Positions 1 through 32,813 are shown, counted from the first letter of the stretch. The stretch: 32,813 nucleotides of DNA from an uncultured Bacteroidota bacterium (GCA_903847585.1 CAINEC010000155.1:1-32813); one strand, 5' to 3'. Made by a program: numbers and translations. The notes: generated by a model from the letters alone, not told the origin.

Positions 1-106
1 ATTCATCTCTCTTCAACTTTACTTTTACAAAATGGCTCAAAACGTCCTCCAGATATTCTGGATTCTTTCCAACCATTTTTATTATGTCATTTTTTAAAGC
101 TTTCAT
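1..106 (-). CDS. Hypothetical protein, 5' part only (third cassette)
   Basis: A leftward reading frame opens with ATG at 106-104 and stays open to the window edge, giving 35 residues that begin MKALKNDIIKMVGKNPEYLE. It is short, charged and not recognised. The start lies 25-30 bases inside the boundary of the attC-like element at 134-267, the same tight placement seen for the two complete cassette genes to the right, and it has the same orientation. This position is the main reason to call it a gene. An ATG further upstream (126-124) reaches a stop at once. The 3' end and the cassette's far recombination site are outside the window. Confidence 0.5.
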   Translation of the reverse strand, partial: MKALKNDIIKMVGKNPEYLEDVLSHFVKVKLKRDE

Positions 107-133
107 GTTGTCGTTAATGTCTGCATGGGTGAC

Positions 134-267
134 GCATAACGGTTTCGGGCTTGGCGAAGGTGGCGATTTTCACCACAAATGTTGATGCGGAGAACCAAAC
201 TTTGATTAACCACAAATGTGTCTGCGGAGCACAGAACCGCCACTTTTGCCAAACCCGTGTTATGCCC
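134..267 (-). repeat. attC-like recombination element A
   Basis: This 134-bp element is nearly the same as the one at 2465-2600: 114 of 118 bases agree between the core bases (141-258 against 2474-2591). Its outer arms, 147-165 and 238-256, form a 19-bp imperfect inverted repeat (GGGCTTGGCGAAGGTGGCG against CGCCACTTTTGCCAAACCC). Between them are two related segments, each able to form a small CCGCA/TGCGG-type hairpin. Read leftward, it begins GGGCATAAC (267-259) and ends GTTATGC (140-134), the placement of R'' and R' in integron attC sites. The classical GTTRRRY consensus is met only at GTTA. The strand given is the cassette-coding direction. Confidence 0.75.
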
Positions 268-2472
268 AGTACTTCTTGTCATTCGTCCGTTTTTTCAGTC
301 TCAGATTCGTCTTCGTCAGGAAGCATAAAGTCTAAAAACAACAACTCTGTTTTAGCGTAGTCGTCTTCAAATTTAAGGTTCCATCTTTTCTCCATAAACT
401 CAATTAGATTCAGTCCACGTTCTAATATGTTGTCGGGATTCCATTCTTCATATGTCGAAACCTCAATTTCTGAATGTGAGCCGTCAGAATATCCTTGCCT
501 TATTTTCTCTTTTCTTTCGTTATAACGTGGATTTTTCTTGTCCACAAAACAGTCATTTTGTAAACTTGAATTTATACTTTGCGATAATGGAAGTAAATTT
601 CCTAACGTCCCTTGAAAAAAGTTTATTTCAGCTTTTTTGTAGCCTTTAAAAGACTCTTTCCAGCATTTGTTGTCAGGCGTTTGAGGATAAATATGCTCAA
701 TTGAAATTTTGTCTTTTTCTCCTTTTATAAATAGCTTCCAATCTATCTTTTGGCTTCCTCTTTGTCTTACTTTGTCCATTTCATATTCGTACAAGAAATA
801 ACGTAAACCATTCCAATAGTAAAAGCCACCGCCATTTTTAAATTTCTTGTCAATAAATTTTTGAAAATAGGTGTAATCAAAGAAATTATCTGTTGTGTTT
901 TCAGGTGTGTAAAAACAATAACTCATTCGCTGTTCAAGGCGTTCAGTTATTTCTTCAACTGTCAATTCGTTATTTCTAAATTGTCTTGCTGCTCTATAAA
1001 ATTCACTGTTTCGATAGGTTGAAAAAGCTCTACTTAAACGGAATGTTATAAAAATAAATCTTTCAATTGCTTTGAATAGTTTAACCCTTTGCTTTGAGTC
1101 AACTTCACTTGATAAGAAAGAAACAGTTACAAGTGGTCGGAAATAAATGATACCAATTCGGTTCAATCGGTCTATCCACATACTTTCCGCATTTGTCAAG
1201 TCTGGATTATTAACTGGATTATGAGTGTTGTACCAATGAACAGCCGCAGATTTTAAACTATTTACATAATCTTCGATTTCTTTTGGCGAAAGTTTGGAAC
1301 GAAGTACAACTGTTTCTTCGTTTTCATTTTCTTCGACTTCTTCTTGGTCGGTTTCTTCGTTTTCTCTTACTTCTTCAAATTCTTGTAACGAACTTACAAC
1401 GACTTCTGTCTTTGCATAAATATTTTGAGGCGTAAATTTTTGCTCTAAAAGAAAACGTATGTAATCGTCTCCTTTCTCTCTTGTGTATTGAAAATACATT
1501 ATCCAATGAGCAACAAGAAAATCATCGTCATTCAAAGGGTTTTGTTTGTTTCTTCCAAGTTGATAATAAACTTCTTTCCAAGAATCGTTAATTTTTTCAC
1601 GAAGTGAAAAACGTTCATCTGTTTTTAATTCCTTCTCGTCATAAAGTGTTGTTAGATATATAAGTCTGTTCTTTAGAAGTTCAAGGTTTGAAAGCTTTTT
1701 CCCTCTGTTGTTCATTGTCTCAAAGGCAACGAACACATCAAAATCGTCACTAATTTCATAAACATTGAACATTAGATTTTGAGTTAGTTTTTTAAATAGT
1801 ATTTCAATTTCTAATATTCCATATTTTTCATAATAGTTCTTAAGGTTTTCGGCAAAAAAACGTTTGGCATTTTCAAGATTCAAAGTGTAAAAAGTCTCTT
1901 GAATAGTTCCGCTATTTGGTTCGTTGAAAATTCTGTACTTTAAAAATTTGAAACTTGGATTGTCAACTTCGTAACTGAATTTGTAAGTGCTGATAATAAA
2001 TTGAGGTGGTTTTTGAACAACCAAATATTCTTCTTTGATTGCTTTTAAACTAAACGAGCCAAGATATATTTCTTCGTCTTTTTTGTCTTTGTTTTCGGGA
2101 ATTGCTTTTAGAATTTCAGAAATTGCTTGTATGAAAATTACAAAAGTTGTCAACCTTTGCTGTCCGTCAACTACGTGAAAAGGTTTATAACCTCTGTCTT
2201 CCAATAACCACCTTTCGTCATTCCAATTATTCCAAACATTTCGGTCAACTTTTTTTAGCGATAAAAGTCCAGTGTAGTGAAATCTATCGGCTGGAAGATT
2301 TACAACGTCTTCCCAAAAGTCTTTTAATTGTCTTTCTGTCCAAGCGTAACCACGTTGATAGTCTGGAATTTTAAAAATTCTGTCCTTGAAAATGTTCTTT
2401 AAAGATTCTAATTCATTCATTTTTTGTCTGTCTGTTTATGGTTTGCACGGTCGCTCTTAGTATTGGGCATAA
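140..2472 (-). mobile_element. Gene cassette 2 (GmrSD nuclease)
   Basis: This is a putative mobile unit of about 2.3 kb with one gene. Read leftward, it opens with TTATGCCCAATACT (2472-2459) and, at the far end of the gene, carries AGTACTGGGCATAA (273-260) before element A. The two ends are reverse complements over 15 bases with one mismatch when the flanking G/C is counted. In integrons a cassette's R'' pairs with its own first bases in just this way. The gene stops 11 bases from the element. Boundaries assume the integron-type cut between G and TT. Confidence 0.65.
279..2420 (-). CDS. GmrSD-type restriction nuclease (DUF262-DUF1524 fusion)
   Basis: The 713-residue protein has the GmrSD layout. 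An N-terminal DUF262 (ParB-like, GmrS) domain carries IPDYQRGYAW near residues 18-27 and VDGQQRLTT near 83-91, the nucleotide-binding and hydrolysis motifs. The C-terminal DUF1524 (GmrD) HNH nuclease domain carries SIEHIYPQ near 570-577 and TLGNLLPLS near 605. An acidic Glu/Asn linker lies near residues 350-375. Known GmrSD enzymes cut modified phage DNA (type IV restriction), so phage defence is the likely role; the target here is inferred. The gene is the only one in its cassette, with 38 bases between its start and element B and 11 between its stop and element A. All key motifs look intact. Confidence 0.88.
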   Translation of the reverse strand: MNELESLKNIFKDRIFKIPDYQRGYAWTERQLKDFWEDVVNLPADRFHYTGLLSLKKVDRNVWNNWNDERWLLEDRGYKPFHVVDGQQRLTTFVIFIQAISEILKAIPENKDKKDEEIYLGSFSLKAIKEEYLVVQKPPQFIISTYKFSYEVDNPSFKFLKYRIFNEPNSGTIQETFYTLNLENAKRFFAENLKNYYEKYGILEIEILFKKLTQNLMFNVYEISDDFDVFVAFETMNNRGKKLSNLELLKNRLIYLTTLYDEKELKTDERFSLREKINDSWKEVYYQLGRNKQNPLNDDDFLVAHWIMYFQYTREKGDDYIRFLLEQKFTPQNIYAKTEVVVSSLQEFEEVRENEETDQEEVEENENEETVVLRSKLSPKEIEDYVNSLKSAAVHWYNTHNPVNNPDLTNAESMWIDRLNRIGIIYFRPLVTVSFLSSEVDSKQRVKLFKAIERFIFITFRLSRAFSTYRNSEFYRAARQFRNNELTVEEITERLEQRMSYCFYTPENTTDNFFDYTYFQKFIDKKFKNGGGFYYWNGLRYFLYEYEMDKVRQRGSQKIDWKLFIKGEKDKISIEHIYPQTPDNKCWKESFKGYKKAEINFFQGTLGNLLPLSQSINSSLQNDCFVDKKNPRYNERKEKIRQGYSDGSHSEIEVSTYEEWNPDNILERGLNLIEFMEKRWNLKFEDDYAKTELLFLDFMLPDEDESETEKTDE

Positions 2473-2600
2473 CGTTTTCGGGCTTGGCGAAGGTGGCGAT
2501 TTTGACCACAAATGTTGATGCGGAGAACCAAACTTTGATTAACCGCAAATGTGTCTGCGGAGCACTGAACCGCCACTTTTGCCAAACCCGTGTTAGCAGC
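2465..2600 (-). repeat. attC-like recombination element B
   Basis: This is the second copy of the foldable element at 134-267, with the same 118-bp spacer between core bases and the same 19-bp arms (2480-2498 and 2571-2589). Read leftward, it begins GCTGCTAAC (2600-2592) and ends GTTATGCCC (2473-2465). The left flank belongs to the start of the GmrSD cassette. The right flank is the reverse complement of the start of the lipoprotein cassette at 3225-3217. The interior is conserved while the flanks differ and match their own cassette. That distinguishes it from a simple transposed MITE. Confidence 0.75.
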
Positions 2601-3224
2601 TGTGCTTATTTCTGTATACATAAAATTTGTCCGCATGGAATTATTAATGTGTCGTTTATTTTAAGCCTTAAAGATATTGCTGATGTTTTTTCACGTGAAG
2701 TAAGAAGTTCAGTTTCATAAGGAGTTGTCGGGTCGGGATATTTTGTGTCGGTCAGAACCCCAAAGGTCAGTACGCATTTTTCTCTCGGGTTTAATACTTT
2801 GCTCAAGTGCACTGGGTTGTCAATTTCAAAAGCAAGAAACCTTTTTAATTCCTTTGATATTCCTCCTGTATCAAAGTGTTGCTCGTTAGGTGTCAAGTGT
2901 CTGGGCAACAAAAAAAATTTAGATTTAATGCTATCTTTTAAATTCATTCCCATCTCTGAGAAACCGATTTCTAGTTGAATTGAAACTGTTGAGTCGTTCC
3001 AAATGGTTATGGTATTATACCTGTAATTATATTCTGCTCCAGAAGAATCAAAATATTGCATTCCTTGTCTTGGGCCGTTCTCAATGTAAAGTCCAGATTG
3101 CTTTTCACCTGCTCTATTAACATGGTTGTCTGCATTGCCCGAACAACCATAAAGGCAAATTAAAAATACAAGTCGAAATAAATGTTTAACTGTCATGTTG
3201 TTGTTGTCTTGGCATTGCTGCTAA
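2473..3224 (-). mobile_element. Gene cassette 1 (lipoprotein)
   Basis: This 752-bp unit lies next to the recombinase gene. Read leftward, it begins TTAGCAGC (3224-3217). Its gene ends five bases before GCTGCTAAC (2600-2592), the exact reverse complement of GTTAGCAGC, and element B follows. It has a single gene in the same orientation as cassette 2, with almost no spare DNA. Being first in the array, it would be the most recent insertion if the system works like an integron. Confidence 0.6.
2606..3196 (-). CDS. Cassette-borne lipoprotein of unknown function
   Basis: The 196-residue protein starts with a short charged N-terminus, a hydrophobic stretch (FRLVFLICLYG) and a lipobox ending at Cys18 (LYGC followed by SGN), so it should be a membrane-anchored lipoprotein. 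The mature part looks beta-rich, with a repeated pattern of polar and hydrophobic residues, and ends IPCGQILCIQK. I do not recognise the family. The start is 28 bases inside the cassette boundary and no Shine-Dalgarno sequence is visible, which is usual in this phylum. It sits directly downstream of the recombinase and may be transcribed from it. Its neighbour suggests accessory cargo, but a defence role is not shown. Confidence 0.75.
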   Translation of the reverse strand: MTVKHLFRLVFLICLYGCSGNADNHVNRAGEKQSGLYIENGPRQGMQYFDSSGAEYNYRYNTITIWNDSTVSIQLEIGFSEMGMNLKDSIKSKFFLLPRHLTPNEQHFDTGGISKELKRFLAFEIDNPVHLSKVLNPREKCVLTFGVLTDTKYPDPTTPYETELLTSREKTSAISLRLKINDTLIIPCGQILCIQK

Positions 3225-3317
3225 CTACCTTATACACGCTATAAAACTTCCTTTTATTTCCGTATTAGGATGTATTGGCGCAGTTTTATTTCGTTTGTAC
3301 TAAAGTAATATAAATAT
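3217..3317 (-). other. Candidate attI-like boundary between recombinase and first cassette
   Basis: GCTGCTAAC at 3217-3225 (leftward GTTAGCAGC) marks the start of cassette 1. The roughly 90 bases between it and the recombinase stop carry no copy of the 19-bp arms and no gene. This is where an integron would keep its attI platform. Read leftward, the junction is AAGGTA followed by GTTAGCAGC, so only the GTTA core is shared with the attC-like sites. The attI call rests on position alone. Confidence 0.4.
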
Positions 3318-4157
3318 CTATAAATCATCAAAAGGAGATTTTATTTTTTGAATACTATGGGTGCTAACATGTGTGTATATCTCAGTGGTTTTACTAGAAC
3401 TATGTCCCAATAATTCTTGTATATATCTTAAATCCGTTCCGTTCTCTAGTAAATGGGTAGCATAGCTATGCCGTAACCAATGAAGCGTTACCGGCTTATT
3501 AATTCTTGCCTTATTCAATGCTTGATTAAGAACTAACTGTAAGCTCCTTTCGCTATATTGTTCTCCAGGATTTTGTCCTTCAAATAACCATGTTTTCGGT
3601 TTGTAAGCTCTATAATATTCTCTTAACATACTTATCAGTTTATCGCTTATTGGTAGCATGCGGTCTTTCTTTCCTTTTGATTGTCGTATGAATAATAAAT
3701 GTCGATCAGATAATACATCCTTTAATGTCAGATTTAAAAGTTCACTGCGTCGTAAGCCACATGCATAAATTATACTTAACATCGCCCTGTGTTTTAGGTT
3801 TATCGGCGACTCTAAAATGGACTTCACTTCCAATTTGCTTAATACATTCGGTAATCGTTTTTCTCTTCTTGGTCGTTGTATAAAATCTACTTCCATTGTT
3901 CTGTTAAATCGATTTCTGTAAAATAATTTAATAGCATTTATAACCTGGTTTTGATAACTAGCAGAATAATTATTTTTAAGTATGTGCTCGTTGTTGAATT
4001 TAATTAAATGTTCGATTGTTAATTGTTCGAGATTTTCTGTCGCATTAAATTTGAAAAATATTTGTAGGGCATCACTATATGTTTTGATTGTGTTTTTGCT
4101 ATAGCGCCTGTAATTCATGTAGCTTTTAAATGCTTCAAGCTGTTGTGTTGTATTCAA
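3318..4157 (-). CDS. Tyrosine recombinase of the integron-like array
   Basis: This 279-residue protein has an N-terminal SAM-like core-binding domain (about 1-85) and a C-terminal catalytic domain. The first catalytic Arg is in YACGLRRSELLNL (near 136), the Lys in the KGKKDRMLPIS beta-hairpin, the HxxR box is HWLRHSYATHLL, the second His is in LGHSSSKTTEIYTHV, and Tyr in that segment is the nucleophile. The tail KSPFDDL resembles the RSPLD tail of integron integrases. The extra alpha-helical insert that marks IntI between patches II and III is absent: only about 20 residues separate KDRMLPIS from WLFEG. It reads in the same direction as the cassettes, whereas most intI genes are divergent. 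The start is a TTG; an ATG at codon 13 would cut into the core-binding domain. Confidence 0.9.
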   Translation of the reverse strand: MNTTQQLEAFKSYMNYRRYSKNTIKTYSDALQIFFKFNATENLEQLTIEHLIKFNNEHILKNNYSASYQNQVINAIKLFYRNRFNRTMEVDFIQRPRREKRLPNVLSKLEVKSILESPINLKHRAMLSIIYACGLRRSELLNLTLKDVLSDRHLLFIRQSKGKKDRMLPISDKLISMLREYYRAYKPKTWLFEGQNPGEQYSERSLQLVLNQALNKARINKPVTLHWLRHSYATHLLENGTDLRYIQELLGHSSSKTTEIYTHVSTHSIQKIKSPFDDL

Positions 4158-4282
4158 GGTTTGTAGGTTTTTTAAAAAGAGTAGTAAACCTATAAAAACG
4201 AATAATTATGTGCTTATAAATTCAAGATTTAGAACTTGTTTTTTATCGATTTGTTGATAAATTGCTCATTAATAGCAAGCAT

Positions 4283-4396
4283 TTCACCTTCCTCAACATT
4301 CCTTATTTTTGCCTCATACTTGTAAAGTTTCATTCCGATAATCCAGAGGCACGTAAGATTGATCAGATTGCTCAAACTCTTTTGAAAGGTGGGGTT
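4283..4396 (+). pseudogene. Decayed 5' fragment of the Sua5/YciO gene with its promoter
   Basis: Bases 4316-4396 match the first 27 codons of the intact gene at 5459-5539 in 75 of 81 positions, then identity stops abruptly. All six differences replace G or C in the intact gene with A or T here, including ATG to ATA at the start codon, as expected of a dead copy drifting under AT mutation bias. Similarity continues upstream through the -7 box (TATTTTTG at 4304-4311, TACCTTTA at 5447-5454) at the same spacing. The rest of 4158-4282 shows nothing I can name. Confidence 0.85.
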
Positions 4397-5275
4397 CTAT
4401 TCCGTCTTTGAATTTTTTGGTTTGATTACTTTTGAATTTTTATTTTCTTTTAGTGCTTTTTTTGCATTCACCGATGTAACCACTTTTTTGCCTGTTTGTG
4501 TTTCCAATTCTAATCGTGCTACGTTTGCTACATTTCCACCACGTTTAGCAATTTTTGAACTTTATTCAAAAGTTTCAGGATTTTCGGTTTGTGAAATATC
4601 TTTGGTAGAAGCCTCCGCAAGCATACTTAAAATTAGTTCGGTGTTTGTCATATTGTCCCGAAGATTTTCTTTTTTTAATCCTTTGAGAATTTTATTTTCT
4701 TTAGTTGTATTACCCGACCAAGCCTTGGTAATGATGTCTGTCAAGGTTGCAAATTGAATCCCCTCTTTCAATCCTCTTTTTTTCCATTCGTCGGTGAGTT
4801 CTTTACGAATTTCAATACTTTTCAGTCGCTGGTTTATCCAGTTTTCAGAATAGCCCAATTGCATATATTGCTCTAATGCTCTGTCAATGGTAATTTCAGG
4901 GTCTTGCATTTCGTCCAAACGTTCCGATGCCACTTGGGCCAACCATACTTTAAACGGCTCGGCCTTCGGAGATGGAATAGACTGTATTAAACGAAATAGT
5001 TGTTCAGTATCAGCTACGTCTATCAACCTCATTTTTCCATCAGCGGCTTGCATTTTCAAACCGTTACAATTTGTAACGGTTTCATTTCCCTCTGCCAAAA
5101 GACGTTTTTTTAAAACTCTCCAATATACTTGTGGATTGCTGCTATCTGAGAGAATTGCAATTACATCAACAATGGCAAAATACCATTTTTCTAGGTCTTC
5201 GTCCCAATGGGTACGGACTTGTTTATGTTCAAATATTTTGACCGCGTTTTCCTTTTTCATCGATGTGTTATTCAT
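4397..5275 (-). pseudogene. Bro-N (phage antirepressor-like) gene with an in-frame TAA
   Basis: The first 237 codons encode a Bro-N family protein of the kind annotated as phage antirepressor in Bacteroidota (VRTHWDEDLEKWYFAIVDV, later SIPSPKAEPFKVWLAQVASE). Reading stops at TAA 4564-4562 after NPETFE. The same frame then stays open for 54 more codons to a TAG at 4399-4397. These read SSKIAKRGGNVANVARLELE and then TGKKVVTSVNAK, which is the normal C-terminal tail of this family as I know it. One nonsense change therefore removes the tail; the shortened product could still fold. The ancestral stop falls exactly where the Sua5 fragment begins, so the gene fills the segment inserted between the two Sua5 copies. 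Confidence 0.75.
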
Positions 5276-5304
5276 GATTTTTGAAAATTAAATTTAATCC
5301 CACT

Positions 5305-5341
5305 AGTAATTAAAAAAATGTAGGGTGTAAACTTAATTACT
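5305..5341. promoter_or_regulatory. Inverted repeat upstream of the Bro-N gene
   Basis: AGTAATTAA (5305-5313) and TTAATTACT (5333-5341) form a perfect 9-bp inverted repeat about 30 bases upstream of the Bro-N start. A near-consensus leftward -7 box (TGATTTTG, 5362-5355) lies just beyond it. An operator or leader hairpin is possible. The repeat is AT-rich, so chance cannot be excluded. Confidence 0.3.
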
Positions 5342-5446
5342 AAAAAAACGATTGCAAAATCAGATGTTTGGTTTTAGACGTAAGATACTCGATTTGTTAG
5401 TAATTTCTTGTTCTATCATTCATTAATTCTCCTCCCTCAAATTCAC

Positions 5447-5454
5447 TACCTTTA
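5447..5454 (+). promoter_or_regulatory. -7 promoter box of the Sua5/YciO gene
   Basis: TACCTTTA fits the Bacteroidota -7 consensus TAnnTTTG except for the last base, and ends only four bases before the ATG at 5459. Transcription would start at or next to the start codon, so the mRNA may be leaderless. The decayed copy at 4304-4311 keeps a perfect TATTTTTG at the same spacing, which supports the call. No good -33 TTG is visible. Confidence 0.45.
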
Positions 5455-5458
5455 CAAC

Positions 5459-6073
5459 ATGCTTGTAAAGGTTCATCCCGATAATCCGGAGGCACGTAAG
5501 ATTGATCAGATTGCCCAAACTCTTTTGAAGGGTGGGGTTATTATCATTCCTACGGATACGATTTATGCGCTAGCTTGCGACCTATACCAATACAAAGCAT
5601 TCGAGCAGATTGCGCGCATGAAAGATATCCGTGCGGATAAAGCCAACTTTTCATTGCTTTGCAGCGATCTTAGTAACGTTTCTGAGTTTACGAAGCCTTT
5701 CGATAGATCAATTTATAAATTACTTAACAAAGCTTTTCCAGGTCCGTTTACATTTATCCTTGAAGCTTCAAGTCATTTACCTTCTGTATTTAGAAGTCGT
5801 AAAAAAACAATCGGTTTGCGTGTGCCCGATAATAAAATTGTGCAAGCAATTATTGAAAAAGTCGGACATCCAATCATTGCCACATCCTTACACGATATGG
5901 ATGAAATTAAAATTTATCCAACAGACCCCGAAGAAATTTTTGAAGAATACAATCATCAGGTCGATTTAGTGGTAGATGGTGGAATAGGGAGTATCGTTCC
6001 ATCAACGGTAGTAGATTGTACCGGCAATGAGCCTGTAATTACTCGACAAGGATTGGGAGAAATAATTTTATAG
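5459..6073 (+). CDS. Sua5/YciO/YrdC-family L-threonylcarbamoyladenylate synthase-like protein
   Basis: The 204-residue protein has the single YrdC fold. Visible are IPTDTIYALACDL (35-47), the Lys/Arg-rich loop before NFSLLCSDLSN, FPGPFTFILEAS, the TIGLRVPDN strand, PIIATSLH, and GGIGSIVPSTVVDCTG near 180-195. TsaC/Sua5 proteins make threonylcarbamoyl-AMP from Thr, bicarbonate and ATP for tRNA t6A; YciO relatives are of this size and their exact role is less certain. I chose ATG 5459 over the in-frame ATG at 5408 because the decayed copy at 4316 begins at the same point and the -7 box lies between the two. It converges on the next gene with a 6-base overlap at the stops. Confidence 0.85.
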   Translation: MLVKVHPDNPEARKIDQIAQTLLKGGVIIIPTDTIYALACDLYQYKAFEQIARMKDIRADKANFSLLCSDLSNVSEFTKPFDRSIYKLLNKAFPGPFTFILEASSHLPSVFRSRKKTIGLRVPDNKIVQAIIEKVGHPIIATSLHDMDEIKIYPTDPEEIFEEYNHQVDLVVDGGIGSIVPSTVVDCTGNEPVITRQGLGEIIL

Positions 6074-7009
6074 TTCTTCGATGTGAACAGCAGCGTTACT
6101 TAAATGCTGCATCAATTCATTGCTATCGCCGTGAATGGTGTAAACTACTTTCGCTTCACTCTCTGTAATGGTATTTAGTAAATCGTGCCAATCGCTATGA
6201 TCAGATACCGGCAATTTAATATCATACCCTTCTTGTAATCGATCCCAGCCCGAAGCCATCCCTCGTAAGTAACCAATATCCGAAGCATATGATTGTAAAA
6301 CCAAGGGTGGCACGATGTAAATATTATTCGCCGTTTTCTTAAAGACCTGCTTCTGATAAGGTAACCATTCTCCTAAGTCAAATCCCGCTTCTTCATACAC
6401 GCGGTGGTATTTCGAAATTTTCGGATGAACCATGACTTTAAACTCCGGCTTTAAGTCAGCAAATAATCGTGTTAAACGTTGTGCCTTTCCTAACGCGTAC
6501 GCACCTACGATGTAATTCGTATTTAAGGCCGCATCGAAAGCTTTTAACGAATCTTCGTCGGCTGGATGGGTTTTCCCCTGTTGCGCAAACGTCGTTTCTG
6601 TAATGAGTACATCGCACTTCACGGTAACATAAGGCTCACACGACGCATCCGACTGTCGTTTGTAGTCGCCAGTGTAATTGATAATGCGCCCTTCATGCTT
6701 CCATACAATCTGTGCAGAGCCAAGCATGTGTCCCGCAGGAATAAATTGAAATGATACACCATCTACCTCAAACCATTCGTGGAATTCAGGAGTGATGACC
6801 ATATCTGCAAAATTGCGATAACGTGTGCGTAGTAAGCGAGCTGTATTTTTGGTGCAATAGACTTTCCCATGTCCTGGAACGGCATGATCGCCATGCGCAT
6901 GACTAACCACTGCGGTATGAACAGGGTGGGTGGGGTCAATCCAGATTTCTGTTTGCGGTAACTGGTAGCCGTTAGTATGTGCTATTAACGGCTTCGAATA
7001 ATCAGACAT
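6068..7009 (-). CDS. MBL-fold exonuclease-like protein
   Basis: This 313-residue metallo-beta-lactamase-fold protein has SHAHGDH (36-42, metal ligands), AGHMLGSAQI (92-101), NYTGDYK and a late SDHSDW motif. This set is typical of the beta-CASP-like exonuclease group often called mRNA 3'-processing or DNA-ligase-associated exonuclease. No ligase gene is in view, so the ligase-associated name is inferred from family resemblance. Its start overlaps the end of coaE by 8 bases, making it the last gene of the leftward nusB-coaE operon. It would be a cytoplasmic nuclease with two metal ions; whether RNA or DNA is the substrate cannot be told. Confidence 0.82.
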   Translation of the reverse strand: MSDYSKPLIAHTNGYQLPQTEIWIDPTHPVHTAVVSHAHGDHAVPGHGKVYCTKNTARLLRTRYRNFADMVITPEFHEWFEVDGVSFQFIPAGHMLGSAQIVWKHEGRIINYTGDYKRQSDASCEPYVTVKCDVLITETTFAQQGKTHPADEDSLKAFDAALNTNYIVGAYALGKAQRLTRLFADLKPEFKVMVHPKISKYHRVYEEAGFDLGEWLPYQKQVFKKTANNIYIVPPLVLQSYASDIGYLRGMASGWDRLQEGYDIKLPVSDHSDWHDLLNTITESEAKVVYTIHGDSNELMQHLSNAAVHIEEL

Positions 7010-7586
7010 TTGCTAAAAGTGTTTCGTGAATAGTCAATACTTGTGGTAGCAATGGACTGATTTCGTTATTGATGATGGTATAATTGGCGTGTTTGCGACG
7101 TTCTTCGTCGGACATTTGTTGTTGGATAATAGCAACTACCTCTTCCATGCTTTTTCCGTCGCGCGCTGTGACACGTTCAATGCGCAGGTCTTGTGTTGCT
7201 TCTATCACAATGACTTTGTCGCAAAGCTTATTAAAGCCTGATTCGATTAGAATTGCGGCTTCGTGTAAAATATAGGGCGCTGTTTGTTGTTCTTTCCAAT
7301 GGGTAAATGCATTTCTTACAAATGGATGTACAATAGAATTCAGTTGACTAAGTTCATCTGGATTATTAAATACTAATTGACTTAAATGCACTTTATCAAA
7401 CTGTCCTATCAATGGAAAAATGGTTTCGCCGAATTGAGCTTGTAATAAACTATAAACTTCTTGATTGTTCAACATTAAGTCGCGAGCAACTTTATCAGCA
7501 TTAAAAACTGGAACACCTAATTGTTTAAACATTTCGCACACAATCGTTTTTCCAGAGCCGATTCCTCCCGTGATGCCTATAATCAT
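7002..7586 (-). CDS. coaE: Dephospho-CoA kinase
   Basis: The 194-residue P-loop kinase has GITGGIGSGKT at residues 4-14 (Walker A), the FNADKVARDL segment whose Asp is catalytic, VHPFVR (near 87-92), the lid segment with TARDGKS, and Arg/Glu-rich QMSDEERRKHANYTI near the end. It catalyses the last step of coenzyme A synthesis, ATP-dependent phosphorylation of the 3'-OH of dephospho-CoA. Length is normal. It follows ybbR with a one-base gap and overlaps the exonuclease gene by 8 bases, so the three are probably translationally coupled. Confidence 0.96.
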   Translation of the reverse strand: MIIGITGGIGSGKTIVCEMFKQLGVPVFNADKVARDLMLNNQEVYSLLQAQFGETIFPLIGQFDKVHLSQLVFNNPDELSQLNSIVHPFVRNAFTHWKEQQTAPYILHEAAILIESGFNKLCDKVIVIEATQDLRIERVTARDGKSMEEVVAIIQQQMSDEERRKHANYTIINNEISPLLPQVLTIHETLLANV

Positions 7587-7587
7587 A

Positions 7588-8523
7588 TTAAGGATTTTGA
7601 TGAAAATAATCTACTGCTGCAGGCGTCCATTTTAATTGATCCGCCCATTCTGGTTTCTTAGTAATTTCGATCACCGCTTTCGATTTACCATTGTCGTTGA
7701 ATTTAGCATTGGCAACAAAGCTGGCGGCAGTCGTTTTATCGAACTTTGAAATAGGAATTTTACATTGAATCGTTATTTCAGAAGGAATGAATTTTAATTG
7801 TCTGTTCGACTGATTACAAGTAACAGGCACCTTGACAATTTTCTCCGTAGCTGATTCAATCGGTATCGTAAGCGTAACAGGTGTAGGCTCGATGTAAATA
7901 TTTTTTAATTTCCTGAAAGCAATTTCTTTCGAGATGCTTGTTCCTTCACTCTTTAGATTCTCAGTCACCATCATTAAAGTAGTAATTGAATCTGGTATAG
8001 GCGACTCTGATGAAATTAATAAACTATCAGGACTGCAATAGGCCTTGCCTGATAAAATATAAATAGGAGCGAGGCTGAGTTGATAATCGATGATAATGCC
8101 TACTTTTTTACTGTAAGCCATTTTACCTTGCAACGCAAAAAAGGAAGGAGATACTTCTTCTACAACGATGGAATTATTTTTACTTTTTATAAAGTCAACA
8201 ATAGCTGCTCTGATATCAATTCTATCTGAAGCATTACTCGTACAATTGACAACACGATCTTTTTTGCTTAACGACAGTAAAAGCTTTGCGAGATCGAAGC
8301 CACGGCCTTTTAAATAAACAGTTGCTTTTACTTCTTGCTTTCCACTTTCACTGACTTTAGAAAAGGGCACATTGATATTCGCAATAAAATTAATTTTTGC
8401 TCTGTGCTCTTTATTGAGTGCGTTGATAGTCCAGATAGTAGTCGCAATAAAAAAGCAAAGCAAAAACGAAAACAATTTCGAATTGCTTTTTAACTTCTGT
8501 TTAAAGGAGTTGTTTGCTTGCAT
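7588..8523 (-). CDS. YbbR-domain membrane-anchored protein
   Basis: The 311-residue protein has one N-terminal membrane segment (about residues 17-35, FSFLLCFFIATTIWTINAL) and a long extracytoplasmic part that looks like tandem YbbR beta-domains, with repeated strand patterns such as EVKATVYLKGRG and VTLTIPIESATEKIVKVPV. In Firmicutes YbbR/CdaR proteins regulate the diadenylate cyclase CdaA, but no cdaA is next to it here. In Bacteroidota the gene commonly sits between yajC and coaE, as it does here. The function in this phylum is not settled. The start sits just after an inverted repeat at 8526-8553. Confidence 0.82.
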   Translation of the reverse strand: MQANNSFKQKLKSNSKLFSFLLCFFIATTIWTINALNKEHRAKINFIANINVPFSKVSESGKQEVKATVYLKGRGFDLAKLLLSLSKKDRVVNCTSNASDRIDIRAAIVDFIKSKNNSIVVEEVSPSFFALQGKMAYSKKVGIIIDYQLSLAPIYILSGKAYCSPDSLLISSESPIPDSITTLMMVTENLKSEGTSISKEIAFRKLKNIYIEPTPVTLTIPIESATEKIVKVPVTCNQSNRQLKFIPSEITIQCKIPISKFDKTTAASFVANAKFNDNGKSKAVIEITKKPEWADQLKWTPAAVDYFHQNP

Positions 8524-8525
8524 AC

Positions 8526-8553
8526 TATTCGTGTTTTCCTTTATTCACGAATA
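8526..8553 (-). promoter_or_regulatory. Hairpin just upstream of the ybbR-type gene
   Basis: TATTCGTG (8526-8533) and CACGAATA (8546-8553) form a perfect 8-bp stem with a 12-base loop ending two bases before the start codon. On the coding strand the loop contains AAAGGAAAA, the only purine-rich ribosome-site candidate. It lies in the widest gap of this operon (56 bases, after yajC) and could tune translation; this is an inference from position only. Confidence 0.3.
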
Positions 8554-8579
8554 TAAAGAAAAATAGCTGTTCGGCTAAA

Positions 8580-8903
8580 TTACTTTGCAATATTCGTTGA
8601 GTAAGATTTTGTTACATCAGCAGAGATGGCTGTTTTTTCTACTTCTACTCTTACATCTTTCGCAATTTCAATAATAAAAGTTTTCTCTTTTACAGAAGTA
8701 ATTTTTCCGTGTACGCCACCAATGGTAACCACTCGTTCACCTTCTTTCAAAGTTTCTTTAAATTCTCTTTCTAACTTTTGTTTTTTAGTCTGAGGACGAA
8801 TCATGAAAAAGTAAAATACAATCATGATTAATGCAATAGGAATGATTTGTTGCATTGCGCTTCCACCGCCAGCAGCTTGTAATGTGATGAATAATGTGTT
8901 CAT
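8580..8903 (-). CDS. yajC: Preprotein translocase subunit YajC
   Basis: The 107-residue protein has one N-terminal transmembrane helix (about 17-36, QIIPIALIMIVFYFFMIRPQ) followed by the YajC hallmark RPQTKKQKL and a small beta-domain with GERVVTIGGVHGKI. YajC associates with SecDF-YidC at the Sec channel. Length and layout are normal. It is the third gene of the leftward operon, 13 bases after the DUF1573 gene. Confidence 0.96.
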   Translation of the reverse strand: MNTLFITLQAAGGGSAMQQIIPIALIMIVFYFFMIRPQTKKQKLEREFKETLKEGERVVTIGGVHGKITSVKEKTFIIEIAKDVRVEVEKTAISADVTKSYSTNIAK

Positions 8904-8916
8904 GGTTATGTGTTTG

Positions 8917-9396
8917 TTATTTTGATTTGATTACTTCTCCGGTAATAGTTAATACTTTCGTATTCGGAGTTGTGTTTGCAATAAGTGTAATGTTCTTTGT
9001 AATTTGCCCACTAATACCCGTGCTATTAAAAGTTACTTTGATAACACCTTCGTCGCCAGGAGCAATAGGGTTCTTTGGATATTCTGGTTGTGTACATCCG
9101 CAAGAGCCTTTGGCTTGAGAGATAATTAAATCTTTATCTCCACTGTTTTTGAATTTGAATTCATGTGTTACTGATTCACCGCTCTCAATTGTCCCCAAAT
9201 CAAAAGTAATTTCTTCAAAATCATATTTAGGAACCCCTGTTTTATCAGTGATTTCACCGTTGGCTGTTTCTGGATTGTTAACGATATCAGGCGATACTAT
9301 TACTTCTCCATTTTTTTCATTTTTTTTCTGATCACTTCCACATGAAATAACCAGCATACTTGTTAAGATAATCGCGTAGTTTAGTCCTGTTCTCAT
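8917..9396 (-). CDS. DUF1573 lipoprotein
   Basis: The 159-residue protein has a signal peptide with lipobox LVISC (Cys at about residue 19), a disordered Lys/Glu/Asn stretch, and one DUF1573 Ig-like beta-domain from about residue 60 to the end (FDLGTIESGESVTHEFKF, SCGCTQPEYPKNPIAPGDEG). The SCGCT motif is characteristic of the family. Its role is unknown; such domains are common on exported Bacteroidota proteins. It sits five bases after nusB and is conserved in this neighbourhood in related genomes as far as I recall. Confidence 0.88.
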   Translation of the reverse strand: MRTGLNYAIILTSMLVISCGSDQKKNEKNGEVIVSPDIVNNPETANGEITDKTGVPKYDFEEITFDLGTIESGESVTHEFKFKNSGDKDLIISQAKGSCGCTQPEYPKNPIAPGDEGVIKVTFNSTGISGQITKNITLIANTTPNTKVLTITGEVIKSK

Positions 9397-9401
9397 ATTT
9401 A

Positions 9402-10340
9402 TTATTCCATTAATCCGCGTCCGATTTTTACAATCTTACCTTGTGATTTTAATTCAACAGCTAATTTGTCAATTACTCCATTAATGAAGGATTTACTATT
9501 CGGAGTGCTATAGTCTTTAGAGATATCGATGTACTCGTTGATACTTACTTTAACAGGAATAGAAGTTTGATGAAGCATTTCTGATAAAGCCATTTTCATC
9601 AGAATAATATCTACCATCGCAATACGATCAGCTTCCCAGTTCTTCGTTTTCTCGCCGATTATCTGCGTAAGATACTCATCATCCTGAATGGTTTTCTTTA
9701 CCAATTCACGCATGAAACGCACATCATCTTCCTCGTCTTTAAATAAGCTCAGTAGTTTGAATTCACCTTTTGATTTAGAACCTTCTAACGTTTTGGTAAT
9801 CATTCCCTGAATCAGTTCAATAGATTCTGCCCAGTAAATAGATTTTTCTTCCAACGTTGAGAAAACAAATTCCTGACGAGTAAAAACCTCTGCAAAAATC
9901 CAGGTAATAAAATCGATATCTTCTTTAATACTTGAATCTGCTTTGGCGCAATAAGCTTTATATTGATCGGATTGTCGAATCTGAAAAAAAGATTTCTTCA
10001 CTGCATCCATTTCATTCTGCCAAGAGATTTTATTGTCTTTTGTCAGCTTTTTAAATGTTGAGTTAGTCGATAGCCATTGCACAAAAAGGTTATCGCCTAA
10101 TTTACGTTCTACTGATTTCTTGATTCCTGTAACTGCACTTGCCGGTTGGTCAGCATAGTACATCTCTTCCTGATTAGCGAGTTCCAAAATCATTTGCATG
10201 GTTAGCAAATACAACTCGTAAATTTTATTTGTCCCTCTTAAAAGCTCCTGCTCTGTTTGCAACATGTCCTTGTTGTCGGATTGATAATACGCATACAAGG
10301 CTTGCATCACGCGAATTCTTAGGTGTCTTCTGCTCAACAT
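9402..10340 (-). CDS. nusB: Transcription antitermination factor NusB (long Bacteroidota form)
   Basis: The 312-residue protein starts MLSRRHLRIRVMQALYAYYQ, the RNA-binding Arg-rich opening of NusB, and ends with the conserved NusB helices (ADRIAMVDIILMKMALSEML, then VKVSINEYIDISKDYSTPNS and FINGVIDKL). E. coli NusB has 139 residues; here about 170 residues of mostly helical sequence lie between the first helix and the C-terminal core, as usual in this phylum. With NusE, NusB binds boxA RNA in rRNA antitermination. It is the first gene of the operon. No clean TAnnTTTG box was found directly upstream. Confidence 0.93.
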   Translation of the reverse strand: MLSRRHLRIRVMQALYAYYQSDNKDMLQTEQELLRGTNKIYELYLLTMQMILELANQEEMYYADQPASAVTGIKKSVERKLGDNLFVQWLSTNSTFKKLTKDNKISWQNEMDAVKKSFFQIRQSDQYKAYCAKADSSIKEDIDFITWIFAEVFTRQEFVFSTLEEKSIYWAESIELIQGMITKTLEGSKSKGEFKLLSLFKDEEDDVRFMRELVKKTIQDDEYLTQIIGEKTKNWEADRIAMVDIILMKMALSEMLHQTSIPVKVSINEYIDISKDYSTPNSKSFINGVIDKLAVELKSQGKIVKIGRGLME

Positions 10341-10382
10341 AATTTTTAACTCAACAAGTATTAAAGAACTTTTATTTTATGA

Positions 10383-10432
10383 AAATTTCCACGGCTTCGA
10401 TTTGATTTCTCCCTCGAAACACGTGGAAATTT
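10383..10432 (-). terminator. Hairpin between leucine dehydrogenase and nusB
   Basis: AAATTTCCACG (10383-10393) and CGTGGAAATTT (10422-10432) are perfect 11-bp complements, with a further TTCGA/TCGAA pair inside. It begins 12 bases after the dehydrogenase stop and lies ahead of nusB. No T-run follows on the coding strand, so it may be a processing or attenuation hairpin and not a full intrinsic terminator. Confidence 0.5.
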
Positions 10433-10443
10433 AGTGGATACTC

Positions 10444-11532
10444 TTATTTGTTATAAATGCGTTTCTCTGCAATTTGCATAGCTGCTAATTGCGTGTGGAT
10501 GTCTTCAGCTTGTGCCTTCTTCAAGATATCCATTGTTGCATTGTAAATATGCTCTGTCTGCGCTAATGCTTTGCTACGATCGTATCCGTTTAATTCTGAA
10601 TACACGTTAATTAAACCACCAGCATTGATTAAAAAGTCAGGAGCATAAACAATTCCTTTCTGAACTAACATAGGTCCATGAACTGTTTCATCTGCTAATT
10701 GATTGTTGGCAGCACCTGCAACGATTGAGCATTTCAAACGACCAATATTCTCTGTATTTAATGTTGCACCTAATGCACAAGGTGCATAAATATCAATATC
10801 TAAATCGTAAAGTCCTTCGTTAGGAACAACAGTAGCACCATGCTCTGCAGCTACTTTATTCAATTGCTCTTCGTTGATATCAGCGATATAAACAACAGCA
10901 CCTTCTTTTGTTAAGTGAGCAACTAAGTTTCTTCCTACGTTACCAATTCCCTGCACTAAAACTTTCTTGCCTGATAAATCATCACTTCCCCAAGCGAATT
11001 TTGCTGACGCTTTCATACCCATGTAAACACCATAAGCAGTTACAGGACTAGGATCACCGCTTCCACCCATCGCTTCAGGTAAACCTGTTACTGACTTGGT
11101 TTCCATAGCAACATATTCCATGTCTTTCGTTGATGTACCAACATCTTCAGCAGTGATATACTGTCCGTTTAAGTTGTTGATGAATCGTCCGAAACGACGG
11201 AACAAAGCTTCTGATTTATCTTTCTTGCTGTCGCCGATAATAACCGCTTTACCACCGCCTAAGTTCAATCCAGAGATTGCAGCTTTGTAAGTCATGCCGC
11301 GAGATAAACGCAATACGTCGTTCAATGCTTCCGCTTCTGTTTTGTACATCCACATACGCGTACCTCCAAGAGCAGGTCCTAAGTTAGTATTATGAATAGC
11401 GATAATTGCTTTTAGTCCGGTTTCAGGGTCGTTGCAAAAAACGATTTGTTCGTGTTTGCTTCCTGCAACGTGGTCGAAAATATTGCAGGCCAATGGGGCA
11501 ACTGCAGAACTGATTTCTTTAACTTCAATCAT
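10444..11532 (-). CDS. Leucine dehydrogenase (Glu/Leu/Phe/Val dehydrogenase family)
   Basis: The 362-residue protein matches NAD-dependent leucine dehydrogenases. It has LGPALGGTRMW (52-62), the substrate and catalytic Lys region TYKAAISGLNLGGGKAVI (about 81-98), TAEDVGTS, a Rossmann motif VLVQGIGNVGRN (near 190-201), and the ANNQLAD and FLINAGGLINVYSE segments. It reversibly deaminates branched-chain L-amino acids to 2-oxo acids and ammonia in the cytoplasm. Valine or phenylalanine preference cannot be excluded from sequence alone. It is transcribed by itself, with a strong promoter box at 11562-11569 and a hairpin after its stop. Confidence 0.92.
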   Translation of the reverse strand: MIEVKEISSAVAPLACNIFDHVAGSKHEQIVFCNDPETGLKAIIAIHNTNLGPALGGTRMWMYKTEAEALNDVLRLSRGMTYKAAISGLNLGGGKAVIIGDSKKDKSEALFRRFGRFINNLNGQYITAEDVGTSTKDMEYVAMETKSVTGLPEAMGGSGDPSPVTAYGVYMGMKASAKFAWGSDDLSGKKVLVQGIGNVGRNLVAHLTKEGAVVYIADINEEQLNKVAAEHGATVVPNEGLYDLDIDIYAPCALGATLNTENIGRLKCSIVAGAANNQLADETVHGPMLVQKGIVYAPDFLINAGGLINVYSELNGYDRSKALAQTEHIYNATMDILKKAQAEDIHTQLAAMQIAEKRIYNK

Positions 11533-11561
11533 GATTGTTTAGGTCTTATTCAATTGAGCCG

Positions 11562-11569
11562 CAAAGGTA
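11562..11569 (-). promoter_or_regulatory. -7 promoter box of the leucine dehydrogenase gene
   Basis: On the coding strand this reads TACCTTTG, a perfect TAnnTTTG box, 29 bases upstream of the ATG. A TTGC about 21 bases further upstream can serve as the -33 element. Spacing fits the Bacteroidota sigma-ABfr promoter type. Confidence 0.65.
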
Positions 11570-11637
11570 GTTTTTTTATTCACTTGTGAGCAAGGAAAAA
11601 TACTAGATTGTTGAAATATAATTGTGTCCGAAGTTTA

Positions 11638-11665
11638 TACCTTTACCGAGGTGATTAATTCCTCG
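11638..11665 (+). promoter_or_regulatory. Promoter box and leader hairpin of the ABC exporter gene
   Basis: TACCTTTA (11638-11645) is one base off TAnnTTTG and lies 60 bases before the GTG start. CGAGG (11647-11651) pairs with CCTCG (11661-11665) to form a short hairpin that would sit at the start of the transcript. The promoter is plausible; the hairpin's role is unknown. Confidence 0.4.
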
Positions 11666-11704
11666 AAAGTTTAAAATAAAAACTGATTTTCAGTAAGTTG
11701 TATT

Positions 11705-13492
11705 GTGAAAGATTTAAAATCGATAAATAAATACTTTGTCAAATATAAGTGGCGACTCCTGATGGGGGTTGTTTTTGTGACCGTTTCCAATCTTTTTGGT
11801 ATCCTGCCCGCCCAAATTACGCGTAATGCGCTGGATGTGGTGGTTGGGAATATCGATGCCGTAAAGCTCTTTGAAGGTACCGGCATCCGAAGTATGTTAT
11901 TAAAGAATTTAAGTTTTACCATTTTTCTTTTCGGATGTATCTTGATTTTGATGGCCATCTTGAAAGGGGTATTTATGTTCTTGATGCGTCAGACAATTAT
12001 TGTGATGTCGCGACTCGTTGAATATGATCAGAAAAATGAAATTTATCATCAGTATCAGTCACTGGGATTTGAATTTTACAGCAAGGAAAACACAGGTGAT
12101 TTAATGAACCGTATCAGCGAGGATGTGGGGCGCGTACGTATGTATGTTGGACCTGCAGTGATGTACACGATTAACCTTGTTGTGATGTTTACATTGATTA
12201 TCTGGTCGATGGTGAATGTAAATGCTCGATTGGCGCTTTGGGTTTTATTGCCCATTCCAATTATCACATTCATTGTTTATAAAGTTCAGGATCATATCTC
12301 GAAGCGAAGTGAATTAGTGCAGGAAAAACTATCTGAAATTTCAGTCTTTATTCAGGAGGTTTTCTCCGGAATCAGAGTGGTAAAATCATTTTCTCGCGAG
12401 ACGTATTTTCAGTCGGATTATGACAAACGCAGCGAAGAATACAAAGATGTTTCGATGCATCTTGTGAAGGTAAATGCCTTGTTTATGCCGAGTATGTTAT
12501 TGCTCGTCGGATTAAGTACCATTATCACGATTTACGCTGGAAGTATGGAGGTGTTAAACGGGCGGCTTACCATCGGAAATATTGCAGAATTTGTGATTTA
12601 TGTGAACATGCTTACCTGGCCTGTGGCCTCGATGGGATGGGTGATTTCTATTGTTCAAAGAGCCTCTGCATCGCAACGCAGAATTGATGAGTTTTTAGAT
12701 AAAAAACCGAATGTAAAATCAGGACAAACATCCGTGAATAAAGAAGAAATGTCGGTGCGCTTTAATCATGTTTCGGTCACCTATCCAAACTCTAATATTA
12801 AAGCATTGCAAGATGTTTCCTTCGAGGTAAAAGCAGGGCAATCGATTGGTGTTATTGGTAAAACCGGTGCTGGTAAATCGACATTAGTGCAATTGTTGCT
12901 GAGATTTATTGATCCGGATACAGGAACATTAGGTATTAATAATACAGATTTAAGGGACTTGAATTTGCGTGAATATCGAGAGCAGATTGGAAGCGTTCCG
13001 CAGGATGTGTTTTTATTTTCAGATTCCATTGCGAACAATATTTCCTTCGGATTAAAAACAGATTTTACGAAGGACGATGTCCGCTGGGCAGCGCAGCAAG
13101 CGGTGATTGATGAAAATATTCAACAGTTTCCCGAAGGCTATGAAACTATAGTAGGGGAGCGTGGTATTACGTTGAGTGGTGGACAAAAACAACGAGTCTC
13201 CATTGCCAGAGCAATTATTAAGCGACCAGCCATGCTGATATTCGACGATTGTTTGTCGGCTGTGGATACCGTTACAGAAGAGCGAATTTTGAACAATTTG
13301 CGTACGCTGATGCAAGGAAAAACGACTTTTTTAATTAGTCATCGCATATCAACCGTAAAAAGTGCGAGTCATATTATTGTGCTTGAAAATGGTCGAATTT
13401 CAGAGGAGGGAACGCATGAATCGTTAATTCAGAAAAAAGGGATTTATTACGAAATGTATCAAAGTCAAAACCCCGATGCCGATAACGGTTAA
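11705..13492 (+). CDS. ABC exporter, fused permease and ATPase (MsbA-like)
   Basis: The 595-residue half-transporter has six transmembrane helices in residues about 15-320 (first near 18-38, later ones near 255-300) and a nucleotide-binding domain from about 345. The latter shows Walker A GKTGAGKST, Q-loop VPQDVFLFS, signature LSGGQKQRVSIARA, Walker B AMLIFDD and an H-loop His in FLISHRIST. The usual Walker B Glu is replaced: the motif reads IFDDCLSAVD, so Asp occupies the general-base position, as in some related exporters. Substrate is unknown; lipid or drug export is typical of the family. The start codon is GTG at 11705; the next Met (near residue 20) would truncate the first helix. Confidence 0.92.
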   Translation: MKDLKSINKYFVKYKWRLLMGVVFVTVSNLFGILPAQITRNALDVVVGNIDAVKLFEGTGIRSMLLKNLSFTIFLFGCILILMAILKGVFMFLMRQTIIVMSRLVEYDQKNEIYHQYQSLGFEFYSKENTGDLMNRISEDVGRVRMYVGPAVMYTINLVVMFTLIIWSMVNVNARLALWVLLPIPIITFIVYKVQDHISKRSELVQEKLSEISVFIQEVFSGIRVVKSFSRETYFQSDYDKRSEEYKDVSMHLVKVNALFMPSMLLLVGLSTIITIYAGSMEVLNGRLTIGNIAEFVIYVNMLTWPVASMGWVISIVQRASASQRRIDEFLDKKPNVKSGQTSVNKEEMSVRFNHVSVTYPNSNIKALQDVSFEVKAGQSIGVIGKTGAGKSTLVQLLLRFIDPDTGTLGINNTDLRDLNLREYREQIGSVPQDVFLFSDSIANNISFGLKTDFTKDDVRWAAQQAVIDENIQQFPEGYETIVGERGITLSGGQKQRVSIARAIIKRPAMLIFDDCLSAVDTVTEERILNNLRTLMQGKTTFLISHRISTVKSASHIIVLENGRISEEGTHESLIQKKGIYYEMYQSQNPDADNG

Positions 13493-13567
13493 TTGTTAAT
13501 TTTTTGTCGGAATTGCTTTCTAATTTATTTTATTTTTTATTATACTTGCCTAACCAAAACAATTAAT

Positions 13568-13924
13568 ATGAGCGATTTCGATCAACAACAACCAAGAGAA
13601 GAGTATTTTTCAAAAAGAGTTAGAGCAGGTAAGCGTACTTATTATTTCGATGTGAAAGCAACAAGAAGTAATGATTATTATGTGACGATTACTGAGAGCA
13701 AGCGTTTACCAGGAGAGAGTGAAGATCGTCCTGTTTATGAGAAGCATAAAATTTTCCTTTACAAAGAAGATTTTGAAAAGTTCAGTGATGGTTTAATGGA
13801 GGCATTAGGTTATATCCGCGAACACCAACCGGGAACTGTATCAAGAGAACAAAATCCTGGTAACAACGACCAAAGTTCGGGTTCAGGATTTACAAATATT
13901 GAATTCGACGATTTGTCGAAATAA
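13568..13924 (+). CDS. DUF3276 PUR-alpha-like nucleic-acid-binding protein
   Basis: The 118-residue protein begins MSDFDQQQPREEYFSKRVRA and carries one PUR-like repeat (KRTYYFDVKATRSNDYYVTI, then HKIFLYKEDFEKFSDGLMEA), followed by a disordered Gly/Ser/Asn tail ending FDDLSK. PUR proteins bind single-stranded DNA and RNA. The family is widespread in Bacteroidota, and single-repeat forms act as dimers; the cellular role here is unknown. An in-frame start at 13493 would add a hydrophobic stretch absent from the family, so ATG 13568 is preferred. It is probably transcribed on its own and is closed by a strong terminator. Confidence 0.88.
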   Translation: MSDFDQQQPREEYFSKRVRAGKRTYYFDVKATRSNDYYVTITESKRLPGESEDRPVYEKHKIFLYKEDFEKFSDGLMEALGYIREHQPGTVSREQNPGNNDQSSGSGFTNIEFDDLSK

Positions 13925-13931
13925 TAAAATG

Positions 13932-13960
13932 AAAGGCGAGCTTAACGGTTCGCCTTTTTT
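13932..13960 (+). terminator. Intrinsic terminator after the DUF3276 gene
   Basis: AAAGGCGA (13932-13939) pairs perfectly with TCGCCTTT (13950-13957) around a 10-base loop, and the T-run continues to 13960. It begins eight bases after the stop codon. Confidence 0.88.
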
Positions 13961-14001
13961 GTGCAACTTGTTTTCAGAGTTTAATTTATAAACTTAGTAA
14001 G

Positions 14002-14035
14002 GTTCCCAAAAAGGGAACTTTTTTTTGTATATTTG
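14002..14035 (+). promoter_or_regulatory. higBA promoter with overlapping inverted repeat
   Basis: GTTCCC (14002-14007) and GGGAAC (14013-14018) flank five A's; eight T's and a G follow, then a perfect -7 box TATATTTG (14028-14035). The inverted repeat occupies the place of the -33 region, so it could be the operator for HigA autorepression. Its shape, a hairpin plus T-run, would also terminate incoming transcription. The -7 box ends only four bases before the higB start codon. Confidence 0.6.
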
Positions 14036-14039
14036 CGTT

Positions 14040-14333
14040 GTGAGAGTTATTGCAAAAAGCACATTGCGTATTTTTTGGACAAAACATAAAGACTGCGAAC
14101 AACAGTTAAAAGCGTGGTATAAAGAAGCTGAAGAATCACATTGGAAAGGTCCAAACGACATAAAACGTGAGTATCCTTCCGCGATTTTTTTGCAAGATAA
14201 ACGTGTAGTATTTAATATTAAAGGGAATAATTATCGACTTGTAGTGAGGGTGAATTATGATTATGGATTAGTGTGGATAAGGTTTATAGGTACTCATGGC
14301 CAATATGATAAAATTAACGCATCAAAAATTTAA
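14040..14333 (+). CDS. higB: HigB family mRNA interferase toxin
   Basis: The 97-residue protein begins MRVIAKSTLRIFWTKH and shows the HigB (RelE-like) pattern: a Lys/Glu-rich helix with QQLKAWYKEAEESHWK, NDIKREYPSAIFL, KRVVFNIKGNNYRLVVRVNY, and the closing VWIRFIGTHGQYDKI with the conserved C-terminal His and Tyr. HigB cuts mRNA on the ribosome; HigA neutralises it. The start is GTG at 14040, matching family N-termini; the frame also extends to a TTG at 14025, but that codon lies upstream of the -7 box. The GTG falls at the predicted transcription start, so the message is probably leaderless. higA follows after five bases. Confidence 0.92.
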   Translation: MRVIAKSTLRIFWTKHKDCEQQLKAWYKEAEESHWKGPNDIKREYPSAIFLQDKRVVFNIKGNNYRLVVRVNYDYGLVWIRFIGTHGQYDKINASKI

Positions 14334-14338
14334 CAATT

Positions 14339-14695
14339 ATGACAATTAAAGTAATAAAAACAGAAAGGGATTATCAAAAGGCATTAAAGCGTTTAGAGTT
14401 AATTTTTGATGCTAAAAAAGGCTCAAAGGAAGGTGATGAATTAGAATTACTTTCTTTACTCATTGATAATTATGAGAAGATGCGATATATGATTGATTTG
14501 CCTGACCCAATTGAAGCCATTAAATTTAGAATGGAGCAACTTGGTTATAAACAAAAAGATCTTGCTGAAGCAATCGGGCTGAAAAGTCGTGTGAGTGAAA
14601 TTTTAAATCGCAAAAGAAAATTAACACTCGATATGATTCGCAAGCTTCATGATGTACTAGGTATACCCACCGAAGTATTAGTGAAGGAGTATTAA
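14339..14695 (+). CDS. higA: HigA family antitoxin, XRE-type HTH
   Basis: The 118-residue protein has an N-terminal helical region (TERDYQKALKRLELIFDAK, then ELELLSLLIDNYEK), typical of HigA antitoxins paired with this HigB type, and a C-terminal Cro/C1 helix-turn-helix (EQLGYKQKDLAEAIGLKSRV, SEILNRKRKLTLDMIRKL, about 69-105). It should bind and neutralise HigB and repress the operon, most simply at the inverted repeat 14002-14018. The pair is complete, with no visible damage. Confidence 0.93.
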   Translation: MTIKVIKTERDYQKALKRLELIFDAKKGSKEGDELELLSLLIDNYEKMRYMIDLPDPIEAIKFRMEQLGYKQKDLAEAIGLKSRVSEILNRKRKLTLDMIRKLHDVLGIPTEVLVKEY

Positions 14696-14816
14696 TTGAA
14701 TTGAATTTTTCAATTAATCGATTACAATTTTTAGTGCGTTAAATGTTTATTATTAAACAGCACAATTAAAAAATAGTCTTAATGATTTAAAAATTGCTTT
14801 TTTGTTTTATGAATGG

Positions 14817-14981
14817 ATGAAACTTTTTCATTCGAATAAAATGATTTTTAATCCTACGATTATTGAGATTACTGATACGTATGTTGTTTTTGGAATGGCT
14901 AAGCATAATGCTACACTTAGAGCGAGCATTGAAATAATTGAATTGCAATTAAAGGATCACCTCGAAAAAAAAGAGAATTAG
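14817..14981 (+). CDS. Small unrecognised ORF, possibly a gene remnant
   Basis: A 54-codon frame from ATG 14817 to TAG 14981 reads MKLFHSNKMIFNPTIIEITD, then TYVVFGMAKHNATLRASIEI, and ends HLEKKEN. The same frame is open upstream for about 20 more codons without an ATG (a TTG at 14801 is possible). It has a strand-helix pattern and a charged C-terminus, so it looks like coding sequence, yet I recognise no family. It may be the 3' end of a decayed gene. The rest of 14696-15060 is AT-rich and shows nothing else. Confidence 0.35.
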   Translation: MKLFHSNKMIFNPTIIEITDTYVVFGMAKHNATLRASIEIIELQLKDHLEKKEN

Positions 14982-15060
14982 TTCCTTTTTTATAGAATTG
15001 AGAAAAAACAAAATTGTCTATTTTCGCACTGCTCAATTCCTTTAGCACCTTAAATTATCT

Positions 15061-15429
15061 ATGGAAAAAATGTCGGAACAGGAACAGAAAATTGTTGATT
15101 AGGTTTATAATCGTGCTGCTCAATTAATGATTCAACAGAAAAAAGATATGTTTGAAGTGAAGCGTATTTTAGTAGATGATGGACTGGATGAAGAGAGTGC
15201 TATGACAGTAGTTACGAGTCTCGACAATCAAATTACAAAAGCTAAGAAGGAAAGGGCCAAAAAAGATATGTTGTATGGTGCTCTTTGGTGTGTTGGAGGA
15301 ACAGTTGTTACATTTATTAGTTATTCATCTGCTTCTGGTGGTGGTTCATACGTTATCACGTGGGGAGCAATTCTTTTTGGAGGAATTCAGTTTTTTAGAG
15401 GATTGGTGAATTTTGCTGATGAGGACTAA
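15061..15429 (+). pseudogene. Small membrane protein gene with an in-frame amber at codon 14
   Basis: The frame starts ATG 15061 (MEKMSEQEQKIVD), meets TAG at 15100-15102, and continues VYNRAAQLMIQQKKDMFEVK to a TAA at 15427. Codons on both sides of the TAG form one continuous amphipathic helix-like sequence, so the stop looks recent. Translation may restart at ATG 15127, giving a 100-residue protein with a charged helical part and two hydrophobic segments (MLYGALWCVGGTVVTFISY and ITWGAILFGGIQFFRGLVNF). The helical part resembles small Bacteroidota membrane proteins of unknown function. A -7-like TATTTTCG lies at about 15019-15026, upstream of the first ATG. Confidence 0.6.
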
Positions 15430-15520
15430 TTTATTGTAATCAATAAAGTTCATTGACTGTTGAGTAAGGTATTTGATTTTTTTACTTTAGTTGTGTGACT
15501 CTTACTTTTATCTAGCCTTC

Positions 15521-15553
15521 TCGCTTCGAGTCCCGATGCATCGGGATCAGCGA
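15521..15553. repeat. Palindromic intergenic element
   Basis: TCCCGATGCATCGGGA (15531-15546) is a perfect 16-bp palindrome. TCGCT (15521-15525) and AGCGA (15549-15553) extend the stem outside it. It lies between two convergent genes with no T-run. It resembles dispersed REP-like intergenic palindromes of Bacteroidota, but its copy number elsewhere cannot be seen. Confidence 0.55.
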
Positions 15554-15605
15554 CCAAGGGCATTGGCTTCAATTTTCAAATCATTAATCCCGACAGCCAC
15601 CGGAA

Positions 15606-15690
15606 CAAATCTTCAAATTATCAAATCTTCAAATTATCTAATTGTCAAATTATCAAATTATCAAATCTTCAAATTATCTAATTGTTAAAT
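15606..15690. repeat. AT-rich tandem repeat at the 3' end of the receiver-HPt gene
   Basis: Short units of the type CAAATTAT and CAAATCTT are repeated. A 25-base segment starting TCAAATCTTCAAATTATCTA occurs identically at 15621 and at 15661, a 40-base period. The array runs up to and just into the TAA of the leftward response-regulator gene. Variable spacing and lack of unique spacers exclude a CRISPR. Confidence 0.7.
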
Positions 15691-16476
15691 CATCCCATCC
15701 AACGTCTCGTGGATGAGTAGCATGTTTTCTTCTAATAATTCATGAATTTCATTCATGCGTGAAGCATATGATGCAGTATTTATTTCGTTTCTTGCATCGT
15801 CAGATAATTCTTCTAAAAGCTGAACTAATTTAGTATTTCCAAAAAGTTTTAAAGGTGATTTGATTTTATGTGTCGCTTGAAAAAGCTGTTGCCAGTTAGT
15901 TGTTGCTATACCCGCATGCATTTCTTTTTGTAACTCCGGAATCTGAAAGCTCAGCATCATTAAAAAGTGTCTTACATCATCAGCATTGTGATTAAAGATA
16001 TTATAAAGCTGATCTAATTCAGGCTTAACGGCACATATATTTTCAGTTGGTTTCTCCTCGATTAAAGCAGACTGTTCGTTTTGAAAGTGTTTCTTCAAAA
16101 CGTTTAATAAATCCTCCGGACTATATGGCTTTGTGATAAAGACATTGATACCACTTTCAATGGCTTTGGATTTATCTTCATCAGAAGCATTACCAGTTAA
16201 CGCTACGATTAATAATTGTTGTGATGTGTCTTGTTGTTGTACTCTTACCGCTTTGCTTAACTCATATCCATTCATGCCTGGCATTTCGATATCGGTTAGC
16301 AATACATCGTATTTTACCTCTGAAATTTTGGTTAATGCATCCGTTCCGTTGCTGCACAAATCAACGTTTTCAATACCGATATTTTTCAGCAATCGTTTTC
16401 CTAAAAACTGATTTACACGATTGTCATCCACTAATAAAATCCGAATATCTGGATTTTCAAATACCTCTTCTTTCAC
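15685..16476 (-). CDS. Receiver-HPt phosphorelay protein
   Basis: The 263-residue protein has a CheY-like receiver (about 10-130: LLVDDNRVNQ, phospho-acceptor Asp in LLTDIEMPGMNG, ALTGNA, Lys in FITKPYSP) joined to a C-terminal HPt domain (about 150-255), whose phosphohistidine is in FQATHKIKSPLKLFGN. There is no DNA-binding output, so it should pass phosphate between a kinase and another regulator. It follows the second type B T9SS substrate by seven bases and is the last gene of the PorP operon, an unusual place for a phosphorelay protein. No partner kinase is in the operon; the PAS kinase at 24907-27099 is one candidate. Its stop lies in an AT-rich repeat. Confidence 0.9.
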   Translation of the reverse strand: MKEEVFENPDIRILLVDDNRVNQFLGKRLLKNIGIENVDLCSNGTDALTKISEVKYDVLLTDIEMPGMNGYELSKAVRVQQQDTSQQLLIVALTGNASDEDKSKAIESGINVFITKPYSPEDLLNVLKKHFQNEQSALIEEKPTENICAVKPELDQLYNIFNHNADDVRHFLMMLSFQIPELQKEMHAGIATTNWQQLFQATHKIKSPLKLFGNTKLVQLLEELSDDARNEINTASYASRMNEIHELLEENMLLIHETLDGMI

Positions 16477-16483
16477 AGTAATC

Positions 16484-18133
16484 TTATCGTATCAGTGTTA
16501 TAGTTCCAAGAATTTTCTTTTTAATTTTTGACCCTTCCGCATCAAAGGCTAAATAGTTCAAACGATAAACGTATGCGCCTATTGGTGCATCAACACCATT
16601 AAACTTTCCGTCCCATCCTTTTGAAGCATCTTCCGAGTAAAAAACAGTCTGCCCTCTACGATTTTGAATTCTGAAATTAAAATTCTCTACGTTATTAATA
16701 TTCGGTAAAAAGATATCATTGATACCATCTTCATCAGGAGTAAATGCCGATGGAATAAAAATATTCGGTTCGCATATTTCCTTAACACTGATGACTGCTG
16801 TGGCTTTACATCCGTTCGCTTTTGTTGCAGTAAGCGTGTAAATAGCAGGCGCAATAACAGTAATATTTTGACTTGTTTCTCCGGTAGGCTGCCATAAATA
16901 ACTATCAGCTGCAGGACCATTTAAATACAAGGTATCACCATTAAAAAAACAATAGGTGGAATCAGTACCTAAATCAAATAAATCATTCTCGAGATAATCA
17001 GAAACAACAACGGTGTCACTCGTAAAACAACCAGTGTTGTAAACATCAACATAATAAACTCCTGTATCTTTTACCTGAATAAAAGAAGTAGTGTCACCTG
17101 TATTCCAATTATAAAATACAGCATCCGAAGCAAAACCATCTAATTTTATAGAATCGTTTAAGCAAAGTAAAGTATCAGGACCGAGATTAATAACCGGAGG
17201 ATTTACAAATGTCACTCTTACGGAATCGATTTTTGTAATGCCGTTTAAGTAATAAGTGGTAGGCGTGTTAGGTGTCGCCACTAAAATTGGCAGTAGTGAT
17301 AGGGTGTCATTCGGATTATTAGAATCACTCCACCAAAAAGGAACATTTACAGTGCTAAATAAATTTAATACATCACCAGGACATAAAACACTGTCGCCAT
17401 CAATTTCAACGACTTCATTAACTGGTCTTACCACAACATCATCCACGTAATAATAAACTGCATCATCAAAATCGACACACCCTGAATTTTTTGCTCCGAA
17501 ATCTATTTTTTGTAGGAGAGGGGATGCATCATCTCTAAAGACTCCAATAGTAATATAGTTTTCCGTTCCCGTTGCCTGATATATTCCGGTGATTAACGTC
17601 CAGTCGCTTGTGTCACTAATAATATTCGGCGACTCTAAACTTGCTGGAAAATTGATAACCGATGTTCCTGCTTGTAAAGGAGCTCCATTTGAAAAATAAG
17701 CACCTAATCGGTTACAAGCATAACGACTACTATCTGCTAATAAAACCCAAAACTCCACACGATATAAATCGCCTGCTGTAAGTGTAACTGTCAATGGTGA
17801 TGAAATATACTCTCTTGCATTTCCGAAAGGGTCAATCGAGATTCCTGCATAAGCGTTGCCACCAACACGCACTTGCGCATAGCCTCCAACGTTAGTAGGG
17901 GTGTTTACATAATCACAAGGCAGAATTGGTAAGCTTGGTTGTGGTGCAAATAAATCAGGAGAAGCTCCCAATGGCACCCAAGGATTAGCTTTGTTTAATT
18001 GACCAGCTCCAGTAGGACTGCTACTGAAGTTTTCAAATCCTGGATTGGTCAATAAATTTTGAGCAAAAACAGGAGATAAGCTTAATAGCCAAAGCGCAAA
18101 AATAAATAATACTGATTTGTTACTTGACTTCAT
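16484..18133 (-). CDS. Secreted T9SS type B (gliding-associated C-terminal domain) protein
   Basis: The 549-residue protein has a signal peptide (VLFIFALWLLSLSPVFAQ), an N-terminal part starting NLLTNPGFE that looks like a carbohydrate-binding-type beta-sandwich (about 25-235), two or three Ig/PKD-like stretches with LGPDTLLCLNDSIKLDG and LGTDSTYCFFNGDTLYLNG, and the CHU_C/type B sorting domain at the end (IFIPSAFTPDEDGINDIF, GWDGKFNGVDAPIGAYVYRL, closing GTITLIR). It should be exported by T9SS. ATG 18133 is preferred to a TTG at 18145. It overlaps the upstream PorE-like gene by 14 bases. Confidence 0.9.
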   Translation of the reverse strand: MKSSNKSVLFIFALWLLSLSPVFAQNLLTNPGFENFSSSPTGAGQLNKANPWVPLGASPDLFAPQPSLPILPCDYVNTPTNVGGYAQVRVGGNAYAGISIDPFGNAREYISSPLTVTLTAGDLYRVEFWVLLADSSRYACNRLGAYFSNGAPLQAGTSVINFPASLESPNIISDTSDWTLITGIYQATGTENYITIGVFRDDASPLLQKIDFGAKNSGCVDFDDAVYYYVDDVVVRPVNEVVEIDGDSVLCPGDVLNLFSTVNVPFWWSDSNNPNDTLSLLPILVATPNTPTTYYLNGITKIDSVRVTFVNPPVINLGPDTLLCLNDSIKLDGFASDAVFYNWNTGDTTSFIQVKDTGVYYVDVYNTGCFTSDTVVVSDYLENDLFDLGTDSTYCFFNGDTLYLNGPAADSYLWQPTGETSQNITVIAPAIYTLTATKANGCKATAVISVKEICEPNIFIPSAFTPDEDGINDIFLPNINNVENFNFRIQNRRGQTVFYSEDASKGWDGKFNGVDAPIGAYVYRLNYLAFDAEGSKIKKKILGTITLIR

Positions 18134-20075
18134 TCTTTTTTTCAATAGATAAATCCGTGATCACAATTTTCCTTTCACTCGCCGCTTCTAAACTAAACAC
18201 CGATAATGCCTGATTGTTAGCATCATCACTTACTTTGCCCGTTGCTTGTTGCTCGCCTCGAGGATTCTTACTTATAATTATTTGTCCACTATCAATCGCG
18301 TTTTTAATAAATCCATCATTCCATTCTCCCCAATAATTAAAGATGCTGCTTATCCGACGTGAAGACAAAATTACGTTATATGCATCAGTTGCCAAAGAGC
18401 TGGCACTGCCTTCTACCTTTAGTTTAATAACAATGTCCTGCTCATTACTTAAGGCCTTTTTTATGCCTGCACAAACAATTTCCAATCGCTGAAAATTACC
18501 GTAGATAGAGTCGTTAAAGAATTTTTTAATTCCATCAATCCTAGCAGAATCAATTTGCATTTGTGAATATTCCCCAAATCGATCAAGATAATCTGTTACC
18601 AATTGCTGATAGCGTGTAGTGGTGGTTTCTTTTCTTGTTTTCGGATCTGGATAGTCATTGTCAAAGTACAAGCTTAACGGCAATAACTCTCTTAATAGCG
18701 AATTGATTTTCTCGTAGGATAATGAATCGTCAAACAAAAAACGATCGTCGCCTAATCCTTTATTCAGTTTAATCAAGCTCAGTTCTTCTTCTTTCTTTTT
18801 GATTTTGTTAGAATCAACAGCGGCCTTTTTAATTTTGAAAATATCGAAGCAACATGCCGACGCATTTAACTTTTCTGCTGGTGGTCGGTTGCTGACTAAA
18901 TAAGTATTCGGTTCTTTTCCATAACTCGATGTATAATACAAATCGTTGTACCCAGAGTTAAATGGTACCATCATCGGTTGCGCATTATTGTTACTGTCTT
19001 TCAACGAAACATGGTAGATATCAAATCCGCCTAATCCTCCAGCTTTATCAGAACTAAAATAAAGCGTATCATTATTTAAATTGTAAAAAGGAGTAAGCTC
19101 GTTGTCGGCTGTATTGACTTTCTTTCCAAGGTTAATTGCATTAATGTATTTTCCATCTGCACTTCGGTTGGAAATATAAATATCATTTTGTCCGAAGCCA
19201 CCTTTTCTGTTACTAGAAAAATAAAGTTGATAGCCTTGTGTTGGATGAGTTGTAATACAAGGTTGTGTTGACGTATAGCCATCCACGTTAAGATTTAATT
19301 TTTTGGGTGTGCTGTATTTTCCGTTTTTAATGGTGACTTCATATAAGTCGCAAACTAATACGTTGCTATCGTTATACTGACATCTTGTAAAAACCATCAC
19401 TTTACCATCAGGACTAATTGAAACATTGCCATTGCTGATGTCGGAGTTGTTAATACTCGTTGGAAGCGTAATTCCGCTTTCGTAAATCCCGTTTGTAATT
19501 TTGGAAGAAAGGATTTTTGAGTACGTGGTGCTGTTATCACTTTTAGATGGAAAACGATGCGAAGAGTAAAACAAAATACTATCACCTAGAGCAACGGGAG
19601 AAAATTCTGAATTGCCCGAATTAATATTTTCTGGTAATTGTTGTAGTATATAATCAGCCGTATCGCTGGCATTGGATTTTGATAATTTTATCTGTTCAAT
19701 GATAGCGGGAGCAAGACTGTCCTTACATGACATTAATAATTCAATGGCTTCATCATAACGACCATTTCTTTTTAGTAGTTCTGCGCTTCGATAAGTGGCT
19801 TGATTGCGCAAGTCAACAAACTTGCTGTCTTTTCTGGTTTTTTCTGATTGAAATAATGCATTTGTGTAATCAGCTATTTTCAAATAAGCAGTACTTAATT
19901 TAAAATGAATGTATGCATCATCATCGAATTCTATTGCAGTTTGGTAGTGTCCTATAGCAGAGTAGGGGTCTTCCTTTACCATACAAGCATCACCTGCTTT
20001 TAAGTATGCTTCCTTCGATTGCCCCAACGATAGCAAAGGCAACAAGAATAAAAAGAAGAGCAGTTGTTTTTTCAT
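18120..20075 (-). CDS. PorE-like TPR-PD40-OmpA family protein
   Basis: This 651-residue protein has a signal peptide ending LLSLGQS, TPR-like helices (about 20-150), a WD40/PD40-type beta-propeller (about 160-410) with blades such as VSISPDGKVMVFT, QLYFSSNRKGGFGQNDIYIS and LYFSSDKAGGLGGFDIYHV, and a C-terminal OmpA-like segment (about 540-650; LKVEGSASS, LSSRRISSIFNYW). The combination fits PorE, a periplasmic T9SS component, or its paralogues paired with PorP/SprF-like partners. The OmpA part is divergent and its peptidoglycan-binding residues are not obvious. The ATG at 20075 overlaps the PorP stop (TAATG), so an in-frame ATG five codons earlier is unlikely. Confidence 0.82.
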   Translation of the reverse strand: MKKQLLFFLFLLPLLSLGQSKEAYLKAGDACMVKEDPYSAIGHYQTAIEFDDDAYIHFKLSTAYLKIADYTNALFQSEKTRKDSKFVDLRNQATYRSAELLKRNGRYDEAIELLMSCKDSLAPAIIEQIKLSKSNASDTADYILQQLPENINSGNSEFSPVALGDSILFYSSHRFPSKSDNSTTYSKILSSKITNGIYESGITLPTSINNSDISNGNVSISPDGKVMVFTRCQYNDSNVLVCDLYEVTIKNGKYSTPKKLNLNVDGYTSTQPCITTHPTQGYQLYFSSNRKGGFGQNDIYISNRSADGKYINAINLGKKVNTADNELTPFYNLNNDTLYFSSDKAGGLGGFDIYHVSLKDSNNNAQPMMVPFNSGYNDLYYTSSYGKEPNTYLVSNRPPAEKLNASACCFDIFKIKKAAVDSNKIKKKEEELSLIKLNKGLGDDRFLFDDSLSYEKINSLLRELLPLSLYFDNDYPDPKTRKETTTTRYQQLVTDYLDRFGEYSQMQIDSARIDGIKKFFNDSIYGNFQRLEIVCAGIKKALSNEQDIVIKLKVEGSASSLATDAYNVILSSRRISSIFNYWGEWNDGFIKNAIDSGQIIISKNPRGEQQATGKVSDDANNQALSVFSLEAASERKIVITDLSIEKKNEVK

Positions 20076-21079
20076 TAGTAAATCGGACAAATTGTTTTGC
20101 GTTGTGGTATTGCTTTTATCTGCATCGTTTGATAGATGATGCTTATCTCTGCACCACCTTTACTATTACTCGCTGTTCGTAAACTGCTTAAATTAATATC
20201 ATACGAAAGTCCGATTCTGAATTTATTATAATTCACCGCTATAGAAGGAATAATCGCATCTTTCACACGATAATGAAGTCCGCCTGCAATGCTCTGATTT
20301 TTTTTAGTAGATGGAATAATTACTTCTGCCCCCAAAATGCATTCTGAGAATTTACTTTGCTTGGAAAACGAGAGCGATGGTAAATAGGTAAATCCATTAC
20401 TACTTTGAATAATATCTCCAATTACTATTTGATGATATACCGATTGTTTATACGGAATCGAAGAATAGAAATTTTGCTTCGCACGGTTAATATGTCTTAT
20501 TTGATAAATAGCATAAAAGTGTTGCGATTCTTTTACTTGATGAAACAACATTGATCCTCCAATATCAAAATAAGTCAAACGGTTATTGGTAGGCGATTCT
20601 CCCGTTGGTGCCAGCGGATTAAATAAGTCGCCAGTAAATTGATTGTCGAAAGTAAGTTTGTTAAAGTCGATACTTTTTTGGGTAAAGCCCGGACTAACGC
20701 CAAAGGCTATCCATGAATTAGAATCTTTTGTAAGCTGATACTGATAGCCAACGGATAGATAACAATTCAATGTTTTAAAAGCACCATCACCCGCTTTATC
20801 CTGATTAATTAAAAATCCTCCGGTGAAATTATTCAACTGATCATTAAAGAATTTAAGTTTCTCTTCAGCGCCAATACTAAACGTCTGATAAGGCACGGTC
20901 ACCGATTTCCATTGCTTACGATTGTTAGCTGCTACTCTGAAATCTGCGTTCATTAAAGATGTAGCGGCTCCTCCTAAATTTAGCGGACTGTAATTGTATT
21001 GAGAATAATGAATGTCTTGCGCCACGACGCTTTGCATCAATGACAGTAAAACAATGATTATGTTAATTCTCAATTTCAT
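20075..21079 (-). CDS. PorP/SprF family outer-membrane T9SS protein
   Basis: The 334-residue protein has a signal peptide ending SVVAQ and the family opening DIHYSQYNYSPLNLGGAATS (21-40), followed by alternating strands of a barrel (TLNCYLSVGYQYQLTKDSNS, FRIGLSYDINLSSL). PorP/SprF proteins are outer-membrane partners that help deliver or anchor type B cargo such as SprB. It is coupled on both sides by TAATG overlaps, to the large type B protein upstream and the PorE-like gene downstream. This suggests a dedicated partner for those two substrates and not the general PorP of the core machine. Confidence 0.92.
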   Translation of the reverse strand: MKLRINIIIVLLSLMQSVVAQDIHYSQYNYSPLNLGGAATSLMNADFRVAANNRKQWKSVTVPYQTFSIGAEEKLKFFNDQLNNFTGGFLINQDKAGDGAFKTLNCYLSVGYQYQLTKDSNSWIAFGVSPGFTQKSIDFNKLTFDNQFTGDLFNPLAPTGESPTNNRLTYFDIGGSMLFHQVKESQHFYAIYQIRHINRAKQNFYSSIPYKQSVYHQIVIGDIIQSSNGFTYLPSLSFSKQSKFSECILGAEVIIPSTKKNQSIAGGLHYRVKDAIIPSIAVNYNKFRIGLSYDINLSSLRTASNSKGGAEISIIYQTMQIKAIPQRKTICPIY

Positions 21080-23466
21080 TATCGTATAACGGTGATGTTT
21101 CCTTTCTTAAAGAACTCCTGATTGTCGTAACAGATTACTTCGAGGTAATAAACAAATACTCCTGGATCAACCGGTTTGTTTTTATAAGTACCATTCCATC
21201 CAATTGTTTTGCTATTACTTTCAAATACAAGCTCGCCCCATCTGTCGTACACACGAAGCAACATGGTTTTAATTGCATTTCCTCGTACATAAAGCATTTC
21301 ATTTTGTCCGTCGTTGTTTGGCGAAAATGCATTTGGGATAAATACTTCCGGCTCACCACAAATCACAACATCTACTTCTAAATAAACCGTATCAATCACT
21401 GAGCATCCATTAATATCCGTCATTGTTGCAACGTAATAAATCGGCGAAGTAGGTGATGCTATCGGATTGGCAATTGTACTGCTTGATAAATATTGCGATG
21501 GTGTCCAGTTGTATTGATATAGAAGTGTGTCTGGAACGCAATGTAACTGCGTTGTTTGTCCTTGATACAACGTAGTGTCATCAGCATATGCATCAAAATA
21601 AGGAACGCTATCGGAATAATTCACTACAAGATTACTTAACACTTTAGTACAACCATTCTGATCAGTAATGGTGACTGAATAATTTCCAGGACACAAATTA
21701 GTTGCTGTTGCATTTGTTTGCGCATTGTTATCATTCCACAGATAAGTATAACCTGGAATTCCTCCGCTAACATTAATGGCACTTGCAGATCCAATACATT
21801 CTCCTTTGCAGTATGCGTTGGTAGTGATAGTATCTGCATTTAAAATTGAAGGATTCACAATCGTATAACTTGAAGTGTCTTTACATCCGGCAGCATCAGT
21901 AATGATCACGGTATAAATTCCTGCTGGCAAACTGTCGATTAAAGCAGTCTGTTGATTGTTGGGGTCATTCCATTGCAAATAATAAGGTGCATTACCACCG
22001 CTTACTTGAATGGCAATACTTCCATCGGAATCATTATGACAAGTTGGTAAATTAATCACAGGATTGCTTGCTTGCACTAATGGCGGAACATTGAGTGTAA
22101 TTCGAACGGTGTCTTTACAACCTCTCGTTGAAGTAGTAATTAAAGTCACAATATAGTTTCCTGCGTTTGCGTAGGTATGCGATGGATTAATAGCATTACT
22201 AACTGACCCATCTCCAAAGAACCAATCACGAGTAGCAATCGTTCCACTGATGGTATTTGAACTATCACTAAATGTATAGGTGTTGGTACAAATGTCTCTT
22301 GTGTACGAAGCATAGGTATTGAACAGTGGAAGAATTGTCACTGTTCCTGTTGTCGTATCAGCACAGTTTGTATTAATATTCGAATAGGCAATTAAAGTCA
22401 CATTGTAAGTTCCTGTATCAGGGTAAGTGAAGTTCGGACTAAACAAGGTGCTTTGATCAGCAGTTCCAGGTAAGCCAAAATCCCATAGATAACTTCCTGC
22501 ATTCAAACTAAAATTTTGAAATGTTACGTTATAGTTTTCGCAGTTGACAATCGGATTCTGAATAGCAGCAACCACTAAAGTAGGGCAAGGAACTACATTT
22601 AATTGAAAATCTCTTTTGGTGGTACTAACGTATACGCCATTACGAAATTCCTTCGCACAAACGCCGACTACAAATTGTCCGACTGTTGTTGGAGTACAGG
22701 TAAGTATTCCAGTATTGAAATCGATATTTAAATCGGGAGCGCCATTTAAAATGTTAGATTGTGAATAGGGTGGTTGCCATATAACACTGCTGTAAGGAGG
22801 ATTATTAGGAGGTTGAGGCATGGGGTCGATGGTATCGGCACCCATAAATGGAGCGCATATTTCATAAGCAATCGAATCGCCTTCAGGATCAGTTGCGCTA
22901 TTGTCAAACACAAACGGAATTCCTGCGCAAATAAATGGAGGAGGCCAGTTATTGAACTTCGGATTTCCGTTAACTGGAAAAATGGAAACGGGAGGGATAT
23001 AGGCCAAATATGTTGCTCCTGTCCACGTTGGATCAACAATATTCAGAATGGTCACATTTCTACAGCACCGTTGATACGACAAAATATAACCTTGTGAAGA
23101 AGGAGGTAATGTGATGGTATCAGTATATGTTGTGCGTTCGTAACAAACATTCGTAGGAGGAATAAAACAAGGAGAATTAATTGTTGGAGGTATGGTGTCC
23201 GAAGGATTTCGAGGAAGAAGTCGCTCAAAAATCAAAGAATTATTTCCTGCATCAAAAACTCCGATAGAAGCGGGATTGTCGAACGGCGGCACTCCATTGT
23301 AGCAATCACGATAGACGGTAAGCCAGATACGATAAACATTATTTCCAAGGTATTGATAGTTTAATTCGCCTCCAACAATATGAGTTGCTGTAGCTTTTTC
23401 TGCGAGCAGAAAAGAGCTTATCAGAATAATTAAAAATAAAATCCGTCGGAGGAAAGACATTCTCAA
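21079..23466 (-). CDS. Large secreted PKD-domain protein with gliding-associated C-terminal domain
   Basis: The 795-residue protein has a signal peptide (about 1-28, ending TATA) and an N-terminal domain beginning THIVGGELNYQYLGNNVYRI, typical of Bacteroidota secreted proteins. PKD domains follow (SYLWDFGLPGTADQS, RDWFFGDGSVSNAINPSHTY), then two SprB-type repeats (NPVINLPTCHNDSDGSI, YYLQWNDPNNQQTALIDSLP, CKGECIGSASAINVSGGIPG), and a type B sorting domain (VFIPNAFSPNNDGQNE, IGWNGTYKNKPVDPGVFVYY, closing NITVIR). It resembles a short SprB-like adhesin. As first gene of the operon it is the likely main cargo of the adjacent PorP/SprF protein. Confidence 0.9.
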   Translation of the reverse strand: MRMSFLRRILFLIILISSFLLAEKATATHIVGGELNYQYLGNNVYRIWLTVYRDCYNGVPPFDNPASIGVFDAGNNSLIFERLLPRNPSDTIPPTINSPCFIPPTNVCYERTTYTDTITLPPSSQGYILSYQRCCRNVTILNIVDPTWTGATYLAYIPPVSIFPVNGNPKFNNWPPPFICAGIPFVFDNSATDPEGDSIAYEICAPFMGADTIDPMPQPPNNPPYSSVIWQPPYSQSNILNGAPDLNIDFNTGILTCTPTTVGQFVVGVCAKEFRNGVYVSTTKRDFQLNVVPCPTLVVAAIQNPIVNCENYNVTFQNFSLNAGSYLWDFGLPGTADQSTLFSPNFTYPDTGTYNVTLIAYSNINTNCADTTTGTVTILPLFNTYASYTRDICTNTYTFSDSSNTISGTIATRDWFFGDGSVSNAINPSHTYANAGNYIVTLITTSTRGCKDTVRITLNVPPLVQASNPVINLPTCHNDSDGSIAIQVSGGNAPYYLQWNDPNNQQTALIDSLPAGIYTVIITDAAGCKDTSSYTIVNPSILNADTITTNAYCKGECIGSASAINVSGGIPGYTYLWNDNNAQTNATATNLCPGNYSVTITDQNGCTKVLSNLVVNYSDSVPYFDAYADDTTLYQGQTTQLHCVPDTLLYQYNWTPSQYLSSSTIANPIASPTSPIYYVATMTDINGCSVIDTVYLEVDVVICGEPEVFIPNAFSPNNDGQNEMLYVRGNAIKTMLLRVYDRWGELVFESNSKTIGWNGTYKNKPVDPGVFVYYLEVICYDNQEFFKKGNITVIR

Positions 23467-23703
23467 TAATACAGAAAAAATCGCAATGAAATCGGACGAA
23501 ATTCATGATTTCTTTCAACGATAAAATGTTGACATATTCAAATGTTGGATAGATATGACAAAACTCAATTTTATGAATGAGGAATGTCTTTCGGTGGATG
23601 ATAATTAATGTGGATTATTGTAAAAAATAGGAAATGAAGCAGGGTGAATATTATACATTGTTTGAATCAATAGCAACTTTACAATCATGTCGGGGGACAA
23701 TAG

Positions 23704-23738
23704 GGACATTTACGGATGTCCTCTTTTTTATATATTTG
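23704..23738 (+). promoter_or_regulatory. Hairpin, T-run and -7 promoter box before the heme-binding gene
   Basis: GGACAT (23704-23709) and ATGTCC (23716-23721) form a 6-bp stem, followed by TCTTTTTTA and a perfect -7 box TATATTTG (23731-23738), 15 bases before the ATG. The layout and the spacing from stem to box equal those at higBA (14002-14035). The remainder of the gap, 23467-23703, should hold the promoter of the leftward T9SS operon, but I see no perfect box there. Confidence 0.55.
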
Positions 23739-23752
23739 AAAAAATAAAAATC

Positions 23753-24244
23753 ATGAAAAAGTTTTTAATTACACTAGTTTTTCTATTAGGAATTATACAG
23801 CTAGTTCGTCCTGATAAAAATATAGGCAGAGTAGATCCATCTAAATCAATTGAAACTGATTTCCCAATGCCAGCAGGTGTAAAAGCATCAATGGAAAAGG
23901 CTTGTTTCGATTGTCACTCTAACAATACGAAGTATCCATGGTATGCAGAGATTCAACCTGTGGGCTGGTATCTTACTAATCATATTCGTGATGGAAAACG
24001 TCATTTGAATTTTGATGAATTCCTAACTTATGATGCTAAGAAAAAGGATCATAAAATGGAAGAGTTGATAGAATCGCAAACAGAAGGATGGATGCCAATG
24101 GAATCTTACACCTTAATTCATAAAGAAGCGAAGCTGACTTCAGAAGAGAAAAATGCGATTATCGCTTATGCAAAATCAGTGCGTGCAATGGTAGGATATA
24201 CTAAGGTTGGTGGCGAAGAAAAAGGTAAAAAGGAGGAGCACTAA
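23753..24244 (+). CDS. Heme-binding c-type domain protein
   Basis: This 163-residue protein has an N-terminal membrane or signal segment (FLITLVFLLGIIQLV) and a domain with the motif CFDCHSNNTKYPWY (Cys51 to His55, CxxCH), typical of the Bacteroidota haem-binding domain (Haem_bd). WMPMESYTLIHKEAKLT supplies a later Met that may be an axial ligand. It is probably anchored in the inner membrane facing the periplasm and may take part in electron transfer or act as a peroxidase partner. ATG 23753 is chosen because the promoter box lies at 23731-23738; the frame extends upstream to 23687. The tail is Lys/Glu-rich. It converges on the response regulator gene with a four-base gap. Confidence 0.88.
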   Translation: MKKFLITLVFLLGIIQLVRPDKNIGRVDPSKSIETDFPMPAGVKASMEKACFDCHSNNTKYPWYAEIQPVGWYLTNHIRDGKRHLNFDEFLTYDAKKKDHKMEELIESQTEGWMPMESYTLIHKEAKLTSEEKNAIIAYAKSVRAMVGYTKVGGEEKGKKEEH

Positions 24245-24248
24245 GAAC

Positions 24249-24905
24249 TTATTTCAAGTTCAAATATGGTTTTATTTTTAGTGCTAACGTTAATACACTG
24301 TGACCACCTTTTAATTCTAATTTCTTGCTAATATGGTGGCGATGATTTTCAACTGTCTTAGGACTAAGATTAATTAAACCTGCAATCTCTTGCGTTGATT
24401 TGCCTTGAGCAACGTAATACAAAACTCGCTTTTCAGCTTTGCTTAGTTTCGAAAGAATTTCATTTGATTCAACTTCTGATAAATCTAATTTATCATTAAT
24501 TGACTTATTGGATCTTTCAGATATTTCAGATAGTTTTTTACTTCGGAGTTTTAATCGAGTTTGTACCGCAGTAAGCAAGTCTGTTTTATTTACTGGCTTC
24601 GTTAAATAATCATCTGCTCCTAAATTCATTCCTTTACGAACATTATCATGCTCCACTTTAGCGGATAAAAATAAAAAGGGCATAAATGACTCAGGCATAC
24701 TTTTTACCTCTTCAAAAAGTTCATAGCCGTTTAGCTTAGGCATACGAATATCACAAATCACTAAATCAGGACTCATCGATTTAATTGCGTGTAAACCTTC
24801 TTCACCATCACTAGCTGTAGTAACCTCATAACCATGAATTGTTAAAAGCTCTTTCAGGTTTTCCCTTAAGATAATTTCATCTTCAATTACTAATAATTTT
24901 TCCAT
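24249..24905 (-). CDS. LuxR/NarL-type response regulator
   Basis: The 218-residue protein has a receiver domain (1-120: LLVIEDE, phospho-acceptor in VICDIRMPKLNG, FLSAK, Lys in YLTKPVNK) and a C-terminal LuxR-type HTH (about 150-215: LSKAEKRVLYYVAQGKSTQE, INLSPKTVENHRHHISKKL). It should activate or repress genes when phosphorylated. It starts one base after the stop of the PAS kinase gene upstream, so the two form a clear two-component pair. Targets are not visible in the sequence. Confidence 0.94.
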   Translation of the reverse strand: MEKLLVIEDEIILRENLKELLTIHGYEVTTASDGEEGLHAIKSMSPDLVICDIRMPKLNGYELFEEVKSMPESFMPFLFLSAKVEHDNVRKGMNLGADDYLTKPVNKTDLLTAVQTRLKLRSKKLSEISERSNKSINDKLDLSEVESNEILSKLSKAEKRVLYYVAQGKSTQEIAGLINLSPKTVENHRHHISKKLELKGGHSVLTLALKIKPYLNLK

Positions 24906-24906
24906 G

Positions 24907-27099
24907 TTAGATAGGTTGAATTGATTTTGGCAACGTAATAACTACCTTGCAGCCTTCATTAATCTTGCTTTCAATTGTTACTTTGCCATTGTGAATTTCG
25001 ATAAATTGTTTCACAATTCCAAGTCCGAGTCCTGTACCGTGGTGCGAAATGGTATTTGATGCTCTAAAAAAGGAGCTGAATAAATGGATTTGTTCCTCCT
25101 CAGGAATACCAATACCATAGTCGATTACTGTTAATTGTATAACCTCATTAGTGTTCGCTAATTCAATTTTTATAATTGTATCTTTTGGTGAATATTTATT
25201 GGCATTATTAAAAATATTGTTGAATGCATGTTCTAGTAGTTTCCCATCGAAAGTCATTTCAATTAAATCAAACGGATTGGATATCTCAAGTTTTCTATCT
25301 GGAAAGATCATTTGGAAATTTTTGATAACCTCGTTAAAAAACGGAATAAAGTCGCGAGTTACAGGCTCAAAAGGCATTTTGCCTAACTGCATTTTTCCAG
25401 AGATAAGAACATTATCCATGATCGATGTTAATCGTTGAATCTCTTCAATGCAACGCTCTAAATGAATATCAATTCGATCAGGATAAACAGCTTTTTCTTT
25501 ATCTAAAATCAATTTAACAATTTCAATACTCGTCATAATTCCAGCTAATGGTGTTCTGAATTCATGCGATGCTAATGAAACGAATTGTGATTTTAAGTCG
25601 CTGAGCGTTTTTTCTTTTACCAATGCGTTTTGATAAACCAGTTCTGCTTTTTTGATAGGAGTGATATCCGTCTCTACCGAAACCCAATTAGTTAATTTAC
25701 CATTGTTATTAAAAATGGGATTTACTATCAAATAAACCCACATGGTAGATCCATCTTTTTTATAGGATAGTTTTTCTCCTGAAAAACTCAGTTGATTTAA
25801 TTCTATTTCACGAAGTTTATCAATTGACTGCTGATCTGTTTCTGGTCCGTTAAAAATAGTTCGTGGCTCTCTTCCTCTAATATCCTCTAGCGAATAACCG
25901 GTGTTGCTGGTAAAGGCGTCATTCACCCATTCGATTTTGGAATTTGCATCAGAAATAATTACCATACTATTGGTGTTGCGAGCAACCAACGCTAAACGCT
26001 TTAATTGTTCTTCTTGATGTTTTCTTTCTGTTACATCGCGACAGATACAGACAATCCCTTTATCTGGCATTAGGTTCATTGTTAATTCAACGATTATTTT
26101 TTCATTTGAATTTAACTTGTAACCATATGCTTCTCCTCTCCAAAAATTCTTTTCTAACAATATCGGATATACGTCATCTGCTAAATGGCTTACTTCTGAT
26201 TCAGGAAAGAACTCTCTCCAATTTCTGCCAATCATATATTTGCTTGATTTTAATCCAAGCATTTTAACCAATGCATTATTTACATAGGTGTATTGGCCAT
26301 TACCATCTAAAAGGGCAATACCATCATTCGATATTTCAATAGCGGATTGCTGCCGTATATTAATTAGCTCGTAGTTCTTTAGTTGGTCGATGTTGATTCC
26401 ATATCCCAAAGCATACTTAAAACTCCCATCTGGATTATAAAAACCATAAACAATTCGAAGATTATGTGAAGCTACATTGTTACGTTCGCTTGTTTCTTCA
26501 AAAGTATAGTAAGTCGATTTGTTTTTAATAAAATCCTTGAATTTATTTCTGCGGTCTTTAGCTATAGTCGTAGGTAAGTTTCTAGCTTTACAGTAATCGA
26601 AGTCGTCTTTCCCAATAATCCATTTGCGCATTTCGGGATCTTTAATCGCATGTGGATTGACATATAAATATTTTTGATTTTCATTAAATACGCCAACATC
26701 TGCAGGCATATTGTCTAAAAGTTCCTTATAGAAATCTCTTTCTTTTTCGATGGATTTAAATTTCTCTTCTTGACTTTCTTCTAATAGAAAACAATAACCT
26801 TCTTCGTCTTGATTTAGTTCGTAACGACTTGCTTTTAATGTCCAGGATTTATCGATAAGCAAATTGCTTACATTAAGCAAGCGAATGTTTTCAAGTGATT
26901 GATTTTTGTTGTTAATCAACTTGAGTAAATCTTCTTCAATGCTATCGATGAAATTTAAAATGGAACCTTGTAATGTCTGCTCGCTTAATGCTAAAAGATT
27001 TTGAGCTGCTTCATTCGCGTCTACAAAACGAAAAGCAACATCTGTAATAATTACAGGTGTGCTGATTAGATGAATAAGCGAATTTGTTTTAGTTAGCAT
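24907..27099 (-). CDS. Soluble multi-PAS histidine kinase
   Basis: The 730-residue protein has four PAS-like domains (about 1-110, 120-245, 250-365 and 370-490) and then HisKA with the H-box FVSLASHEFRTPLAG (His near 517). The HATPase domain has an N-box (NNIFNNANKYSPKD), DYGIGIPEEE and HGTGLGLGIVKQF. The fourth PAS ends WVSVETDITPIKKAEL, a PAC motif. No transmembrane helix is present, so it should sense an internal signal such as redox, a ligand or light; no cofactor-binding Cys or His pattern is obvious. It is the partner of the adjacent LuxR-type regulator. The gap of 48 bases from the small T9SS substrate gene upstream allows co-transcription. Confidence 0.93.
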   Translation of the reverse strand: MLTKTNSLIHLISTPVIITDVAFRFVDANEAAQNLLALSEQTLQGSILNFIDSIEEDLLKLINNKNQSLENIRLLNVSNLLIDKSWTLKASRYELNQDEEGYCFLLEESQEEKFKSIEKERDFYKELLDNMPADVGVFNENQKYLYVNPHAIKDPEMRKWIIGKDDFDYCKARNLPTTIAKDRRNKFKDFIKNKSTYYTFEETSERNNVASHNLRIVYGFYNPDGSFKYALGYGINIDQLKNYELINIRQQSAIEISNDGIALLDGNGQYTYVNNALVKMLGLKSSKYMIGRNWREFFPESEVSHLADDVYPILLEKNFWRGEAYGYKLNSNEKIIVELTMNLMPDKGIVCICRDVTERKHQEEQLKRLALVARNTNSMVIISDANSKIEWVNDAFTSNTGYSLEDIRGREPRTIFNGPETDQQSIDKLREIELNQLSFSGEKLSYKKDGSTMWVYLIVNPIFNNNGKLTNWVSVETDITPIKKAELVYQNALVKEKTLSDLKSQFVSLASHEFRTPLAGIMTSIEIVKLILDKEKAVYPDRIDIHLERCIEEIQRLTSIMDNVLISGKMQLGKMPFEPVTRDFIPFFNEVIKNFQMIFPDRKLEISNPFDLIEMTFDGKLLEHAFNNIFNNANKYSPKDTIIKIELANTNEVIQLTVIDYGIGIPEEEQIHLFSSFFRASNTISHHGTGLGLGIVKQFIEIHNGKVTIESKINEGCKVVITLPKSIQPI

Positions 27100-27147
27100 G
27101 ACATAGAGTAAATCATATTACAAGATAATGAAATTAGTTGATATAAT

Positions 27148-27804
27148 TTACTTTTTATAAAATAGTTTCGATTGGTAGGTTGTTGATTGCCCTCGCACCT
27201 TCAGAAAGTATAATCCAGGTGAAATGTTATTCGTATTAATTCGGAATGTATTGCCTGTTTTGATTTCTTCTTGACAAATTTTACCAGTCATGTCAATAAT
27301 TGAAACTTGTTTTTCCTCATTGCTGAAGCATTTGATTTCGATATCATCTGTGCAAGGGTTGGGGCCAATAATTAATTCTGGATACGTATGATTAATTATA
27401 CCAGATGTGGACGTGACAGTGAAGCTTAAGGAGTCCATAGGGCCTGGAACAATTCCGGGTGTACAAGGATTAAATCCAAATCCTGCATTTACTGTATACC
27501 GATAGATATAATTACCTGCTGGTAATTTACCAACCGAGAATGTGTCTTCATCGTAACATATATAGGTTAGCATACCTACACAATGCAATGCATCACAATC
27601 GATGTATTCGTTAATGATGGAATAGTTAAGCGTTTTTTGATTGCAGGTGCCTGATTGGAAATAACTCGATGCGATTAAGTAAACACTATCGTTTGTTGTT
27701 GGATTCGCTGGATAAATACTCATGTTATTGATGAATTGAGCATTTGATTTCGCAGTTAATAATAAACAGGCTGTGAGTGCGATTAATAATGACCTTAATT
27801 TCAT
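27148..27804 (-). CDS. Small secreted T9SS type A protein
   Basis: The 218-residue protein has a signal peptide (SLLIALTACLLLTAKSNA), a Cys-containing beta-domain (about 25-135, six Cys: CNQKTLNYS, CDALHCVGM, CYDEDT, CTPG) and a type A sorting domain (about 143-218: IIGPNPCTDDIEIKCF, VSIIDMTGKI, ISPGLYFLKV). It should be exported by T9SS and anchored or released. The N-terminal domain is not recognised. Its closeness to the kinase-regulator pair is noted, but a functional link is inference. Confidence 0.87.
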   Translation of the reverse strand: MKLRSLLIALTACLLLTAKSNAQFINNMSIYPANPTTNDSVYLIASSYFQSGTCNQKTLNYSIINEYIDCDALHCVGMLTYICYDEDTFSVGKLPAGNYIYRYTVNAGFGFNPCTPGIVPGPMDSLSFTVTSTSGIINHTYPELIIGPNPCTDDIEIKCFSNEEKQVSIIDMTGKICQEEIKTGNTFRINTNNISPGLYFLKVRGQSTTYQSKLFYKK

Positions 27805-27846
27805 AATTGATGATGTTAATTACGAAGTTAGTATTTATTTGAAAAT

Positions 27847-27874
27847 AAAAGAGGAGCCCGAAAGCTCCTCTTTT
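27847..27874 (-). terminator. Intrinsic terminator of the giant T9SS gene
   Basis: AAAAGAGGAGC (27847-27857) and GCTCCTCTTTT (27864-27874) form a perfect 11-bp stem with a six-base loop. On the coding strand it follows the stop of the giant gene by 19 bases and ends in TTTTATTTT. It could also act in the opposite direction. Confidence 0.9.
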
Positions 27875-27893
27875 AAATCTTATTGAAAAGTGA

Positions 27894-30800
27894 TTATTCT
27901 ACAATCACTCTTATCTTTTCAAGTTTATTACTTGATTCTAATTGTAACAAGTATACTCCCTTAGCGAAATCAGAAACCTGAATGGTAGTTCTGTTAGCAC
28001 CAGCAGTAGCATTTAACGATTCAGTATAAATCAAACGACCAGCAGCATCAATCATTTTAACTGTTGTTGTTTCGTCGTTTTCTGAAGCAAATTCTACATT
28101 TAATAAATCATGCGTAGGATTTGGATAAGCTACCATTGATAACGTTCCAGTTTGTCCATTACGAGGGCAAGAGATATTGTTTACGGCTAATACTTTCACA
28201 GCTGAAAGGCCGCAGTTGTTGCTTGCTTTCACTGTTACAATACCGTTTGCTGAAGCAACCGCTGCATGAACAACTGTAATTGCTTTAGTGCCTTGTCCGC
28301 TAATGATACTTGCACCACCTGGAACTGTCCAAGTATAGCTTGATGCACCTTGTACGGTACTGATAGAGTAGTTTTCAGTGCTATTTGTACAAACAGTAGT
28401 TGATCCGTTGATACTTCCTGGTTGCGTAGGAACTAATTTCACTGCTAAACTTCTAACGTTACCAGTTCCGCAATTATTTACTGCTGCTACGGTTACGTTT
28501 CCTGTTCCAACGCTTGCACCAGAATAATTTACAACAATTGAATTTCCTGTTGTATTACCTGTGATTGTTGCACCAGCAGGAATAGTCCATGTATAGCTTG
28601 TAGCTCCATTTACCGCTGGGATGCTGTAAACTGCATTGGTTGCACCACATAATCCATCAACAGGTCCATTGATATTTCCTGGCGATGATAATGTATTAAC
28701 GGATACACTTCGAGAACGCGTTCCACTTGTTCCGCAAGCATTTGTTGCAGCAACCACGATAGTTGTACCTGTAAAGTTTTGTGGATATTGTACGGTGATA
28801 ATATTGCTGTTTCCTCCCGACAATACTGAAGTTCCTGAAGGGAATGTCCAGTTGTACCCTGAAGCTCTATTAACCGCCGCTATTGAATATGTTGCAATAT
28901 CACCAGGGCAAGCTGCCTGCGGTCCTGAGATAGAAGGAGGATTCACTGGCGCACTTACTTGAGCAGAGAATGTTAAGCAAGATTGAGCTGAGTTAGCACA
29001 TCCGTTACTATTATTTGCTGTTACACAAATTTGTCCTGTTAATCCTGCTTGAACATATTGATCTAAGAACTTAACTGCGATGCTACTTCCTGTTGCATTA
29101 CCAATAATCTGAACTCCTGTAGGTACGCTCCATGTATAAGTTGCAGCTCCAGCTACTGGTGTTACAGAATATACATATTGGTTAGAACCTGGTGTGCAAA
29201 TATTAGTTGATCCGCTGATTGCACCTGCATTGATTGGAAGTGGTGTAACGTTAACAGTAATTGAACTTGTTGCAGGAGTACATGGTACCGGTGCATCTGT
29301 TGTTAAAGTTAATGTTATAGCACCTGCTGTTGCATCTGCTAATGATGGAGTATAAGTAGCATTTAATGTAGTTGCATTTGGTGAGAATGTACCTGTACCC
29401 GATGTTGACCATGTTCCTGTTGTTGCTCCACCGCCAATTGATCCGTTAAGATTTACAGCTTGTGCTTCGCATGCATTTAAGTTGCTACCGGCAAATGCTG
29501 TTGGAGGATTCGAGCAAACACAATTTTCATCAACTAATCCATCGCAATCTTCATCAATGCTATTAAAGCAAATTTCAACTGCATTCGGATGAATTGTATT
29601 GTTGTTGTCGTCACAATCACCTGCTAATGCTACATAGCCTGTTGGAGCTCCTGTGCAATTACTTACTGTTGAAGATAAAATTCCGTATCCATCACCGTCA
29701 GCATCTGCATAATATGTCACCGTAGGATTAATAGTAGCATTTAAGATTTCAGTATGACATCCATTTACTGATGAGTATGTTCCAGACTGTGTATATGTCT
29801 GACCATTTACTGACCATGTATAGCTATCACAAACATTTATTGTAGTTGTATTGCTAGTACTTGGTGTAATCGTTAACGTTAAGATATCAGTATGGCAACC
29901 ACTCACTGAAGAATATGTTCCTGATTGTGTATACGTAGATCCGTTAATGTTCCATGTATAAGAATCACAATTTGATGCAGTGTAATTTGTGGTTGCTGGA
30001 ATAATTGTTAAGTGTAAGATAGTAGTAACGCATCCACTTACCGAAGTATAATTACCTGATTGCGTATACGTATTACCGTTAGCAGACCATGTGTATGATG
30101 TACATTCTGTAACGCTGTTGTTTACTGTGCTTGATGGTGTTATTGTCAAGTTGATAATTTCAGTATGACATCCACTTACCGATGAGTATGAGCCTGATTG
30201 CGTATACGTAGAACCGTTAGCTGACCATACATAACTGTCGCAAGCATTAACATTCGTTGAATTGCTTGTTGAGTTAGTAATTGTCAGGTTCAATACTTTC
30301 GTTAAACATCCAACTACAGCTGAATAGCTTCCAGATTGCGTGTAAGTTGTACCGTTAACTGTCCATACATAACTGTCGCAAGCAGATGCACTCGCACTTT
30401 GAGTTGTTGATGGTGTAATTGTTAATTGTAGGATTTCTGTATGACATCCAGTAACTGATGAATAGTTTCCTGTTTGTGTATACGTTGTTCCATTTACAGA
30501 CCAAGTATAGTTGTCACATGCACTTGCCACTGTTGTGTTGCTTGTTGAATTAACAATTGTAATATGTGCAGTTACTAATGAGTCGCAACCTTTTGTAGTT
30601 GTATAGTTGTGAGTGTAATCGCCACTACTTGTAACAGTAGTACTCCATGGTAATTGATAGCTATCGCAACCTGTTGCAGTAAATTCGCTGCTAGTAGGAG
30701 AGAAGATGGTGATGTGAGCAATTACTGTTGAGTCACAACCTGTACTACCACTGTATACATAGCTATAATCGCCTGATGCCGTTACAACTGTACTCCATGG

Positions 30801-32813
30801 TAATGTATATTGGATACATGCTGAATCTTTGTATTCATAAGAATTCAAGTATGCGATTTTTGCATTTCCAATACCGCAAGTATTAACACCAGCTGCAGTA
30901 ATTTTTCCATAAGTGAATGATCCACTTGAGAAGTCAACTACAATCGATGTGTCATTTGAACTTCCAATAATTGAAGTACCTGCTGGAACTGTCCATACAT
31001 AACTTAATGCACCATTTACTTTATTGATTTTGTAAGTTCTTGTATTTGATACGGTACACATACTATCACGTTGGCCAAATATAGAATCTGGAGCAGCTAA
31101 TACGGTTGGAACTATAGTTCTCATACGCGTATTGCTTACACCGCAAGAGTTAGAAACATTTACAGTGATTGGTCCACTCGTGAATGCTTGTCCGTAAGCA
31201 ATAAGAATTGTGTTTGCATTGCTTGATACAAGTGTTGTGTTATTTGGAATTGTCCAATTATATACTGAAGCTCTTGCTACTACAGGAATAGTATGAGTTC
31301 CTGTGTCTCCCGGACATGCAGTATATGGACCTTGAATTGAAGCTGGCTGATTAGGCGCAGAAACGTTTACAGAAATTGTCATGCAAGATGGTTGTGAACT
31401 GAAACAGCTATTAGCATTGTTAGCAGTTACACAGATATTACCATTTAATCCTGGTTGAACATAAGCATCTAAGAATTTTACATCAATACTATTTCCTGTA
31501 GCCGATCCTTGAATTGAAACTCCTGTAGGAACATTCCATGTGTATGAAGTAGCACCTGCAACTGGAGCAATCGAATAAGTAAATACATTGCTTAGTGGCT
31601 TACAGATATTTGCTTGACCTGTAATTACACCGGCGTTAGCTGGCAATCCTGTTACGTTAACAGTAATTGAACTAGTAGCTGGTGTACAAGGTTGAACGGC
31701 ATCAGTTGTTAATGTCAATGTTACAGATCCTGCAGTAGCATCTGCTAATGAAGGAGTGTAAGTAGCATTTAATGCATTTGCATTGGAGAATGTACCTGTA
31801 CCTGAAGTTGTCCATGTAGCTGTAGAAGCACCACCACCAATAGATCCGTTTAATGTAATTGCAACTCCTTGGCAAGCATTCAAGTTAGTTCCTGCATTAG
31901 CTGTAGAAGGATTTGTACATACACAGAATTCATCTATTTGTCCGTCGCAATCGTCATCGATATTGTTGAAGCATATTTCTATTGCACCTGGATATACACT
32001 AGATGCGTTATCATCACAGTCTGTTGAGTTGCTTACATAACCTGTAGGCGCTCCTGTACATGATGTTGTTGAAGTTGCAGCATTACCATATCCGTCACCA
32101 TCGGCATCAGCATAATATGTTTGCGTAATATTGATTGTTAAGTTCAATGTATAATCCTGACAATTTGAGTTGTAAGAATAAGTTCCTGATTGCGTATATA
32201 CCTGTCCGTTAGCCGACCATGTATAGGTGTCGCAGACAGAAGCATTGGTTACAATCGCAGCTGCTGGAGATCCAGTGATGTCATACTGACAAGTAGTTCC
32301 ATTCCAAGTTGCAGTCTCATAACATGCTAATGTTGGCATTGCAGGTTGAGAACCTGATACTACCCAAGCACATGATGATGTGTTGAAAGATGCTGTTTCA
32401 TAACAAGCAAGTGTTGGCATTGCAGGTTGAGTTCCTGTAACATCCCAAACGCAAGTTGATGAATTGAATGAAGCAGTTTCGTAACAAGCAAGTGTTGGAG
32501 TTGTTGGAATTGTTCCTGTTACATCCCAGTTACAAGTTGTTGTGTTGAATGAAGCAGTTTCATAACAAGCTAATGATGGCATTGCAGGCTGTGTTCCTGT
32601 AACATCCCACTGACATGTTGATGAATTAAACGAAGCTGTTTCATAACAAGCTAATGTTGGCATTGCAGGTTGAGAACCTGTCACTACCCAAGCACAAGTT
32701 GATGTGTTGAATGATGCTGTCTCATAACAAGCTAATGTTGGCATTGACGGTTGAGATCCTGTAACATCCCAAACGCAAGTTGATGAATTGAATGAAGCAG
32801 TTTCGTAACAAGC
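27894..32813 (-). CDS. Giant repeat-rich T9SS type A surface protein (5' end outside window)
   Basis: The frame runs from the stop at 27894 to the window edge, giving at least 1639 residues; the signal peptide is not seen. From the N-terminal side it holds seven 27-residue repeats (LACYETASFN, TCxWDVTG) at 32813-32259, a CDTYTW unit, and a MopE-type calcium-binding motif (YYADADGDGYG, DCDDN, DDDCDGQIDE) near 32120-31930. Ig/PKD-like domains follow, then eight repeats of about 46 residues (CDSYxW, TYTQSGxYSSVxGC), a second MopE-type motif near 29720-29530, a second set of PKD-like domains, and the sorting domain (VAYPNPTHDLLNVEF, FAKGVYLLQLE). It is probably a cell-surface adhesin stiffened by calcium and disulfides; that role is inferred. 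All repeats stay in frame. Confidence 0.92.
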   Translation of the reverse strand, partial: ACYETASFNSSTCVWDVTGSQPSMPTLACYETASFNTSTCAWVVTGSQPAMPTLACYETASFNSSTCQWDVTGTQPAMPSLACYETASFNTTTCNWDVTGTIPTTPTLACYETASFNSSTCVWDVTGTQPAMPTLACYETASFNTSSCAWVVSGSQPAMPTLACYETATWNGTTCQYDITGSPAAAIVTNASVCDTYTWSANGQVYTQSGTYSYNSNCQDYTLNLTINITQTYYADADGDGYGNAATSTTSCTGAPTGYVSNSTDCDDNASSVYPGAIEICFNNIDDDCDGQIDEFCVCTNPSTANAGTNLNACQGVAITLNGSIGGGASTATWTTSGTGTFSNANALNATYTPSLADATAGSVTLTLTTDAVQPCTPATSSITVNVTGLPANAGVITGQANICKPLSNVFTYSIAPVAGATSYTWNVPTGVSIQGSATGNSIDVKFLDAYVQPGLNGNICVTANNANSCFSSQPSCMTISVNVSAPNQPASIQGPYTACPGDTGTHTIPVVARASVYNWTIPNNTTLVSSNANTILIAYGQAFTSGPITVNVSNSCGVSNTRMRTIVPTVLAAPDSIFGQRDSMCTVSNTRTYKINKVNGALSYVWTVPAGTSIIGSSNDTSIVVDFSSGSFTYGKITAAGVNTCGIGNAKIAYLNSYEYKDSACIQYTLPWSTVVTASGDYSYVYSGSTGCDSTVIAHITIFSPTSSEFTATGCDSYQLPWSTTVTSSGDYTHNYTTTKGCDSLVTAHITIVNSTSNTTVASACDNYTWSVNGTTYTQTGNYSSVTGCHTEILQLTITPSTTQSASASACDSYVWTVNGTTYTQSGSYSAVVGCLTKVLNLTITNSTSNSTNVNACDSYVWSANGSTYTQSGSYSSVSGCHTEIINLTITPSSTVNNSVTECTSYTWSANGNTYTQSGNYTSVSGCVTTILHLTIIPATTNYTASNCDSYTWNINGSTYTQSGTYSSVSGCHTDILTLTITPSTSNTTTINVCDSYTWSVNGQTYTQSGTYSSVNGCHTEILNATINPTVTYYADADGDGYGILSSTVSNCTGAPTGYVALAGDCDDNNNTIHPNAVEICFNSIDEDCDGLVDENCVCSNPPTAFAGSNLNACEAQAVNLNGSIGGGATTGTWSTSGTGTFSPNATTLNATYTPSLADATAGAITLTLTTDAPVPCTPATSSITVNVTPLPINAGAISGSTNICTPGSNQYVYSVTPVAGAATYTWSVPTGVQIIGNATGSSIAVKFLDQYVQAGLTGQICVTANNSNGCANSAQSCLTFSAQVSAPVNPPSISGPQAACPGDIATYSIAAVNRASGYNWTFPSGTSVLSGGNSNIITVQYPQNFTGTTIVVAATNACGTSGTRSRSVSVNTLSSPGNINGPVDGLCGATNAVYSIPAVNGATSYTWTIPAGATITGNTTGNSIVVNYSGASVGTGNVTVAAVNNCGTGNVRSLAVKLVPTQPGSINGSTTVCTNSTENYSISTVQGASSYTWTVPGGASIISGQGTKAITVVHAAVASANGIVTVKASNNCGLSAVKVLAVNNISCPRNGQTGTLSMVAYPNPTHDLLNVEFASENDETTTVKMIDAAGRLIYTESLNATAGANRTTIQVSDFAKGVYLLQLESSNKLEKIRVIVE
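29720..30840 (-). repeat. Tandem repeats of about 138 bp inside the giant T9SS gene
   Basis: Six units of about 46 codons, each with CDSYxW, TYTQSGxYSSV and GCHTEIL-type segments, follow one another. Two longer variants with LPWSTxVTxSGDY lie at the N-terminal side. Adjacent CDSY positions are mostly 138 bases apart. Units are diverged at DNA level, which points to an older array than the 81-bp one. Confidence 0.85.
32259..32813 (-). repeat. 81-bp tandem repeats with a 324-bp higher-order unit
   Basis: Seven units of 27 codons (the outermost cut by the window edge) repeat LACYETASFN...TC.W...TG. Unit types follow the order V-A-Q-N, V-A-Q, named by the residue after TC. The DNA at 32437-32489 and at 32761-32813 is identical over 53 bases, exactly 324 bases (four units) apart. 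The array probably continues beyond the window. Confidence 0.9.

What the first reader, a model, noticed from the sequence alone, without database searches (positions are those of the whole stretch)
259..3225. Each cassette's start and end are private reverse complements of 9 to 15 bases
Cassette 1 starts GTTAGCAGC (3225-3217) and ends GCTGCTAAC (2600-2592). Cassette 2 starts GTTATGCCCAATACT (2473-2459) and ends AGTACTGGGCATAAC (273-259), 14 of 15 matching. The flanks of the shared element therefore change with the cassette, not with the element. In integrons a cassette's R'' pairs with its own first six or seven bases; here the pairing is longer in cassette 2. This is strong evidence for excision and insertion as circles and not for MITE transposition.
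Basis: seen in the sequence. Interest (0 to 1): 0.8.

Follow-up and report, generated by a model that had tools for sequence, protein, structure and literature searches.

The report
Bacteroidia integron with simpler integrase
The window carries the head of an integron-like gene-capture array, common in Bacteroidia bacteria, whose integrase lacks the domain used to define integron integrases and whose cassettes each carry a private 15-base lock that closes fully only when the cassette is a circle; the tetracycline-resistance gene tet(X) and the beta-lactamase gene blaVEB carry its marks.

Summary
In 159 cassettes from 56 loci, a cassette's first 15 bases are the reverse complement of its own last 15: 8.2 of 10 variable positions match, against 3.8 when starts and ends are re-paired. 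Pairing stops at position 16. Position 11 almost never matches: start A (155/159), end G (132/159), which is an A-C mismatch on the top strand but a G-T wobble on the bottom strand. In the window, cassette 2 matches 14/15 and cassette 1 matches 12/15. The elements are attC-like hairpins with covariation in all 19 pairs. They lie 3' of, and in the same orientation as, a tyrosine recombinase. A conserved attI-like junction is where close relatives switch from 95-100% identity to unrelated cassettes. It works like an integron but is not canonical: the integrase lacks the ~41-residue IntI domain (0 of 105 have it), and attC lacks the extrahelical bases that 51 of 53 canonical sites in the same phylum show. 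Canonical IntI occurs in 1 of 247 Bacteroidia genomes; these attC sites in 79 of 100 relatives. A published, unexplained, homology-free insertion in Riemerella (PMC13148043) has exactly the boundaries predicted here. tet(X), aadS, lnu(I) and blaVEB carry the signature. Recombination by this integrase was not tested.

The parts
3318..4157 (-). 279-aa simple tyrosine recombinase (integrase), same orientation as the cassettes
   Evidence: Phage_integrase 136 bits; NF040815 218.8 bits (cut-off 220) and TIGR02249 integron integrase 205 bits (cut-off 265), with model positions 179-237 skipped; R-K-H-R-H-Y residues invariant in 23 homologues
3226..3317 (-). attI region; core GTATAAGGTA directly before the first cassette's GTTA
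   Evidence: Motif [AG]TATA[AT]NNN[AC]GTT[AG]N6A 3' of the integrase in 29 of 55 loci; 0.05 expected from shuffles, 0.0 elsewhere in the same loci; turnover point between close relatives
2473..3224 (-). cassette 1 (TT...G unit)
   Evidence: Bounded by attI and attC1
3211..3225 (-). R' arm of cassette 1, GTTAGCAGCAATGCC
   Evidence: 12/15 complementary to 2592-2606
2592..2606 (-). R'' arm of cassette 1
2606..3196 (-). cassette 1 gene, 196 aa, no family match
2470..2595 (-). attC1, 126 nt
   Evidence: covariance model R1 99.2 bits, E 9e-22 (this site is one of the 48 that built the model)
140..2472 (-). cassette 2 (TT...G unit)
   Evidence: Bounded by attC1 and attC2
2459..2473 (-). R' arm of cassette 2, GTTATGCCCAATACT
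   Evidence: 14/15 complementary to 259-273
259..273 (-). R'' arm of cassette 2
279..2420 (-). cassette 2 gene, 713 aa, GmrSD-type (DUF262) protein, likely anti-phage defence
   Evidence: PF03235 and PF07510; PADLOC HEC-06, E 3e-43
137..262 (-). attC2, 126 nt
   Evidence: R1 96.4 bits, E 4e-21 (also among the sites that built the model)
1..139 (-). start of cassette 3 (first arm GTTATGCGTCACCCA from 140), cut by the contig end; an open reading frame begins at 106

Best explanation
This is an integron-like cassette capture system with a simple Xer-like integrase. A circular cassette carries one attC. When its bottom strand is single-stranded it folds into a hairpin: an R arm of 15 pairs built from the cassette's own first and last 15 bases (with a G-T wobble at position 11), a small unpaired spacer, and an L arm of 13 + 6 pairs. 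The integrase binds the two arms like a Xer site and recombines the folded strand with double-stranded attI (GTATAANNNAG/TTA), cutting at G/TT, so the cassette is inserted 3' of the integrase gene. Once inserted, the cassette's first arm sits next to its upstream neighbour's attC and its last arm next to its downstream neighbour's start, so the R arm in the array is mismatched and the site folds about 8 kcal/mol less well. Insertion is therefore favoured over excision. Shown by sequence: arms, hairpins, attI, orientation, turnover at attI, unit boundaries. Inferred: folding in the cell, catalysis by this integrase, the wobble as a strand or binding mark, insertion bias.
For: Private arms: 159 cassettes, own 8.21/10 against 3.80 permuted, sharp end at 15, position-11 rule. 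Covariation in all 19 predicted attC pairs. All 143 attC hits in 79 integrase-bearing loci lie on the integrase strand, 139 on its 3' side. attI motif in 29 of 55 loci against 0.05 expected. Precise turnover at attI, and an identical cassette in two contexts. ORFs on the cassette strand in 146 of 159. Bottom strand folds better than top in 110 of 118 circles; circle better than in situ in 116 of 118, mean -7.9 kcal/mol. Independent experiment: aph(3')-IVb entered R. anatipestifer without homology with 27 bp of 5' and 140 bp of 3' sequence, the 956-bp unit predicted here up to a one-base shift inside the repeated GTT.
Against: No recombination by this integrase was assayed. The integrase acting in the Riemerella experiment was not identified. 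The attI motif was not found by the strict pattern in about half of the loci. 19 of 159 consecutive-site pairs show low own matching; probably a missed attC lies between, but this was not proved. The circle-over-in-situ folding gain is also seen for canonical integrons, so it is not specific to this type.
Confidence: 0.88

Rival explanations
1. An ordinary canonical integron: the integrase is a member of the IntI family and attC is a standard 59-base element.
For: Same architecture of attI, attC and cassettes; unpaired spacer of about 4/0 nt in both types; TIGR02249 matches at 205 bits.
Against: The IntI-specific ~41-aa insertion is absent: Arg-to-HxxRH spacing 96-98 aa in 105 homologues, 138 in canonical IntI. 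No extrahelical bases in 108 of 122 sites, against 2 of 53 canonical sites. Separate from the IntI clade, which has 100/100 support. The attC model hits none of the classical cassettes, only blaVEB.
Confidence: 0.06
2. Double-stranded Xer/dif-like modules: the integrase recognises duplex sites at cassette junctions and hairpin folding plays no part.
For: The integrase is Xer-like (best structural match XerA 4a8e, Z 24.3), and attI has TATAA/TTA half-sites about 5 nt apart.
Against: Long covarying hairpins, private own-pair arms and the bottom-strand wobble rule make no sense for duplex recognition; in the array the two half-arms come from different cassettes.
Confidence: 0.05
3. The repeats are MITEs or other transposable repeats that happened to flank genes.
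For: Dispersed, abundant and hairpin-forming.
Against: Outer bases vary with the cassette, not the element; orientation fixed by the integrase (143/143); single-gene units; exact turnover at attI.
Confidence: 0.01

Closest known systems
Chromosomal and mobile integrons (IntI / attI / attC; class 1 and superintegrons)
   Same: Arrays of one-gene cassettes in one orientation, attI at the array head, hairpin attC, private R'/R'' pairing, crossover at G/TT
   Different: Integrase lacks the IntI additional domain; attC lacks extrahelical bases; R arm 15 bp with a bottom-strand G-T at position 11 (class 1: 8 bp; canonical chromosomal in the same phylum: 11-12 bp without the break); array at the 3' end of the integrase gene
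Archaeal XerA and bacterial XerC/XerD
   Same: Protein fold and length without the insertion
   Different: They act on one ~28-bp duplex dif site, not on folded cassettes (established knowledge)
'Integron-like' simple tyrosine recombinase subgroup of Smyshlyaev et al. 2021 (PMC8138268)
   Different: No cassette arrays, attC or attI reported for members lacking it in the passages read
Homology-independent insertion of aph(3')-IVb in Riemerella anatipestifer (PMC13148043; it cites lnu(H) and blaRATA as parallels)
   Same: The inserted unit equals a cassette of this system; the authors saw an attC-like fold
   Different: They name no integrase, attI or cassette rule and call the mechanism unresolved

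Membership tests
Canonical integron | Integrase with the IntI-specific additional domain around patch III (stated as defining in PMC9668308) | tested here: not met
   Model positions 179-237 skipped; spacing 96-98 aa against 138 in canonical IntI, 97-103 in own Xer-type homologues
Canonical integron | Tyrosine recombinase catalytic residues | tested here: met
   R136, K161, H226, R229, H252, Y261 invariant in 23 homologues
Canonical integron | Integrase falls in the IntI clade | tested here: not met
   13 canonical IntI form one clade, 100/100, without the window protein; the deeper relation to IntI is unresolved (few outgroups, long branches)
Canonical integron | attC hairpin with R''/R' and L''/L' pairing | tested here: met
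   19 covarying pairs plus the R arm
Canonical integron | Extrahelical bases on the bottom strand of attC | tested here: not met
   None in 108 of 122; canonical sites of the same phylum have them in 51 of 53, 101 of 102 on the R'' side
Canonical integron | attI next to the integrase, crossover at G/TT | tested here: met
Canonical integron | Array of single-gene cassettes in one orientation | tested here: met
   146 of 159 cassettes with the longest ORF on the cassette strand, median cassette 947 bp
Canonical integron | Recombination shown with this integrase | not testable with these tools
   No wet assay possible; the published insertion did not identify the enzyme
Xer/dif modules | Units bounded by short constant duplex dif-type sites | tested here: not met
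   Shared element is mostly 122-132 nt, a minority to about 190 nt; outer arms vary per cassette
MITE | Constant terminal inverted repeats | tested here: not met
   Terminal bases 5-15 are private to the cassette

The most novel reading that the evidence does not exclude
A second solution to integron recombination: a widespread Bacteroidia integron class in which an integrase without the extrahelical-base pocket reads a bulge-free attC through longer arms and conserved bottom-strand G-T wobbles, having escaped integron surveys, and being the source of cassettes such as tet(X) and blaVEB found in Gram-negative pathogens.
Probability: 0.72. Interest if true: 0.92.

Novelty: new variant of a known kind. 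Interest (0 to 1): 0.87.

Why it matters
Integron surveys require the IntI domain; IntegronFinder 2.0 reported only one complete integron in Bacteroidetes (Salinibacter ruber; PMC9024848), yet 79 of 100 relatives searched here carry attC sites of this type. The system gives a ready explanation for why a 'xerD' gene recurs next to tet(X) (PMC7473080, PMC11194056) and for homology-free gene uptake in Riemerella. It also makes an open question testable: which features of attC are needed for strand choice when no extrahelical bases exist.

Tried and rejected
Rfam has no family for the element. A first class 1 control with the strict GTTRRRY pattern kept only 8 cassettes; relaxed. The proposal that arms longer than 7 are unique to this system was rejected by the canonical controls. 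The proposal that the circle-over-array folding gain is unique was rejected. PDB look-alikes do not separate Xer from IntI function. Literature: 10 full-text searches found no description of this system; subscription papers and preprints were not searchable, and Messier and Roy 2001 is not held, so a prior description elsewhere cannot be excluded.

Full report
WHAT IS THERE. The feature is read on the minus strand of the window. A 279-aa tyrosine recombinase (4157-3318) is followed by an attI-like junction at 3226, cassette 1 (3224-2473), cassette 2 (2472-140) and the start of cassette 3, which runs off the contig. Each cassette holds one gene in the same direction and ends in a 126-nt hairpin element (2595-2470 and 262-137). 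The genome has further copies, at least 7 attC in all.

THE OBSERVATION. The proposed test was run on attC sites found with a covariance model (R1, 48 sites) in 40 relatives' regions, 79 named Bacteroidota loci (found with integrase alignment A1) and 17 further loci. From 306 sites, 159 non-redundant cassettes in 56 loci were cut. Own start/end identity by position: 1-3 fixed, 4 at 94%, 5-9 at 85-92% (cross 27-53%), 10 at 58%, 11 at 2%, 12-15 at 79-82% (cross 31-50%), 16 onward at or below background. Over ten variable positions own pairs score 8.21; random pairings 3.80 with a maximum of 4.28 in 2000 permutations; pairs within the same array 3.95. So the private match is real, cassette-specific, and ends sharply at 15.

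POSITION 11. The start carries A in 155 of 159; the reverse complement of the end carries G in 132 of 159. In the hairpin this is A-C on the top strand and T-G on the bottom strand. In the L arm the consensus also carries an invariant A opposite a nearly invariant C, again a bottom-strand T-G (read). Folding with DNA parameters, the bottom strand is more stable in 110 of 118 circular sites (-30.6 against -26.3 kcal/mol). I infer that the wobbles mark the recombining strand or an integrase contact; this is not shown.

CIRCLE VERSUS ARRAY. In a circle the cassette's own two arms face each other; in the array each faces a neighbour's arm, with no better match than random pairs (7.8 of 15). The circular site folds better in 116 of 118 cases, by 7.9 kcal/mol on average. 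The same holds for canonical integrons (54 of 56, 6.9 kcal/mol), so this is a general integron property. I infer a bias towards insertion.

CONTROLS WITH CANONICAL INTEGRONS. 13 class 1 cassettes, selected on positions 1-7, pair fully to position 8, 54% at 9, then background. 62 consecutive-site pairs from canonical chromosomal integrons of the same phylum pair to 11-12 and show no break at 11. The textbook '6 or 7' is thus too short, but the 15-base arm with an obligatory non-match at 11 separates this type from both.

THE INTEGRASE. All 23 aligned homologues keep the catalytic residues. The protein misses the segment that defines IntI: TIGR02249 matches in two pieces with model positions 179-237 skipped; the 2a3v (VchIntIA) alignment jumps from 181 to 243. 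The spacing between the GLRxxE and HxLRH motifs is 96-98 aa in 105 homologues, 138 in 10 canonical IntI from the same phylum, 97-103 in the genome's own Xer-type homologues. The AlphaFold model (pLDDT 84) is nearest to archaeal XerA (Z 24.3), then 5hxy (20.9) and IntI 2a3v (20.1). In the tree the canonical IntI form a clade (100/100) without it; whether the two are sisters is unresolved.

attC WITHOUT EXTRAHELICAL BASES. In folded bottom strands, canonical sites of the phylum have single-base bulges in 51 of 53, 101 of 102 bulges on the R'' side; the Bacteroidia type has none in 108 of 122, with no R''-side bias. So both halves of the canonical recognition, the domain on the protein and the flipped bases on the DNA, are missing together. 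That extrahelical bases are read by the additional domain is established for VchIntIA (structure 2a3v; my own knowledge).

attI AND MOVEMENT. About 100 nt 3' of the integrase lies [AG]TATAANNNAG/TTA. The strict motif, including A at position 11, occurs in 29 of 55 loci, 0.05 expected from shuffles and 0.0 elsewhere in the same loci. Between G000 and its congener G002 the sequence is 95% identical over the 1 kb before GTT and unrelated after it; L007/L079 and L092/L095 are 99% identical over 1 kb, then unrelated. In one array an identical 955-bp cassette with its attC occurs twice between unrelated neighbours. In integrase-bearing loci all 143 attC hits have the integrase's orientation and 139 lie on its 3' side.

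INDEPENDENT EXPERIMENT. Riemerella anatipestifer took up aph(3')-IVb without flanking homology, always with 27 bp of 5' and 140 bp of 3' sequence; the authors noted an attC-like fold and left the mechanism open (PMC13148043). In the RCAD0416 plasmid, which that paper says carries the gene, the 262-aa APH gene at 16558-17346 lies in a predicted cassette 16530-17485, 956 bp; the published ends give 16531-17486, the same length, shifted one base inside the repeated GTT. The paper's insertion site is flanked by relE and hthR; a relE-HTH pair is itself a predicted cassette on that plasmid.

DISTRIBUTION. attC hits (E up to 1e-4) occur in 79 of 100 relatives, integrase homologues (E up to 1e-40, which may include other simple recombinases) in 57 of 100. 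Canonical IntI: 1 of 247 Bacteroidia genomes against 84 of 296 phylum-wide. Plasmid-borne forms exist in Chryseobacterium.

RESISTANCE GENES. tet(X) in Riemerella is a complete cassette (14/15, A/G at 11, 127-nt attC); aadS likewise (14/15), and lnu(I) matches at positions 1-14 except for A/G at 11. In Acinetobacter, tet(X3) follows a truncated relative of the window integrase (50% identity) and an attI-like junction, with a cut attC behind. blaVEB-3 on an IncC plasmid follows a truncated relative (48%) and the attI motif; blaVEB-1 in class 1 integrons carries the Bacteroidia signature and is the only attC there that the model recognises (54.4 bits). I infer that IntI1 picked this cassette up.

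LIMITS. R1 was built partly from the loci it was then used on, so hits there are not independent; the arm test uses bases outside the model except GTTA. Class 1 and canonical controls are small (13 and 62). Only open-access papers were searchable.

Noticed in passing
L164:6700-8240, L163, L170:4001-5335: tet(X) is a cassette of this system; the 'tpnF/xerD' beside tet(X3) is a truncated relative of the window integrase.
   Followed up: yes
L165:6001-7755; L173:6001-7075; L169:5004-6074: blaVEB is a Bacteroidia-type cassette: VEB-3 sits behind a truncated relative and an attI motif, VEB-1 sits among classical cassettes in class 1 integrons.
   Followed up: yes
L265:1-17500: Riemerella multiresistance plasmid is largely an array of such cassettes (13 attC; aadS, tet(X), lnu(I), estT, aph and others) with no integrase of this type annotated on it.
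   Followed up: partly
L267, L272, L274-L280: Canonical chromosomal integrons also have private start/end pairing of 11-12 bases, longer than the 7-base consensus.
   Followed up: partly
L166:6001-6501: Fragment 71% identical to the window integrase next to mef(C)-mph(G) on a Salmonella IncC plasmid, with an attI-like motif at 6593.
   Followed up: no
L011-L031, L167, L168: Many relatives have open frames of 350-440 aa, longer than the 279-aa core; a possible N-terminal extension of unknown role.
   Followed up: no
L128:268 and 2221; L099:1021 and 7249: The only four attC hits lying 5' of the integrase, still in its orientation.
   Followed up: no
window 4562-5275: Bro-N domain protein encoded upstream of the integrase on the same strand.
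   Followed up: no
window 27894-32744: 1616-aa repetitive surface-type protein gene.
   Followed up: no
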